Positions 1 to 57,021 of a DNA stretch of 57,021 nt are shown piece by piece (position 1 is the stretch's first letter; every line of letters begins with the position of its first letter). A program made the translations under genes and the position numbers. This DNA comes from Nostoc sp. 106C (GTDB lineage: Bacteria > Cyanobacteriota > Cyanobacteriia > Cyanobacteriales > Nostocaceae). The notes under the pieces were generated by a model. It ran no database searches, was not told the origin of the DNA, and worked only from the letters and a program-made list of their open reading frames with translations. The stretch lies in the NCBI RefSeq assembly GCF_002154725.1, contig NZ_MTAW01000206.1, positions 1-57,021 of the forward strand. Reading direction: 5' to 3'.

Positions 1-437
1 TCTATGCCCTATCCCTTATGCAGCAACCTTTATAGGTAGGTTGTCACCCTCTGAGGTAATTCTTACATTACTAATCAGTAACTTTATAAAAGCAAAGCAA
101 ATCAGAAATAATTAGTATTATTAATACATGATGGCGTTGAATAAACCACACTTGCTAGAAACTAAGGAAACTAAGACAAGCTTCCCTGTGGACTTAATCT
201 CCGTCCTTAATTCGCTATAAATTTCCGAAGTTTTGTACTAAACCGCGTCAACTTTGAAAACTTTAGTTTTTTCTTGAGCGGGTTGTGCTCCCGAATCCTA
301 TACTCTTCCCCTTTCCTTGCTTCCTTTTGAAAAACTCCAGACCTCAACTTGGACGAGGTTTAGTATGATATTACATTGTAGAAAAACAAGCTAGGAGAAG
401 AATTCTCACATACCCTCCATGTTGAAATATTCTTCCC
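1..437. other. intergenic region, no gene seen
   Basis: AT-rich sequence with short, interrupted reading frames on both strands. It lies downstream of the minus-strand kinase gene. I see no tRNA, no convincing terminator and no recognisable protein fragment. A weak inverted repeat (caacct...aggttg) lies near position 25. Confidence 0.5.
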
Positions 438-881
438 CTAATGCTTTTCCTCTACAGCATATTTAACAATCAGCAAACAATTTCTACCATCCGAACCACG
501 TTCATAGACAACACGATCAGTCAAGCGTCTGAGCAGAAACCATCCATATCCTCCTACTTGGAGAGTACCTGGTTCTGGCTCGACGATCGCATCAGGATTA
601 AAAGGTTGTCCATAATCCCAAATTCTCATTTCTAACCTGTCAATCCACAAGCAAACTTCAATGTCTATAGTTGTGTCCGGCGGTAGAGCAGAGTGAGCAT
701 GACGAACTGCGTTGGTAAAGCCTTCTGCTAATGCTAAGTTGAGCCGATAAAGTTGGGTATCTGACCAGTTAAGTTGAGCTAAATTTTGCCGACAAAATTG
801 CTCAAACCATTGTTGCACCTGGTTTAGGAGCTTTAATTCGCTCTTCACCGTCAGACGGTCGTGCTGCACTATGCTAAGCAT
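438..881 (-). CDS. anti-sigma factor-type serine/threonine kinase (HATPase_c_2 domain)
   Basis: 147 residues that are almost entirely one GHKL/HATPase domain of the RsbW/SpoIIAB type. The N-box reads NLALAEGFTNAVRHAH, the G1-like stretch is IWDYGQPFNPD, and a glycine-rich GGYGWFLLRRLTD lid follows near the C-terminus. Proteins of this family bind ATP and either phosphorylate an anti-sigma antagonist or sequester a sigma factor in partner-switching circuits. No antagonist or sigma gene lies next to it, so the partner is unknown. Length fits stand-alone members. It sits alone between an apparently empty left flank and petD and is probably monocistronic. Confidence 0.85.
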   Translation of the reverse strand: MLSIVQHDRLTVKSELKLLNQVQQWFEQFCRQNLAQLNWSDTQLYRLNLALAEGFTNAVRHAHSALPPDTTIDIEVCLWIDRLEMRIWDYGQPFNPDAIVEPEPGTLQVGGYGWFLLRRLTDRVVYERGSDGRNCLLIVKYAVEEKH

Positions 882-1083
882 TGACCTTGACTTGAATATT
901 TAGTAAGTGATGAGTAACTGACAAATATGTGTATTTGTGGTGTGGGTGGGTTTTTAGATTTTGGAAGAGGTTGTGAATCCAAAACTAAATATCCAAAATG
1001 CAACCTGGATAATGAAAATTGACGCCTGTTGATTTTTTTCACAAGCACATATTACCAGAAGTATGAGCTATGGCTTCCACGTG

Positions 1084-1102
1084 AGCCACCAAGAGGGTGG
1101 CT
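1084..1102 (-). terminator. short hairpin after petD (weak terminator candidate)
   Basis: A perfect 7-bp stem (agccacc/ggtggct) with a 5-nt loop, about 70 nt past the petD stop in the direction of transcription. No T-tract follows on the minus strand, so it may be only a 3'-end stabiliser or chance. The rest of the 882-1173 gap shows nothing else. Confidence 0.3.
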
Positions 1103-1173
1103 TCGTCATACATCATAAATTCGGTACATGCGATTGAAAATCACAGGCGTCAAAGTGCTTTTTCGTGACTAAT

Positions 1174-1656
1174 TTAGAAAAGTCCCAAAGTCAAAGATTT
1201 GTCTAATGGTAAGGCAGCACCAATACCTAGCCATAGGGTTACGAGTGTCCCAAACAGGAACACTGTGGTTGCAACGGGACGGCGGAAGGGGTTTTGGAAC
1301 TTGTTGACGTTCTCGATAAAAGGAACGAGGATCAGTCCCAATGGTACTGAAGCCATTGCTAACACTCCTAAGAGTTTGTTAGGAAGCGATCGCAAAATCT
1401 GGAATACAGGGTACAAGTACCACTCAGGTAAAATTTCCAACGGCGTAGCAAAAGGATTGGCTGGTTCACCGTTCATTGCTGGATCTAGAACTGCTAGAGC
1501 CACAATGCAAGCGAACGATCCCATGATTACGATTGGAAATACGTAAAGTAGGTCATTGGGCCAAGCTGGTTCGCCATAGTAATTATGGCCCATACCTTTG
1601 GCCAGTTTGGCTCTGAGAATAGGATCGCTCAGATCGGGTTTTTTCTGTGTTGACAT
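1174..1656 (-). CDS. petD: cytochrome b6-f complex subunit IV
   Basis: 160 residues, the standard length. It is recognisable throughout from [21 protein letters not shown] to the C-terminal hydrophobic helix. Three membrane helices are visible, and the PEWY motif ([16 protein letters not shown]), which forms part of the quinol-oxidising Qo site, is intact. Subunit IV pairs with cytochrome b6 to form the equivalent of the C-terminal half of cytochrome b in the thylakoid b6f complex, which carries electrons from plastoquinol to plastocyanin or cytochrome c6. petB lies 214 bp upstream on the same strand, the usual cyanobacterial petB-petD order. Confidence 0.97.
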
Positions 1657-1870
1657 TTTTAAATATGCTCTCCTGCTTAAGTTGAGTTAAAGCATTTGTG
1701 AAAGCCATCAGCTATCAGGCAACCCTAGCTTGCGGCCATCCGCCAGTAGGGTTTTTACAGCTTGTCAGCTTTAGATATCAAGTTTTTGTTTTTCTTCTTG
1801 TTCATCAGTTTAAAACAAACAACTCTATCTTGAAACTGGCTGCGGTTGCCTGTTCGTGTTTCGGCTTAAA

Positions 1871-2518
1871 TTACAAAGGTCCAGAAATGCCTTGCTTGCG
1901 AATCATCAAGAAGTGGAACAGCATGAAGACCGCAATCAACCACGGCAGAACAAATGTGTGGGCGCTGTAGTAGCGAGTTAGGGTCGCTTGTCCGACGCTA
2001 GAACCACCACGCAGCAAGTCAGAGATCAGAACACCAACCACAGGAATTGCTTCTGGAACGCCGCTAACGATTTTGACAGCCCAGTAGCCTACCTGGTCCC
2101 AAGGTAGTGAGTAACCTGTAACACCAAAGGAGACAGTGATTACAGCCAGGATGACACCACTTACCCAGGTCAATTCACGTGGCTTTTTAAAACCACCTGT
2201 GAGGTAAACCCGAAAGACGTGCAAAATCATCATCAGCACCATCATGCTGGCAGACCAGCGGTGAATGGAGCGAATCAGCCAGCCGAAGTTTACTTCCGTC
2301 ATGATGTACTGCACTGAGGAGTAAGCTTCAGCAACAGTTGGCCTGTAGTAGAACGTCATGGCAAATCCAGTAGCAAACTGGATAAGAAAGCAAACCAGGG
2401 TAATGCCACCCAGGCAGTAGAAGATATTGACGTGGGGAGGAACGTACTTGCTAGTAACATCTTCAGCGAGTGCTTGAATTTCCAAGCGCTCCTCAAACCA
2501 GTCGTAAACGTTGGCCAT
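1871..2518 (-). CDS. petB: cytochrome b6
   Basis: 215 residues, the canonical length, starting [20 protein letters not shown]. Four transmembrane helices carry the haem-ligand histidines ([18 protein letters not shown] and the [10 protein letters not shown] region). The early cysteine in NIFYCLGG corresponds to the covalent c-type haem (ci) attachment residue of b6. It forms the core of the thylakoid b6f complex with PetD, encoded next. Transcription starts in the gap shared with the divergent ctpA. Confidence 0.97.
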
Positions 2519-2884
2519 ACAATCTCAAGTTCCTAAAAATCAGTTGCGGTTGATCAATCTCCCAATGAGCAATTTTGGGATTTTAGCAAAGGGGTGTTTG
2601 TTCGTTTGCTTTTAAGGCTTCAGAGTGATAAGACTTTTAATAAACTTAACACTCTGTAAACATGTTATGTATTGCGTTCTCTGGAAACCAACACCAAGAA
2701 TGGTGGTCACAAAGTAGATCTTATCGTTTGTTGAGTGGGATGCAACCCAATCAGCTGACTTAACAACTTGATTAAGACCAATGCACCACTTCTATAAAAA
2801 AAGTAACATAGTCGAGAGATAGATTTCATCAAAAACAAAGCAACTGGGCAGTTCTAGGCAATTTGGGTTGAGGTGGAATTCAAG
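2519..2884. promoter_or_regulatory. divergent promoter region of petB and ctpA
   Basis: About 365 bp between two divergent genes, AT-rich and without a plausible ORF. It must hold the petB-petD promoter (minus strand) and the ctpA promoter (plus strand), but I could not assign -35/-10 elements with confidence. Confidence 0.5.
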
Positions 2885-4141
2885 ATGAGCTTGTTCATGA
2901 ACAAAAAGGTTTTTCGGCTAGGATTTTCATTGCTAATGGCAGTTTGCTTGGCGCTGGGCACACTTATCCCACCAGCAGCGGCTTTGACAGAAGAGCAAAA
3001 ATTGATATCAGAAGTTTGGCGAATTGTCAATCGAACTTATCTAGATGAAACATTTAATCATCAAAACTGGTCGGCGGTGCGGCAAAAGGCTCTGGAGAAG
3101 CCAATAAAAAACCAGGAAGCCGCTTATGGAGCAATTCAGAACATGCTCAAAAGCTTGGATGACCCTTTTACCCGCTTTTTAGACCCGGAACAGTACCGCA
3201 GTTTACAGGTAAATACATCTGGGGAACTGACAGGGGTAGGTTTGCAAATTGCTCTAGACCCCGAAAATGGTAAGTTGCAAGTAGTAGCACCCATAGCAGG
3301 CTCACCAGCAGATAAAGCCGGAATTAGACCGCGCGATCGCATAATTAAAATTGAAGGTGTGTCCACAGAAAATCTCACCTTAGACGAAGCTGCGGCTAAA
3401 ATGCGCGGACCAATTGGCAGCCTCGTGACGCTGTTAATTGAAAGAGATGGCGGGGAAGAAAAGGAACTGAGGGTGATGCGCGATCGCATCGCTTTGAACC
3501 CTGTAATCGCTGAACTACGCGTCACCCCACAAGGTACACCCATCGGTTATCTGCGCCTGAATCAGTTTAATGCCAATGCCTCAATGGAACTGGCACATGC
3601 TATTACTAGTTTAGAAAAAAAAGGTGCTGATGCCTACATTCTAGATTTGCGCAATAATCCTGGTGGGCTATTGCAAGCCGGAATTGAAATTGCCCGGTTG
3701 TGGTTAGACTCGGGCACGATAGTTTACACTGTCAATCGCCAGGGAATTCAAGGCACTTTTGAGGCATTTGGCCCAGCATTGACGCCAGATCCATTAGTTA
3801 TTTTAGTAAATCAAGGAACTGCTAGTGCTAGTGAGATTCTCGCTGGAGCATTACAAGATAATGGTCGTGCCCAGCTAGTAGGCGAAACCACCTTTGGTAA
3901 AGGCTTAATTCAGTCTTTGTTTGAATTATCAGATGGTTCGGGTTTGGCAGTGACAATTGCTAAGTATGAAACACCTCAACATCGAGATATTAACAAACTA
4001 GGTATCAAACCAGACAAAGTGATTTCTCAAGAAGGAATTACCCGCGAACAGATTGCTACAGAAGCAGATCAACAATACCAAGCAGCTGTGGAACTGTTGA
4101 CGAAAAACTCAGTAGTAGCGGGATTGGGGCACGGGGCATAG
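2885..4141 (+). CDS. ctpA: carboxyl-terminal processing protease (S41A)
   Basis: Serine protease of the CtpA family, which in cyanobacteria matures the D1 protein of photosystem II by removing its C-terminal extension in the thylakoid lumen. An N-terminal signal peptide ends near LIPPAAALTEEQ. A PDZ domain follows (roughly residues 100-190, with GIRPRDRIIKIEGV), then the S41 catalytic core. The active-site pair is probably Ser314 in GTASASEI and Lys339 in TFGKGLIQ, numbered from this start. An ATG at 2885 was preferred over a GTG 12 nt upstream because GAGG lies about 11 nt before it. The last few codons (GLGHGA) run into a heptamer repeat, so the extreme C-terminus is variable sequence. Confidence 0.93.
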   Translation: MSLFMNKKVFRLGFSLLMAVCLALGTLIPPAAALTEEQKLISEVWRIVNRTYLDETFNHQNWSAVRQKALEKPIKNQEAAYGAIQNMLKSLDDPFTRFLDPEQYRSLQVNTSGELTGVGLQIALDPENGKLQVVAPIAGSPADKAGIRPRDRIIKIEGVSTENLTLDEAAAKMRGPIGSLVTLLIERDGGEEKELRVMRDRIALNPVIAELRVTPQGTPIGYLRLNQFNANASMELAHAITSLEKKGADAYILDLRNNPGGLLQAGIEIARLWLDSGTIVYTVNRQGIQGTFEAFGPALTPDPLVILVNQGTASASEILAGALQDNGRAQLVGETTFGKGLIQSLFELSDGSGLAVTIAKYETPQHRDINKLGIKPDKVISQEGITREQIATEADQQYQAAVELLTKNSVVAGLGHGA

Positions 4142-4162
4142 GGCATGGGGCATAGGGGCATT
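4124..4162. repeat. short heptanucleotide-type repeat (GGGGCAT/AGGGCAT)
   Basis: Several imperfect units of ggggcat/agggcat in a row span the ctpA stop codon. This is the short tandemly repeated repetitive sequence type common in Nostocales genomes. Confidence 0.7.
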
Positions 4163-4230
4163 GATTAATAAATTATTCTCCTTGTCTTTGCGTCTTTGCA
4201 TCCCTATGTCCTCCTTGCCTTCCTCATTCT

Positions 4231-4965
4231 TCATAAAAGCACTTGCATTTGACGCAAAGCTTGTAAATCTAGAGAGGCGAGATGCTGGTAAGCTTGAGCG
4301 ATCGCACCTTTGCCTCTCAGAAAACCCGTGTTCGCACCAGGACAAATGTACTGAAGAGTTTCTGGTGTAAAACGTTCTAAAAGGTACTGGAGATTCTTAA
4401 TTTGTCGCGGCCAGTGAAAGGTTTTGGCTGTTCGTAATGGAACTGGTTCACCCTGTTGGTTGGGAACTAAATGGCGTCCTGAAAACAGCACTCCTCCAAG
4501 GTGACTGTAGTATAAGCAAGACGAGCCAGGAGAATGACCTGGTGTCCAAATTATTTGTGTCGCTGAATCTAAAGTGAGTTCAACAGCAAATGTAGTTACA
4601 GTTAATCCTGGTAATAAATAAGCTTCTTGCTCTTGAATTACAACCTCGCAGTCCAAGGGTTGCTGAAGTTCTGCTGTCTTGCCAATGGCACCGCGATGAG
4701 TTAGAAATAGCCAGCGTACGCCGCCATGCGATCGCAAAAAATCGAGATTAGTCTGCTCTAGAGCCGGGCAGTCTATCAGGATATTGCCTTCATTTCTTAC
4801 AATAAAATAAGAGGTTCCCCCTAATGTGTCCCGATTGGGTGGAAAAGCAAAAATGCTATTCAGCGCGAAGTCCGAGCTGAGGCTTCCTCCGAACGGAACT
4901 TCGTAAGAGAGCACAACCCGTGGTGGCTTAGCTGTATGACTTGGTTGTTGGGGTAAGGGGCACAT
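4231..4965 (-). CDS. MBL-fold protein with degenerate metal site
   Basis: 244 residues with a metallo-beta-lactamase fold signature: a conserved DCPALEQTN strand, a TPGHSPGSSCLYY motif (position of the third metal histidine) and a LFSGRHLVPN segment where active enzymes usually have FTGD. The canonical HxHxDH motif is not intact; the corresponding stretch reads FLTHRGAIGKTAEL, and the later Asp is replaced by Arg. The protein is therefore either a non-hydrolytic relative or uses fewer metals. It converges on ctpA, with less than 100 bp between the stops. Cyanobacterial relatives are usually annotated simply as MBL-fold hydrolases. Confidence 0.75.
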   Translation of the reverse strand: MCPLPQQPSHTAKPPRVVLSYEVPFGGSLSSDFALNSIFAFPPNRDTLGGTSYFIVRNEGNILIDCPALEQTNLDFLRSHGGVRWLFLTHRGAIGKTAELQQPLDCEVVIQEQEAYLLPGLTVTTFAVELTLDSATQIIWTPGHSPGSSCLYYSHLGGVLFSGRHLVPNQQGEPVPLRTAKTFHWPRQIKNLQYLLERFTPETLQYICPGANTGFLRGKGAIAQAYQHLASLDLQALRQMQVLL

Positions 4966-5158
4966 GAGAAAAACACCGAAACTGAGGAGTTGTAAACAAT
5001 TTGGTTACAGAGTTCAAACTTCTGAAGGCTGGAAGCTTGAAAATTAAAAACTGCTGTTAACCGTTGGGGAAAAATTGGGGTTTTATAGTCTGGCTGGTAG
5101 TGAAAGCTGTGGTGCTAACGCTACGGGTAGGACATTTTTTCAAATTACCGAAGAGCAC

Positions 5159-6637
5159 ATGACATTTTGGTTTCTCCTCCTACTGGGACTAGCTACTTAT
5201 CTAATGGTGCAGCGTGTCGTCGCTCACAGCACCCAGACACCTGTTTGGTTGTTGTGGCTGGTTTTGATGACACCAGCATTCTTGTTGAGCGGATGGACGC
5301 TACTGTATGGGGCAAAACAACCGCCGCCACCATCACTGATCCTCTGGTCGTCAATCATTTGCATTCTGTTATACTGGCTGTTATTTCAATGGGGACGGCG
5401 AACACCTACAGATAAACAGACTGAACCCCAAGCCATTGAATCACAATCGGTTATTCATCCTACCGCAGAACCAGTAAAAGTGCGTCCCATTGAGCCAACG
5501 GAAGAAACCCAGCTGCGAAATTGTTTTCCCTGGTCTACATACTATATTCAAAACATTGAGTATCGACCCCAAGCCGTGATCTGTAGGGGTCAGTTACGAA
5601 CTACACCAAGCCAGGCCTACCAGCAAATTAAGTCTAATATCGAAGCACAATTTGGCGATCGCTTTTTGCTGATATTTCAAGAAGGTGTCAACAGCAAACC
5701 TTTCTTTGTACTTGTTCCTAATCCTCAAGCTGCCAAACAGATCAATTCCAGCAACAACGAACAGTTAACACGCCCAGGATTAGCACTCTTGCTTTTAGTC
5801 GCTACGTTAGTAACTACTACCATAGTGGGAACCAAAATTGCTGGTGTCGACCTCAAATCACTACAATCTCAACCCAGTGTTTTACTCCAGGGATTGCCCT
5901 ATGCTTTAGGACTCATGACTATTTTGGGCATCCACGAACTTGGTCACTATTTGACAGCTAAATACTACAAAATTCGCGCCACACTGCCCTATTTCATCCC
6001 CGTGCCTTTTTTCTTAGGAACATTTGGGGCATTTATTCAAATGCGTAGTCCGATTCCTAACCGCAAAGCTTTATTTGACGTTAGTATCGCTGGACCAATT
6101 GCAGGCTTTATTATCACCTTACCTTTATTAATCTGGGGTTTAGCTCATTCTCATGTGGTTCCTCTGACTGCAACCACCGGCCCCTTAAACCCTGATGCTC
6201 TCAATCCCAAATATTCAATCTTACTAGCGCTACTCTCGAAATTAGCACTGGGGAGTTTGTTAACCGCCAAATCAGCTATTGACTTACATCCAATTGCAGT
6301 AGCAGGTTTTTTGGGACTAATTGTGACTGCATTAAATTTGATGCCTGTGGGACAACTAGACGGGGGTCATATTGTCCACGCCATCTTTGGACAGAGAACC
6401 GCGATCGCAATTGGTCAAATGGCTCGCTTGTTGCTGCTATTACTTTCTTTTATCCAGGTAGAATATTTCGTTTGGGCGATCATCTTAATGCTCATACCGT
6501 TGATCGATGAACCTGCTCTCAACGATGTTACAGAACTGGATAATAAACGCGATATTTTGGGTTTATTATCAATGGCTTTGTTGGTAATAATTATACTGCC
6601 ACTACCCCAGGCGATCGCTAACTTATTGCAGATTTAA
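5159..6637 (+). CDS. site-2 protease family membrane metalloprotease (EGY-like)
   Basis: Intramembrane zinc metalloprotease of the M50 family. The zinc motif HELGH (GIHELGHYLTAKYY) and the second conserved motif LMPVGQLDGGH, which supplies the third ligand, are both intact. At least seven membrane helices are visible. A soluble region of about 150 residues after the first two helices, followed by M50, is the layout of the cyanobacterial/chloroplast EGY group. Members cleave membrane-anchored regulators. The longest frame begins at 5075, but ATG 5159 was chosen because it opens directly into the first helix and has GAAGAG about 6 nt upstream. Confidence 0.88.
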   Translation: MTFWFLLLLGLATYLMVQRVVAHSTQTPVWLLWLVLMTPAFLLSGWTLLYGAKQPPPPSLILWSSIICILLYWLLFQWGRRTPTDKQTEPQAIESQSVIHPTAEPVKVRPIEPTEETQLRNCFPWSTYYIQNIEYRPQAVICRGQLRTTPSQAYQQIKSNIEAQFGDRFLLIFQEGVNSKPFFVLVPNPQAAKQINSSNNEQLTRPGLALLLLVATLVTTTIVGTKIAGVDLKSLQSQPSVLLQGLPYALGLMTILGIHELGHYLTAKYYKIRATLPYFIPVPFFLGTFGAFIQMRSPIPNRKALFDVSIAGPIAGFIITLPLLIWGLAHSHVVPLTATTGPLNPDALNPKYSILLALLSKLALGSLLTAKSAIDLHPIAVAGFLGLIVTALNLMPVGQLDGGHIVHAIFGQRTAIAIGQMARLLLLLLSFIQVEYFVWAIILMLIPLIDEPALNDVTELDNKRDILGLLSMALLVIIILPLPQAIANLLQI

Positions 6638-7067
6638 ATAGTTTAGTCAGTCGGAGGATGCCAACCGCTGATTACCCAACGCCTACGAGCAGCAACGGGA
6701 TTTATCAATATCCGTAATTTGATTTCGTAAACTTTCGGGAATATATGTACACACGACAACTCAAGTGGCTGCTAAATTATATCCCCTTCTGTAAGCCTTA
6801 TCCAGTAAAGATTTAATAGAATTAAGTAAAATGTGTTTTTTCTGCTATGTATAGGCGATCGCTACAGCGCAACTTTAAAATTCTATCTAAAAAACAAATT
6901 ACCAACTACCGTTGGTGAGTGCGATCGATCGTTCAGGCTATGTTAGTGAAGCTTTCTCCCACCAATCTCTCTTGTAAACACAAGTTGATACAGCTGACAA
7001 TCTCTCCCAGGATGTGTAAAGTAGTTGAGGATTATTTAATAACTGCAATTATTTAACGCATCCTGAT
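6638..7067. other. intergenic region, no gene seen
   Basis: About 430 bp, AT-rich, with scattered GCGATCGC/GCGATCG sites. No long reading frame, hairpin with T-tract or RNA gene was recognised. Confidence 0.5.
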
Positions 7068-7307
7068 ATGGAAAAAAAAACCAAACGCCTCTTGCTGCTT
7101 GTTGTTTTCTGTAGTCTGACAGGTGTAATTTTAGGAGGAACTGCTAGCTGGGCAGAAAGCAATATGTGCTTGGAAGCCAAGACAGTCACAAGTGATTGCT
7201 TGACCCAAGACCCAATTCAAAAAACAATTCAAGGAATGAGTACCGGCTTGGTAGCCGGTGCTGGAGCAGCTTGCGGTGTAGCTTGGCAGTTACGACAGCA
7301 TGATTAG
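7068..7307 (+). CDS. small secreted or membrane protein, unknown function
   Basis: 79 residues: a lysine-rich start, a hydrophobic signal-like stretch (LLLLVVFCSLTGVILGGTASWA), a short polar region with two cysteines, then a glycine/alanine-rich segment (GLVAGAGAACGVAW) that could be a second membrane helix. I do not recognise a family. It is convergent with the next gene and their stop codons overlap by 4 bp (TTAG), which supports both ends being real. A compact envelope or thylakoid-associated protein is plausible but is an inference only. Confidence 0.65.
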   Translation: MEKKTKRLLLLVVFCSLTGVILGGTASWAESNMCLEAKTVTSDCLTQDPIQKTIQGMSTGLVAGAGAACGVAWQLRQHD

Positions 7308-8071
7308 AAGCGATAATTGCGATCGCGCACCCACAAACTAATGGGTACTGCGTTACCTTGGGGATCGACTTTAACTTTTACTACTATTGGTTGGCGTCGT
7401 CCCTCTCGGCTTTCTAAAGCACGGGAGATATCTCTACTAATTCGCTCCCGTTGCTCTTCTGGGATGTAATATCTTTCCACACCATAGTTAACAATTCCAT
7501 CCCGATATACGCCTTTTAAGGCTACCTGATCGTTTGCAAGGTTTGAGGGGCGTTTACCACTTACCCGCACCAGTCTCCAAGCCCGAGGAACACCACGATC
7601 AAAGGATTCTCTCTCTTGCAAAGTGACATACAAGTTGGTTCCTTGAGCCAATTGCCTGTTTCTACCGCGATTTTGTCGCAGTAACTCCTCCCAGCCTGGC
7701 AGCCTTCTCAAAGTTGAGATGCGGGATATGTTATAGTCCAAATTGAGAGCGTAGTTTTGCCGCACATCATCAGGATCTACAGCCGCACTTTGCAAAATCA
7801 CCGTCTTACCTGCAACATCTGTATACAAAGCTTGAGTAGGTACAGCCATGATCAACCCTGTTTGCAGCGCTAAGGGAACCAGTAGCCGCCAAAACGGTAG
7901 AGGCTTGTTTGCTTTCTGTTCAGTTGCAATTAGATAGTCTCTAAAAGTCAGCTTGCCAGAGAATTCGGCTTCGGGGGACCAGGATTTATTGGATTTACTT
8001 GATTCAGAGGTACTGGATTTTTTTGATTCAGAATTATTCGATTTATTCGATTCAGAGGAGTTACTTTTCAT
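7304..8071 (-). CDS. GDYXXLXY-type membrane-anchored protein
   Basis: 255 residues. An N-terminal low-complexity Ser/Asn/Lys/Glu segment (about 30 residues, built from short DNA repeats) is followed by one membrane helix (LLVPLALQTGLIMAVP) and a globular domain. This matches the cyanobacterial GDYXXLXY family: after the helix come QALYTDVAGKTVILQS and NYALNLDYNISR. The family is typically encoded beside DUF2157 proteins, as here, where a DUF2157 gene ends 143 bp upstream on the same strand. The function is not known; a two-gene membrane unit is likely. Confidence 0.75.
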   Translation of the reverse strand: MKSNSSESNKSNNSESKKSSTSESSKSNKSWSPEAEFSGKLTFRDYLIATEQKANKPLPFWRLLVPLALQTGLIMAVPTQALYTDVAGKTVILQSAAVDPDDVRQNYALNLDYNISRISTLRRLPGWEELLRQNRGRNRQLAQGTNLYVTLQERESFDRGVPRAWRLVRVSGKRPSNLANDQVALKGVYRDGIVNYGVERYYIPEEQRERISRDISRALESREGRRQPIVVKVKVDPQGNAVPISLWVRDRNYRF

Positions 8072-8214
8072 GGGCGTAGTCCTAAAAGAAGGGGCGACAA
8101 AAGTCTGGTTGAGAACCCAGGATTAGGACTGACGCAGAGAGACACTAAATACTAAATATAGGAATACGCAGAGATCATAAGCAATTAAACTGAATTGAGA
8201 TCATCAGTAAAAAG

Positions 8215-9651
8215 TCAAGAGTTACTTTTTTTACTTTTCACTTCAGATAGGCGGCGTTCAAACCATAGTCCAGAGCTAATTAGCACAGAACCGCACATCA
8301 CAAACACAAGGGACTTGAACAGCAAGTCTGTATTGTATTCCCACACCCGACTGAGAACTTGTAAAGTTAACAATAGCATACCGCCCCAGAAGGAACGTCG
8401 ATCATTTAACTTTAATCCTTCTTGAATTAGCCCCCAAGCTAAGATTGCTAACAAGACATTGAATACAAAAATTCCCAATTCACTAATTCTGGTAATACCT
8501 TGATGCCAGAAAGGTACTACAGCTGTGATCGCAATAAATGTGCCAACTAAAACCAGAGTGAAAACCATTTCCCGGCGTGGAGCGTTGTTTCGTTGGCGCA
8601 GCAGAAACAACCATTGTAAAACTGCCAAACCACTGAGAATTCCCAAGTCAATTATGGGAAGAGTTCTAAGGATGTTGCTGTTAGTGGTTGGTGGAGAATA
8701 ACCATAATCTGGAAATTGCCATTGCCAACGGAAGGACAAGATATAAAAGGCAAAGCCAAAACATACTAAAGCTAAGGTACGCGCCAAGGGTTGAAACAAC
8801 CTATAATTAACTGTGGGAAATAGTAGGTCATCGTAACTCCACAATAAAGCTGGGGGAAGTGCAAAGGCAAACGATGCTACCCACGGTGCGATATCGGAAT
8901 AAGTCAGGACTTGCAACGGATTGAGGTTGAATTGCAAGGAAGTCGTAAAGGCAAAGACTGCTAGTCCAAAAATCCAGCGCGATCGGCAAACATAAGCTAA
9001 GGGTACAAACAGCAACCATGATACCAACGGCATATGTCGCACTATTAACCGTGCCCAAGTCCATTCGTTGGGAGTGTACCACCAGTCTCCCAATCCACTC
9101 CAATAGCCAATCTGAATGAGGACAATAGCCAAAATACCCAAGGAATTTAAGGACAGGCTATAAGCCATCACTAAAACACCAAATCCCCAAGCGAGAAAAA
9201 GTTCCGAAGTGGAACCAGCAATATTGAAGGCTTGAGCCATTAAAAGTATATTTGCGCCTAAAATAAAAGCGCCTAATATGAGCAATGCTTCTCCTAATAT
9301 GCGTTTGCTACGTTGTGGTTTTTTACCTTCAGCTTTACGAAGTGCAGGTTCTCGCCAGGTGTAAAAACCAGTGATAGTAACGGAGAAAAACAAACTCATC
9401 ATCAAGATAAACTTGACATCTCGTGACCATTCCTGCCAGCTAGCGGCGATAAAAATGATCGTACCTAAGACTAACAGAATACCGCCGATTGCGATCGCAG
9501 TCATTCGAGAGCGATCGCGCGCAGCAGCTTCTATATTGTTAAATTGATAACGGTCTGCTAGCTGTTGGTACTGTGAGGAACTAATTATGCCTTCGTCTCT
9601 CCATAGTTGTGCTTCTTTGCGTATTTTTTGCTGAAAATCATCTAATATCAT
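8215..9651 (-). CDS. DUF2157 multi-pass membrane protein
   Basis: About 478 residues from the chosen start. The N-terminal soluble region (MILDDFQQKIRKEAQLWRDE, then a SSSQYQQLADRYQF helix) is characteristic of DUF2157; roughly twelve hydrophobic helices follow. The longest frame reaches 9774, but the extra 41 residues look like untranslated leader, so ATG 9651 was chosen. It is probably co-transcribed with the GDYXXLXY gene downstream. DUF2157 proteins are integral membrane proteins of undetermined role, often paired with GDYXXLXY partners. Confidence 0.82.
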   Translation of the reverse strand: MILDDFQQKIRKEAQLWRDEGIISSSQYQQLADRYQFNNIEAAARDRSRMTAIAIGGILLVLGTIIFIAASWQEWSRDVKFILMMSLFFSVTITGFYTWREPALRKAEGKKPQRSKRILGEALLILGAFILGANILLMAQAFNIAGSTSELFLAWGFGVLVMAYSLSLNSLGILAIVLIQIGYWSGLGDWWYTPNEWTWARLIVRHMPLVSWLLFVPLAYVCRSRWIFGLAVFAFTTSLQFNLNPLQVLTYSDIAPWVASFAFALPPALLWSYDDLLFPTVNYRLFQPLARTLALVCFGFAFYILSFRWQWQFPDYGYSPPTTNSNILRTLPIIDLGILSGLAVLQWLFLLRQRNNAPRREMVFTLVLVGTFIAITAVVPFWHQGITRISELGIFVFNVLLAILAWGLIQEGLKLNDRRSFWGGMLLLTLQVLSRVWEYNTDLLFKSLVFVMCGSVLISSGLWFERRLSEVKSKKSNS

Positions 9652-9838
9652 GACCCTCTCCAGTGAAGTGGTGTAGTTTAGCGCGCTTGAATGCGTCCTT
9701 AAAGGCAACAACTTCCAGTTCAACGCTGGAAGCTTATGCAGGTCGCACTTTGCGATGATTAGAATGGCGGTCATTATTTTTCAGTATGCAGCCAAACCCT
9801 GGCATGGCATTGTTCTTCCATAACAGTTTGATTTTCCA

Positions 9839-10792
9839 ATGGAAAAACCTTCAAATCTATTACTTAAACTCTCGCGACGTTTGTTTGAAAACCCTGATAT
9901 TCAAGAAAAATTTATTCAGGCGCTAATTAATCCTCAACCCTTTCAATCTTGTATTCTTTGGTGTCAAGAAAGGCCAGATATTTCACCTTTTACTGTAGAA
10001 ATACCAACAAATTGGCAACCACAATTTGTAGACAGATTACACCTAGGACAAAAGCCTGGTAAACATCCTCTGCATGACCAGGGAGATTTTTATTGCCTGG
10101 ATTTTTCTTCTGTATTTGCCGCTACTACCTTGTTAGCAATCCCACAATCGCTGCGTTTAATTTTTGATATGTGTGCCGCACCAGGAGGAAAGAGCATCTT
10201 TGCCTGGAAAGCTTTGCAACCTGAATTACTTATTAGTAATGAAGTAATTGGCAAACGTCTGGGAATGCTAATTTCTAATTTAAAACGTTGCCAAATCAAA
10301 CCTATTTTTGTGGCTAATCGAGATTCTAGTATATTTGCCGAAGCTATACCTTTATCTAGTGATTTAGTTCTAGTAGATGCTCCCTGCACTGGGCAATCTT
10401 TACTAGCTAAAAATGAAACAGCACCAGGATGTTTCCACCCAACTAATATTAATAAATGTGCCAATCGCCAAAAACGGATTATAGCTAACTCCGCTCAAAT
10501 TGTTGCACCTCAAGGCTATCTTGCTTATATGACTTGTACTTACTCTCCTGAAGAAAATGAGGAAGTTTGCGCATGGTTTTTACAACGCTTTCCCCAGTTT
10601 CAGGCAATCCAAGTTAGTCATTTACAAGACTATCAGTCACATTTAACAGAAATGCCTTGTTATCGACTCTTTCCTCAAGATAGATTAGGTGCTGGTGCGT
10701 TCACGATGCTATTCAAAAATACAGAAGAGGGTGAGACTAAAGAAGTAGATGAAGTTATTTATAATAATCTCGGTTTTAGACAAATTTTCTAA
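9839..10792 (+). CDS. RsmB/NOP-family SAM-dependent RNA methyltransferase
   Basis: 317 residues with the class I methyltransferase motifs of the RNA (cytosine-5) group: SAM-binding DMCAAPGGKS, the catalytic-site DAPCTGQSLL with the conserved Pro-Cys, and TCTYSPEENEEV carrying the second cysteine that makes the covalent adduct with cytosine. It is shorter than RsmB because the N-terminal NusB-like RNA-binding region is missing. The substrate is rRNA or tRNA by family; the exact base cannot be told. It converges on the PPC-domain gene. Confidence 0.87.
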   Translation: MEKPSNLLLKLSRRLFENPDIQEKFIQALINPQPFQSCILWCQERPDISPFTVEIPTNWQPQFVDRLHLGQKPGKHPLHDQGDFYCLDFSSVFAATTLLAIPQSLRLIFDMCAAPGGKSIFAWKALQPELLISNEVIGKRLGMLISNLKRCQIKPIFVANRDSSIFAEAIPLSSDLVLVDAPCTGQSLLAKNETAPGCFHPTNINKCANRQKRIIANSAQIVAPQGYLAYMTCTYSPEENEEVCAWFLQRFPQFQAIQVSHLQDYQSHLTEMPCYRLFPQDRLGAGAFTMLFKNTEEGETKEVDEVIYNNLGFRQIF

Positions 10793-10820
10793 AACACAAA
10801 GTTCTTAAATCTTCTCTGCG

Positions 10821-11240
10821 CTACTCTTCGCATCCCTCCGCGTTCCTTTGCGTTTCAATCTCTAATTCTTGATATCCCGTCTGCTCATCAAAAGTTCTCT
10901 TGAAACTAAACTCTTCAGTTGCACCAATAACTATTTCGGCAGTTGTATAAATAATGCATCCATTATCAAGATGTCCTCCAATAGTTTTACCTTGCTTATC
11001 AGCAATGGCAATATGCAAATGTACACCTGTTATTGCTACCGTACCATTAAGAGCAAGTATTTCAAACTTGTCACTAAAGACTGTACTATTTTCTTGATTA
11101 GCAAATCGAATTTTTGCTTTTTTCAGACTACCGATTGCACTTAATATAAACCCTGCTTGGATATGTTGCTGAATGGCAAACTTTTTGAGGCTTTCTCTTA
11201 AATCTTCATTGGGTTTAAGTCTGATTGCAAATATTTTCAT
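10821..11240 (-). CDS. PPC-domain (DUF296) protein
   Basis: 139 residues forming one PPC/DUF296 domain. Recognisable parts are the opening strand KIFAIRLKPNEDLRESLKKF, the AGFILSAIGSLKKAKIRFAN stretch and the TGVHLHIAIADKQGKTIGGHL core with conserved histidines. Plants fuse this domain to AT-hooks; bacterial proteins consist of the domain alone and form trimers whose ligand is unknown. The last dozen residues (ETQRNAEGCEE) come from a simple repeat rich in CGCGAAG-type units, so the C-terminal tail is not conserved sequence. Confidence 0.85.
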   Translation of the reverse strand: MKIFAIRLKPNEDLRESLKKFAIQQHIQAGFILSAIGSLKKAKIRFANQENSTVFSDKFEILALNGTVAITGVHLHIAIADKQGKTIGGHLDNGCIIYTTAEIVIGATEEFSFKRTFDEQTGYQELEIETQRNAEGCEE

Positions 11241-11353
11241 AAATTTTTTAGCAGTAGTTTGTATATTGCTCTAATAATCAAGGTTTAGGCAAGTTTATCA
11301 GTAATTACACTGATTTATTTTAGATACAAAATTTCATAGCATATACATAAAAT

Positions 11354-13837
11354 ATGCTCAGGATACTAAATATGTCAGACTTGTCGCTTCATTCTCAAAA
11401 TTTAAAAGAACAAGTTGAGTATATATTACATCTTTTAGACCAAGAACCTAGATTACGCTCTTATGACATTACACCTGTGCAAACTTCTTTAAATAAAGCG
11501 ATTTCTCCTAGATTTGAAATTGTCTTTGCAGGTGCATTTAGTGCGGGTAAATCAATGCTCATTAATGCTCTCTTAGAAAGAGAACTACTATACAGTGCAG
11601 AGGGACACGCTACAGGTACAGAGTGCAAAATCGAATATGCAGAAGTAGATCAAGAACGTGTTGTTTTAACTTTTTTAAGTGAAGCAGAAATTCGAGATCA
11701 AGCAATTTCTTTATGTAAACAGCTAGGATTTAAGACAGTTGCGAATATTAATCAAACTGATGTAATCAACTTACTCAATCAAGGTTGTGAAGCTATTCTT
11801 CAGCAAGAGGGTGGTGAGAGTAAATCGGAACGTGCAAAACAAGCAAAGGCGTTAATGTTATTGCTTGAGGGTTATGTAGTAAATCATCAACACATCCACA
11901 CTGTTAATAATGCCACTTATTCGATGGCACAATTTAACTTTACCAATCTCAAGGAAGCTGCTAGTTATGCGCGTCGTGGTAGTAACAGCGCTGTTTTAAA
12001 ACGAATTGAATATTACTGCAACCATTCTCTATTACAAGATGGCAATGTCATCATTGATACGCCAGGAATTGATGCGCCAGTAGAGAAGGATGCACTACTG
12101 ACTTATCAAAAAATTCAACACCCTGATACTTCAGCGGTAGTATGTGTGCTGAAACCTGCTTCAGCCGGCGACATGACAAAAGAAGAAACGGAACTCTTGG
12201 AAACGACGCGGGGAAATGGCGGAATCCGCGATCGCGTTTTCTATGTCTTTAACCGCATCGATGAAACTTGGTATAATGCCCAGCTAAGGCAGCGATTAGA
12301 GGATTTAATTAACGGGCAGTTTCGGGATACGAAAAGGGTTTATAAAACCAGTGGTTTATTGGGATTTTATGGGAGTCAAATTAAACAGACAAGTGAGAAA
12401 GATAGATTTGGCTTAGATTCTATCTTTGCTGCAAGTGTCAAAGCTTTAGATGGTAGAGAAGAAACGCCACAATTTGTGAATGAGTTTAATCGCTATTGTG
12501 CTAACTCGGGTAAATTGTCAGGTAGTAAGTTTCGTGTTTCTGTCAATAGCTTTGAAACTCCCAATGAAAACTTTGTCAGAATCTTATCTGAACAGGGTAT
12601 GCCACTAATTAACCAGCTAATTCAAGATAGCGGAATTGAAGAGTTTAGAACTGCTATTACTCGCTATCTTACCGAAGAGAAACGCCCCCAACTTTTCCAT
12701 AGTCTGGCTGAGGATTTGCAAGATATTTGTATTAAATTGAAAAAACATTATGAAGCGGTATATCGGGATCTAGATAGTCAACCGCGAGAAATTGAAACAA
12801 TGAAATTGCATGAATTGCAACGCCTCAATCAGCAATTACAGCAAGTTGCTAAAGACTTTACCCAGCATATTACAGAAGAAGTAAACCAAGTCATTAATAA
12901 CACTTGTAATAATTTTGAGACGGATTTTCGGCAACTACAATCGCGAATGATTCGCCGTTTGGATGAATTACTAGATACCTTTTCTGTGGCTGAGGCGTAT
13001 CGGCGTGCAACACTGAGTCATCCTCGCAATGCTACTGCACCTTTAATCGCTATTTTAGTGGAGGCATTTTATTATCTAGCTAATCAGTTAGAAGATATTT
13101 TGATCTTGTCTTCCCAAGAATTAGTCGCAAATCTTTTTCAGCAGCTAATGGAAAAGATTCGTAAATCAGACTATTATCGCCAATTATATCGTCTGTTAGG
13201 CCACGATGGTGGTATTGAACAAGAGATTAAGATTGTTGAAAAGCAGGTTTCTCAAGCATTAGTCAGTGCAGCTAGTGTAGAGTGCGATCGCTTTGTCAGA
13301 GAAAGCCCTAGATTTTACGATGAAGGCACTTTTTCTATATATCAGTTTCGTCAAACATTGCAGCAAACTTCTCAAGGTTACGATTGCGAAAGTATGCTAG
13401 AAGCAGAACCAGCAATTAGGCAGTTATTGAAATTAGACTTTGAACCAAAAGTCTCTCAAACTATTCGCAAGTCTTTCCGCCAAACTATCAATCAAATATT
13501 CAAAAATAAGTTGTTAGAAATCGCAGACAAGCAAGCAGAAAATATATTGCAACAGTATCCTCATGCACGTAACTATTTAGAAACAACGCTGGAACAAGAA
13601 GCTGAGGAAAAAATTCTGAATAATCAACGTTTACTGAGCCTAGTTACACAAAAAATAGCAGCTTACAATTTAGCAATTTCTAGTATCAATACTTATTTGC
13701 AATCGATGCACTTAAATGAAAGTTTATTGCCGTTAATTAATAATTATGGCGGGGAGCTAGAAATTGTTGATAGCAGGCTTACTAGTAATGGGTTTCTTGT
13801 TTCTGATGGATTAATAGATGTTGTTGCTGAGATTTAA
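11354..13837 (+). CDS. dynamin-family large GTPase
   Basis: About 827 residues with an N-terminal GTPase: P-loop GAFSAGKSMLIN (near residue 60), switch-I threonine in HATGTECKIEY, G3 DTPGID and a G4-like NRID. A long helical stalk/assembly region and a predicted amphipathic or hydrophobic stretch (LIAILVEAFYYLANQLEDIL) follow. This is the bacterial dynamin-like layout. Such proteins remodel or protect membranes; some act in thylakoid biogenesis, others in stress or phage defence. Initiation may be at the second ATG (MSDLSLHS, position 11372), which looks the more natural N-terminus. No paired dynamin partner is adjacent. Confidence 0.85.
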   Translation: MLRILNMSDLSLHSQNLKEQVEYILHLLDQEPRLRSYDITPVQTSLNKAISPRFEIVFAGAFSAGKSMLINALLERELLYSAEGHATGTECKIEYAEVDQERVVLTFLSEAEIRDQAISLCKQLGFKTVANINQTDVINLLNQGCEAILQQEGGESKSERAKQAKALMLLLEGYVVNHQHIHTVNNATYSMAQFNFTNLKEAASYARRGSNSAVLKRIEYYCNHSLLQDGNVIIDTPGIDAPVEKDALLTYQKIQHPDTSAVVCVLKPASAGDMTKEETELLETTRGNGGIRDRVFYVFNRIDETWYNAQLRQRLEDLINGQFRDTKRVYKTSGLLGFYGSQIKQTSEKDRFGLDSIFAASVKALDGREETPQFVNEFNRYCANSGKLSGSKFRVSVNSFETPNENFVRILSEQGMPLINQLIQDSGIEEFRTAITRYLTEEKRPQLFHSLAEDLQDICIKLKKHYEAVYRDLDSQPREIETMKLHELQRLNQQLQQVAKDFTQHITEEVNQVINNTCNNFETDFRQLQSRMIRRLDELLDTFSVAEAYRRATLSHPRNATAPLIAILVEAFYYLANQLEDILILSSQELVANLFQQLMEKIRKSDYYRQLYRLLGHDGGIEQEIKIVEKQVSQALVSAASVECDRFVRESPRFYDEGTFSIYQFRQTLQQTSQGYDCESMLEAEPAIRQLLKLDFEPKVSQTIRKSFRQTINQIFKNKLLEIADKQAENILQQYPHARNYLETTLEQEAEEKILNNQRLLSLVTQKIAAYNLAISSINTYLQSMHLNESLLPLINNYGGELEIVDSRLTSNGFLVSDGLIDVVAEI

Positions 13838-13890
13838 TTGTAACTTAGCTTATTTAATTGAAATAAAAGCTCAAAAATTTGTCAAAATTG

Positions 13891-14136
13891 ATGAATAAAA
13901 CTCCCCGCATTCGTATCCCTTCAGAAGTAAGAACATATGTTTTCCAACGCGACAAATACCAATGCCAAAGCTGCGGTAAAACGACATTAGAAACTGACCT
14001 CACTATTGACCATATTATTCCCCTATCCCTTAGTGGACGGAATGACCTCAGCAATCTCCAAACTCTCTGCGCTAGCTGCAATCAGCAAAAAACAAACCAT
14101 ATTGACCCCCGTTTCCGATGCCATTTTGATGTTTAA
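13891..14136 (+). CDS. HNH endonuclease
   Basis: About 81 residues from ATG 13891; a TTG 12 nt upstream is less likely. It is a compact HNH nuclease with two zinc-binding CxxC knuckles (CQSCGK and CASCNQ), the IDHIIPLSLSGRND catalytic histidine motif and an NLQTLC asparagine. The domain nicks or cuts DNA with a beta-beta-alpha-metal fold. Stand-alone versions of this size are frequent in cyanobacteria; the substrate is not predictable. It follows the dynamin gene by about 50 bp in the same direction and could be co-transcribed. Confidence 0.85.
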   Translation: MNKTPRIRIPSEVRTYVFQRDKYQCQSCGKTTLETDLTIDHIIPLSLSGRNDLSNLQTLCASCNQQKTNHIDPRFRCHFDV

Positions 14137-14141
14137 TAGAT

Positions 14142-14174
14142 AAAAAAACCATGTCTTATACAGGAAGACATGGT
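14142..14174 (-). terminator. Rho-independent terminator of the 14233 gene
   Basis: A perfect 10-bp stem (accatgtctt/aagacatggt) with a 7-nt loop. Read on the minus strand, the stem is followed directly by a run of seven T residues. It lies about 60 nt past the stop of the secreted-protein gene and therefore ends that operon; the plus-strand side lacks a T-tract. Confidence 0.8.
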
Positions 14175-14232
14175 AAAACTAGTATGATTTACCTATTCTA
14201 TTAGGTAATTTATAACTGCTAACTGGCTCTAT

Positions 14233-14967
14233 CTATTGGTGTTTAGATTCGTCCCAAGCCTTGATTGCAGCCCTTAATTCCTTGAGAAATTTACCCGTTT
14301 CCAAAAATTGTGGATCTTTTGAGAGTTTCTGGAGAGTTTCTGGACTGCTTTCTAGCACAATTTTGTTGTAAGCATTGATAGCAGCATTCAGCTGAACTAT
14401 ATTCACATATGGTGTTTCACTGTTGTTCTGCTCTTTTGGTGTTTCGCTGTTCTGAGCAATAGCAGTACCTTTTATTAATTCTTTATTAGTTGCTACTGAC
14501 TGCATTGGGCTTAAACTACCGACAGAAAGGCATGGTGTAGTTGATGAAGGCGAGACATAGAGAATAGATAGCGCATTAATGAGTGCTTTTACTGATGTTG
14601 AAGAAGCACCTAAATTTTCAAAAGCGGTTTGTAACTGAACTCCTGCTGCACAGGCATCTGTACCCCTAATTAGGAGTATGGCAAGAAGGCCAGTTGGGGT
14701 ATTGGGGGATGCAGCGTTAGTATTTAGCTTTCTCGCAATGTTATTAAGATGTTCCTGAACTTCTTGTGGGGCAATAAGTTGGTTAATTGGACCATTAGGC
14801 GATCTATTATTTCGAGGAACGAAACTACCTCCAGATGAACTGGATGAATCAACGCTACTTCCTTGATTAACAAATTGACCTGCATTTGCTCTAATAGGTA
14901 AAACTACTAGAGAACTTAATAACATGAATACCAGACCAAGACTTAGAGAAAATTTTGACTTTTTCAT
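14233..14967 (-). CDS. secreted protein, unknown function
   Basis: About 244 residues from the internal ATG 14967, chosen because it opens straight into a signal peptide (KKSKFSLSLGLVF...VLPIRANA followed by GQF). The mature part has a Ser/Gly-rich linker, a segment resembling a cysteine-paired small helical bundle (TDACAAGVQLQTAFENLG ... TTPCLSVG) and an alpha-helical C-terminus. I recognise no named family. It starts 40 bp after the stop of the beta-barrel-like gene on the same strand, so the two form a unit of exported proteins ending at the hairpin near 14150. Confidence 0.75.
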   Translation of the reverse strand: MKKSKFSLSLGLVFMLLSSLVVLPIRANAGQFVNQGSSVDSSSSSGGSFVPRNNRSPNGPINQLIAPQEVQEHLNNIARKLNTNAASPNTPTGLLAILLIRGTDACAAGVQLQTAFENLGASSTSVKALINALSILYVSPSSTTPCLSVGSLSPMQSVATNKELIKGTAIAQNSETPKEQNNSETPYVNIVQLNAAINAYNKIVLESSPETLQKLSKDPQFLETGKFLKELRAAIKAWDESKHQ

Positions 14968-15007
14968 GGCTTTTATCTCCAATTTAATTAGTGAGAAAAT
15001 GCAGAAC

Positions 15008-16333
15008 TTAGAACTCGAAAATATATCCCACATTTAAAGCAAAGCCAAGACCATTCGCAAAATTGCTAGTCACATCTGTAAAAATAGTGTTGACCACTAT
15101 AGGTGTCTTTCTCAAAGGGGCAAAGGATGCACCCATATTCAAAGCATTCCCGGTCCAGCTACTTACTAGAGATACTTGAGGTGCAACTCGTAAACCTACA
15201 CTACCGAAAACATTTACAGAATTATCCCCTCTTCTGAGTGCGCCTAAAGAACTGAAATCGCCACTCCCAATACCCACCGATAAAGTTAGAGGTAACTTAT
15301 TACCTTGATTGTTTGGTTGTAGGTCAAATGCCTTACTAACTACTCCGTAAATTGTTTCTTTATCTTTGCCAGCATCTCCCCATTTAATCGGGTTGAACCA
15401 ACCAACTGCTACGGCTGTACCATCAGCAAAGTACTTGTGTAGTTTCAGCCCAACAGCGCCACTGTCGCCAAAGTCACCACCTATGCTTTGTCCCCCAGTA
15501 CTAATAATGTTGAAGTCAAATTCTAAACCTACAGATTTAACAGCATCACCAACACCAAAACCGAAAATTAGCGAACCATCAAGGTCACCTTTATCCAGCG
15601 GAAAATAGACTCCACCACCAACAAAGGCTTGACGCCAACTCGCACCATATCCTGTGGGAGTACCTGCACTAGAACCTGGTGCAACTGTTAGAGGTTCCTG
15701 TAGCGTGGCGATAGGTTCAATTAAAAGCTGTTGGCGTAATCTATTAGTTTCTCCTAAGGTGTCTCCTACCACGCCAGAAGAATCTGCCTGAGCAACTAAT
15801 TTTGGTTGCTTAAGAGAGTTTTCGGCTTTTCGGGAAGTGATAATTTCTGGCTCTAAACTTACACCTTGATTTGCCACATTTAAGGTGTCTCCTACCACGC
15901 CAACGCCAGAAGAATCTGCCTGAGTGACTAATTTTGGTTGTGTGACAGTGGTTTCAGCCGTTTGAGAAATGACAACTGCTTGTCCTAAGTCTGCATTTTG
16001 GTTTGCTACTTTTGCAATAGGAGCAAAATTCTCTTGTGGTATTTGCAAAGAACTGAATTCCAGGTTGGGCTGATCATCTTCTATAGCTATCTTTCCCCAG
16101 CTTAAATCTTGTGCTGTCACTATTTCAGAAGCCAGCGAATCCTTTTGTGGGATTTCAGCAAAACTTACTTTACTGCTCAGATTGTCAGCTACTAATCTAT
16201 CTTCAGCAGATGCAGAATGTGTAGAAATAGCCGTAGTCAGCAACAGACCAGTTACTAGGGTTCTTGCTAAATTGAAGAAAATATACTGTACTCTTTGGAG
16301 TACTAATATACTTAATTGATTTCCTTTTATCAC
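15008..16333 (-). CDS. predicted outer-membrane beta-barrel protein with internal repeats
   Basis: 441 residues. The N-terminus contains a hydrophobic signal-like segment (LARTLVTGLLLTTAISTHSASA). The middle is low-complexity and duplicated: a unit containing PKLVTQADSSGVGVVGDTL recurs about 50 residues on as PKLVAQADSSGVVGDTL. The C-terminal 220 residues alternate hydrophobic and glycine-rich polar stretches and end LNVGYIFEF with terminal Phe, typical of an outer-membrane barrel. No family name is certain. It is the first gene of a two-gene exported-protein unit. Confidence 0.65.
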   Translation of the reverse strand: MIKGNQLSILVLQRVQYIFFNLARTLVTGLLLTTAISTHSASAEDRLVADNLSSKVSFAEIPQKDSLASEIVTAQDLSWGKIAIEDDQPNLEFSSLQIPQENFAPIAKVANQNADLGQAVVISQTAETTVTQPKLVTQADSSGVGVVGDTLNVANQGVSLEPEIITSRKAENSLKQPKLVAQADSSGVVGDTLGETNRLRQQLLIEPIATLQEPLTVAPGSSAGTPTGYGASWRQAFVGGGVYFPLDKGDLDGSLIFGFGVGDAVKSVGLEFDFNIISTGGQSIGGDFGDSGAVGLKLHKYFADGTAVAVGWFNPIKWGDAGKDKETIYGVVSKAFDLQPNNQGNKLPLTLSVGIGSGDFSSLGALRRGDNSVNVFGSVGLRVAPQVSLVSSWTGNALNMGASFAPLRKTPIVVNTIFTDVTSNFANGLGFALNVGYIFEF

Positions 16334-17155
16334 AGTAAATTCCTCACACTTAACAAAATATAACGTTACACTAGGGTTGATTCATCCTATATCAAAGTAT
16401 TTATAAATACAAGGTAAACGAACTAATAGTTTGATGTGTGGATACACGGAAACTGCTCACTCCTCCCTATAGATGAGTTTCTGAGATTTAACATTGATGA
16501 TCGCTAGCCTTTGCTACTTAGAAAATTAATGTTATGAAATATTCACTACTGTCCATGTTTCATCGTACTATTCTTAATAAAAACTAGCGTTTTCATGTAA
16601 GTAAACAAGTAGTTCGTACTGGAGTACTTTGTGACACGCTCAGGTTGAATGTAACTTTCTAACGGGTGAAGAGTTTGACCAACCCGTAGCTTTGAGTAGA
16701 TGATCTGTCCCTATTCATGAACGCAGCTTATGGACAGCGTAAATTCACTATTCAGTTATAATCGCAAAATTCTATAACGCCAAATGATATTCAAAATAGC
16801 TGAAATACCTACGCATACGTGGTAAATAGTGGCGTATATCAAGAGTTCATCAAGTGTGGGGCTTTGGCTTTTGCCCTGGTCATTCGCTAAAATGTTTCTG
16901 TAGACGGCCGCAAGACGACTTTTTTTAGAGTTTGGTAAAAATAGACAAACAGCATTATATAGGCGCAATGTTATTCGCGCCTGTCACAAAAAAATTTTAA
17001 TTTTTAGTAACCTACTGATCTATCGCATTAATTTTGCGGGTTAAATGCTGTGTAGTCGGGATTTAAGGGACTTAAGTCCCAAATGCGCTGACTAAAAACC
17101 GAGCAAATGTCTTGTGTTTCAGATGGTAGCAGTTACTTCCAGAAGAATTGCTTGA
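16334..17155. other. long intergenic region without a convincing gene
   Basis: 820 bp between two minus-strand genes. A 70-codon minus-strand frame at 16756-16968 has no family resemblance or start signal. No RNA gene was recognised. The left part must carry the promoter for the beta-barrel operon. Confidence 0.5.
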
Positions 17156-17956
17156 TTAGGGCAGAATAAAGCCAAATTTTTGAAGTACAGCCTTGGCTTG
17201 AGTACTAGTTAAATACTGAGCAAACTCTTTGGCAGCACCAGCGTTTTTACTACCTTTGAGCACTGCTAGCGGATAAACGATCGCAGAATGGTATTTTTCA
17301 TCAGCCGCAACCACGACTTTTACTTTGTCAGAGATTTTGGCATCAGTAATGTAAACTAGTCCTGCATCGGCATTGCCACTTTCTACAGCAGCTAAAACTT
17401 GACGTACATTGTTAGCGTAGACTAATTTCGACTTGACTTGTGGCAAAATTTTCAACTTCTCAAGCACTTGTTCGCCATACTGTCCTGCGGGTACACTCCT
17501 AGGTTCGCCGATCGCAATTTTTTTAATTTTGGGGTCTTTGAGATTGTAGAAACTAGTTACACCTACACTATTCTTAGGTACAACCAAGACCAGGCGGTTC
17601 TTGGCCAGAATAGTACGGGTACCTGTAAGCAAAAGTCCTTTCGCTTCTAAAGCATCAACCTGCTTTTTGCCAGCAGAAACAAATATATCTGCGGGTGCAC
17701 CTTGCTCAATTTGTTGCTGTAAAGCACCAGAAGCCCCAAAATTATAACTAATATTGACGTTTGGTTGACTTTGTTGGTACAGAAGCTTAATTTCTGCCAA
17801 TGCATCTTTCAAGCTAGCAGCAGCAGACACTAGAAGGTTGGTATTAGACTGGGCTACTACAGGCGAGGGTGCAAACGCCGGCAAGCTAATTGCCAATACC
17901 AAGCTAGCAATTGCTGTACCAATCAAGGCTAGAATTCGTCTTCTGTTCATAGTCAA
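17156..17956 (-). CDS. modA: molybdate ABC transporter substrate-binding protein
   Basis: 266 residues, a periplasmic binding protein. A signal peptide ends near PSPVVAQ, followed by the first oxyanion-binding loop LLVSAAASLKDAL, the NFGASGALQQQIEQGAPADIF hinge and GLVYITDA near the second site, all characteristic of ModA. It captures molybdate (or tungstate) for an ABC permease. modB and modC are not adjacent, so this is a solo binding protein. Upstream (17990-18038) lie four TTGGTA/TACCAA half-sites that look like an operator. Confidence 0.92.
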   Translation of the reverse strand: MTMNRRRILALIGTAIASLVLAISLPAFAPSPVVAQSNTNLLVSAAASLKDALAEIKLLYQQSQPNVNISYNFGASGALQQQIEQGAPADIFVSAGKKQVDALEAKGLLLTGTRTILAKNRLVLVVPKNSVGVTSFYNLKDPKIKKIAIGEPRSVPAGQYGEQVLEKLKILPQVKSKLVYANNVRQVLAAVESGNADAGLVYITDAKISDKVKVVVAADEKYHSAIVYPLAVLKGSKNAGAAKEFAQYLTSTQAKAVLQKFGFILP

Positions 17957-17989
17957 AGTGCGATCGCGGTTTTTTTCAAAAGTTAATGG

Positions 17990-18038
17990 TTGGTAAAATC
18001 CTACCAGGATCGCTGCAAAACTACCAAGTAAATTGGTA
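17990..18038. promoter_or_regulatory. paired inverted repeats upstream of modA (operator candidate)
   Basis: Two inverted repeats share one half-site: ttggta (17990) with tacca (18002), and taccaa (18022) with ttggta (18033). They lie 34-82 bp before the modA start codon. The repeated, oriented half-sites suggest a dimeric repressor or activator; the regulator is not identified. Confidence 0.5.
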
Positions 18039-18106
18039 AAAGTTTGCTAACAAAAAACAATCTGCACTTTTTTTGTGAAGACCACACAAATGACTAATGC
18101 ACGTCC

Positions 18107-20587
18107 CTAGAACTGAATGGGTAACAGTAGACCAACACCTATTGTCGTTTCATTGTCAGCTTTGACTCTCAAGCTATCAAAAGGGCTAGAACCAAGCCGA
18201 TTAGTGAGATACGCTTCTAATTGCAGTCCTGAAAACAAACCAGGATGCCAACGCAAACCTACAGTCCAAGGAATAATTGTTTGGCGCTGATCGTTAATAA
18301 AGCCATTACCTTTACCTGCTAAGTCTAAACCCAACTCTGCGATCGCCTGCAAGTTGTTCAATAAAGGAAACGATCCGCCAATATTAAACCCCGCAATTTC
18401 TAATCCTCTGCGTTGTACAAATCCCAAAATCGGAGTTAGCCAAGTTGCACTTCCGCCTGGAAATTGGTAATGCATAGGAGTAGAAATAGTAACGACAAAT
18501 AATTCGCCTTGTTCATCCTTTTCGTTACTCAAGGCAAATCCCGCCTTTTGCAATCCTAGTTGTTGGAATTTATTACGATTGTTTTCAGTAAAGTTCACAA
18601 AAGGGTTATTCGCCCTTGCTATTGTTCCTGTAATGCTTAAAGTGAATGGATCGCCGTCAGCTTGATGCAAATAGCGAATCTTTCCACTCAACCCTAATAA
18701 AGACTCATCTATAGTCCCTGGAACATAATCAAGAAAAGCACCAATTTCTAAATCATCTAGTAATCCGTAGCGAATTCCAGATAATATTCCCTGCCCTCCC
18801 CCTTGTAAAGTTAGTAATAATTGATTATGGGGAACTGTACCCCCATCTAAAAAGCTAAATCCAGCGTATGTAGTTGGCTGTGGTTGCTGGGTTGGTTCAA
18901 AATGTTCTGGGTAGCGGCGGTTGGCGCTGGTGATACCTGGTAACACAGTCACACCAAACCCTATGGCAGTGTACTCTCTATCTGCCACTATAGACAAAGG
19001 TCCTGTATTACCTAAAGTATTAGAAACAAATAAATCTGTAGATAATCGAGGATTAACTATGTACCTTAAACCTGCATTGTAAGCAACTGTGCGACTAGGT
19101 AAGCCTGTATCACGGTTAATTGTGTTATTGCCTGTAAATGGTACAAAGGCATCACCCCATAATATTAAACGTGAATTGAGCTTATAACTTACACCTCCTG
19201 CCAGCCCAAATGTAGTACCAAAAGACCCAGAGTTTGGCAAAGGAAGTTTAGTTAAATATAAGGCATTATCTTCAGGTAAAAAGGCTATCTTAGGCGATAA
19301 AGTAAATTGCCAATTTTCATCAGGTGTAATGGTATATGGCAGTTCAAGAGAAAAAACTGTTTGTTGATTTTTTCCTGTTGCTACAATATTAGCATCATTA
19401 AAAAATTGGAAAGGACGACCACCATTTCCTACAGAAACAGCAATTACACCTCCTAGAGCCTGCGTTGCATTTTCACTTTGCCAAAGTCTTTGTTTTGCTT
19501 GTAAAGTGAACTCTTGAAAAAAGTTAGTACCGTTATTTCTATTAGTGTCTCTATTGCGATTAACGCGTTGAGCATTAAAACCACCTTGTTTGATGGGACC
19601 AGAATTATCAATTGTCTGTGCGTCTAAGGTAAGTTCTAGGTTATTGGTAACACCCCAGCTAAACCCAACAGTAGGTTGATCGGTAAGTCCGCTACGACGT
19701 TCTCCTCCAGGTACTAAAAAGCGGCGTTGTCGGATAGTTGTTAAAATTTCTCCTTGTCGCAACTGCTCTGCTGTTGTTAGTACAAGACGACGGCTAGGAA
19801 TAACTAAACTACTCTTTGGTAATTCTTCAATTTCTGCTTGTGCTTTACTAGGTAATGCGCTGGCTTCACCTAAGCCATTAGCGCTAAGAATCGGTGTAGC
19901 CTCAACCATTGAATTTACTATTGCTAACAGCTTTTGCTGAGACTTTGTTCTAAAACTAACTTGATAAAACTGGTTATCTTGCTGCCATATCAAATGAGAT
20001 AAATCTGTCGGATTATTTTGTTTTTGTGCTTCTAAAAAATATCCTTTTAAATTTTGATTTAGAATAACAGATTTAGCTATATTTTGATATTGCTTGAATT
20101 CGGTTTCAATATCTTTATTTATCTGAGATGCACTAATAATGCCAACTAAGCAAAAAACTTCTTGTCGTTTGCAAGAAAAAATATTAACTGTAAGGCTAGG
20201 TTTAGAGCTTGAGGTAGCAACTTTAATACTATATTTGCTAGCTTCCCCTGCTAAGTTTTCATCGAGTAATATATGAGATGGTAAGCGCATTACCCAGCTG
20301 GGTGATAAACTAGCTGCAATCTCCTTGAGATAAGGTGTAAAAATATCAGCAGTAGGCGTAGAATCTGTAACTTCACTATTGATAACCTGACCAGGCTGGT
20401 TGGCAGCTTGTCGCAAATTTTGAAAACTACTTGCTGTGGTTGTATTGGCTTGCCAATCTAGATTTTCAATTAATTGAGAAGACTGTTTGATCAACCCTGT
20501 CTGTTTAGGAGATGCTTGAGCTTCATAGCTAACTTCCTGTAAAGTAAAAGCCGCAACAGTAAAAATCGCAGTAATTAATATACGCAT
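18107..20587 (-). CDS. large predicted outer-membrane beta-barrel protein
   Basis: 826 residues with an N-terminal signal peptide (MRILITAIFTVAAFTLQEVS then AQAS). The first 250 residues form a globular periplasmic part containing a Cys pair (FSCKRQEVFCLVGI). From about residue 270 the sequence is a long series of alternating beta-strands (for example FSWGVTNNLELTLDAQ, GVSYKLNSRLILWGDAFV) ending GVGLLLPIQF with terminal Phe. This indicates an outer-membrane barrel, but I recognise no specific transporter family. It is transcribed alone, upstream of modA and in the same direction, about 150 bp apart. Confidence 0.65.
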   Translation of the reverse strand: MRILITAIFTVAAFTLQEVSYEAQASPKQTGLIKQSSQLIENLDWQANTTTASSFQNLRQAANQPGQVINSEVTDSTPTADIFTPYLKEIAASLSPSWVMRLPSHILLDENLAGEASKYSIKVATSSSKPSLTVNIFSCKRQEVFCLVGIISASQINKDIETEFKQYQNIAKSVILNQNLKGYFLEAQKQNNPTDLSHLIWQQDNQFYQVSFRTKSQQKLLAIVNSMVEATPILSANGLGEASALPSKAQAEIEELPKSSLVIPSRRLVLTTAEQLRQGEILTTIRQRRFLVPGGERRSGLTDQPTVGFSWGVTNNLELTLDAQTIDNSGPIKQGGFNAQRVNRNRDTNRNNGTNFFQEFTLQAKQRLWQSENATQALGGVIAVSVGNGGRPFQFFNDANIVATGKNQQTVFSLELPYTITPDENWQFTLSPKIAFLPEDNALYLTKLPLPNSGSFGTTFGLAGGVSYKLNSRLILWGDAFVPFTGNNTINRDTGLPSRTVAYNAGLRYIVNPRLSTDLFVSNTLGNTGPLSIVADREYTAIGFGVTVLPGITSANRRYPEHFEPTQQPQPTTYAGFSFLDGGTVPHNQLLLTLQGGGQGILSGIRYGLLDDLEIGAFLDYVPGTIDESLLGLSGKIRYLHQADGDPFTLSITGTIARANNPFVNFTENNRNKFQQLGLQKAGFALSNEKDEQGELFVVTISTPMHYQFPGGSATWLTPILGFVQRRGLEIAGFNIGGSFPLLNNLQAIAELGLDLAGKGNGFINDQRQTIIPWTVGLRWHPGLFSGLQLEAYLTNRLGSSPFDSLRVKADNETTIGVGLLLPIQF

Positions 20588-20792
20588 GTGATTAAAACAA
20601 GTTAATTATTTCATAACTTGGTCTTAAAAATTACCCAAGAATGATATTTATAATTAAAGATATCTGTGCTACACCCTTACTCAGGGTGTTTCAGTATTCA
20701 AATAAGTTTACGTTCTTTTGTGCAAGAAGTAAACTATCGTATGGTAATTTACACACTTTTATTTTGCTGGCTCATTTTTGCTCATAACTACA

Positions 20793-20816
20793 TGCTCAAG
20801 CTTTAAGGCTTGAGCA
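20793..20816. repeat. hairpin, 9-bp arms
   Basis: tgctcaagc and gcttgagca are separated by 6 nt. It sits between the divergent barrel gene and the tail cluster. There is no adjacent T-tract, so it looks like a dispersed palindrome rather than a terminator. Confidence 0.5.
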
Positions 20817-21003
20817 CAAAGGAGTGGGTAAAAGATGAATATTACAGTAAAATTGCCATTGAAATTCACTAATATTGTATATTTATACAGCCCTAATAAA
20901 AGCCGAGAAGGCTGGTTTCTTTAAAAGTCGATATTATTGAAAGCAATAATTTTAACTATATTTAATTACTTATATAGGACTCATATTTGATTTTTGAAAT
21001 ATA

Positions 21004-21113
21004 CTTAGTGGCTTGACCAGGCTAAAATAGTGCATTAGAAAGCGTTCGTAGTTGCGCTTTAGCGCTAAATAAACTTCAAAATCTATTACAACATTTTAGT
21101 CTTGACACGCTAG
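21004..21113. mobile_element. MITE-like element, copy 1 (about 109 bp)
   Basis: Imperfect terminal inverted repeats of about 28 bp: the left end contains ggcttgaccaggctaaaat and the right end contains attttagtcttgacacgcta. Internally it has gtagttgcgctttagcgct. The same structure and internal core, in reverse orientation, occur at 43741-43849. It encodes nothing. Confidence 0.65.
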
Positions 21114-21329
21114 TAGTGGACTGACACGACTAATTTTGTGCAATAGATTTTTAAATGGTTTATCGCATTAATCTTGCTGGGCTGCAAGATCCCCGACTTC
21201 TCTAAGAAGTCGGGGATCTTATCCCTCACAACTCGTCATAACTTTTGCGATGAACCACTGTTTAAAAGGCGAAGACAGCGCAAATACGAACATTTCTATT
21301 ACATCATTTTAGCTGTGTCAGTCCACTAC
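21113..21329. mobile_element. MITE-like element, 217 bp, perfect 15-bp terminal repeats
   Basis: The ends are exact inverted copies of gtagtggactgacac and continue with weaker similarity (actaatttt/aaaatgat). The interior carries a 16-bp perfect hairpin at 21186-21220. The terminal repeats are related to those of the 109-bp elements at 21004 and 43741 and to a solo end at 40505-40534, so one transposase family may have moved all of them. It has no coding capacity. Confidence 0.7.
21186..21220. repeat. perfect 16-bp hairpin inside the MITE
   Basis: aagatccccgacttct and its exact complement are separated by 3 nt (cta). This GC-rich palindrome is of the type dispersed in many copies in Nostocales genomes and appears to have inserted in, or to travel with, the 217-bp element. 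Confidence 0.7.
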
Positions 21330-21775
21330 AGATACTTAAATTTTTTCATCAAACAAATCGGATTCATATAGCAATCCTAAATAAGTTGCGAAATTACTCG
21401 TTGAGTCAGGGAACAGGGAAAAGGAAAGAAGGATCTACAAATGTACCTTGTTTTTTTCACCAATGAAATAAGACTACTATAATTCTCCGAATTAAGATTA
21501 TTAGCAACTCAAAGATGATTTTTAATTAATAATAAAATACACGACTTAGGTCTTATTTATTCTGTCTTACTAGCATCAGCGGTGCTTTATATGTAAATTC
21601 CTGACCTCGGTATCCAAACCTAGAGCGCTACTAACTAATGATGAAAATAAACACAAATTAAAATAACATCCCTAACGCGAACTGTACGAAAAATTTCGAC
21701 AAAAGTCTAATTAACTCAGATGGTGAGTACAGATAGTCTAGATACATCTGGATTAGCTACCAGCACAACACCTTC

Positions 21776-22615
21776 ATGCTTATCTTCGTTCTTCAAACCT
21801 TAGCAGAAATTCTAGCTGGAGGAACCTCACTCACCAGTACAGAGCAAATTGACTTTAGTCATCCTAGTAATCGTCGCGAAGAGGGTGCAGGGCCAACTCT
21901 CAATTTGTATGTTTATGACATTCGTGAGAGTAAGCAGTTTCAACAATCCGGTAGGCAAGTTGAACGTAAACCGTCACGGGGTCTGCAACCGACATCTGTG
22001 AGTTGGTCACCTAATTGGTTTGATGTCTCAATGCTAATAACAGCCTGGGATCGAACAGCTTTAGGTGAACATCACCTTCTCAGCGAAGCATTAACTGTAC
22101 TGCTGCGCCATCGGTCTTTGCAAGAAGACTATTTGGTTCCGGAGTTGCGAGGTTATGGCAATTTATCTTTAACAGTTGCCTTAGATCCGGCGATTGAGAT
22201 TGGTTCATTATGGAGCGCGCTAAATGTACCTTTGCGTTCCGCTTTGTATGTGACTGCAATGATACCCGTTGAGCCGCAATCTACTCTCGTACCTTTAGTT
22301 TGGGAACGAATTTTCAATTTGCAAAATCAATTGAGTGAGAATGGCAACAGCACAGTTGTCACCAGGCGGGTAGCGATCGCAGGTATGGTCAAAAGTGCAG
22401 TCACCAATCTGCCACTGCTGTCGGCAGAAGTAACTGTGCAAAGAACTAAAAAATCAGCGGTAAGCAATAAAGAAGGACTGTTCTTTTTTGAAGACATTCG
22501 TATAGGTAATTATGTTTTGACAGTTAATTGTCCTGGCTATTTACCCCAGAATGTCAATGTCTTGGTGGATAGCCAAAGTTATAGCTTCAAAGAAATCTTA
22601 CTAACTCCTGAATAA
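21776..22615 (+). CDS. DUF4255 tail terminator/cap protein fused to a carboxypeptidase-regulatory-like domain
   Basis: 279 residues. The N-terminal 190 residues match DUF4255 (Pvc16-like), the tail-terminator of extracellular contractile injection systems: GPTLNLYVYDIRES, VSWSPNWFDVSMLITAW and an AEILAGGTSL start region. The C-terminal 85 residues (VAIAGMVKSAVTNLPLLSAEV ... GLFFFEDIRIGNYVLTV) form a carboxypeptidase-regulatory-like beta-sandwich, an appended domain seen in some cyanobacterial members. It is the first gene of the tail cluster, 30 bp before the sheath gene. A long, repeat-filled region precedes it and must contain the promoter. Confidence 0.87.
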   Translation: MLIFVLQTLAEILAGGTSLTSTEQIDFSHPSNRREEGAGPTLNLYVYDIRESKQFQQSGRQVERKPSRGLQPTSVSWSPNWFDVSMLITAWDRTALGEHHLLSEALTVLLRHRSLQEDYLVPELRGYGNLSLTVALDPAIEIGSLWSALNVPLRSALYVTAMIPVEPQSTLVPLVWERIFNLQNQLSENGNSTVVTRRVAIAGMVKSAVTNLPLLSAEVTVQRTKKSAVSNKEGLFFFEDIRIGNYVLTVNCPGYLPQNVNVLVDSQSYSFKEILLTPE

Positions 22616-22645
22616 TTACTTTTTAACTGACTTGGAGAGAATTTC

Positions 22646-24307
22646 ATGGCTAGACTTGATTACTTTGCACCTGGTGTCTATGTCGAAGAAATTGACCGAG
22701 GTAGCCGACCGATAGAAGGTGTCAGCACTGCGGTTGGTGGTTTTGTCGGCTTTACAGAAGATATTCGCGATGGGGCTGAACTATTAAAGCCCATGCTGGT
22801 GACCAATTGGACGCAATATCTCAACTACTTTGCCCGTCCCAACTCCGACGGTTTCACCGATTTCAACGCCTATTTACCCTTTGCCGTCTATGGCTACTTT
22901 ATGAATGGTGGCGGTCGCTGCTGGGTAACCAGTATTGGTACGCAGTTACCAGGCGCACCCAAGCCCCCAAGCCAAGAACCTGCCACTCTCCGAATTAGCG
23001 GTCGTGGTAATCGTCCAACGCTGCGCTTTAGTTTGCGCCCAGAACAAGCAGCAGGCGGAGCCATCGATATTTTGATCACTGATAGTGGCCCTCGTGCCCT
23101 ACCTGAAGGAACTGAAGGAGAAGCACCTCCCAATACAGGCGAATACTTTACAGTGCAAATTCGTCGGGGAGATGAAGTTCTAGAGCAATATGAGAACTTA
23201 ACCATGAACCGCGAAGTTCCGGCTCAGGTAGCAACTTACGCGTTAACAGCTTTGAGAAATTCTATGTATATTAACGTAGAAGATATTTCTCAAACTGGAC
23301 AGCCTTTATCTCGTCGTCCGACCAATGGTCAATATGAACTAGCGCCGCCAATTGTTGCCCAGACAGTTGATAGATTTTCACGGGATTTTGAAGGGGTACG
23401 TGATGACCGAACAGGGGTAAGAGGGATTTTTGAAATTGATGAAATCACCATGCTAGCTTGTCCCGATTTAATGCGGGCTTATCAAGCGCAAGTGATGAAC
23501 TTGGATCAAATCCACGGCATCATGGAACTGATGATTAGCATGTGTGAGGGTTCTGCTAGTGGTGATATTCCCAACCCACCCAACCGCATGGTTTTAATCG
23601 ACCCACCACCAGAACAGACTAAACCCCAACAGGTAGTGGAGTGGTTGAACAGATTTAACCGCCGTTCTATGTTTGCGGCCCTCTATTATCCCTGGATCAA
23701 AGTTCCTAATCCCCGCGATCGCGGTAATCCCATTCTCATACCTCCTTGCGGTCACGTCATGGGTGTTTGGGCACGCACCGACGAAACCAGAGGCGTTTAT
23801 AAAGCACCAGCCAACGAAGTCCCCAGAGGTGTAATTGGTTTGGGTTATGAAACTAATTTCCGCGAACAAGAACTTTTGAACCCCTTGGGAATTAACTGCA
23901 TTCGCAGCTTCCCCAATCGCGGTATCCGCATATGGGGCGCAAGAACTCTCGTTGAGCCAGATAAAACTGAGTGGCGTTATATCAGTGTGCGGCGGTTAAT
24001 TAGTTATATAGAAAAATCAATTGAACTAGGTACGCAGTGGGTCGTTTTTGAACCCAACGATGAAGATTTGTGGGCTAGGGTAAAACGCACTGTCAGTAAC
24101 TTTTTAGAGCGAATTTGGCGTGAAGGAGCTTTATTTGGTGCTTCACCAGAACAAGCATTTTATGTCAAGTGCGATGAGGAATTAAACCCACCAGAAACGA
24201 GAATTTTGGGGCGTTTATATATCGAAGTTGGTGTTTGTCCAGTCAGACCAGCCGAGTTTGTCATCTTCCGAATTAGCCAATGGAATGGCATCGAAGACGA
24301 AGAATAA
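22646..24307 (+). CDS. contractile tail sheath protein
   Basis: 553 residues. The start ARLDYFAPGVYVEEIDRGSR followed by IEGVSTAVGGFVGFTE is diagnostic of phage-tail/CIS sheath proteins, and the C-terminal region VVFEPNDEDLWARVKRTVSNFL is the conserved sheath core. In the extended state, sheath subunits polymerise around the inner tube; contraction drives the tube out. Only one sheath gene is present. It is preceded at a usable distance by GGAGAG and followed by the tube genes, the order typical of contractile injection systems. Confidence 0.95.
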   Translation: MARLDYFAPGVYVEEIDRGSRPIEGVSTAVGGFVGFTEDIRDGAELLKPMLVTNWTQYLNYFARPNSDGFTDFNAYLPFAVYGYFMNGGGRCWVTSIGTQLPGAPKPPSQEPATLRISGRGNRPTLRFSLRPEQAAGGAIDILITDSGPRALPEGTEGEAPPNTGEYFTVQIRRGDEVLEQYENLTMNREVPAQVATYALTALRNSMYINVEDISQTGQPLSRRPTNGQYELAPPIVAQTVDRFSRDFEGVRDDRTGVRGIFEIDEITMLACPDLMRAYQAQVMNLDQIHGIMELMISMCEGSASGDIPNPPNRMVLIDPPPEQTKPQQVVEWLNRFNRRSMFAALYYPWIKVPNPRDRGNPILIPPCGHVMGVWARTDETRGVYKAPANEVPRGVIGLGYETNFREQELLNPLGINCIRSFPNRGIRIWGARTLVEPDKTEWRYISVRRLISYIEKSIELGTQWVVFEPNDEDLWARVKRTVSNFLERIWREGALFGASPEQAFYVKCDEELNPPETRILGRLYIEVGVCPVRPAEFVIFRISQWNGIEDEE

Positions 24308-24361
24308 ATAGCATTTCTTTGTTTACTGTTTACTAATTATTAATTCATAAGGAGTTTAGTC

Positions 24362-24823
24362 ATGCCGGGTCAACCTGAGTTATTATCTGCTTGTCTGTTT
24401 TATTTTGAAGCCGACGGAATTACAGAGAAGTCTATTAAAGAAATCAGCGGTTTAGGTGTAGAAAATACCCCTGCTCAAGAAGTACACGGATCTACTAAAG
24501 GCGGTAAAATTTGGCGGCAAGCAACTCCTACCGTTACCAAGTTCACGAATATCACACTTAAGGTAATTGCCACTGCTGATGTAGACCTTTACCAATGGTA
24601 CAAAAAGTGTAACGAGGATATGGGAAAACCTCGCCAGTGGGATCAAAATCGTAAATCAGCTTCGGTAGTTGCTTACAATCAACAACTCAAAGAAGTAGCT
24701 CGTTGGAATATTATTAATTGCTACCCTGTTAAATATACAGGCCCAACATTAACAGCTTCTAGTGGTGATATGGCAAACGAAACAGTCGAATTAGTTCATG
24801 AGGGTGTTGAACGCGTTAACTAA
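24362..24823 (+). CDS. tail tube protein 1 (T4 gp19-like)
   Basis: 153 residues, the right size for a CIS inner-tube subunit. It begins MPGQPELLSACLFYFEADGI and contains SIKEISGLGVENTPAQEV, a pattern of conserved-region tube proteins (gp19 family), and VELVHEGVERVN at the end. Tube subunits stack as hexamers inside the sheath. AGGAG lies before the start codon. The second, diverged tube gene follows after 20 bp, as in eCIS clusters where two tube paralogues occur. Confidence 0.9.
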   Translation: MPGQPELLSACLFYFEADGITEKSIKEISGLGVENTPAQEVHGSTKGGKIWRQATPTVTKFTNITLKVIATADVDLYQWYKKCNEDMGKPRQWDQNRKSASVVAYNQQLKEVARWNIINCYPVKYTGPTLTASSGDMANETVELVHEGVERVN

Positions 24824-24843
24824 AATTAAACCTGTAAACAAAA

Positions 24844-25338
24844 ATGGTTCAACCAACTGAAAAGCTACCAGAAATTTTAGCAGCCCATCGTTTTTATTTA
24901 GGGCTGACACTAGACGGTCAAAAAGATAATAGCGATTGCTACTTTTTAGAGTGTCAAGGTTTTAAAAGAACACAAGATGCAATTGAAATCTGTGAAGTTA
25001 CTCCTAATAAGTGGGGTGCGGCGGTTAAAGGTCAGGTGGTTAGAACCAAGCTTCCAGGAAATGTTAAAAGTGGCAACATAACTTTACGTAGAGGTACGAT
25101 CGCTAACTCTATGGTTTTTTGGAAATGGTTTGAAGAAGTTCAAAATGGTAAATGGGCGAAGCAACGAAAACTCATGGCTTTGTCTATTTACAGTCAAGCA
25201 AATCAAGAAGAAGCTAGATTTGAATTAGCAGGTGCTTGGCCTGCTAGTTATAAAATGGCTGATTTCAACGCCCGTAGTACCGACTTACATATAGAAGAAC
25301 TGGAGATTGCTTTCGAGGAATTTAAACGCGTGAAGTAA
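24844..25338 (+). CDS. tail tube protein 2 (T4 gp19-like)
   Basis: 164 residues, distinct from the previous gene but the same family: FYLGLTLDGQKDNSDCYFLECQGF near the start, then KLPGNVKSGNITLRRG (the hallmark tube motif) and ADFNARSTDLHIEELEIAFEEF at the end. In eCIS, a second tube paralogue often forms the first ring on the baseplate. This is by family analogy; no baseplate gene is present here. It stands in operon order with the tube and chaperone-like genes. Confidence 0.9.
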   Translation: MVQPTEKLPEILAAHRFYLGLTLDGQKDNSDCYFLECQGFKRTQDAIEICEVTPNKWGAAVKGQVVRTKLPGNVKSGNITLRRGTIANSMVFWKWFEEVQNGKWAKQRKLMALSIYSQANQEEARFELAGAWPASYKMADFNARSTDLHIEELEIAFEEFKRVK

Positions 25339-25349
25339 TCAGGAGGATT

Positions 25350-25694
25350 ATGTTTCCGACAGAGTTTGAATTTACACTGCCAAAGGGGTATCTAGACTCG
25401 GAAGGCAACCTCCACCGCAAGGGTGTAATGCGGCTATCAACAGCAATAGACGAAATTGCACCTTTGCGTGACCCACGAGTTAAAGCTAATGAAGCTTATG
25501 CCACGATTATTATTTTGTCACGCGTAATTACTCGCTTGGGTGCTCTATCGGAAGTAACTCCTGCGATCGTGGAAAACTTTTTCTCCCAAGATTTAAATTA
25601 TCTCCAAGATTTTTACCGTCAAATCAACGGCTTGGAGAGTACAATTTCTCAATTAGAAGATACAGTCAACGTCTTGCAAAATTCAGCTTCTTAA
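25350..25694 (+). CDS. tail-assembly-chaperone-like protein A
   Basis: 114 residues beginning MFPTEFEFTLPKGYLDSEGN. The pattern (beta-hairpin with LHRKGVMRLSTAIDEI, then YATIIILSRVITRLGAL and a helix with a D-x-x-x-L-Q-D-F core) resembles the Mu gp41/P2 gpE family of tail-assembly chaperones. It is a close paralogue of the next gene but lacks its C-terminal zinc-knuckle; instead it ends in a coiled-coil-like tail (LESTISQLEDTVNVL). An AGGAGG Shine-Dalgarno lies 6 nt upstream of its ATG. The family assignment is by pattern only. Confidence 0.75.
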   Translation: MFPTEFEFTLPKGYLDSEGNLHRKGVMRLSTAIDEIAPLRDPRVKANEAYATIIILSRVITRLGALSEVTPAIVENFFSQDLNYLQDFYRQINGLESTISQLEDTVNVLQNSAS

Positions 25695-25698
25695 AAAG

Positions 25699-25756
25699 AG
25701 AACCACAGATGAACACAGATAAACACAGACTTTTGTCTGTATTCATCTGTGGTTCT
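25699..25756. repeat. long inverted repeat between the two chaperone-like genes
   Basis: Arms of 21 nt (25699-25719 and 25736-25756) with one mismatch and a 16-nt loop. The arms contain the common Nostocales sequence ccacagatgaacacag. No T-tract suggests a strong terminator, but the structure could attenuate the operon. A decayed copy of the same sequence is seen near 52040-52075. Confidence 0.75.
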
Positions 25757-25785
25757 ATATATATATTCAAAAATTTAGACAAATT

Positions 25786-26169
25786 ATGGGTCGCAAGCAA
25801 GATACTCTCAGCACTGAATTTGCCTTCATTCTTCCCCGAGGGTTGATTGATAGCCAAAACCGAGTCCATCGTCATGGCGTGATGCGTTTAGCTACCGCCA
25901 AAGATGAAATTTTGGTACAACAAGAACGCAAAGTTCAGGAAAACCCTGCTTATGGTGTCTTGGTAATGCTGGCACGGGTTATTACCCGCTTAGGTAGTTT
26001 AAATTCTGTTAGCCCCGATTTATTAGAAGGACTGCTCCTTCATGATATTGCCTATCTCAGAGAATTTTATAATCGTATTAATCAGCAAGGAAATGTACAA
26101 ATACCCACACAATGTCCCCATTGCAATACTCAATATTCAGTGGAGTTAAAACTAGCGGGGGAGTCGTAA
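25786..26169 (+). CDS. tail-assembly-chaperone-like protein B with zinc knuckle
   Basis: 127 residues, paralogous to the 114-residue protein before it: TEFAFILPRGLIDSQNRVHR, GVMRLATAKDEIL, then VLVMLARVITRLGSL and HDIAYLREFYNRIN. It differs by a C-terminal CPHCNTQY, half of a zinc-ribbon, and ends LKLAGES. Its last codons contain a GGGGG run (26157-26161), where a -1 slip would enter the downstream DUF6760-like frame. This is the arrangement of tail-assembly-chaperone pairs (lambda G/GT, P2 E/E') placed between tube and tape measure. Confidence 0.8.
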   Translation: MGRKQDTLSTEFAFILPRGLIDSQNRVHRHGVMRLATAKDEILVQQERKVQENPAYGVLVMLARVITRLGSLNSVSPDLLEGLLLHDIAYLREFYNRINQQGNVQIPTQCPHCNTQYSVELKLAGES

Positions 26170-26315
26170 GCTACCCCTCTAACAAGCTATATGAGGAGGT
26201 AGCTTTTATTGCTTACCATTTCCACTGGTCACAAAATGATATTTTAAATTTAGAGCATAAAACCCGTCAGCGCTGGGTTACAGAAATTAATAAAATTAAC
26301 GAAAAATTATTATGA
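26112..26315 (+). CDS. DUF6760-like small tail protein, possibly made by -1 frameshift
   Basis: The frame is 67 codons, but the conserved part starts only near GGVVSYPSNKLYEEVAFIAY and continues FHWSQNDILNLEHKTRQRW. The first 17 codons are the overlapping coding sequence of the previous gene in another register and do not look like protein. No ATG or GTG lies near the conserved start. It may therefore be expressed by a -1 slip at the G-run in the upstream gene, giving a product of about 176 residues. Its stop overlaps the FHA gene start (ATGA), which indicates translational coupling. Confidence 0.7.
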   Translation: MSPLQYSIFSGVKTSGGVVSYPSNKLYEEVAFIAYHFHWSQNDILNLEHKTRQRWVTEINKINEKLL

Positions 26316-28600
26316 AAATAAAAGTTAACTACTCACCAACCCTAAATGAAGTTAACGAACTTGATTTAGCATTAGCAACTACACCAAAAGGAGAGTGTAT
26401 TATTGGTCGTGCTCCGGAATCCGATTTAGTGTTGGACAGTCCTGATGTTAGTAGGGTACACGGCAAATTCTTTCTTCAAAATGGGAATTATTACTTCTGC
26501 GATCTTGGTAGTAGAAATGGCTCAATAATTAATGGCAAACTGGCTGAAAAAAATAAATCAGTTTTGTTGAAAGATAAAGACGTTATCCGTATTGGTGATT
26601 ACGTTATGACAGTGGAAGACATGGTTCCTTTGTCTGAACAATTGCCAGAGACAGTATTTAGAACTATAGATCCGGCACTGTTTTCCGGGTGGCGAGGAAA
26701 TGAAAATTTAAACAATATTAATGTTGTCAATCACCCCTTAGAAGTAATTAGCGAAGTACCACAACAGGTTAATTCAGTATCTAATAATGAACTTATTCAA
26801 CCTCAAAGTGAAGTACAAATCTCAGAACTAGAAGAGGCAATAAACGCACTCGACAACATTATCGAAACTCCTGAGGAAGTCAGTGAAGTTCCCGCAGATC
26901 TTGATGATGCAGATGTGAATGTAGGTAGATCGGTTCCAGAAGAACCTACCTTCATACAACCCCAGGATTTAATTAGCCATGTACCGGAGGCGGTGAATGA
27001 AGTGCCCGCAGATCTCGATGATGCAGGTGTGAATCTGGGTACACCAGTTGCACAAGAAGCCACCTTCATACAACCCCAGGATTTAATTAGCCATGTACCG
27101 GAGGCGGTGAATGAAGTGCCCGCAGATCTCGATGATGCAGGTGTGAATCTGGGTACACCAGTTGCAGAAGAAGCCACCTTTATACAACCCCAGGATTTAA
27201 TTAGTCCTGAGACGGAAGGGGTAAGTGAAGTTCCAGTAGATATCAACGATCAGGATATTGATTGGGATGCAGAAATTCCGCAAGAATTCACCATTGTACA
27301 ACCACGTACTATAGTTATCCAACCATCTCAGGCGGTGAGTGAGGTTCGCGCAGATATCAACGATCAAGATATTGATTGGGATGCAGAAATTCTCCAAGAA
27401 TTTACTAATGTGCAACCACGTGATATTCTCAGCCAACAACCAGAGGCACTGAGCGAAGTTCCCGCAGATGTCGTGGAAATTCTCCAAGAATTCACCAATG
27501 TGCAACCACGCGATATTGCGAGCCAACCACCAGAGGCGGGCACTGAAATAAGTGAAGTTACCACTAATGAAGATGTTGTAGATGAGTTTAGAGTAGATGT
27601 TGCAGCAGTAGAAGCTCCAGAATTTGTCAATAGCTTTACTCCAGAGTTTAGCCATGAAGATATTACACTCACAGAAGATATAGTTATTGAGGCAGATGAT
27701 GGAGTTAAGGAACCATCAGAAATAGTGCATGAAGTGCCGGAAGCTGTTAGTAATCAAGTTGCTGACATTAGTACTGATGATGCAGCAATAGTTGAATCAG
27801 TTTCAGAGACTGTTATTGAACTGTCGCCAGTTGAAACACCTGTAGAACTCAGCGAAGTTAGCGAATTAGAGGTATTAAATAACCAAAACGTTAATCTGAG
27901 TGCGACAGATACCAAAGAAGCGATCGCAGAAGCTAGGAATTTAGAAACTCCAGAAGCTTTTGGCTTTGTACCTTCAACATTTAATGAAATATCAGACTCA
28001 ACTAATATTGACTTTTTGGAGAAAACAGAAGAACTAAATGTTATATCTACCCCAGCGAATGAAGAACTAGAAGATGAAACTATGCCCGAATTAACTAGTT
28101 CAACATCTGAGTCAATTAGTCAAACTCTTGAAGAAATTTTTGGAGCAGAAAAAGCACAATCTGATGAAATTGCTAAAGAAATACCCGTCAGTAAGCCTCA
28201 ACAAATGATCGCTCAAAAAAACATAGTTCTTATCGCTCACGAAAGCAAAAAATTAGAACTTGCTGATTTTGTGAATCAGCATCAAGAATTTTTCTCACAG
28301 AGTCTTACTGTTGCTTGGCCATCCATTAGTGAAGTCTTACATCAACAAGCAGGTATAGCTATCAGTCAACAAATCCCAGCAGCCACATCTGGAGGTTATC
28401 AAACAATTAATTCATTAGTGAACTCAGGAAACATTTTAGCAGTAATTTTCCTCAGAGATTTTCTTATACCTCAGCCTGGTCAAGCAAATGAAGAAGCACT
28501 GTTGAGAAGCTGCAATATTAACCAAGTTCTACTTGCAACTAATCTACCAACAGCAGAGGCGATCGTGCATTATATTAAACATTTATTGGAGCATCAATAA
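26312..28600 (+). CDS. FHA domain protein with 38-residue repeats and degenerate methylglyoxal-synthase-like domain
   Basis: 762 residues in three parts. Residues 1-110 are an FHA phosphothreonine-binding domain (IIGRAPESDLVLD, SRVHGKF, LGSRNGSIINGK). Residues about 150-420 hold acidic repeats with a 38-residue period. Residues 637-762 resemble MgsA: NIVLIAHESKK aligns with the IALVAHDH strand, and LLATNLPTAEAIV with the VATNVATADFII helix. Of the E. coli catalytic residues, His19 has a counterpart, Asp101 is retained (RDFL), but Asp71 of GGDQQ is replaced (GGYQT, Tyr696). It is probably a non-catalytic ligand-binding module. It is the last gene of the tail cluster and coupled to it by a 4-bp overlap; a regulatory or assembly role is inferred. 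Confidence 0.8.
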   Translation: MKIKVNYSPTLNEVNELDLALATTPKGECIIGRAPESDLVLDSPDVSRVHGKFFLQNGNYYFCDLGSRNGSIINGKLAEKNKSVLLKDKDVIRIGDYVMTVEDMVPLSEQLPETVFRTIDPALFSGWRGNENLNNINVVNHPLEVISEVPQQVNSVSNNELIQPQSEVQISELEEAINALDNIIETPEEVSEVPADLDDADVNVGRSVPEEPTFIQPQDLISHVPEAVNEVPADLDDAGVNLGTPVAQEATFIQPQDLISHVPEAVNEVPADLDDAGVNLGTPVAEEATFIQPQDLISPETEGVSEVPVDINDQDIDWDAEIPQEFTIVQPRTIVIQPSQAVSEVRADINDQDIDWDAEILQEFTNVQPRDILSQQPEALSEVPADVVEILQEFTNVQPRDIASQPPEAGTEISEVTTNEDVVDEFRVDVAAVEAPEFVNSFTPEFSHEDITLTEDIVIEADDGVKEPSEIVHEVPEAVSNQVADISTDDAAIVESVSETVIELSPVETPVELSEVSELEVLNNQNVNLSATDTKEAIAEARNLETPEAFGFVPSTFNEISDSTNIDFLEKTEELNVISTPANEELEDETMPELTSSTSESISQTLEEIFGAEKAQSDEIAKEIPVSKPQQMIAQKNIVLIAHESKKLELADFVNQHQEFFSQSLTVAWPSISEVLHQQAGIAISQQIPAATSGGYQTINSLVNSGNILAVIFLRDFLIPQPGQANEEALLRSCNINQVLLATNLPTAEAIVHYIKHLLEHQ
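26876..27530 (+). repeat. 114-bp (38-codon) tandem repeats in the FHA gene
   Basis: Starts of the repeated ttcatacaacc-like core fall at 26951, 27065 and 27179, and equivalent positions at 27290 and 27404, each 114 bp from the previous one. The next step is only 90 bp, a 24-bp deletion. The units at 26951 and 27065 are almost identical, indicating recent duplication or gene conversion. Confidence 0.9.
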
Positions 28601-28697
28601 AAGCATATACTCTACTGCCATTGTTCTTTGAAGCAAGTGGTTGATGAATTTGACCGAACACTAATGAAGCTGCACCGCACTTATATAACGGGATAAT

Positions 28698-28731
28698 CCC
28701 TCTTTTATTCCTCTGGATAAATAAAAGAGGG
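28698..28731. terminator. hairpin between the FHA and CYTH genes
   Basis: A 10-bp perfect stem (ccctctttta/taaaagaggg) with a 14-nt loop lies in the gap between these convergent genes. Flanking T-tracts are weak, so it is a bidirectional terminator candidate at moderate confidence. Confidence 0.45.
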
Positions 28732-28737
28732 CAATCA

Positions 28738-29202
28738 TTACCATTGGGAAAAAGGATGCTTGACTAAATTGCTGTTGAAATATTTGGGGTTGTCTGAAAC
28801 TTCCTCGCCAATCCAGATTGGCAGTTCAATTTTTTGTTGTTCGTGACTAAGTTCAACTTCTGCTAATATCAGCCCTTTATTGACACCATCAAACTCATCT
28901 ATTTCCCAAATCAAATTACCGTACTCTATCCTATATCGAATTTTTTCTATTAAAGGGCGATCGCACAAAGTATCGAGCATTTCCTGAGCATCTGCAAGCG
29001 GAATCGGATACTCAAATTCTGACCTGCTATATTTGACGCTAATTCCTTTAATTGTTAAGTAACCTTGGTTTCCTACTATACGGACACGTACAGTAGCTTG
29101 TTTTGCCGTAGAAATATATCCCTGAACAAACAGGGTACCCTCAGCTAGCTTTCTCCAGCTATCTCCGTTGACTAAAAATTTTCGCTCTATTTCTTTCGCC
29201 AT
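28738..29202 (-). CDS. CYTH-domain triphosphate tunnel metalloenzyme
   Basis: 154 residues. The N-terminal EIERKFLV gives the ExExK metal/triphosphate motif of CYTH proteins, followed by VRVRIVGNQGYLTIKG and the acidic EIDEFDG and AEVELSHEQQ strands that line the tunnel. Members hydrolyse inorganic triphosphate or polyphosphate or synthesise cAMP; small bacterial ones are mostly tripolyphosphatases. It is divergent from ppk1 and separated from it by a likely Pho box, which fits a role in polyphosphate metabolism. The enzyme activity itself is not provable from sequence. Confidence 0.9.
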   Translation of the reverse strand: MAKEIERKFLVNGDSWRKLAEGTLFVQGYISTAKQATVRVRIVGNQGYLTIKGISVKYSRSEFEYPIPLADAQEMLDTLCDRPLIEKIRYRIEYGNLIWEIDEFDGVNKGLILAEVELSHEQQKIELPIWIGEEVSDNPKYFNSNLVKHPFSQW

Positions 29203-29242
29203 TGTACTTTATATTGACTATAATTTGTATTTAAATTTATCA

Positions 29243-29283
29243 CTTAACCTAAATTAAACCTTAATTTAATTATAATTAAACCA
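29243..29283 (+). promoter_or_regulatory. Pho box (SphR/PhoB-type) between CYTH gene and ppk1
   Basis: Four direct repeats with an 11-bp period: cttaacct (29243), ttaaacct (29254), tttaatta (29265), ttaaacca (29276). This matches the cyanobacterial Pho box of PyTTAAPyPyT-type octamers with 3-bp spacers. The orientation points toward ppk1, 135 bp downstream; the CYTH gene starts 41 bp away on the other side. Confidence 0.6.
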
Positions 29284-29417
29284 ATATGGTAGTAAAAAAT
29301 TAGCTTTGTTTATTCGCAATACAAAAATCAAAGATAGCTGATTTAAAAGAACTAGCCCATGTTATCTTAAGGGAAAAATAATTCTGATTAAATCATTTTA
29401 ATTTGCTAAAAAGAACT

Positions 29418-31589
29418 ATGGGTAAAGCGAAAAAGGCTAGCAAAGATATTAATCTGAATGCTCCTCAGCATTATTTTAATCGCGAACTAAGCTGGTTAGA
29501 ATTTAATCGGCGAGTGTTACATGAGGCACTAGACCGCCGCACTCCATTACTAGAAAGATTGAAATTTACTGCTATCTTCAGTTCTAACCTAGATGAATTT
29601 TTCATGGTTCGTGTTGCACTTCTTAAAGAACAAGTTCAAGCACAACTTAGCCAGCAAAGTATCGATGGACTAACCCCACAACAACAATTAGAAGCAATCT
29701 ATCAATGCCTACATCCAATGGTGATTGAACAGCATCGTTACTTTGAGGAGGTGCTTCGTCCAGAAATGGCATCGTATGGTATTCATCTTCTTAATTACAT
29801 TGATATTAATCCAGAACAACGTAGTTACTTACAACAACTATTTCAAAAAAAGATTTTTCCAGTTCTTACACCTCTAGCAGTAGATCCCAGTCATCCTTTC
29901 CCCTTGATGGCGAATCTTAGCCTCAATTTAGCAGTGGTAGTCAAAGCTCCAAATACAGGAGAAGAAAAGTTTGCTAGAGTTAAAGTTCCAAATATTCTAC
30001 CTCGGTTTATTTCCTTACCTCAGGAATTACAAATACAGAATGGAAAGTTAAATTACTGGACAAGTATTCCCATAGAGCAGGTTATTGCTCACAACTTAGA
30101 AGCTTTATTTCCAGGGATGATTATTAAAGAATATCATCTGTTTCGCTTAACTCGTGATGCCGATTTAGAAGTAGCAGAAGAAGAAGCTGATGACTTATTA
30201 TTAGCAATTCAACAGGAATTACGTAAGCGTCACTTTGGTGGCTCTGTAGTGCGATTAGAAATACAACCATCAATGCCTCATTCAGTACGACAGATGCTGA
30301 CAGCAGAAATGGAATTGGCTGAGAGTGATATTTATGAGATAGACGGCTTACTAAATTTGAACGATTTGATGTCGTTGATGAAATTGCCTTTGCCCGATTT
30401 AAAAGATCCAACTTGGAAACCAGTTACTCCACCTCGGCTGCGCCATTTCCATCAAGCTAGGAAAATTACCAACATAGATGGCCACGAAAGCAGCATTTTT
30501 TCGGTGATTCAACACAAGGATTTGCTAGTGCATCATCCCTATGAATCGTTTAGTTGCTCTGTAGAGACATTTATCGCGCAAGCTGCCCGCGATCCTAATG
30601 TATTAGCAATTAAGATGACGCTTTATCGCACTTCCGGAGATTCTGATATCATCAGTTCTTTGATTACTGCTGCTGAAAGTGGTAAACAAGTAGCTGTTAT
30701 TGTAGAACTCAAAGCTCGATTTGATGAAGAAAATAATATTACTTGGGCTACTAAGTTAGAAAAATCTGGTGTTCATGTAATTTATGGATTGGTAGGACTA
30801 AAAACTCACACTAAGATTGTACTGGTAGTGCGTCAGGAGGGAGAAGATATACGTCGATATGTGCATATTGGTACTGGAAATTATAATGCTAAAACAGCGA
30901 ATTTATATACTGATGTCGGGCTAATAAGTTGTCGAGAAGATTTAGGAGCAGATTTAACCGATTTATTTAATTATTTGACAGGCTATTCCTGCCAAGAATC
31001 TTACCGCAAATTGCTAGTATCTCCCGTTAATATGCGCGATCGCATTATTGCCTTAATTCACAGAGAAATCGAACAGTGTAAAAACGGCAACAGAGGTCAT
31101 ATTATCGCCAAAATGAATTCTTTGGTTGATGCTCAGATTATTGCTACTTTATACGAAGCTTCGCAAGCTGGGGTAAAAATTGACTTGATTATCCGAGGTA
31201 TTTGTTGTTTGCGTCCTGGAATTCCCGAAGTCAGTGAAAATATTCGCGTTATTAGTATTATCGGTCGTTTTTTAGAACATTCACGGATATTTTACTTCTG
31301 TAATAATGAACAAAATGAAGTATACATTGGTAGTGCTGATTGGATGCCTCGTAACTTAGATCGCCGCGTGGAAGCAGTTACACCAGTTGAAGATATTGAT
31401 ATTGTACAAAACTTACAAAATATCTTAGCAATCATGCTGGCAGATAATCGCCAAGCGTGGGAACTCCAGTCTGATGGTTTTTATATTCAACGTCGTCCTG
31501 AGCAGGATGAGCCAGAACGTAGTGCCCAAAATATTCTGATGGAAAAGACGCAACAATTATCAAATAATAAATTGTTTGTCACATTATGA
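29418..31589 (+). CDS. ppk1: polyphosphate kinase 1
   Basis: About 723 residues, full length for PPK1, which reversibly polymerises the gamma-phosphate of ATP into polyphosphate. The N-terminal domain begins YFNRELSWLEFNRRVLHEA and SSNLDEFFMVRVA. The phospholipase-D-like catalytic domains carry the two conserved histidines in LKTHTKIVLVV and EHSRIFYFCNN, and VHIGTGNYNAKTA lies between. The start was moved from TTG 29403 to ATG 29418, which is a standard codon and keeps all conserved sequence. Four Pho-box-like octamers lie upstream and predict phosphate-starvation control. The CYTH gene is divergent; corA converges 4 bp away. Confidence 0.95.
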   Translation: MGKAKKASKDINLNAPQHYFNRELSWLEFNRRVLHEALDRRTPLLERLKFTAIFSSNLDEFFMVRVALLKEQVQAQLSQQSIDGLTPQQQLEAIYQCLHPMVIEQHRYFEEVLRPEMASYGIHLLNYIDINPEQRSYLQQLFQKKIFPVLTPLAVDPSHPFPLMANLSLNLAVVVKAPNTGEEKFARVKVPNILPRFISLPQELQIQNGKLNYWTSIPIEQVIAHNLEALFPGMIIKEYHLFRLTRDADLEVAEEEADDLLLAIQQELRKRHFGGSVVRLEIQPSMPHSVRQMLTAEMELAESDIYEIDGLLNLNDLMSLMKLPLPDLKDPTWKPVTPPRLRHFHQARKITNIDGHESSIFSVIQHKDLLVHHPYESFSCSVETFIAQAARDPNVLAIKMTLYRTSGDSDIISSLITAAESGKQVAVIVELKARFDEENNITWATKLEKSGVHVIYGLVGLKTHTKIVLVVRQEGEDIRRYVHIGTGNYNAKTANLYTDVGLISCREDLGADLTDLFNYLTGYSCQESYRKLLVSPVNMRDRIIALIHREIEQCKNGNRGHIIAKMNSLVDAQIIATLYEASQAGVKIDLIIRGICCLRPGIPEVSENIRVISIIGRFLEHSRIFYFCNNEQNEVYIGSADWMPRNLDRRVEAVTPVEDIDIVQNLQNILAIMLADNRQAWELQSDGFYIQRRPEQDEPERSAQNILMEKTQQLSNNKLFVTL

Positions 31590-31592
31590 ATG

Positions 31593-32573
31593 CTATAACC
31601 AACGTTGTTTTTTAACATACAAAATACTGCTAATCACAATTAACACCATGATGGTGATAACTGTAGGATAAGCCCAAGGTTGATCTAATTCTGGCATATA
31701 TTTAAAGTTCATCCCATAAAAACCAGAAATGAAAGTGATTGGTAAGAATACAGTCGAGAGGATAGTCAAACGATTAATTCGTTCACTGGTTTTGCTAGCA
31801 ATATTGTCGCGTTGAATTTCCATTAATTCTGACATCCAGACTCTTAGTGATTGATATTCTTGCGAGAGTTTATCGATGTGATGAACCAATTCTTGATTGA
31901 ATAGTTCCTTTACTGGCTGACTGAGCCATTGGAAATCTTCGTAATTCATCATCGCTAGAAGTGACTTGATATTTTGAAAATTCCGGCGTCCGAAGCGAGT
32001 AGATTGCCTCATGGCGGCAATTTTTTGGTACGTTGATTCATCACCAGAATTTTCTAAAACTTCATCTTCTAAATCATCAAGTTGTATAGAAATATAGTCA
32101 AATACAGTATAGTAATTATTCAAAATATCTTTAAAAATTAGATAAAAAAGATAGTCTGTTCCTAAATGTTGAATATCTATTGTTCGTTTTTGAATATTGC
32201 TACTTAGCGTGCTTAAGATTTTGACTTCAGGAATTTCAAATGTGATGATAAACTTGCTGCCAACTACAATACTGCCACGTGCGACCTCGAACTCGCGATT
32301 TTGTTTTTGATGAGTCAGAATTTCATAATTGTCAAATAGGCAATCTTCGATGTCTTCATCAATTCCCATATGACAATGATTAAAAATCATGTCAACACGA
32401 GATGGCTTGAGTCCAAAATGCTGGATAATTTTGGCAATTGCAGTGCGATCGCGGAATTGAATACAGCGCAACCAGATATTATCAGAACTACTAATCCTTT
32501 CCAGTACCGCATTGACATCCCAACTGGTAAATACTTCCAGATGGTTCTGAGAAAAGGTGAGAAGAATTAGCAT
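31593..32573 (-). CDS. corA: CorA-family magnesium/cobalt transporter
   Basis: 326 residues. A large N-terminal cytosolic domain is followed by long helices and two C-terminal membrane helices. The signature YGMNF motif (GFYGMNFKYMPELD) sits at the end of the first helix and forms the ion-selectivity loop of the pentameric channel. The C-terminal KKQRWL basic tail is typical. It converges on ppk1 with only 3 bp between stops; a functional link through magnesium-polyphosphate chelation is possible but only suggested by position. Confidence 0.93.
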   Translation of the reverse strand: MLILLTFSQNHLEVFTSWDVNAVLERISSSDNIWLRCIQFRDRTAIAKIIQHFGLKPSRVDMIFNHCHMGIDEDIEDCLFDNYEILTHQKQNREFEVARGSIVVGSKFIITFEIPEVKILSTLSSNIQKRTIDIQHLGTDYLFYLIFKDILNNYYTVFDYISIQLDDLEDEVLENSGDESTYQKIAAMRQSTRFGRRNFQNIKSLLAMMNYEDFQWLSQPVKELFNQELVHHIDKLSQEYQSLRVWMSELMEIQRDNIASKTSERINRLTILSTVFLPITFISGFYGMNFKYMPELDQPWAYPTVITIMVLIVISSILYVKKQRWL

Positions 32574-32631
32574 ATAGCAATCCCAGTTGACTTATGAGAA
32601 AACACGGTAACTCAAAGTAGTTATTAGACAT

Positions 32632-32655
32632 CTTGCAAAAATATATTTTTGCAAG
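32632..32655. repeat. 24-bp perfect palindrome
   Basis: cttgcaaaaatatatttttgcaag is its own complement (24 nt, described by its arms cttgcaaaaata). It is followed within 60 bp by a purine/pyrimidine inverted repeat (32663-32723) and a 7-bp hairpin (32728-32744). The cluster lies between the SMP-30 gene and corA, both on the minus strand, and could affect transcript ends. Confidence 0.7.
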
Positions 32656-32662
32656 AGGGGGG

Positions 32663-32723
32663 AAAGGGAAAAGGTAAAAGGGAAAGGGTTTTGAGTTCCT
32701 TTCCCCTTTTCCCCTTTCCCTTT
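32663..32723. repeat. imperfect polypurine/polypyrimidine inverted repeat
   Basis: The left arm is made of aaaggg/aaaagg blocks and the right arm of ccctttt/cccttt blocks, complementary over about 24 bp with mismatches. It is a homopurine mirror/hairpin-prone tract of the simple-repeat type. Confidence 0.65.
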
Positions 32724-32859
32724 AACCGACTTCTGCAAGAAGTCTATTGATTAGCATATAGTTATCCTAGTTTGATTTGTAAACTTATACTCGATAAAGG
32801 CAGGGAGCAGGGAAAGAAGGGAGATAAATGTACTCGCTAGTTAAAGGTTACTTATATTT

Positions 32860-33738
32860 TCAACCAGTAAAATGATAAGTGGGTAAGCCAGAGATGGTGC
32901 TTGGTAAACTAAATAAGTCGCCAGAGTAGAAGCTGTTTTGAATTTCTGCCTCACTTAACCCTACTGATGCTGTAGTAATGAAAAGCGTCATCAAATCTGC
33001 ATTACCAAAAGTGCAGGAAGTCGGGCGCTGAACTGGTATTTTCACTCGCATCATCTCTTGGCCAGAGGAGTCAAACCGGATAATACACCAGCCGTCCCAC
33101 ATAGCTGACCAGATACAACCTTCGCTATCCACTGTCAAACCATCGGGATAGAAGGATTCAGCAGTTAAATCAATGAATACTTGCCGATTACTGATACTGC
33201 CACTTTCAAAATCGAAATTAAAGGCATAGATAGTTTTGAGGGGCGAATCAGTGAGATAAAAGGTTTTATTGTCTGGACTCCACCCCAACCCATTGGATAT
33301 TGTTAGTCCAGTTTCTAGTACGTGTAAAGAACCATTGGGATCGTAACGGTACAGACAACCCTTTGGCCCGTTTGTACTCATTGAGCCAAACCAAAAACGC
33401 CCGGCTGCGTCACACTTACCATCGTTGCAGCGGGTGTCTGCCTGGTTATCTTCTATGGTTAAAATTGGCGTGACTTTACCGTTACTAGTGTCCAAGAAAG
33501 CTAGTCGGTTGCGTTGAGCCATAATCAGTCGATTAGTTCCCGCTGGGGCAATACAACCTACAACTTCACCGACATCAAAAAATTGATGGGCAGCAGTAGC
33601 CGGATTGAACTGGTGGACTCGATGATTGTAAATATCAAGCCAGTACAGCAGTTGCTCATCTTGGTGCCAACAAGGCCCTTCTCCTAGACGTGCCCTTGTT
33701 TGTTGAATATTTTTCGGTGAGTACTGTGTAGCGTTCAT
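32860..33738 (-). CDS. SMP-30/gluconolactonase-family lactonase
   Basis: 292 residues, a six-bladed beta-propeller calcium-dependent lactonase. Metal-site motifs are visible: GEGPCWHQDEQLLYWLDI supplies the first Glu, ISNGLGWSPDNKTFYLTDS supplies Asn and Asp ligands, and YPDGLTVDSEGCIWSAMW supplies a further Asp-Gly loop. Related enzymes open aldonolactones such as gluconolactone. The downstream-strand neighbour 33992-34801, a glucose-dehydrogenase-like SDR, would produce a lactone of that kind, so the two genes may form a sugar-oxidising pair. Confidence 0.9.
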   Translation of the reverse strand: MNATQYSPKNIQQTRARLGEGPCWHQDEQLLYWLDIYNHRVHQFNPATAAHQFFDVGEVVGCIAPAGTNRLIMAQRNRLAFLDTSNGKVTPILTIEDNQADTRCNDGKCDAAGRFWFGSMSTNGPKGCLYRYDPNGSLHVLETGLTISNGLGWSPDNKTFYLTDSPLKTIYAFNFDFESGSISNRQVFIDLTAESFYPDGLTVDSEGCIWSAMWDGWCIIRFDSSGQEMMRVKIPVQRPTSCTFGNADLMTLFITTASVGLSEAEIQNSFYSGDLFSLPSTISGLPTYHFTG

Positions 33739-33821
33739 TAGTTTTGTTGAATAGATCTATCTATTTTGAAGATAAAGAGTTGTGTAAAAATAAGTTGAAC
33801 AATTTAATATTTGTAGTGTCG

Positions 33822-33847
33822 GCATCTTGCCCGCGCGAGCAAGATGC
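33822..33847. repeat. hairpin repeat with 9-bp arms
   Basis: gcatcttgc and gcaagatgc flank an 8-nt ccgcgcga loop. This is a dispersed palindrome type in cyanobacteria; it lies between the SDR and SMP-30 genes and could also weaken read-through. Confidence 0.6.
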
Positions 33848-33991
33848 TCGCATTACTGACTTTTGCTTGATGCCTAAGGCAGGAGGCATTTACAAGAGTT
33901 TTTAAACGCACAGGGGCGCAGAGTATTTACTAAGAGAATTCACTACTTAATAATGAGTGTACTAAGCTAGAGAGTTGTGCATTTTGAAAGT

Positions 33992-34801
33992 TTAGGCTGA
34001 CCAGGCTTCTCGAAAGTCGGCATACAGTGTTAGTCCGCCATCGATAAATAGAGTTTGTCCTGTGATGTAAGCGGCTTCGTCAGAGGCGAGAAATGCGACG
34101 GCTGCTGCCATTTCTTCTGCTGTTCCAGCGCGACCCATTGGGATATGGCTTTCGACGATCGCTTTTTTTTCTGGGTCGTCTGTCCAAGCTTTATTGATTG
34201 GTGTAATCGTTGCTCCTGGCGCGATCGCATTGACGCGAATTCCTTGTTCTGCATATTCTAGGGCCAGTGTTTTCGTCAGATTTTCCATTCCCCCTTTGCT
34301 AATCGAATAGCTAACGTACAAAGGTCGAGGAATGATTTCGTGAACGCTAGAGATATTGATAATAATCCCAGAGCGCTTTTCAGAGAGAAAATGCTTAATT
34401 GCCTCTCGCGCACAGAGAAAAGCACCGCGCAGATTTACAGATAAGATGTTATCAAAATCTTTGGTAGCAATTTCATGGGATGGACATTCTTTCTGAATTC
34501 CGGCATTGTTGATGAGAATATCTAAGCTGCCAAATTTCTCAACAACTGTATTCACCATATCAATGATGTCTGCTTCTTGGGAAACGTCACCTTTAACAAG
34601 TAGAGATTTCACACCGCATTCTTCAACTTGCCCACAAGCTTTTTCCATTACCAGGTCTTCTGTCTCCTCGGCATCCTCCGGACTTCTGCGGTAGTTGATG
34701 GCAATATTGCAACCTTCCTCAGCCAGTCGAATGGCGATCGCTTGTCCAATACCCGAAGTAGCTCCAGTAATCAGCGCATTTTTTCCCTTTAATCCCTTCA
34801 T
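33992..34801 (-). CDS. short-chain dehydrogenase/reductase (glucose 1-dehydrogenase-like)
   Basis: 269 residues with all SDR landmarks: cofactor motif TGATSGIGQAIA, NNAGIQ, catalytic Ser in NISSVHE and the YSISK catalytic Tyr/Lys pair, ending with GQTLFIDGGLTLY. The basic residues after the second strand (INYRRSPEDAEET) suggest NADP use. The closest recognisable group is glucose 1-dehydrogenase-type SDRs. The SMP-30 lactonase gene lies 253 bp downstream on the same strand, which fits oxidation of a sugar to a lactone followed by hydrolysis; the substrate itself is not certain. Confidence 0.9.
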   Translation of the reverse strand: MKGLKGKNALITGATSGIGQAIAIRLAEEGCNIAINYRRSPEDAEETEDLVMEKACGQVEECGVKSLLVKGDVSQEADIIDMVNTVVEKFGSLDILINNAGIQKECPSHEIATKDFDNILSVNLRGAFLCAREAIKHFLSEKRSGIIINISSVHEIIPRPLYVSYSISKGGMENLTKTLALEYAEQGIRVNAIAPGATITPINKAWTDDPEKKAIVESHIPMGRAGTAEEMAAAVAFLASDEAAYITGQTLFIDGGLTLYADFREAWSA

Positions 34802-35189
34802 TGCAAGTTTTCCTCGCTTTTAGGTAGGACTGTGTCAAATTAATCCTATTCATTTCACGCAAACCTATTAATCTACCTTGAGTAGTAGCTGTGAATCTCG
34901 TTCTTCAGCTACGCTCAATAAGAAAGTTATGCCATCTAATTAGCATGTCCACTTGAACACTTATCCTAGCTGTTGCGATCGCAGTGGCAATATCAAGCGA
35001 ATATCTATACTTGATATTATAATTCGGATACTTTAACCCTTTTAATATTAGTAAATACGGCTTCGATAGCAATCCGAAATCATTCGTGAGACAATGCTGA
35101 GATAAAAAGCCTTTATTCATTACTTACGTATCATTTCGGATTGCTACATCATTGATTTTGACACTGCAACCTTTGGGTGCACCTGGTTA
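34802..35189. other. intergenic region, no gene seen
   Basis: 388 bp with a 71-codon minus-strand frame that has no family features. It presumably contains the SDR promoter. Two imperfectly repeated stretches of tttcggattgct/gcaatccgaaat (near 35068 and 35129) are the only structure seen. Confidence 0.45.
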
Positions 35190-35459
35190 TTAAGGAGTTT
35201 TTTTTGGAGTATTTAAACGCCACATCTTTTCTAGATGAGCAATGCGTTTGCGAAGAATTTTAACTTTAAACTTGCGATAGCCAATAATTGTTAGCACCAA
35301 AATTATTGGTACTGAAATTATAGTACATGCTATAAGGGTGTCTGTTGCAACATCATTTTGCTTGCTTGGATGAACTTGCGCTTGAACAGCCAATGGTACA
35401 TACATCATCTTAAAAATCTTAAATTGTTTCAATCCATACTGTATATACAGCAATTTCAT
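35190..35459 (-). CDS. small one-TM protein, unknown function
   Basis: 89 codons. The central helix TLIACTIISVPIILVLTIIG is a clear membrane segment, followed by a strongly basic tail (YRKFKVKILRKRIAHLEKMW) that resembles a short coiled coil. An alternative ATG at residue 18 would remove a doubtful N-terminus. No named family recognised. It lies alone between the SDR and the large one-TM pair, with no sign of co-transcription. It is moderately likely to be real because of the hydrophobic/basic organisation. Confidence 0.45.
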   Translation of the reverse strand: MKLLYIQYGLKQFKIFKMMYVPLAVQAQVHPSKQNDVATDTLIACTIISVPIILVLTIIGYRKFKVKILRKRIAHLEKMWRLNTPKKTP

Positions 35460-35692
35460 GCTGCATTATGCAGAGAAATTGTAAAAATTTAAGATTTACC
35501 TTTATAAATTCTTTATTAAGCAAATAAAACAGCGTTTTAAGCAAAAAATCACACATTTTGCTGATGCGAACACAAACGACGCTGTTTTTCAAAAAAAAAT
35601 TGTTAAGCAATATTTTGCCCACAGTGTCCACTGCTACGCTGTCGTAACGCTGCGCGTAGCTACGGGTATCTAGAACTTGGAGAACTAGATTT

Positions 35693-38065
35693 TCAACGGT
35701 TATTCGTTCCGGGTAAAAATACAGGCGGAACTGGGCTAGCTTGTGGAACTGGAGTAATTACAGTTGGTGTGGGAGTAGGTACAACTTTTTTGATAACTGC
35801 GATCGCAAATCCTCTTTGCTGCGGTTGCTGCTTACCAGATTTGTCAATTACTTGCAATGCAATTTGCGGTGGAAATTCTGAAATCACCGGCAGTTGTAGC
35901 GAACCTACTGGTTTAAGATCGTTGCCGTATGGTAGCAGCTTTATCTGAATATCTTCTCCCTCTACCCTCCAAGTTAAAGTAGCGGTTTCTCCTTCTTTGA
36001 GTGACTGATTTGGTTGCTCGTTACCATTAATTGTGAAAGAAACAATCTTAATTGGTTTGGGTAAAACTTCTATTTTGCCTTCGGTCTTTTTAGCACTAAT
36101 TTTATCGCTACCATTATTTGATAAAGCTTTTAATTCAAAGGCATATTTTCCAGCTTTCAATGGTGGTATGGGTATATTTGTACATTGCAGTTGGCGATTT
36201 ACTTCTTTACAGGAATTCTTTAGTTTAGAGTTGCCGATAATACCTTGATTGAATTTATAAATTATGGGATTGCTTGTTGATGTTCCTTCCTCTGTACTGC
36301 CAGTAAGCTGAGTTTCTGCCAGCAGTAAGGGATTGGTAATTGTCCAATTGACGAGAATATTTTCTCCTGTTTTGTACTGTGGTTTATTGACTTTAAAATC
36401 AACAATTTCTGCTATTGGTTTCTCTGTGATGACTACTTGGGTTGTTTGGGTATCTGTTTTAGCGGGTTCCGAAAATAATGCATTACCTTGGCGATACAAG
36501 CCTTGTAACTCAAAAGTGTAATTACCTTTGCTGTTAATCCCAGTTTTAATATTGTTACAAATCAAATCTATTTGTTTTTGGACGATACAAGGTGATATTT
36601 CATTAGCATTTTGCTTACCTAGCGACTCAGGAATACCATTCCGAAAATCGTAGGTAATTGGCTTAATGGGTTGTGGCCCTTTAACGATTAGAATTAAATT
36701 TTCTAACTGTTTATAGTTATGAATGTCCCATCTCAAAGCTACCTCATCTTCGCCTTCAGTAAGTTGAGGGCTATTGGCGCTAAAATTTTCTATTTTCAAC
36801 TGCGGGGGATTTAAAATTTTCCAGATAATAAATCCTATCCCACCCAAGAAACCTAAAATCAGTAATATTAATAATATAAACTGCCATAAGGGGCGGGGTT
36901 TCCAAAGTAAAGTTCCCTGCGGTAATGAGTCAGGTAGAAGGAAATTTTGTTTATCATAGATGTTGACTTGAAAGTTGATAATTTGCCCTGCACCAAACCA
37001 AGGTTTTCGCCACCAAGGCCGAGGTTTTAATGTCAGATTAGTTTCAGAAGTTTTGCTGGGCAATAATCTTAACTCAGCCGGATCAAATTTGTAGGTAAAG
37101 AGTCTTTCTTCATCACGACTTTCAACACCAAATATCAGTTCTCGGACAATGTTACCCTGGTTAACCAAGGATAATTCATACTTGCCAGGACTACGGCTAA
37201 CTTGCCCCAGAATGGTATTTAGTTGTACATCTAAGTCATAACTTATAGGAATTTGGATATACACCAAATCCAGCAATACTAAATCGGGAAATTTTTCCGA
37301 ATATAAACGCAGGGTGGGTGAATAGTTCCCCGCTAAAGTATCGGCTGGCGGATGAAATTTTAACAATATTTTACCGGAATCACCAGGGTTGAGCGCTAGG
37401 GCATTAATATCAGACAATAACCCCGGCCCTTCTACTCCCGTTGTAGGATAACTGATTGTAAACCAATCATCGTCTAAATCGAGGCAAGTTAGGCGGAATC
37501 GGTCTACATACTGAGAACGATTTTCTACTGTTACCTCTAATAGCAAAGGTTCATGAAGTTTGCAAATTAGCGGCTTATTAGTATTACTGCTGGGTTTAAT
37601 GGAAAAAGTTGAATCATTTGCGCGAATTACGGTGTGTTCTTTGGGTACAATTTTCAGCTGGCGTGGGAAGTTAATCGGAGTGTCTTGAGGATAATGTTGA
37701 GGCGCGTCTACAACTAAGGTATAGTCGTAAGTTCCAGGATTAGCATCAATGGGAATTTCAAATGTAAATGTTATTTCGTCACTACTTTGTTGAGTTGCGA
37801 TCGCGCAACTTTCTCTAGGAACGCTAGATAATCCAGTGATATTTTTAAATTGTTCATCAAAATTTAAATATAAATCAATAATCGCATTCTGTTCTCCTAT
37901 GTTGGTGACAACAGCATGGAGTGCGATCGTATCTCCTGGCATAGCATCTTGAATACCAGGTGGACTAATAAATACTTCCAGGGGACTAGGTTTAGCTTGC
38001 ATGTTACCAACTCCCTTATTTAATAGGATGTGAATGTAGTTGTACCTGAAAATCTTCGCTACCAC
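35693..38065 (-). CDS. large one-TM protein with Ig-like ectodomains
   Basis: 790 residues. The N-terminal ~390 are beta-rich Ig-like repeats (for example PGDTIALHAVVTNIGEQNAII and LHEPLLLEVTVENRSQY), as in COG1470-type proteins. A single membrane helix (FILLILLILGFLGGIGFIIW) follows near residue 400, then further Ig-like repeats (PQYKTGENILVNWTITNP, LKEGETATLTWRVEG) and a Pro-rich end. The gene overlaps its upstream partner by 50 bp, so the products are probably made together. The function is unknown; a membrane scaffold or receptor is a guess. Start may be the internal ATG at MQAKPSPLEVF, about position 38003, since the upstream stretch lies inside the partner gene. Confidence 0.75.
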   Translation of the reverse strand: MVAKIFRYNYIHILLNKGVGNMQAKPSPLEVFISPPGIQDAMPGDTIALHAVVTNIGEQNAIIDLYLNFDEQFKNITGLSSVPRESCAIATQQSSDEITFTFEIPIDANPGTYDYTLVVDAPQHYPQDTPINFPRQLKIVPKEHTVIRANDSTFSIKPSSNTNKPLICKLHEPLLLEVTVENRSQYVDRFRLTCLDLDDDWFTISYPTTGVEGPGLLSDINALALNPGDSGKILLKFHPPADTLAGNYSPTLRLYSEKFPDLVLLDLVYIQIPISYDLDVQLNTILGQVSRSPGKYELSLVNQGNIVRELIFGVESRDEERLFTYKFDPAELRLLPSKTSETNLTLKPRPWWRKPWFGAGQIINFQVNIYDKQNFLLPDSLPQGTLLWKPRPLWQFILLILLILGFLGGIGFIIWKILNPPQLKIENFSANSPQLTEGEDEVALRWDIHNYKQLENLILIVKGPQPIKPITYDFRNGIPESLGKQNANEISPCIVQKQIDLICNNIKTGINSKGNYTFELQGLYRQGNALFSEPAKTDTQTTQVVITEKPIAEIVDFKVNKPQYKTGENILVNWTITNPLLLAETQLTGSTEEGTSTSNPIIYKFNQGIIGNSKLKNSCKEVNRQLQCTNIPIPPLKAGKYAFELKALSNNGSDKISAKKTEGKIEVLPKPIKIVSFTINGNEQPNQSLKEGETATLTWRVEGEDIQIKLLPYGNDLKPVGSLQLPVISEFPPQIALQVIDKSGKQQPQQRGFAIAVIKKVVPTPTPTVITPVPQASPVPPVFLPGTNNR

Positions 38066-40247
38066 TCACGATCGCATTTGTTTGATTAATTGTTTTCAGA
38101 TCAATAGTGTTGATTCTCTTGGTACTTTGATAAATTATTTCACCTGTGGCTGCTTTAAGTTTATCAAGCTTGTGTTCGGGGGTTAAATACCACATCATTA
38201 TTCGTCCATCATCGCCAGCACTTACTAACAGGCGACCATCTTCATTAAATACCAAACTCCGCACTGAAGTTTTCGCTGCTGACCAGCGGTCTAAGATTGG
38301 ACAATTTAATTCAGCGATTGGATTTTGGGGATTTGGAATTTGACATTGATTTAAATTCCAAATTGTAATGTATCCCGCCGAGTCAGAAGTTGCGAGGATT
38401 TTTTCTGAAGAGTTAGGCACAAAAGCTAATCCCCAAACATAGTCTTCGCGTCCTGTTCTTGGATCTAGCTTTTCGAGTTTTTGTACTGCTAAAGTTTTAA
38501 TTTGATTTTTTGTTTGAGGTAGATGCCATTGCCACAATAAGAAACGTTTAAAGTTGCCTGCCATCACTAGAGTTTGATCATCTGGACTCAGAGTTAAAGC
38601 CCGAATTTGGAAACCTGATAACTTCTGTTGAGTTTGCAGGTCAATTGCTTTTGGTTCTGGCTGGAAATCATCGTTGGTCGATGTTCTCGACCATAGTCTT
38701 ACCTTACCACTACCATAACCGCTGAATAAATCCAAAGAATTTTTAGTAAATACTAAGTCAAATACTCTGTCACCTTTAGCTTTGGGATCTTTTTGGTCTT
38801 GCAGTTCGTTTCTTTTTCTACCTGTGGGGACATCCCTAAGTTCAATTACACCATTATCTAAACCAACCGCAACGCGATCGTTTTCTACAGGCATAAAACG
38901 CGCGACTTCTACAGCATCATCGGTAATTGCCAACAAACCTTTGGGTTTGTGCTGTCTACCACACGCAACAGGCTGACCATCATAGGTAATGCTTGCAGGT
39001 TCTAAGTGCTTGTTATTAATATTCCAAAGTCTCAATGTGCAATCATCTGAACCACTGACAACAGACAAACCAATGCCACTAAAACCGATTGAGTTCACAG
39101 AACGAGTATGCATAATTGGCTCTGGTCTTAACAAGAATGCTAGCAATGCAAGTATGAATGCCAGAATAACCAACTGTAACCATAAAGGTAAAATCGGTAA
39201 AACTTTTAATTCTAAATTTTGGGTAGCGGGGTCTGTACTACCTAAACGTTGATCTGATAATTCCGATTTAGCTTCTAAAAGTAAAGTTTTGCCTATTCCT
39301 AACCAAGGACGTTTTATTTTGATATCTAAAATTAGTTTGCTAGTTTCTCCTAAATTAAGATTGGCCGTTGTTGGTAACGTCTTGTAAGTACATTTGCGCC
39401 AATCGCGTCCCTGAAGCTGTACATTAATTTCTTGAAACAGATTGCTAGCATTTCTAAATAGCAATTCAAAAAAAGCTGTATCAGATTTCCAGTTAGGTAA
39501 CCAACTAAGTTTTTGCGGAATTCTTTGGGACTTTTGGGTAGTAGTAAACTCGATAAAACCTACAGGTAAAACTTCCAGATTACCTTCAGTGCTAGCCGGA
39601 TAACCATTATTGCTGATGGCTTCAATAGTAAAAGGGTAAATGTCACTAGGCGCTTGGATTACAGATAAAGGTTGGCATTGAAATATGACTTCTATTTGAC
39701 CGCCTGGATCTAGGGAAAAGCGCCGTTCTGCACTGCTGACAAGCCAAGAAAAATCCACACCTATAAACCGCAGCGTTACATTCACAATTTGCTGACCCAA
39801 ATTGCGGACTCGTACTGGTATATCTACAGTGTTACGCGGATATACTTGGAACTCTCGTACAGGCAATTCCACACTCAAAAGTGCTGGTTGATTATCTGCC
39901 TCGATTTTTAACCGCAGTAAAAGTCTACGTTCTTGTCCTAACTGCGGAGAGAAAATTTTCACAGTCAAGTTGACTGTACCCACAAATCCAGGAATGGGTG
40001 TATTAAAAACGAAGGCCTGAAAAGTGGTAGTACTACCGGGAGGCTTGGCCGCTGCTACTTCTGGTTCCAGCTTATACCAGCGATATTCAGGATTGCGATT
40101 TTCTCCCGCAGCGGTAATTTCTATTTGAAAATTGGCAAATCGATCGCTGTCATTATTGACAGTCACCTCAAATAAAACTGGAGTTCCACCAGGACGGAAG
40201 GTTAAATTTTGAGTAGAAAGACTGGCATTTATAACATTATTTTGCAT
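38016..40247 (-). CDS. one-TM protein with Ig-like N-terminus and C-terminal WD40 repeats
   Basis: 743 residues. The first ~345 form Ig-like beta-sandwich repeats (GTPVLFEVTVNNDSDRFANF; YPRNTVDIPVRVRNLGQQ). A single helix (LWLQLVILAFILALLAFLL) follows, then WD40 propeller blades (SVVSGSDDCTLRLWNINN; DSAGYITIWNLNQC; SAGDDGRIMMWYL; NAIVSGSEDFQVQLH). It is the first gene of a two-gene unit with the 790-residue protein, which shares the same N-terminal/TM plan without the propeller. A scaffold linking a membrane to a cytosolic or luminal complex is a reasonable but unproven role. Confidence 0.8.
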   Translation of the reverse strand: MQNNVINASLSTQNLTFRPGGTPVLFEVTVNNDSDRFANFQIEITAAGENRNPEYRWYKLEPEVAAAKPPGSTTTFQAFVFNTPIPGFVGTVNLTVKIFSPQLGQERRLLLRLKIEADNQPALLSVELPVREFQVYPRNTVDIPVRVRNLGQQIVNVTLRFIGVDFSWLVSSAERRFSLDPGGQIEVIFQCQPLSVIQAPSDIYPFTIEAISNNGYPASTEGNLEVLPVGFIEFTTTQKSQRIPQKLSWLPNWKSDTAFFELLFRNASNLFQEINVQLQGRDWRKCTYKTLPTTANLNLGETSKLILDIKIKRPWLGIGKTLLLEAKSELSDQRLGSTDPATQNLELKVLPILPLWLQLVILAFILALLAFLLRPEPIMHTRSVNSIGFSGIGLSVVSGSDDCTLRLWNINNKHLEPASITYDGQPVACGRQHKPKGLLAITDDAVEVARFMPVENDRVAVGLDNGVIELRDVPTGRKRNELQDQKDPKAKGDRVFDLVFTKNSLDLFSGYGSGKVRLWSRTSTNDDFQPEPKAIDLQTQQKLSGFQIRALTLSPDDQTLVMAGNFKRFLLWQWHLPQTKNQIKTLAVQKLEKLDPRTGREDYVWGLAFVPNSSEKILATSDSAGYITIWNLNQCQIPNPQNPIAELNCPILDRWSAAKTSVRSLVFNEDGRLLVSAGDDGRIMMWYLTPEHKLDKLKAATGEIIYQSTKRINTIDLKTINQTNAIVSGSEDFQVQLHSHPIK

Positions 40248-40596
40248 GAAATTTTATAATCTTAATTCTGCGAAGTCAGCAGTATTAGAAAATTAGTAGT
40301 AACACAAATTTTGGTAATAGCACCTTGAGTTAACTTTATAAATATATTGTGCAAATAAATCTGTCAATCTAGATAAAATCTATAAATAAAATTAATATAT
40401 TAAACAAATTTATCTTTTACTGAAAAATCATAGGTATAGCTAGCAATGCCTATCATATTTGGGTTTTGATAAGCATTGCCCAGTCTAAAATATTTAAATT
40501 TTTATGCACTATTTTAGCCGTGTCATTCCACTACATTATCTGGAAACCCTTCATTTTAATTGGCAATGAATTATAAAATGATGCTGTTGATGAACC
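40248..40596. other. intergenic region with a solo MITE end
   Basis: 349 bp without a gene. At 40505-40534 lies a right MITE end (gcactattttagccgtgtca then ttccactac) related to the elements at 21113 and 43741; the left end nearby (agtctaaaatatttaaa, about 40482) is decayed. Otherwise it is AT-rich sequence. Confidence 0.55.
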
Positions 40597-42147
40597 CTAA
40601 TTTCTCAACCGGAAGCGTACTGGCATTTTATCAGAGGGATAAATTAATAGGTTTTGCTGTAAATCTTCCAGAGAAGAACGACCGTTGACTAACTCCCAAT
40701 CGAAATAGCGGAGTAATAATGCCAGCATCACAGTTGCTTCCAGCATTGAAAGATGCTCTCCCAAGCAACGATGCAGCCCTGAGCCAAAGCCTATTATTGG
40801 CAGTGAACTTGTTTCCTTACTCTTGTCTAACCAACGCTCTGGCAGAAATTCTTCGGGATTAGCATAAACTTCTGGATCTCTTCCAGCCGCAAGTATTGAC
40901 CAGAATACTCTCGTACCACGAGGAATTACTTGACCCTCAATTACAGTGTCGCGTTGAGTTTCCAATGAAGTCGAGCCTGTGGCAACTGGATAAAGGCGCA
41001 AAATTTCTTTGAAAATTGCGCGAATATAAGCTAATTCTTTGAGGCTTTCTATATTAAAACCGCTTTGACTTTGCCAAGCTTGGTCAACGATGACCCTTGC
41101 TTGCTGAAAAACCCTTTGATTTAAGGCCAATGCTCCTACTGCAAAGGATAAACTATGGGCAGTTGTGTCAGTACCAGCTATTAAGAGTTCTACAGATTCT
41201 GCTATTAAAGTTTCCCGATTGTATTTTGGTTCTTTGGCAGCGATTTTAACTAACATTGATTCCCGGAACAAAGGACTTACCTGTGGTAAATCGGTGTGAT
41301 TTTGTTCTCGCATCTGTAAAGCTAAGTCTACACGGGGAGTGAGAAATTCCTCTAAATATCGTCTTGCTGCCCAATAATCTCGTGAGTTTTTAGTTGGCAG
41401 ATATTTCATCCATCGTTTCTCGCCAGTTGCTTGGCGTAGGAACCGATAGCCGACAATAGACATTGCTTCGTATACTTTGGCAACTTCTAGGGGTGGCCCT
41501 TCCTGACTAACACTTTTTCTATTTACAGGAATGCCTAGTACTAGAGAAGAAATCACCCTCATTGTCAGTTCTACAAACAGAGGATCTACCTCAACTTCTT
41601 TTGGTGGTGCAGCTTTCTTCAGTGTCTCAATTACTTGTTCGCAGGCTTGGTTAATAATTTCCACATATTTGGAGAGACTGCTAGAACTGAATTCCGGGTT
41701 CCAAGCCTTGCGTCGCCATTGCCATTCAGCCCCGGTTTCACCCAAAAGAATGGGGCCGCTGATATCGTTCCAAGCTTTGCGCGATCGCTCAGATCTAATT
41801 AAGCTACCATCTCTCATACCATTGATAATGGTGTCTTCGATAACTTTTGGCTTACTCAAAACCACAACTGGATAGCTATTAGTCCAGACAACATACATCG
41901 GCCCTAACTGCTGGCTCCAATCAAATATTAATTTGAAGTATTTTTTCTGTTTTACGGCTGCTAATACTTGTGGAAGATTTCCTAACAGCCAATGTTTGGG
42001 CGGAGAAGGAAGCGATTGTAGCGATTTGTATGTGTTTTTTTGCTTCCACCAACGCCACCCAAGTGTTCCCGCTATGCTAGTAACGCCGATAGCTAAATAT
42101 GGAAATGAAGAGGAATAAGCAATCTGAGCAGTAATCTCTTGGAACAT
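40597..42147 (-). CDS. cytochrome P450 with N-terminal membrane anchor
   Basis: 516 residues. An N-terminal hydrophobic anchor (SFPYLAIGVTSIAGTLGW) and proline-rich hinge (LPSPPKHWLLGNLP) precede the P450 fold. The I-helix AGTDTTAHSLSFAVG, the K-helix FKEILRLYP (ExxR), the meander (EEFLPERWLD) and the haem-ligand loop FGSGLHRCLGEHL with its axial Cys are all intact. The enzyme should monooxygenate a hydrophobic substrate; the substrate cannot be inferred. The anchor is more like eukaryotic and certain cyanobacterial P450s than soluble bacterial ones. No ferredoxin or reductase gene is adjacent. Confidence 0.93.
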   Translation of the reverse strand: MFQEITAQIAYSSSFPYLAIGVTSIAGTLGWRWWKQKNTYKSLQSLPSPPKHWLLGNLPQVLAAVKQKKYFKLIFDWSQQLGPMYVVWTNSYPVVVLSKPKVIEDTIINGMRDGSLIRSERSRKAWNDISGPILLGETGAEWQWRRKAWNPEFSSSSLSKYVEIINQACEQVIETLKKAAPPKEVEVDPLFVELTMRVISSLVLGIPVNRKSVSQEGPPLEVAKVYEAMSIVGYRFLRQATGEKRWMKYLPTKNSRDYWAARRYLEEFLTPRVDLALQMREQNHTDLPQVSPLFRESMLVKIAAKEPKYNRETLIAESVELLIAGTDTTAHSLSFAVGALALNQRVFQQARVIVDQAWQSQSGFNIESLKELAYIRAIFKEILRLYPVATGSTSLETQRDTVIEGQVIPRGTRVFWSILAAGRDPEVYANPEEFLPERWLDKSKETSSLPIIGFGSGLHRCLGEHLSMLEATVMLALLLRYFDWELVNGRSSLEDLQQNLLIYPSDKMPVRFRLRN

Positions 42148-42337
42148 GATTCCGCCTTGTCAACCAAAAACTTCAGATTACCCAGATACTATCGTATTGT
42201 TTCCAGATTCGCAGAGCTTGTTTTCATCGAGCGATCGCTCTCACTTTTAACGGTAGTGTTGTTGTGCTGCGCAATGCTTCTAAGGTTGATTAAACACTTA
42301 ATCTTTCTATGCCTGCAACTACCTTCCCATGTCTAAG

Positions 42338-42676
42338 CTACACCACAGCAAAACCTGTATGTTGCCGTATTTTAGGATGACGAAAACCAAGAACTATATC
42401 TTCTTTAGGAACTCCAACTTCTAGCAAATCACTTGCTACACCTTCTTCAGTGTCATCCCATTGAATCCAAATCTTTTCAGCAATTAAACTTAAATGGATG
42501 GGTGTGGCATGAAGATATTTGTCACCACTCCAACCTATATCTAAAACTAAGTATTGCCCACGTTCATCATCAAATAAAACTTGAGAAGCATAACCATCAC
42601 CTAGCGCAGTTCGATAATCGGCATGATTTCGGAGTACGCTTTTAATAATGTGTTGGTATTTTAATCGGGTATCCAT
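42338..42676 (-). CDS. xisI: XisI family protein (fdxN element excision controlling factor)
   Basis: 112 residues, the standard XisI length, beginning MDTRLKYQHIIKSVLRNHAD and containing DERGQYLVLDIGWSGD, then KIWIQWDDTEEGVASDLLEVGVPKEDIVLGFRHP. XisH and XisI were named from excision of the fdxN element during heterocyst formation in Anabaena, but homologues are dispersed in pairs through cyanobacterial genomes. Its usual partner xisH, which should overlap its start, is reduced to a C-terminal stub here. It is therefore probably an orphan or a decaying pair. Confidence 0.92.
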   Translation of the reverse strand: MDTRLKYQHIIKSVLRNHADYRTALGDGYASQVLFDDERGQYLVLDIGWSGDKYLHATPIHLSLIAEKIWIQWDDTEEGVASDLLEVGVPKEDIVLGFRHPKIRQHTGFAVV

Positions 42677-42717
42677 TGCACGATTGCCTCATTTTCATCA
42701 TCAAAGACAATATTTGT
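42661..42717 (-). pseudogene. C-terminal remnant of xisH
   Basis: On the minus strand the 18 codons before a TAA at 42661-42663 read TNIVFDDENEAIVQWIPD, the typical XisH C-terminus ending in IVQWI. The stop overlaps the xisI start by 16 bp, as in intact xisHI pairs. An in-frame TGA at 42718-42720 and no upstream XisH homology show that the rest is lost. Confidence 0.65.
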
Positions 42718-42807
42718 TCAAACAATCACTCCGCAAATATAAATGTTTGCTTGACCTGTCGCTCATTCCAATTCAAGAAAATCATGAGACATATATATTG
42801 TTAGTAG

Positions 42808-42828
42808 GGGTTTAGCAATGCTAAACCC
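42808..42828. repeat. hairpin repeat, 9-bp arms
   Basis: gggtttagc/gctaaaccc with a 3-nt loop (aat). This is a dispersed Nostocales palindrome, placed 40 nt past the stop of the membrane/winged-helix-like gene. Confidence 0.6.
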
Positions 42829-42867
42829 TTACCCACGTATCTGTTTTATTATTAAAAAGCAATGGTA

Positions 42868-43443
42868 TCATCTACTTTTATACCCTGTTCTTTTAGCAAT
42901 ATTTTCCAACTCCTTACCAAGGCTTTTGTGATCGAGCGCATCCAAATATCTCTTTCCTCTTTCGGTAATAACGAAATGAGATCTAACGTTTATTGGTCTG
43001 TTACTTTTATCATTAAAAATTGAATTGCCACCTATTTCATCAATTAACCCTCTATTTCTTAATCTTTCCAATAAATCTTGACCTTTCGGATAATTAAATT
43101 GATAGCTATCATTTTTTTCGTCACCTGTAATTTTTCTAAGAGTGATATACTCATACGCATCTAAAACCGTTGAAATTAAGAGTTCATTAATATCTTCTCC
43201 TAGCTGACTGACTTTATCCTTAACTTCTTCTTTGATGCTATTCAGCTTTGCTTCTAATCCATCTTTACTAAGAGATACTCCACTTAAATCTTCAATACGA
43301 AGAGTTAGGATTAGTAGAATCGCAACTACTCCGATGGCAAGAAGTAGCTCTATTGTTGCTTGGCTGGTTAATACTTTTATAAGTAAAATTACTTCAACAG
43401 TAACAACTGCTAAAAAAACTGCCCACCATCTAGATGATGCCAT
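42868..43443 (-). CDS. two-TM protein with coiled-coil and winged-helix-like C-terminus
   Basis: 191 residues. Two helices occupy the first 50 residues (WWAVFLAVVTVEVILLIKVL; IELLLAIGVVAILLILTLRI). A coiled-coil-like segment follows (LNSIKEEVKDKVSQLGEDIN), then a region with QDLLERLRNRGLI, EIGGNS and HFVITERGKRYLDAL that looks like a winged helix. I recognise no specific family. It lies in the accessory region next to the ParA/ParB-like pair. A membrane sensor or defence component is possible, but nothing in the sequence settles this. Confidence 0.7.
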   Translation of the reverse strand: MASSRWWAVFLAVVTVEVILLIKVLTSQATIELLLAIGVVAILLILTLRIEDLSGVSLSKDGLEAKLNSIKEEVKDKVSQLGEDINELLISTVLDAYEYITLRKITGDEKNDSYQFNYPKGQDLLERLRNRGLIDEIGGNSIFNDKSNRPINVRSHFVITERGKRYLDALDHKSLGKELENIAKRTGYKSR

Positions 43444-43657
43444 ATTTGTTTTGATTCCTCATTTTTGTATTGACTAAGCTTGCCATTCAGTGTTTTTCAA
43501 GTAAATAACCTACACAAATAAGAAACATTGTTCCCTACGCTTAACTATCATTTTTACCTCACTCCTTTGCAATTTGTTTTATCAGTCTAAATAACTGCGA
43601 TCGCACTTCTGTAAGCGATCGGAATAATCTTGCCTTAATTTACTAAAGAATTTAAAT

Positions 43658-43742
43658 GTAGGGTGTGTTGTCGCGCAGCGCAACGCACCGACCCACCATC
43701 AACAATTTAAGGTGTGTTAGCCTACGGCATAACACACCCTAC
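43658..43742. repeat. palindromic repeat with 12-bp arms (gtagggtgtgtt)
   Basis: gtagggtgtgtt and its exact complement enclose about 60 bp containing a second small palindrome (gcgcagcgcaacgc). This repeat type is common in Nostoc genomes. It abuts the MITE that follows. Confidence 0.75.
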
Positions 43743-43849
43743 TGGCGTGTGTAGGCTAAAGCAGTGCATTATATTTCTAATTTATAGGGCGCTAAAGCGC
43801 AACTACAAACATTTTTTATTGCAACATTTTAGTCTTGTCACGCCACTAC
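43741..43849. mobile_element. MITE-like element, copy 2 (about 109 bp)
   Basis: Same length, similar terminal repeats (ggcgtgtgtaggctaaag; attttagtcttgtcacgcca) and a shared inner core (gcgctaaagcgcaactac) as the copy at 21004-21113, in opposite orientation. It encodes nothing. It lies just downstream of the ParB-like gene on the opposite side of its stop. Confidence 0.7.
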
Positions 43850-43867
43850 AGACTGTTAAAATACTTG

Positions 43868-44560
43868 CTATTTTAGAGGCTTACTCAAGGCTACAACAAG
43901 ATCATCTTTTTTCATCTTACTGATGCCAGAGATTCCTCGTTTCTTTGCCATCACTTTTAGTTCAGCCGTTGACATTGTTTTGAGAATATCAGCGTCGGTA
44001 ATTGTATCTGGCATTGGTTGAGGAGTAAGATAAAAAACTTGATTTAAAGCATCAAGTTTTTTGCCTTTGGTAATTCCACATTTCAGATTAAGGATTGGCT
44101 CTAATGTTTTCCAATATTGACGGGGAGCTTCATCAATACGGTTTGTAGCTATAGCAGATTTAACTGCTTTGAGAGCACCATCTGGTTGCTTGACTAAATA
44201 CTCTAATGCTGCTTTAATTTCCTCCCTAGATGCCTTAGAGAGATTGATTTTTGGAATTTTTTCGCCTGCAAGTATTTTTGTTACTTCAACTGTCTCATCA
44301 CTACCATCGGTGATAATGCACCAAACCCGATCCAAGCCAGCTTCTTCTGCAATCGCATAAATGAAAGAGTTAGCAATTACTTGATACTTATCTTTGCCAG
44401 TTTCTTTGACAATCACTGGAATCCAATTGCGTCCGCCTTTTTGGTTAAGCAAATGGGCTGAAGCTTTGATTAAAAATTCAGGCGCATCAGTTCCTTCACC
44501 TGGGTCAATTTCATCCAGATATAAATGCATTAAATTTCCAATATCGCTGAGACTATTCAT
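43868..44560 (-). CDS. ParB-like protein with C-terminal Rho-N/SAP-like domain
   Basis: 230 residues. The N-terminal half looks like a ParB/Srx-type nuclease-fold or partner domain (ASAHLLNQKGGRNWIPVIV, KYQVIANSFIYAIAEEAG, VWCIITDGSDET), and the last 35 residues (MSTAELKVMAKKRGISGISKMKKDD) match the Rho termination factor N-terminal/SAP nucleic-acid-binding motif. Its ATG overlaps the stop of the ParA gene by 4 bp (ATGA), which ties the two together. It is a likely DNA-binding partner of that ATPase, for partition or another DNA-transaction role. Confidence 0.75.
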   Translation of the reverse strand: MNSLSDIGNLMHLYLDEIDPGEGTDAPEFLIKASAHLLNQKGGRNWIPVIVKETGKDKYQVIANSFIYAIAEEAGLDRVWCIITDGSDETVEVTKILAGEKIPKINLSKASREEIKAALEYLVKQPDGALKAVKSAIATNRIDEAPRQYWKTLEPILNLKCGITKGKKLDALNQVFYLTPQPMPDTITDADILKTMSTAELKVMAKKRGISGISKMKKDDLVVALSKPLK

Positions 44561-45894
44561 TGTAAAAAATACTCCTGTGCTAAATCTTTGTAATATTCAT
44601 GAGCAGAGCGATCTCGATAAACCGCAGGAATACGCGAGAAAGCTGCACCAGCTATGTTAGCGTAGCTTGGAACCTCATGAATATGAAGGTCTTTTTTAGC
44701 ATTGCTATACTTGGGATAGAAGTAAGACAGTAAATCAAAGCCTTCCTTTTTAGCAGTTTTAATAATATTACTAATTTCTTGTTGAGCAACTGCTAATTGA
44801 GGTGGTGTCATCTTTTCACCATTGAAAAAAATTGGCAATGGAATAGGGCTACCATCAGCTTTTTGAGATTGTACTTCTGGAATAAACTTCTTCATTGCCA
44901 TTGCTGCATTTTCTAAAGAGAAAAGATTATTATGCTTTGTGGGAATAAGAATGACATCAGCCGCATAAACAGCCAGTTGACTAAATACTCGCCAGTTAGG
45001 TGGCGCGTCTATCAAAATATAGTCATATTCTTGCCTTGACAATTCTAGCTTGCGATAAAGAGTGTGAAGCTTTAGAAGATTACGTAAGCGATTTTCAGGT
45101 TCATCTATCAATTTTTGATCGGCGGGTATAACATCAAACCTGAGTTCGCTACTAAGCTTTTTTAGAGGAATTTTATAAGGATGTAAAGTACTTTGAAGTT
45201 CTACATCTCTTTCTGTAAGAGCTTCAAATACACTTCCTTTACTTAATGGAAGACCTAAAGAACTCGTTAAATCTTGTTGGTTAGGATCAAAATCAATTGC
45301 TAAAACTTTTTTACCCAAAAAAGTTAATATTGCGGCTAAATTAACGGTAGTTGTAGTTTTTCCAACTCCTCCCTTATTGTTATAAACTGCAATGGTTAAT
45401 GCTTTAGCCGGATTTTCAATTTTTTGCCGAATTGAAGCAATTACACTATCAATATTATTTGCATCAATTGGAAGACATTTTGTCGCAGGATGGATCACTT
45501 TTCCATGCTTACGAAACAGTTGAATATGGCAAGAATTAGTAATTATCCCCCACTGTACTGTTTTGCAATTAGGTGCAAGTAGATAACGCTTTATTTGCTT
45601 AACAGTTGTTTGATATTGTGCAGCATCTTCAGATAGATTAATATCTCTACCCTTTAATTCAAGTAGAAGGTATGGATTAGATTTTGTGTGTAAAAAGGCA
45701 TCATCATCAATAGTTTTCCTCGCTGCTTTATCAACAGCGCCGTCGCCAGTATTATATTCGGGATAAATTTCTTCAGATTGAAACCCTAATGCCCTCAACA
45801 AGTGAGAAGCGAAAAAGTCGTTTACAACAGGTTCTTGTGCATTTTCGGGAAGGCTTTGCAGGGCTTCTCGAAGGCTAATAATTGTGACGCTCAT
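44557..45894 (-). CDS. ParA-family ATPase fused to an N-terminal HsdR-N-like nuclease domain
   Basis: About 445 residues from ATG 45894 (the frame opens 54 nt earlier with an implausible leader). Residues ~1-150 resemble the type I restriction HsdR N-terminal domain of PD-(D/E)xK fold: YNTGDGAVDKAAR gives a conserved Asp and LLLELKGRDI an E-x-K, with a QIKRYL helix and WGIITNSCHIQLFRK after them. The rest is a ParA/Soj ATPase with deviant Walker A NNKGGVGKTTTTVN, Walker A' IDFDPNQQDLTSSL and YILIDAPPNW. It is coupled by 4 bp to the ParB-like gene. The fusion suggests DNA partition or a defence function. Confidence 0.85.
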   Translation of the reverse strand: MSVTIISLREALQSLPENAQEPVVNDFFASHLLRALGFQSEEIYPEYNTGDGAVDKAARKTIDDDAFLHTKSNPYLLLELKGRDINLSEDAAQYQTTVKQIKRYLLAPNCKTVQWGIITNSCHIQLFRKHGKVIHPATKCLPIDANNIDSVIASIRQKIENPAKALTIAVYNNKGGVGKTTTTVNLAAILTFLGKKVLAIDFDPNQQDLTSSLGLPLSKGSVFEALTERDVELQSTLHPYKIPLKKLSSELRFDVIPADQKLIDEPENRLRNLLKLHTLYRKLELSRQEYDYILIDAPPNWRVFSQLAVYAADVILIPTKHNNLFSLENAAMAMKKFIPEVQSQKADGSPIPLPIFFNGEKMTPPQLAVAQQEISNIIKTAKKEGFDLLSYFYPKYSNAKKDLHIHEVPSYANIAGAAFSRIPAVYRDRSAHEYYKDLAQEYFLQ

Positions 45895-46217
45895 AGTATG
45901 AGTTGACTTCCAGCAAGGTCTTGGTCTAGTGTTCCCATTTGAGGACAATTATTAATTAAATAAGGTGATTATGTAGAGAAAATATATTTCAATAAGTAAA
46001 AGACTAGATTGTGCATTTAAGTAGGTCAACTTTGAAAAACGTAAAATAGATTTCTTGCGATTACTTCGCTACACTGCGTTTCGCTCGTAATGACATTTGA
46101 CGTTTAATTATGTTGAGCTACTTATTTTGATATTTTATGCAAACAAAAAGGCAAATTATTTTCTCAATTTACCTCTTTGCTGGCTAATTCCACTAACTAA
46201 TGTCAAATTTTAAATAA
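45895..46217. other. intergenic region with a small palindromic repeat
   Basis: 323 bp before the ParA gene. Contains a palindrome-rich stretch at about 46055-46092 (gcgattacttcgctacactgcg and complement-like gcgtttcgctcgtaat). No gene found; it should hold the ParA promoter. Confidence 0.5.
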
Positions 46218-46586
46218 TTATTCCGCAGATATGACTGTTTGGTTTACCGCCGGACGTGCTTTCCTTCGGGTTGACCTGCGTGTTCCACCAGCCATCCCAT
46301 ACTCGTCACTAGTTTTGCCATAGCGAGATGCAATACTCAGCAGCATTTTCTCAGAAAGAGTATTCAACTCACTTTCTGCTTGTGATAATGCATTCTGTGT
46401 CTTTTCCACCATTGCTCGCGCTTGATTGTAAGCGGTTAGCTTATCTCGGATCTCCAGAATTTTATTGTTGTAACTAGCGATTGATAACCCATCACCAAAG
46501 TCTAACTGAGGATTAATCATCTGCATTCCTTCAATCCGTCGTTCAGCTTTGGTGAGTGCGGTCGAATTGCGTTTGCGTGGCGACAT
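46218..46586 (-). CDS. small basic/coiled-coil protein, unknown function
   Basis: 122 residues: a basic start (MSPRKRNSTALTKAERRIEG), a helical middle with coiled-coil character (EIRDKLTAYNQARAMVEKTQ ... LSQAESELNTLSEKML) and a basic C-terminus (GGTRRSTRRKARPA). This composition suggests nucleic-acid association. I do not know a named family. It lies 324 bp upstream of the ParA gene in the same direction and may belong to the same element, although the gap is large for an operon. Confidence 0.65.
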   Translation of the reverse strand: MSPRKRNSTALTKAERRIEGMQMINPQLDFGDGLSIASYNNKILEIRDKLTAYNQARAMVEKTQNALSQAESELNTLSEKMLLSIASRYGKTSDEYGMAGGTRRSTRRKARPAVNQTVISAE

Positions 46587-46763
46587 AAAATTTTTCTGTT
46601 TGAATTTTGATATGGAAAACCCCGATAGTTTTTTCTACGGTGTTTTTTATATACAATCACAATACGCAATGGGCGGAGGCACTAGCCACAGTGAAGCTAC
46701 AGAAGTTTGCAAGCATTAGGATTAGCAAACTAGATCGCTAAGGGTATATTTGCTGAAATTAGT

Positions 46764-47001
46764 CACAAAAGCTAGTTTGAAAGTTGCAAACGCTAGTTTA
46801 AAAGTTACAAACGCTAGTCTAAAAGTTACAAACGCTAGTCTAAAAGTTGCAAACGCTAGTCTAAAAGTTACAAACGCTAGTTTAAAAGTTGCAAACGCTA
46901 GTCTAAAAGTTACAAACGTTAGTCTAAAAGTTACAAACGCTAGTCTAAAAGTTACAAACGCTAGTCTAAGAGTTGCAAACGCTAGTCTAAGAGTTACAAA
47001 A
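46764..47001. repeat. 21-bp tandem array, 11 units
   Basis: Copies of an aaagttacaaacgctagtcta-type unit occur at exact 21-bp intervals (gctagt cores at 46771, 46792, 46813 and so on to 46981). Changes are mostly a/g (ttacaa/ttgcaa) and a/t. Since 21 is a multiple of 3, frames on both strands stay open, giving a false 98-codon ORF; no coding bias is seen. It is a minisatellite-like repeat or a binding-site array. Confidence 0.85.
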
Positions 47002-47083
47002 GTTGATTCACGGAGCGATCGCACTGTTAAAATACCACCATTCTAAAGTGCGATCGCTCATTCTACTGAACCACTAACTCTCA

Positions 47084-47680
47084 CTACTCGGTTATCAATT
47101 TTGAGAGAATTTCCTGGTACATAATTGTCTGGATCGTTTTGCCAAAATCATGAGACCAGGATACTGCTAACTCTGCCATCACTTGATTTGTGGAAGTGAG
47201 TGTGACACCGTGATTTTCCATTCTCCGCAAAGCAGTTTCATCAGCTAGCGTTGTTGGCGAGCCGCCTGCGTCAACTACAACTTGCACTTCATACCCATCT
47301 TCCACAGCACTGATTGCTGGATATACAATGCAAACATCATTGGTTAATCCTGCCATAATCAGCTTCTTTTTACCCGTCGCCTCAACGGCTTGTTTGTATT
47401 CTTCATATTCCCAACAATCCACAACGCCGGGACGTTTGACTCTCTGCGCGTATTCTTCTGGCGCAATGTTTTGTAAATCTTCCAGCAATAAGCCTTGAAA
47501 CTCGGTTTCCATACTGCTAGTTAAAACAAGTGGCATACCTGTTTCTTTAGCAGTGCGAGCCAGAGCGCGGGTGTTTTGCACGATCTCTTCTCGTGGCAAA
47601 TTTCGAGCTAGTTTAATTGTGCCTTGCTGATGGTCAATCAACAGCATTGCTGAATCATGAACCGTAAATTTACTTTTCAT
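47084..47680 (-). CDS. isochorismatase-family hydrolase (YcaC-like)
   Basis: About 198 residues from ATG 47680 (KSKFTVHDSAMLLIDHQQG). The catalytic triad is visible: Asp in LLIDHQQG, a Lys in the VKRPG stretch, and Cys in LTNDVCIVYPA. Isochorismatase-like hydrolases act on isochorismate, nicotinamide or other amides; YcaC-type members have no proven substrate. It is divergent from an HxlR regulator with a gap under 100 bp, an arrangement that suggests control by that regulator. Confidence 0.9.
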   Translation of the reverse strand: MKSKFTVHDSAMLLIDHQQGTIKLARNLPREEIVQNTRALARTAKETGMPLVLTSSMETEFQGLLLEDLQNIAPEEYAQRVKRPGVVDCWEYEEYKQAVEATGKKKLIMAGLTNDVCIVYPAISAVEDGYEVQVVVDAGGSPTTLADETALRRMENHGVTLTSTNQVMAELAVSWSHDFGKTIQTIMYQEILSKLITE

Positions 47681-47771
47681 TTTCAGTTCCATGAAGTTAC
47701 GGGTAGATTATGGTGTATGTTTCTTTCAATCAGCAAGTAGGAACAAAATAGTGCTATACGCACAAAAATGT

Positions 47772-48149
47772 ATGCATAAACCTGAAACACCTAGTTCTAA
47801 CGTGCTTGATTCCCACCCATATCTGCGGCAAACTCTCGATCTCGTTGCTGATAAATGGGTTGTAGCAGCTTTATATGTTCTCTCACGTGGAACAAAACGT
47901 TATGGTGAATTGCAGCGAGAAATTGGCGATATTTCTCAACGAATGCTCACTCGTACTCTGCGCGACTTGGAACGGAATGGACTGATTGAGCGCAAAGTCT
48001 ATCCTGTTATACCGCCAATGGTTGAGTATTCGTTAACCCCTTTAGGGCAAACTTTAAATCAAGTTTTGAAAAGCCTTTGTGAATGGTCAACAGTCAACTT
48101 TCAAAATGTAGAGGCTGCCAGAAATAAATATGACAATGCTGAACATTAA
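47772..48149 (+). CDS. HxlR-family transcriptional regulator
   Basis: About 125 residues, a typical HxlR winged-helix protein: LRQTLDLVADKWVVAALYVL, the KRYGELQREIGDISQRML recognition region and TRTLRDLERNGLIERKVY, then the wing (PPMVEYSLTPLG). HxlR regulators sense reactive aldehydes, thiols or other electrophiles and usually repress a divergent neighbour; here that is the isochorismatase gene. The start was placed at ATG 47772 because the longer frame from 47691 overlaps the divergent gene and adds no conserved sequence. Confidence 0.88.
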   Translation: MHKPETPSSNVLDSHPYLRQTLDLVADKWVVAALYVLSRGTKRYGELQREIGDISQRMLTRTLRDLERNGLIERKVYPVIPPMVEYSLTPLGQTLNQVLKSLCEWSTVNFQNVEAARNKYDNAEH

Positions 48150-48184
48150 TCGGCAGTTGTGAATGCGATCGCTAGCACTATTAA

Positions 48185-48325
48185 AATATCAGCATTAGCG
48201 CGATCGCTCTTGGTAATTTGGGTAACCCTGAAGCTCTGAATGCCCTTGGGCAAGCATTAGATGACCCAGATCGGGAAGTTTGCATCTATGCACAAAGGGC
48301 TATTCAGAAGATTCAAGAGTGTTAA
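48185..48325 (+). pseudogene. HEAT-repeat protein remnant 1
   Basis: An open frame of 46 codons reads ...ALGNLGNPEALNALGQALDD then PDREVCIYAQRAIQKIQEC before a stop. This is a complete HEAT repeat of the phycobilisome-lyase-like type without an N-terminus. A related, more decayed copy lies at 48840-48970 on the other side of the Nif11 gene. Confidence 0.6.
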
Positions 48326-48379
48326 TAAATACGCAATAGCAATCAAATTTGTTTATACTTTCAATTGCTTAGAACGAGA

Positions 48380-48613
48380 TTATCTAGGATGAATGTGCCG
48401 TCTAGGGCCCCATCCTGGATTAACAATAGCGGCTAAATCTTCTTCAGACAATCTGTCGATTTCAGCCTCCAGTTCTTCAACTGTGAAGTCATAGCCACGC
48501 TCTTTAGCAATTTGGATAAAGGCGTCTGGATTGGCTGTGGCTTTAAGTCTTTCCTTTAATGCTTGGTCTTGTTTTACAGCTTTAAAAAGTTGGGCAGCAT
48601 TTTTTTGTGGCAT
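48380..48613 (-). CDS. Nif11-type leader/precursor peptide
   Basis: 77 residues. The body matches the Nif11 leader domain: AQLFKAVKQDQALKERLKAT, NPDAFIQIAKERGYDFTVEE, then ELEAEIDRLSEEDL. The C-terminal tail is short and unusual (NPGWGPRRHIHPR, rich in Arg/His/Pro and lacking Cys, and without the usual GG or GA). Nif11 proteins are either nitrogen-fixation-related of unknown role or leaders of ribosomal natural products. No lanthipeptide synthetase, cyclodehydratase or peptidase-exporter is nearby, so it is an orphan. Both flanks hold HEAT-repeat remnants. Confidence 0.8.
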   Translation of the reverse strand: MPQKNAAQLFKAVKQDQALKERLKATANPDAFIQIAKERGYDFTVEELEAEIDRLSEEDLAAIVNPGWGPRRHIHPR

Positions 48614-48839
48614 AACAATCCATCTCCTGTTTAAAACATTAGATTGGAATTTAGTAACTAGACTCCTGTTGTGTTACCAAGTCTAGTAGAGAATACCCTA
48701 AATCAGGTTATAGACCTTGATCTTAAAACTAATAGAGAAAATAAAATGATTTTGACAAAAAAATATAACTTTCGGCTAATACAACTATCTTGGTTACGAG
48801 ATTCAGTCTGATTTTTGCAAGTTCGTAGTACTTGCGCAG

Positions 48840-48970
48840 TATTAAAAGGCGATCGCTTTTAGTAATTTAGAGGAAACCCAAAGCTCTCAAACCCTTTCAG
48901 CAAGCACTAAATAGCCCAAATGGGCAGATTTGTATCTACGTCCAACGGCAATTCACAAGATTCAGGAGCG
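48840..48970 (+). pseudogene. HEAT-repeat protein remnant 2
   Basis: A diverged copy of the 48185 fragment: aaagctctcaaaccctttca corresponds to aagctctgaatgcccttgg, and cagatttgtatctacgtcca to gaagtttgcatctatgcaca. It has an in-frame stop, so it is a non-functional relic. Confidence 0.5.
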
Positions 48971-49001
48971 ATCGCTCCTCTAAGGTTGATTGGTAGAAAC
49001 T

Positions 49002-49628
49002 TCATTCACTCTTGAGTTTGTCTGTTGTGAAATATACCTCTGTTTGAGTACCGAGACTATCCCGATAATTACTACCAGTATTGACAATTACAGTATATGG
49101 ATTAATTGTTGGTAGTGGAGATGAATGCGAAATATAAATTTTATTATTAATGATGATCTTTCCTGAAGAAATTTGTTTCAGCTTTTTGATAAACTCAACA
49201 TCAACATCGCCATTGCGATAACAGAGTCTTCCAAAAGCTAAACCTGTTGCTTGTGGAGGAACTGTGAGCAAATAAAAATAGTCGGGACGCAACCATTCCT
49301 GCCAACTATCATCGCCACCTTCGCCAATATATTGAATCGATGATTGAGGCACTTTTGACCAAGTTTGAGGAGAAAGCGCTTTTGGAAAGATAATTACTTT
49401 TAGTTGTTTTTTCCCAGCCAGAGAAACTTTTATAATGTACGTTCCATCACGCAACTTAACTCCAGAATCATCATAATTTTTAACTGCGATTTGTGTAAGA
49501 GTTTTGGTACTATCACACAATTTAGTCCGCTGATTGCCAGGTAATTGAAAAGCTGCACAAACTATAATGCAGATCAATATTAAACAAATGGGGATACAAG
49601 TAAACAGAAGTCGATGAAATTTCATCAC
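49002..49628 (-). CDS. membrane-anchored or secreted protein, unknown function
   Basis: 208 residues. The N-terminal hydrophobic segment (LLFTCIPICLILICIIVCAAF) is a signal peptide or membrane anchor. The rest is beta-rich (GVKLRDGTYIIKVSLAGKKQL; LRPDYFYLLTVPPQATGLAFG; SPLPTINPYTVIVNTG) with two Cys. I recognise no domain. It stands alone between the HEAT remnant and the dioxygenase gene. It is likely to be an extracytoplasmic protein, but the role is undetermined. Confidence 0.7.
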   Translation of the reverse strand: MMKFHRLLFTCIPICLILICIIVCAAFQLPGNQRTKLCDSTKTLTQIAVKNYDDSGVKLRDGTYIIKVSLAGKKQLKVIIFPKALSPQTWSKVPQSSIQYIGEGGDDSWQEWLRPDYFYLLTVPPQATGLAFGRLCYRNGDVDVEFIKKLKQISSGKIIINNKIYISHSSPLPTINPYTVIVNTGSNYRDSLGTQTEVYFTTDKLKSE

Positions 49629-49844
49629 TCTACTAAGCAGAGAAAATATTGTATCCTTTATAACAATGGTGAAGTAGAGTTGTAATTGAGATTTAGTGGC
49701 TTTGAGAGCATAAACTATCTGCTAAATAGAACGGTGTGGAAAAACAAAACTATGTTTTGAAAAATCAAATAGGCTTAAACCCTCTTCCCTCCTGCCTCCT
49801 GCCTCATCCCAACGATAAATATTCACGCCGACCTACTTAAATCG

Positions 49845-50867
49845 CTACAAAACTGCTCGTTGTAACTCCGGGAATACCTTAGATACCTTACTCAATACAT
49901 AATCACCATAGGTTCCGCGAAAGTCGTGAACGCTAGCTTTATCCCAACGTTCTTCTCGATCGTCATTGATCACCAACCCATCTAGTGGAATCGGCTTAAC
50001 CTCTACATTAAAATTAGGATCGAAAAAGAAAGGGAATGAAAGGCGATCGCATCCCGACACATTTTGAACTCGATGAGGTGTAGAACGATACAAACCTCCA
50101 GTCATGCGATCGAGCATATCGCCAATATTGCAAACAAAGGAACCAGCAAGAGGAGGCGCAGCAACCCAGCGTGACTTAGATTTCACCTGTAATCCGCCTG
50201 AATTATCCTGTTTGAGAATAGTCAAAACACCGTAGTCAGTATGTTCTCCTACTCCCCACCTCTGTTTCTCCTCAGGCGGTGATAAATCTGGGGGATAATT
50301 AAAAATCCGAAATAAAGTTAACGGATCTGATGTATAACGTTGAGCAAAATACGATTCTTCCAGTCCTAAGCTAAAAGCAATACCAGCCATTAGCGTATGT
50401 CCAAGTTGCGTCATCGCCTCCATATATTCCAGCACCGTTTCGCGGAATAGAGGGATGTTGGCGGGGAAGAGGTTGGAACCATGCAAAGGTGTCTCAGCTT
50501 TTACCAGCGGGTGATCCTCTCCTAGTTCCGCACCAAAATAAATCCCTTCTTTGAGATCGGGTTTACCAGATGTAAGTTCGCTCCCAACTGGAAAGTATCC
50601 CCGCCATGCTTTCCCAGCCAAAGCCATGCGGATTTCCAGTTTAGTTTCCAAATCTTGGGCGAAAAACTTTCGGCTGAGTTGTTCCAACCTTTGCTGCAAC
50701 TCTTCATCTACGCCATGTCCGACAATATAGAAAAACCCGCACTCACGACATGCTTGTCCAATTTGAGATGCAACTATTAAGCGATCGCCTTTTCCAGAAA
50801 CCAACGCGCTGATATCAATTACTGGAACTTGCGCAAATCCTTCGTCCACAACTTGCGAGATTTTCAT
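49845..50867 (-). CDS. 2-oxoglutarate/Fe(II)-dependent dioxygenase, isopenicillin N synthase family
   Basis: About 340 residues from ATG 50867 (the frame opens 36 nt earlier). The jelly-roll core is complete: GEHTDYGVLTIL carries the HxD iron ligands, STPHRVQN the distal histidine, and RLSFPFFF the arginine that holds 2-oxoglutarate. The N-terminal VPVIDISALVSG is typical of the plant ACC-oxidase/isopenicillin-N-synthase-like group. Substrates vary from amino acids to alkaloid-type compounds; there is no adjacent biosynthetic gene to suggest one. Confidence 0.92.
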   Translation of the reverse strand: MKISQVVDEGFAQVPVIDISALVSGKGDRLIVASQIGQACRECGFFYIVGHGVDEELQQRLEQLSRKFFAQDLETKLEIRMALAGKAWRGYFPVGSELTSGKPDLKEGIYFGAELGEDHPLVKAETPLHGSNLFPANIPLFRETVLEYMEAMTQLGHTLMAGIAFSLGLEESYFAQRYTSDPLTLFRIFNYPPDLSPPEEKQRWGVGEHTDYGVLTILKQDNSGGLQVKSKSRWVAAPPLAGSFVCNIGDMLDRMTGGLYRSTPHRVQNVSGCDRLSFPFFFDPNFNVEVKPIPLDGLVINDDREERWDKASVHDFRGTYGDYVLSKVSKVFPELQRAVL

Positions 50868-51571
50868 GTTACTATCATCCTCATTTTGTGCAGTGTATAA
50901 CACTCACATAAAAAGAATTATGGCGCACATATCGGTCGAACTGGTGAGAGCTTTGATCAGAATATTTTGTTGAATTTCTTGATATTTAGTTAGGAATTGC
51001 CATTTTATTACTCATAGGATAAGGTGCAAACAGATTTCTGCTACGCTTACCACGAATGTAGCGATCGCTAAATCTATGATCAATTTAACTTCACCGAATT
51101 TTAGATTTTAAATAATAAAATTGGAAATTTAAAATTTAAAAAGATCTGATACCAATTCCAGGAAAAAATGAGACAGATGCGTAGGTTGGGGAGCCACTCA
51201 CGTGGGCGGGTTTCCCGACTTGAGTGAAGTGGCGTTTGAACTGAGTGAAACCCAACAATTAAAAGACTTTGGAATGTTGGGTTTCGTTCCTCAACCCAAC
51301 CTACATCTACATCATATTTTTTGTGAAATGGTATGAGAGCAAGTAAATTTATTTTTGGAACAAATCCAAAATCTACAATTCTTTACTCAAACCCCTAGCT
51401 TCAGGTAGGGAGTCAATTCAAAATCTAAAATTGTTTGACATTGTAAAATGATGCTTGTTATCGGGCATCACTTTAATAACTTATATTTATCAGTATAAAC
51501 AGAAAAAGTATTTGTTGTTACCTAAATAGCAGAATACATTAAAATTATCAACTAAAAAATGTAAAAAAATT
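50868..51571. other. intergenic region with a nested inverted repeat
   Basis: About 700 bp with no gene recognised. Its main structure is the repeat at 51181-51304. The left portion holds the dioxygenase promoter; the right portion (51305-51571) is AT-rich and must contain the promoter of the small 84-codon gene if that is real. Confidence 0.5.
51181..51304. repeat. nested palindromic repeat (gtaggttggg)
   Basis: 10-bp outer arms (51181-51190 and 51295-51304) and an inner hairpin (gaaacccaaca 51247-51257 with tgttgggtttc 51275-51285). Repeats of this gttgggtttc type are widespread in Nostocales. It is noncoding. Confidence 0.75.
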
Positions 51572-51826
51572 ATGGATTCACATGTTACTGCTAAAAAGAT
51601 TGACTGGAATCCTATTCTTTGTCAAATTAAGTATACAAAAGGTCATAACTTGCCTACATATACTGGCGATTTAAAAACAGCATTGCTCAATCATGCAGGA
51701 CTAACAAATCATTCTAAAGGTGAAGAAGCGTATCAGCTAGCTCGAGAAATCGCTCGACTAACAACATACAGCGATCCAGAAATTGTCTACTGGTTCTCTC
51801 GTCTTATATCTCTAATAAATGATTAA
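51572..51826 (+). CDS. small hypothetical protein
   Basis: 84 residues: MDSHVTAKKIDWNPILCQIK, then KGHNLPTYTGDLKTALLNHA and a helical C-terminus (AYQLAREIARLTTYSDPEIV). Composition and hydrophobic spacing look like a real folded small protein rather than a random frame. I recognise no family and no partner. It lacks an obvious Shine-Dalgarno sequence. Confidence 0.5.
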   Translation: MDSHVTAKKIDWNPILCQIKYTKGHNLPTYTGDLKTALLNHAGLTNHSKGEEAYQLAREIARLTTYSDPEIVYWFSRLISLIND

Positions 51827-52123
51827 ACATATATCATAATCATGTGTTTTGAGAGATTACTTTAGATAGTTGACAATGAATGCATCTATATACAAGCTTT
51901 TTTTGCGATCGCCTAATCATAAATAGATTTCTGGCAAAAAATCTAAATCAGACTCCAATAACAGTTGTACACAGTGAAAACTCTGGGCAAAGGCTTTCTC
52001 TGCTCATAACTTTTCAAGACAGATCTACAATGATATTTCTCTGTGTACATTTTTATGTTTATCGGTGGTTCTATATTTAAAACCTCGAAAGAAGTTAATT
52101 TGCAACACTTTTTCTTTGAATTT

Positions 52124-52669
52124 TTATTCTTTGCTTTTGTCTATTGGCGCAGCTAGCGAACCTTCAGAAAGACCAGCTTCACGCAGACGAAAAGCACCAA
52201 TATTTCGGCTGAGTACCGCCAACCCTGCGAGGTGTGCTTGTAAGCCTGCTGTACTAGCGCAGCAATCAGTTAAGACGATAGGTTCAATGCCAATATCAAA
52301 AAAATCCATTGCTATTTTCAACACACACATATCAGTGTCAATCCCTGCAATGAAAACCCGTTCAAAACAGTGTTTACGAAAGTAGCCTGTCATGTCATCG
52401 GGTATCCCGCACAGCCCCAATTTAGAAAAAACTACTTCTGGTTTAATCCAAGGTTGTAGTTCTGAGGCAATATTAGTTTCTGGTTCATGAGTACAGCTGT
52501 GCCAATCAAGGAATTTCTGATACGGTCCATCAGGGGTGTTAATAAACCTAGTAAATAAAACTGGTGCATAATCATTTTGCTCGATTAAACGGGCAACTCG
52601 CTGCGGGATGTGATGAGTAAATTCATTGATAAAACCCGATTGAACATCAACGACGATTAATGGATTGGA
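52124..52669 (-). CDS. isochorismatase-family hydrolase
   Basis: About 181 residues from ATG 52669 (SNPLIVVDVQSGFINEF), the usual length. Triad: Asp in VVDVQ, Lys in the FSKLGLCG stretch and Cys in GIDTDMCVLKIAMD. It belongs to a different sub-branch than the gene at 47084, as the surrounding residues diverge strongly. The substrate is unknown; no nicotinamidase-specific metal loop can be assigned. Transcribed on the minus strand with no close neighbours. Confidence 0.88.
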   Translation of the reverse strand, partial: SNPLIVVDVQSGFINEFTHHIPQRVARLIEQNDYAPVLFTRFINTPDGPYQKFLDWHSCTHEPETNIASELQPWIKPEVVFSKLGLCGIPDDMTGYFRKHCFERVFIAGIDTDMCVLKIAMDFFDIGIEPIVLTDCCASTAGLQAHLAGLAVLSRNIGAFRLREAGLSEGSLAAPIDKSKE

Positions 52670-52942
52670 CATGAGAAAAGTAATAAACAATGATAATGTA
52701 GTTTTTTTGATTCCGTATTCTTAAGATGAGATTTTGGGCGTTACTGATTGATGGAATGAATTTTGTTTCGCGCAAAGGCGCGTTCGCTCTCAAGCGTTCC
52801 CGTACCCCTACGCTTAAGCAAGCTACGTGTAGCGTCTCCGACAGGAGAAAGGTAGAATCAATCTTTAGCTTTGGTCAAAAATTTTAATTCATACCACATT
52901 TATGCAACGCCGGATTTTGATATTTCTGACTCTGGATCACCC

Positions 52943-53728
52943 TTAACTGATATTTATCTGCGTAGCGATTGATGGACAATTAAATGATTCCCAGGCATTA
53001 CTACCCCTAAGGAAAACTTCCATCCAGCGTGTCTGTTCACCTTGTGCATTAGTCCAACCACTGCTACCAGGCGCAAAAGCTAACTGTCCCGATTCAACGG
53101 CAAAGCTGCCATCGCTTCTCGTCGCTTTCCGTTCTATGTCACCAATTTGCAAAAGCACAGTATCATCTTGGTGTGTAGAACTAGACTCATGCTTAATAGT
53201 GGTTTTCAAATTACCGTAGCCATCAATATAGGCAATACAGTTAGGCGGCACATCAGGTATATCAGAACGGGGAATCTCTTCACCTAAAGCATCAGGTTGA
53301 CCTAAGGCGATCGCTCCTGCTGCTTCGGGAAACAAATCGCGAGAACGAAACTGTGAACCTTCCGCCGCAACAGCAGCCCAGCGCAACTCCACTGCTAAAT
53401 CGCGCACAAATGAGAAGGCATAACCAGCATTGACGCCAATTACGCGCACACCCGTTGGTAAGCGTGCGAAAGCCAGACGCTCACCTGCATTACTAGCACG
53501 TGCCTGTCCGTCATCTTCACGGGGTGCAACGTTGTGGTAAATTATTGTCCCGGCGGGGGCTTGATTTAAACCTAACTGCGCAATACAGAATCCTGCCGCA
53601 AGTGTAGCAAAAGCTGGCACAGGTGTAAGTATTGGTTCAGCATCTGGTAGATAGAGTTTGAGTCGCTGCACGACTTCTGCAAAAGCAAGGTCGCCGAAGC
53701 CATAATCAGCGATGATGTGAACTAGCAT
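52943..53728 (-). CDS. SAM hydrolase (S-adenosyl-L-methionine hydroxide adenosyltransferase family)
   Basis: 261 residues of the DUF62/SAM-adenosyltransferase family, which use SAM to release methionine with hydroxide (giving adenosine) or, in fluorinases and chlorinases, with halide. Conserved pieces: the start HIIADYGFGDLAFAEV (DYGFGD in place of TDFGxxD), VIGVNAGYAFSFVRDLAVEL, and the C-domain strand YIDGYGNLKTTI. The halogenase-specific loop is absent, so hydrolysis is the likely activity. It follows the GCS2 gene by 13 bp, in one operon with it and the glycosyltransferase. Confidence 0.88.
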   Translation of the reverse strand: MLVHIIADYGFGDLAFAEVVQRLKLYLPDAEPILTPVPAFATLAAGFCIAQLGLNQAPAGTIIYHNVAPREDDGQARASNAGERLAFARLPTGVRVIGVNAGYAFSFVRDLAVELRWAAVAAEGSQFRSRDLFPEAAGAIALGQPDALGEEIPRSDIPDVPPNCIAYIDGYGNLKTTIKHESSSTHQDDTVLLQIGDIERKATRSDGSFAVESGQLAFAPGSSGWTNAQGEQTRWMEVFLRGSNAWESFNCPSIATQINIS

Positions 53729-53741
53729 AAAGTCCTGTCTC

Positions 53742-54863
53742 CTATACTGACGCTATCCCTTTTGCTGTGTCCCGGACAATTAAATCAACAACATCCTCCA
53801 AGCTTCCTGTTTGCTTGTAAACTTCACGCTGCCGTGTTGCGCCGTTTCCTTGCTGCATAGTTTCTTGTACAAGAGAAGAGACTTCATCCCATTCTCCATA
53901 CTCCTCAAGCGATGGACGCACAAAGTTAAGAAAGCTCTCAACCAGATTCCGCGCTGGAACGGCTTTCATCTCACTAAAGTCGATTAAATCCTCATCTAAT
54001 CCGTAGCGTGCGGCGCGCCAGTGAGCAACACGTATAAGTTCGTGGCGCACTCTGGGAAAGGGTTTATCCTGTATAGCTTGTTCATAACAAGTTCGTGCCA
54101 ATGCCCGTACAAGCCCAGCTACCATTACCGCTTCGTCTACCGTTTGGCAGACATCTGTGATCCGAAATTCTATTGTGGGGAAGCGCTCTGACAAACGTAT
54201 ATCCCAGTAAATCTTCGTCCCATCCTCTACGCTTTTTGTTGCCACCAAAGCTTGTACAAGCTTTTCGTACTCGGCTAATGACTCAAAAATCAGTGGTGCT
54301 CCAGATATGGGCCATTGGCTCCAAATCTCAGTACGATAGCTGGCATAACCTGTATCTGTACCTAACCAGAAGGGTGAAGATGCTGCCAGTGCCAACAGCG
54401 GCGCTAACCAAACACGGGCACGATTAACTACGTTAATAGCATAAGAGCGATCGCTTATTCCCACATGGACATGACAGCCAAAAATAACGAGCTCGCGGGT
54501 AAGTTGTTGATAATCTCGCATCAGCCCTTGATAACGTTCTTTGGGCGTGAGTTTTTGGTCTTCCCAGTGCGAGAACAGGTGTGTCCCAGCGGCGGCAATT
54601 TGCTTACCGTCCTTGGCTGCTGCTGCAATTACTTCGCGCCGCAAACGCACCAGTTCAGAACGCACATCAGCTAGCGTACGACAGATAGGTGTACCAATTT
54701 CTATCTGCGATCGCTGCGCTTCTGGCTGCACCTCCTCCCCAAGAACTTTCTGGGCTTGCGGGAGAATGCGTTCTACACGCGAACTCAACTCCCGTGTTAC
54801 AGGATGAATAATTTGATATTCCTCTTCGACACCAATAGTAAATTCTTCAGTCTCGGATGGCAT
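53742..54863 (-). CDS. GCS2-family carboxylate-amine ligase (YbdK/glutamate-cysteine ligase-like)
   Basis: 373 residues. Starts FTIGVEEEYQIIHPVTREL with the conserved GVEEEY; the ATP-grasp-like glutamine synthetase fold shows FGCHVHVGISDRSYAINVVN, SASSPFWLG and FPTIEFRITDVCQTVDEA. Members ligate glutamate to an amine, classically forming gamma-glutamylcysteine. A true GshA function is not certain, since the YbdK branch is often broader. It is the middle gene of the operon with SPS-like and SAM-hydrolase genes (87-bp and 13-bp gaps). Confidence 0.9.
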   Translation of the reverse strand: MPSETEEFTIGVEEEYQIIHPVTRELSSRVERILPQAQKVLGEEVQPEAQRSQIEIGTPICRTLADVRSELVRLRREVIAAAAKDGKQIAAAGTHLFSHWEDQKLTPKERYQGLMRDYQQLTRELVIFGCHVHVGISDRSYAINVVNRARVWLAPLLALAASSPFWLGTDTGYASYRTEIWSQWPISGAPLIFESLAEYEKLVQALVATKSVEDGTKIYWDIRLSERFPTIEFRITDVCQTVDEAVMVAGLVRALARTCYEQAIQDKPFPRVRHELIRVAHWRAARYGLDEDLIDFSEMKAVPARNLVESFLNFVRPSLEEYGEWDEVSSLVQETMQQGNGATRQREVYKQTGSLEDVVDLIVRDTAKGIASV

Positions 54864-54949
54864 ACCTAGTGTCTCCTGTAGTTGTTCACAAACTTTGTTA
54901 GCAGGAACGGCAACTTTTAATCTTAATCAGTTTAAGAGCTCCTATCCTT

Positions 54950-56482
54950 TTAAGGGCTAGGTGTACTTAGTGCTATTTGGTTAGACCCAAAATAGAGATT
55001 TTTCAATTCTTCCAAAGAGATATCGGTCTGTGGTTGTGGATTACGGAAGTAAGGATGAATTGGAAGAATATTAGTTGCACGGTGTGCCTCAGGCGAGGAC
55101 AAAATCTGCTCTATTAAGGTCAAATAGTTTTGGGCAGTAGTTTCCCAAGTGTATGTATTCAGTACCCTTTGCTGACCAGCATCAGCAAAATACTCCCACT
55201 CATGAGCATCGCATAGTAAGCGCTCCAAGCCCTGCCCAATATCAGCAGAATCTTCTGGATCAACAAGTACGCCATATTCTTGATCTCCATCTCTCAGGCT
55301 CTCGCTGGGGCCTCCATTCTTCGTTGCTACCACAGGCAATCCTGTAGCCGCAGCTTCTAAGGGAGCCAAGCCAAAGGGTTCATAAAGCGCAGTTAAGGCA
55401 AACACCGAGCGCCGTTTAGCCAGAAACCGATAGGCCGCAGCCAGTGACTCTTGTTCTTGGCTTGGCAAGCCGAAGGCAGTGATTTTACCCCATAAGCTGT
55501 TTTCTTCGACAATCTCTCGGATAGGAGCTAATACCTCTTCGGTTATATCGTCGCTAGCCTCCTCTCGCAGCGGATCGTCTAGCCCTCCTGTTAGCAGCAA
55601 TAAGTTAGCTCGTTCCTGAAGCTTTTGGCTGTTTGCGAAGGCTTGCACCAGTCCTAACAAGTTTTTTTTCAGTTCTAATCGGCTGGATGATACAATCACT
55701 GGCAAATCCCGACGTGATTCTGGAATATCTCGTGCCAATCGCTCCTGAAGAAACTGATAGATAGCTTCCTCGTTGTGGGAACGTGCCTGGCTACTGAAGA
55801 TAGAAAAATCTGCTCCTGGTGGAATCACTGCAAAGCAGTTGTCGTTGTCTACTTCCACCGCCCCATGATAGAGTCGATGAGAGTACTGTTCAAAGCGTTC
55901 CTGTTGTGTACTGGTGATATTCATAGCCGAGCGATTAATGCTTAAGCGTTCGGCTAGTATGCGGTATCTAAAATGGAATTGCTTCTCTATTTCTGCTAAA
56001 TTCTCCGGATTTACCTCCAATTTGTCCATTTTTTGGGCACCGAGAGAATGAGCAGTAAAGGTGAAAGGTATGCCTGTCTTCTCCTCAATCAAAACGCCAC
56101 ACAGTCCACCATCGCCATAATGAGCAGTCATAGCATCGGGTAACCCACCCTGCTGTTGATAAAATTTGAGGATGTTGGGTACCCAATCGGTAACCAGATG
56201 AGACCACAACAACTCTTTAGGCAGAAATTCTTTTGGCCCTGCTGGTAATCGAATAATCCGGACGTTATCTAAACCAGGATAACTATCAAACACTTCAGCA
56301 AACTCTGGCCACTCTGGGTCGATGATTTGGCGGGTGAGAATATCAATTGTGTGACCCTTTTGAGCTATTGCTGTGACGACTTGCTTGACGTAGATTAGTT
56401 GACCTCCAAAATCTGGATGTTTAGTAATGTGACTGTTACCTGAATCGAAGTTGCCTTGAGGGTTAAGAAATCCAATGTGCAT
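54950..56482 (-). CDS. GT4 glycosyltransferase, sucrose-phosphate-synthase-like
   Basis: 510 residues of the GT-B fold. The N-domain carries the nucleotide-sugar region GGQLIYVKQVVTAIAQKG and AHSLGAQKMDKL; the C-domain has the donor-site motif EPFGLAPLEAAATGLPVVAT with NGGPSE after it. The combination matches the sucrose-phosphate-synthase/mannosylfructose-phosphate-synthase group. No phosphatase domain follows, so a separate phosphatase would be needed. It is the first gene of a three-gene operon with GCS2 and SAM hydrolase genes. Confidence 0.88.
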   Translation of the reverse strand: MHIGFLNPQGNFDSGNSHITKHPDFGGQLIYVKQVVTAIAQKGHTIDILTRQIIDPEWPEFAEVFDSYPGLDNVRIIRLPAGPKEFLPKELLWSHLVTDWVPNILKFYQQQGGLPDAMTAHYGDGGLCGVLIEEKTGIPFTFTAHSLGAQKMDKLEVNPENLAEIEKQFHFRYRILAERLSINRSAMNITSTQQERFEQYSHRLYHGAVEVDNDNCFAVIPPGADFSIFSSQARSHNEEAIYQFLQERLARDIPESRRDLPVIVSSSRLELKKNLLGLVQAFANSQKLQERANLLLLTGGLDDPLREEASDDITEEVLAPIREIVEENSLWGKITAFGLPSQEQESLAAAYRFLAKRRSVFALTALYEPFGLAPLEAAATGLPVVATKNGGPSESLRDGDQEYGVLVDPEDSADIGQGLERLLCDAHEWEYFADAGQQRVLNTYTWETTAQNYLTLIEQILSSPEAHRATNILPIHPYFRNPQPQTDISLEELKNLYFGSNQIALSTPSP

Positions 56483-56840
56483 GGCTCACTTCCTAATACA
56501 GGTTGATTTCTCTGTTAAAATTTATGCCTGAAGATGGCACTATTCAGACCTCCAAGAATAAAAAGTGCAAGCACTAAGGCTATACATGAGCGCCATCAAA
56601 AAGTCAGCCAAAAGACTTTCAAGGGTTTCTTTGGCTTATACCCAGAGGATTCGCGCATTTCTCTAATGCTTTCTACTACTTAAGTTAATCGCTACTGTGG
56701 CTTGCTCACATATATCGGATGACATAAAATGCTAACCAGTGCCTATCCTTGAGTCTTATCTGGGAAGCTTCCAAGTACTTTTGAGAAATGTGCTGTGCGA
56801 TCGCAAATCGATTAATGCATCATCATCTAAATCTAATAAC
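56483..56840. other. intergenic region between the glycosyltransferase and the rRNA terminator
   Basis: About 360 bp without a gene. It holds the promoter of the 3-gene operon (minus strand, near the 56482 end). I see no further RNA gene here. Confidence 0.5.
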
Positions 56841-56877
56841 AAAAGCCTCCTAGCTATTATCCAAGCTAGGAGGCTTT
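56841..56877 (-). terminator. terminator of the rRNA operon
   Basis: A 14-bp perfect stem (aaagcctcctagct/agctaggaggcttt) with an 8-nt loop, starting 15 nt past the 5S 3' end. Read on the minus strand it runs into ttttgttatt, a T-rich tract. Confidence 0.85.
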
Positions 56878-56891
56878 GTGCGTAATTAAGA

Positions 56892-57011
56892 GACCTGGCA
56901 TCGAGCTATTGTGGCGGGAGGCAACCCTCCAACTATCGTGGCCGCAGCAGCGTTTCACCTCTGAGTTCGGGATGGGGTCAGTGTGGTTCCACCGCGCAAT
57001 AGACACCAGGA
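56892..57011 (-). rRNA. rrf: 5S ribosomal RNA
   Basis: On the minus strand the sequence begins tcctggtgtctattgcgcgg and contains ggaaccacactgaccccatc and cccgaactcagaggtgaaac, all standard bacterial 5S landmarks; the 3' end pairs with the 5' end (cctgg/ccagg). Length is about 120 nt. The terminator is just downstream. 16S and 23S should lie to the right, outside the window, as in the usual 16S-23S-5S order. Confidence 0.95.
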
Positions 57012-57021
57012 AAACTTTGAG

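Follow-up and report, generated by a model that had tools for sequence, protein, structure and literature searches.

What does a protein that joins an FHA domain to a domain resembling methylglyoxal synthase (MgsA) do at the end of a set of phage-tail-like genes? The question is raised by a plus-strand open reading frame (26312-28600) in the 57,021-nucleotide contig of Nostoc sp. 106C analysed here, referred to as the window. It encodes a 762-residue protein, FHA-MGS, in which an acidic repeat linker lies between the FHA domain and the MgsA-like domain. A first-pass annotation had taken the protein for a phospho-regulated sensor attached to the tail module that might read a metabolite or a kinase signal.

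The FHA-MGS gene and its neighbours

The features used in the analysis are listed by their coordinates in the window.

21776..22615, + strand: Pvc16/cap-like protein (PF14065) with a carboxypeptidase-regulatory-like C-terminal domain (Pfam, E 1.4e-21 and 1.1e-10)
22646..24307, + strand: tail sheath (PF17482, E 1e-18; PF04984, E 5.9e-15; phrog_23 tail sheath, E 8.9e-63)
24362..24823, + strand: inner tube protein 1, T4 gp19-like (PF06841, E 2.2e-34)
24844..25338, + strand: inner tube protein 2, T4 gp19-like (PF06841, E 6.3e-28)
25350..25694, + strand: tail assembly chaperone-like protein 1 (phrog_508 tail assembly chaperone, E 3.4e-5; resembles the next gene)
25786..26169, + strand: tail assembly chaperone-like protein 2 (phrog_508, E 4.6e-6)
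26112..26315, + strand: DUF6760 protein, reading frame as listed (PF20546, E 4.8e-16, residues 22-66)
26312..28600, + strand: FHA, acidic repeat linker and MgsA-like pseudoenzyme, 762 residues (reading frame, Pfam, NCBIfam, matches to solved MgsA, Tandem Repeats Finder)
26399..26596, + strand: FHA domain, residues 30-95, with presumed canonical phosphothreonine-binding residues (PF00498)
26651..26653, + strand: codon of Thr114, within PETVFRTIDP directly after the FHA domain (Thr in 44/44 rows)
26884..27469, + strand: 114-bp tandem repeats (38-residue units) of the acidic linker (Tandem Repeats Finder)
28217..28597, + strand: MgsA-like domain, in which His643, Tyr696, Asp716, Gly723 and Asn726 occupy the positions of His19, Asp71, Asp91, His98 and Asp101 (alignment to MgsA)
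35693..38065, - strand: Ig-like protein (phmmer, 774.4 bits to L068:14788-17151)
38016..40247, - strand: WD40 protein (phmmer, 961.7 bits to L068:12537-14780)

FHA-MGS is the last gene of a tail set comprising cap, sheath, two tubes, two chaperones and DUF6760, and sheath and tube genes are its neighbours in one genome after another. The DUF6760 protein probably starts further inside its listed frame. Its stop overlaps the ATG of FHA-MGS by 4 bases, as coordinates and sequence agree; the string ATGA alone would be no proof of this, since any ATG followed by A yields it. When DUF6760 ends and FHA-MGS starts were compared by eye, the overlap recurred in 33 of the 40 loci with DUF6760 among L003-L046 and was absent in seven (L038-L044). 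A programmed frameshift from the second chaperone into DUF6760 was considered and dropped, as a simple overlap of both frames suffices. The WD40 and Ig-like proteins have homologues encoded as the second and third genes downstream of FHA-MGS in Calothrix PCC 7716, so that the two genes of the window may be tied to the injection system here as well.

Both the N-terminal FHA domain and the 38-residue repeats proposed by the first-pass annotation were recovered. PF00498 matched residues 30-95 above its cut-off (E 8.4e-18), and the repeats appeared as two rows, one of 2.8 copies (93% matches) and one of 4.2 copies (81%). The linker is rich in acidic residues (23%, against 3% basic). PADLOC returned no match for the FHA-MGS protein.

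Lost residues in the MgsA-like domain

The MgsA-like domain is not a chance similarity, because it is encoded at 44 Nostocales loci and an alignment of 25 rows has 24 invariant columns out of 131. Searched alone, it matched TIGR00160 (NCBIfam) at E 1.2e-22 over profile positions 3-121 of 143, though below the curated cut-off (80.4 vs 146.9 bits); a second curated NCBIfam cut-off was missed too (74.4 vs 84 bits). Eleven distinct solved MgsA sequences matched it (E 1.6e-18 to 4.2e-7), while Pfam at E up to 10 gave no family for the domain. The proposed relation to MgsA thus holds at the level of homology, from which an MgsA fold may be predicted. With MgsA (E. coli b0963; TIGR00160) the domain shares homology over most of its length, His19, Asp91, Arg107 and the ATN..TA motif.

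The assignment of the AHES histidine to His19 and of the GGYQT tyrosine to Asp71 was borne out by the alignment. The aspartate of RDFL, previously equated with Asp101, instead corresponds to Asp91 in the E. coli enzyme, and the Asp101 position is held by Asn726. The loss of a catalytic aspartate is therefore real but wider than claimed: among the 29 FHA-type rows, which include near-copies, Asp71 is always replaced by Tyr or Phe, His98 by Gly or Asn, and Asp101 by Asn. We take these three to be the catalytic residues of MgsA. Unlike MgsA, FHA-MGS also lacks the phosphate loop and is fused to an FHA domain and a linker. Judged by its sequence, the domain seems to be a pseudoenzyme that has become fixed. 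An active methylglyoxal synthase whose catalytic residues have moved elsewhere would agree with the clear homology, and with TIGR00160 matching nothing else in the window's genome at E 0.001; given the three replacements in every row and the missing phosphate loop, we consider it highly improbable.

Could the altered pocket still bind a ligand? A rebuilt MgsA pocket that takes up a small ligand, possibly a triose phosphate or some other anion, and thereby switches the FHA part would fit the retention of His19, Asp91 and Arg107 in all 29 rows and of Lys23 in 28, as well as the new residues Gln99 and Asn101 in 29/29 rows and Tyr71 in 27. Genomes elsewhere in the phylum in which MGS is joined to a cyclic-nucleotide-binding domain point the same way. 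However, the phosphate loop has gone at the aligned positions (45-48 and 65-67), which vary between rows (mean entropy 1.04, compared with 0.74 for columns not in the active-site set). As a whole, the active-site columns are no more conserved than the remaining ones (p 0.26), L111 has His in place of Gln99, and PF02142, the MGS-like model of Pfam, is unmatched. We regard such a metabolite-gated sensor as unlikely; with the phosphate loop lost and PF02142 unmatched, the metabolite half of the earlier sensor proposal, which had ligand binding in the manner of the CPSase domain in mind, is so far not supported.

In MGS-DAG kinase and cNMP-binding-MGS fusions of other cyanobacteria, MGS is likewise joined to another domain. 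Asp71 is kept in 18/20 rows of the former (labelled DAGK-like by reading-frame length for 19 rows, with Pfam confirming the 4 submitted, and by phmmer against solved structures for L047) and in 6/6 of the latter (2/6 submitted to Pfam), but in none of the FHA type. The three types form separate tree groups, and most of the other cyanobacterial MGS fusions compared retain the residues lost in the FHA type.

Distribution with and without tail genes

If FHA-MGS belongs to the injection machine, the two should occur together. Among 210 genomes of the family (Nostocaceae), the FHA-type domain was present in 79/79 genomes with this sheath type, defined by at least 77% identity with the cut placed at a gap between 71% and 77%; as these genomes are related, the 79 are not independent events. 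It was absent from 34/36 genomes with only a more distant sheath. The co-occurrence asked for by the first-pass annotation was thus found, within the limits set by relatedness. At the level of loci (n = 44), a sheath accompanies the gene in 33, the contig edge cuts 5, and the sheath is absent in 6.

The reverse association is looser. FHA-type genomes were called from an E-value gap (at most 2.6e-48 vs at least 2.8e-25) and not by an FHA check in each genome; 93 matched, and 91 were left after two were dropped as DAGK-like. Of these, 12/91 lack this sheath, and in 10 of the 12 the matching baseplate J protein is also absent at E 1e-50. Attachment to the tail module is therefore supported by the gene's position at the end of the tail genes but weakened as an only role, because these 12 genomes keep FHA-MGS. 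In the 8 tail-less copies tested, the FHA and MGS domains show a median dN/dS of ~0.12-0.22, indicating purifying selection. In four of the tail-less genomes (G295-G298) there is a sheath that belongs to a different system and is 38-43% identical, and a fifth (G299, locus L046) has no sheath match at E 0.001.

These copies would suit a protein that works as a general signalling scaffold in the pathway of a CHASE2 kinase, or together with a different injection system, and that merely lies beside the tail genes and is co-regulated with them. A kinase orthologue is found on the same contig, 26-33 kb off, in the tail-less genus-mates G315, G316 and G320. Such a role is less easily reconciled with the complete co-occurrence with this sheath, the near-absence beside only the distant one, and the 4-base overlap with DUF6760; we consider it possible, if on the unlikely side.

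The same data bear on a structural role. Phages keep the tape measure gene after the tail assembly chaperones, and the order of tube, chaperones, DUF6760 and then a long repeat protein is reminiscent of this. That FHA-MGS is a structural component of the tail, for instance its length ruler, is nevertheless very doubtful, and we rejected this role: across 44 rows the linker can be as short as 243 or as long as 592 residues, distant-sheath loci have no FHA-MGS in that slot, and the protein survives in genomes without tails.

Gene arrangement also varies around the tail set. Baseplate genes lie ~18 kb from the sheath in Calothrix genomes G002-G004, and far from it or on another contig in the window's genome and NIES-22 (G001). 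A histidine kinase gene diverges upstream in 23/44 loci (L003-L046), several other loci being cut short. The window's genome also encodes a more distant sheath as a 640-residue frame on contig C145, which may be of the type of the thylakoid-anchored contractile injection system of Anabaena PCC 7120. In the part of PMC8894136 available, that machine is likewise a cyanobacterial contractile injection system, and the main text contains neither 'forkhead' nor 'methylglyoxal'. As to host range, many filamentous cyanobacteria with one kind of phage-tail-like injection machine carry FHA-MGS at the end of the tail genes.

Thr114, a CHASE2 kinase and a possible adaptor role

The FHA domain appears fit to bind phosphothreonine: Gly32, Arg33, Ser47, Arg48, His50 and Asn69, presumably the canonical binding residues, are identical in 44/44 rows. 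So is Thr114, although this may have another cause because Thr114 lies within the best-conserved part of the linker. The Glu preceding it is lost in 4 tail-less genus-mates. The surrounding ETVFR stretch resembles the OdhI/GarA substrate peptide ...VETTSVFRADFL, as given in the accessible part of PMC8546545, and also the type VI TssL site LPpTVVE (PMC5995506, likewise in part). GarA and OdhI, according to the same portion of PMC8546545, are phospho-switch proteins combining an FHA domain with a Thr in an ET..VFR stretch, which there precedes the FHA domain and here follows it. Unlike them, FHA-MGS adds a long linker and an MGS domain, and Thr114 is a candidate phosphorylation site.

A possible source of the phosphate is encoded nearby in many relatives. 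In 35 genomes, the MGS match is followed on the same strand, after 30-326 bp, by a match to a CHASE2 Ser/Thr kinase. Under a cut of E 2.9e-268 or better, chosen after seeing the list and dropping 25/75 genomes with weaker matches, a close kinase orthologue occurs in 48/91 FHA-MGS genomes, and in 2 genomes that have no FHA-MGS. No kinase gene adjoins FHA-MGS in the window; the orthologue is elsewhere in that genome at 63% identity (next best 46%). The kinase half of the earlier sensor proposal thus gains support from relatives, not from the window itself. The kinase domain resembles many PADLOC kinase models, as any such kinase would. Pfam found no PP2C phosphatase among the 10 reading frames submitted. 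In the corresponding slot of distant-sheath loci L120-L122, the protein's phmmer likeness to a kinase-like query was not confirmed by Pfam, which assigned only a PBP-like domain to two of the three proteins and no domain to the other.

We tentatively favour, at somewhat less than an even chance, an adaptor role for FHA-MGS in a cyanobacterial contractile injection system: gated by phosphothreonine, it would link kinase signalling with the tail. The CHASE2 kinase would phosphorylate either Thr114, in the chain itself or in an adjacent one, or else a partner in the tail or baseplate, and the FHA domain would read the mark. The acidic linker would be disordered and act as a flexible tether, and the dead MgsA-like domain may serve as a multimerising or docking head that makes no methylglyoxal. 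Control would run from a membrane-sensed signal to tail assembly or readiness. We favour such an adaptor because FHA-MGS ends the tail genes, overlaps DUF6760 and accompanies every sheath of this type, because the kinase adjoins in relatives while Thr114 and the FHA residues are unchanged, and because replacement of Asp71 is near-fixed and that of Asp101 fixed. It is weakened by the genomes without sheath or baseplate J protein, by the incomplete kinase distribution, and by selection on tail-less copies together with their loss of the Glu before Thr114.

A precedent is the type VI threonine phosphorylation pathway (PpkA, PppA, Fha1/Fha), in which, in the part of PMC5995506 available, an FHA protein is encoded with the contractile machine and a Ser/Thr kinase belongs to the pathway, as one is encoded alongside in many relatives here. 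By the curated cut-off of TIGR03354, FHA-MGS does not count as a TagH (48.3 vs 120.25 bits), and unlike type VI, the machine has Pvc16-type parts and the kinase is of the CHASE2 type. It is conceivable, though decidedly unlikely, that the domains form a kinase-gated checkpoint of non-type-VI machines, in which the dead MgsA head would read triose-phosphate or carbon state and a Thr114-FHA intramolecular switch the CHASE2 kinase, the tail being assembled only if both agree; some lineages would also use the module without tails.

The MgsA-like domain is a clean case of an enzyme domain without its catalytic residues throughout a clade. Because the rest of it is under purifying selection, a signalling or scaffolding use is suggested. 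To our knowledge, little is settled about what sets off Pvc/Afp-type and cyanobacterial injection systems, and a conserved protein with a candidate kinase would offer a direct handle on the control of one of them.

Make-up of the FHA-MGS protein

26312-28600, plus strand: FHA-MGS open reading frame, 762 residues

The first-pass annotation had described this protein as an FHA domain, a repeat linker and an MgsA-like C-terminus, and database searches bore this out. Residues 30-95 match PF00498 (Pfam, E 8.4e-18), the linker contains 114-bp tandem repeats and is 23% acidic versus 3% basic, and the C-terminal domain resembles methylglyoxal synthase (TIGR00160, E 1.2e-22, under the curated cut-off) and also matches 11 distinct solved MgsA sequences. 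Pfam returned no family for the C-terminal domain at E up to 10, and PF02142 is thus without a match. Linker length varies between 243 and 592 residues across the family, and 33 of the 44 FHA-MGS genes contain a tandem array of period at least 30.

We aligned 29 rows of the FHA type, which include near-copies, with E. coli MgsA from the K-12 record and compared positions that we take to be catalytic or phosphate-contacting in MgsA, roles for which the open-licence literature yielded no citable paper. The previously proposed loss of Asp71 was evident throughout (Tyr in 27 rows, Phe in 2), while the Asp of the RDFL motif, formerly equated with Asp101, proved to be Asp91. His19, Asp91 and Arg107 are unchanged in 29/29 rows and Lys23 in 28/29; the Asp101 position is Asn and the Thr48 position Ile, Val or Phe in all 29, and His98 is replaced by Gly (25 rows) or Asn (4 rows). 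Five columns are near-fixed yet differ between the FHA-type and 26 other cyanobacterial rows, Asp71 and Asp101 being two of them. The phosphate-loop positions of the alignment vary, with entropy averaging 1.04 compared with 0.74 for columns not in the active-site set; taken together, the active-site positions show no greater conservation than the remaining columns (p 0.26). Outside the 29 rows, genus-mates L106-L109 keep Tyr71 and Asn101, carry Ser at 98 and retain only one of the two GG glycines, and locus L111 has His at position 99. The FHA-type rows formed a single group in the tree (support 100/99), for which the tool warned that long branches meet.

The phylum also holds fusions of MGS with a YegS-type DAG kinase (L080, L083, L095, L104, L047) or a cyclic-nucleotide-binding domain (L088, L100); Pfam confirmed the domains in all rows submitted, four and two, respectively. 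The MgsA catalytic residues are kept in most rows of both kinds, L047 and L095 excepted, and Asp71 in 18/20 and 6/6. The open-licence literature yielded no paper on MGS with DAG kinase in cyanobacteria and none joining FHA with methylglyoxal synthase, which does not imply absence from print.

Distribution and neighbouring tail genes

A scan of species genomes returned 47 loci: 44 from Nostocales, assigned by record title, and three others, namely the MGS-DAG kinase L047 and the Firmicutes loci L048 and L049. FHA shares the frame in 43 of these Nostocales loci; the exception, L003, starts partway through the gene at the end of its contig. In a phylum-wide sample 37 of 291 genomes match, and the best five (E 6.6e-70 or better, including the window's own) all come from the window's family. 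Within that family, taken to be Nostocaceae, 93 of 210 genomes match, 91 of them in the strong class.

Upstream of FHA-MGS lie cap, sheath, two tube, two chaperone-like and DUF6760 genes; we found no open-licence paper on DUF6760. The sheath is in the same locus in 33/44 cases, five loci end at a contig edge (L003, L007, L010, L018, L040), and six are without it (L029, L031, L032, L034, L037, L046). The genomes of L003, L010 and L018, the contig-edge ones searched, carry this sheath on another contig at 88-100%. A sheath of at least 77% identity occurs in 79/210 genomes, and FHA-MGS in 79/79 of these; 36/210 have only a 62-71% sheath, with FHA-MGS in 2/36 and at a different place.

FHA-MGS was not found in 12 loci with the more distant sheath (L112-L123). 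Next after DUF6760, L112 and L117-L119 have a tube-initiator-like gene belonging to the baseplate half, and L114-L116 and L123 have other genes; L113 gave no chaperone match. In L120:6058-8541, L121:6412-8478 and L122:5917-8412, the gene after the first chaperone encodes a protein of 689-832 aa, with a PBP-like domain in two of the three, in the slot otherwise taken by the second chaperone, DUF6760 and FHA-MGS.

The baseplate half lies apart from the sheath half in the window's genome:

L070:8552-19998, contig C173 of G000 (a contig other than the sheath half's): baseplate half, with tube-like gene, CIS tube, spike, PAAR, gp25, baseplate J and tail protein I

In Calothrix G002-G004 some 18 kb separate the baseplate half from the sheath, and it is on the opposite strand; in Calothrix brevissima NIES-22 (G001) it is far from the sheath.

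Side observations concern the surroundings. The Pvc16-like cap protein (window 21776-22615) bears an extra C-terminal carboxypeptidase-regulatory-like domain. Past FHA-MGS, the window encodes a CYTH-domain protein and a polyphosphate kinase (28738-31589), a pair seen only in L003 among L003-L046, where flank lengths vary. The window's genome has two further sheath loci, on contigs C145 (L131, L132) and C224; the former, with a 640-aa frame and baseplate J-like genes, may be of the thylakoid-anchored type.

Retention of FHA-MGS in tail-less genomes

FHA-MGS persists in 12 genomes that lack the close sheath; in ten of these a search at E 1e-50 likewise gave no match to the baseplate J protein of this system. 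When five tail-less genomes were checked for any sheath, four had only one of 38-43% identity, one of these with a weaker 29% match besides; the L046 genome gave no sheath at E 0.001. Median dN/dS for FHA and MGS was 0.177 and 0.142 in tail-linked Nostoc-type loci (36 pairs each), and 0.217 and 0.190 in tail-less L031, L032, L034 and L037 (6 pairs each). In the tail-less genus-mates L106-L109, the FHA median was 0.117 (6 pairs), with MGS values of 0.15-0.20 in five pairs and 0.8 in one nearly without divergence. Together, retention and dN/dS suggest that in some lineages FHA-MGS has a function independent of this tail, or that the losses are recent. A general scaffold is somewhat less likely than an adaptor role; the sheath-free L046 genome slightly raises the odds of the former and slightly lowers those of the latter.

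Decayed tail sets were seen at L110:8960-11057 and L029:7314-8369, where the sheath is gone, a Pvc16 remnant lies near the chaperone genes, and DUF6760 and FHA-MGS are still open.

Kinase neighbours and putative phospho-switch residues

In Calothrix PCC 7716, FHA-MGS is followed by a CHASE2-Ser/Thr kinase gene (PF05226 E 5.5e-67, PF00069 E 4.1e-40), beyond which lie WD40 and then Ig-like proteins, both with homologues in the window (35693-40247). A close kinase orthologue (E 2.9e-268 or better) occurs in 50/210 genomes, 48 of which have FHA-MGS, and in 35 genomes its match begins 30-326 bp past that of MGS, in the same orientation. At this threshold 43/91 FHA-MGS genomes gave no orthologue. 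That of the window's genome lies on the 10.8-kb contig C131, on which no tail gene of the window's injection system was found. A histidine kinase gene diverges upstream in 23/44 loci (L003-L046), frequently accompanied by a LuxR-type regulator, which agrees with a published description of GerE regulators next to eCIS loci (PMC8213781).

Gly32, Arg33, Ser47, Arg48, His50 and Asn69 of the FHA domain are unchanged in 44/44 sequences, as is Thr114 immediately past it, which is flanked by Glu113 (41 of 44), Val115 (40), Phe116 (32) and Arg117 (41). The stretch PETVFRTIDP resembles in sequence the OdhI/GarA substrate peptide centred on a phosphorylatable ETTS motif (PMC8546545) and the Agrobacterium TssL site DLPpTVVE (PMC5995506).

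Among open-licence papers, FHA domains combined with contractile injection and kinases led to one apparent type VI review, and forkhead-associated domains combined with extracellular contractile injection to one paper, apparently on engineered PVC in liver. The CIS papers among the 20 of 43 matches listed for CIS more widely show no occurrence of 'FHA', and neither FHA nor forkhead occurs in the text of CIS papers examined, including PMC8213781; for PMC8894136 this covers the word 'forkhead' alone.

Our best reading, put forward tentatively, is that FHA-MGS could serve as a phosphothreonine-gated adaptor under the CHASE2 kinase. The FHA-linker-pseudoMgsA protein itself is real, conserved, clade-specific and tied to one cyanobacterial injection system.
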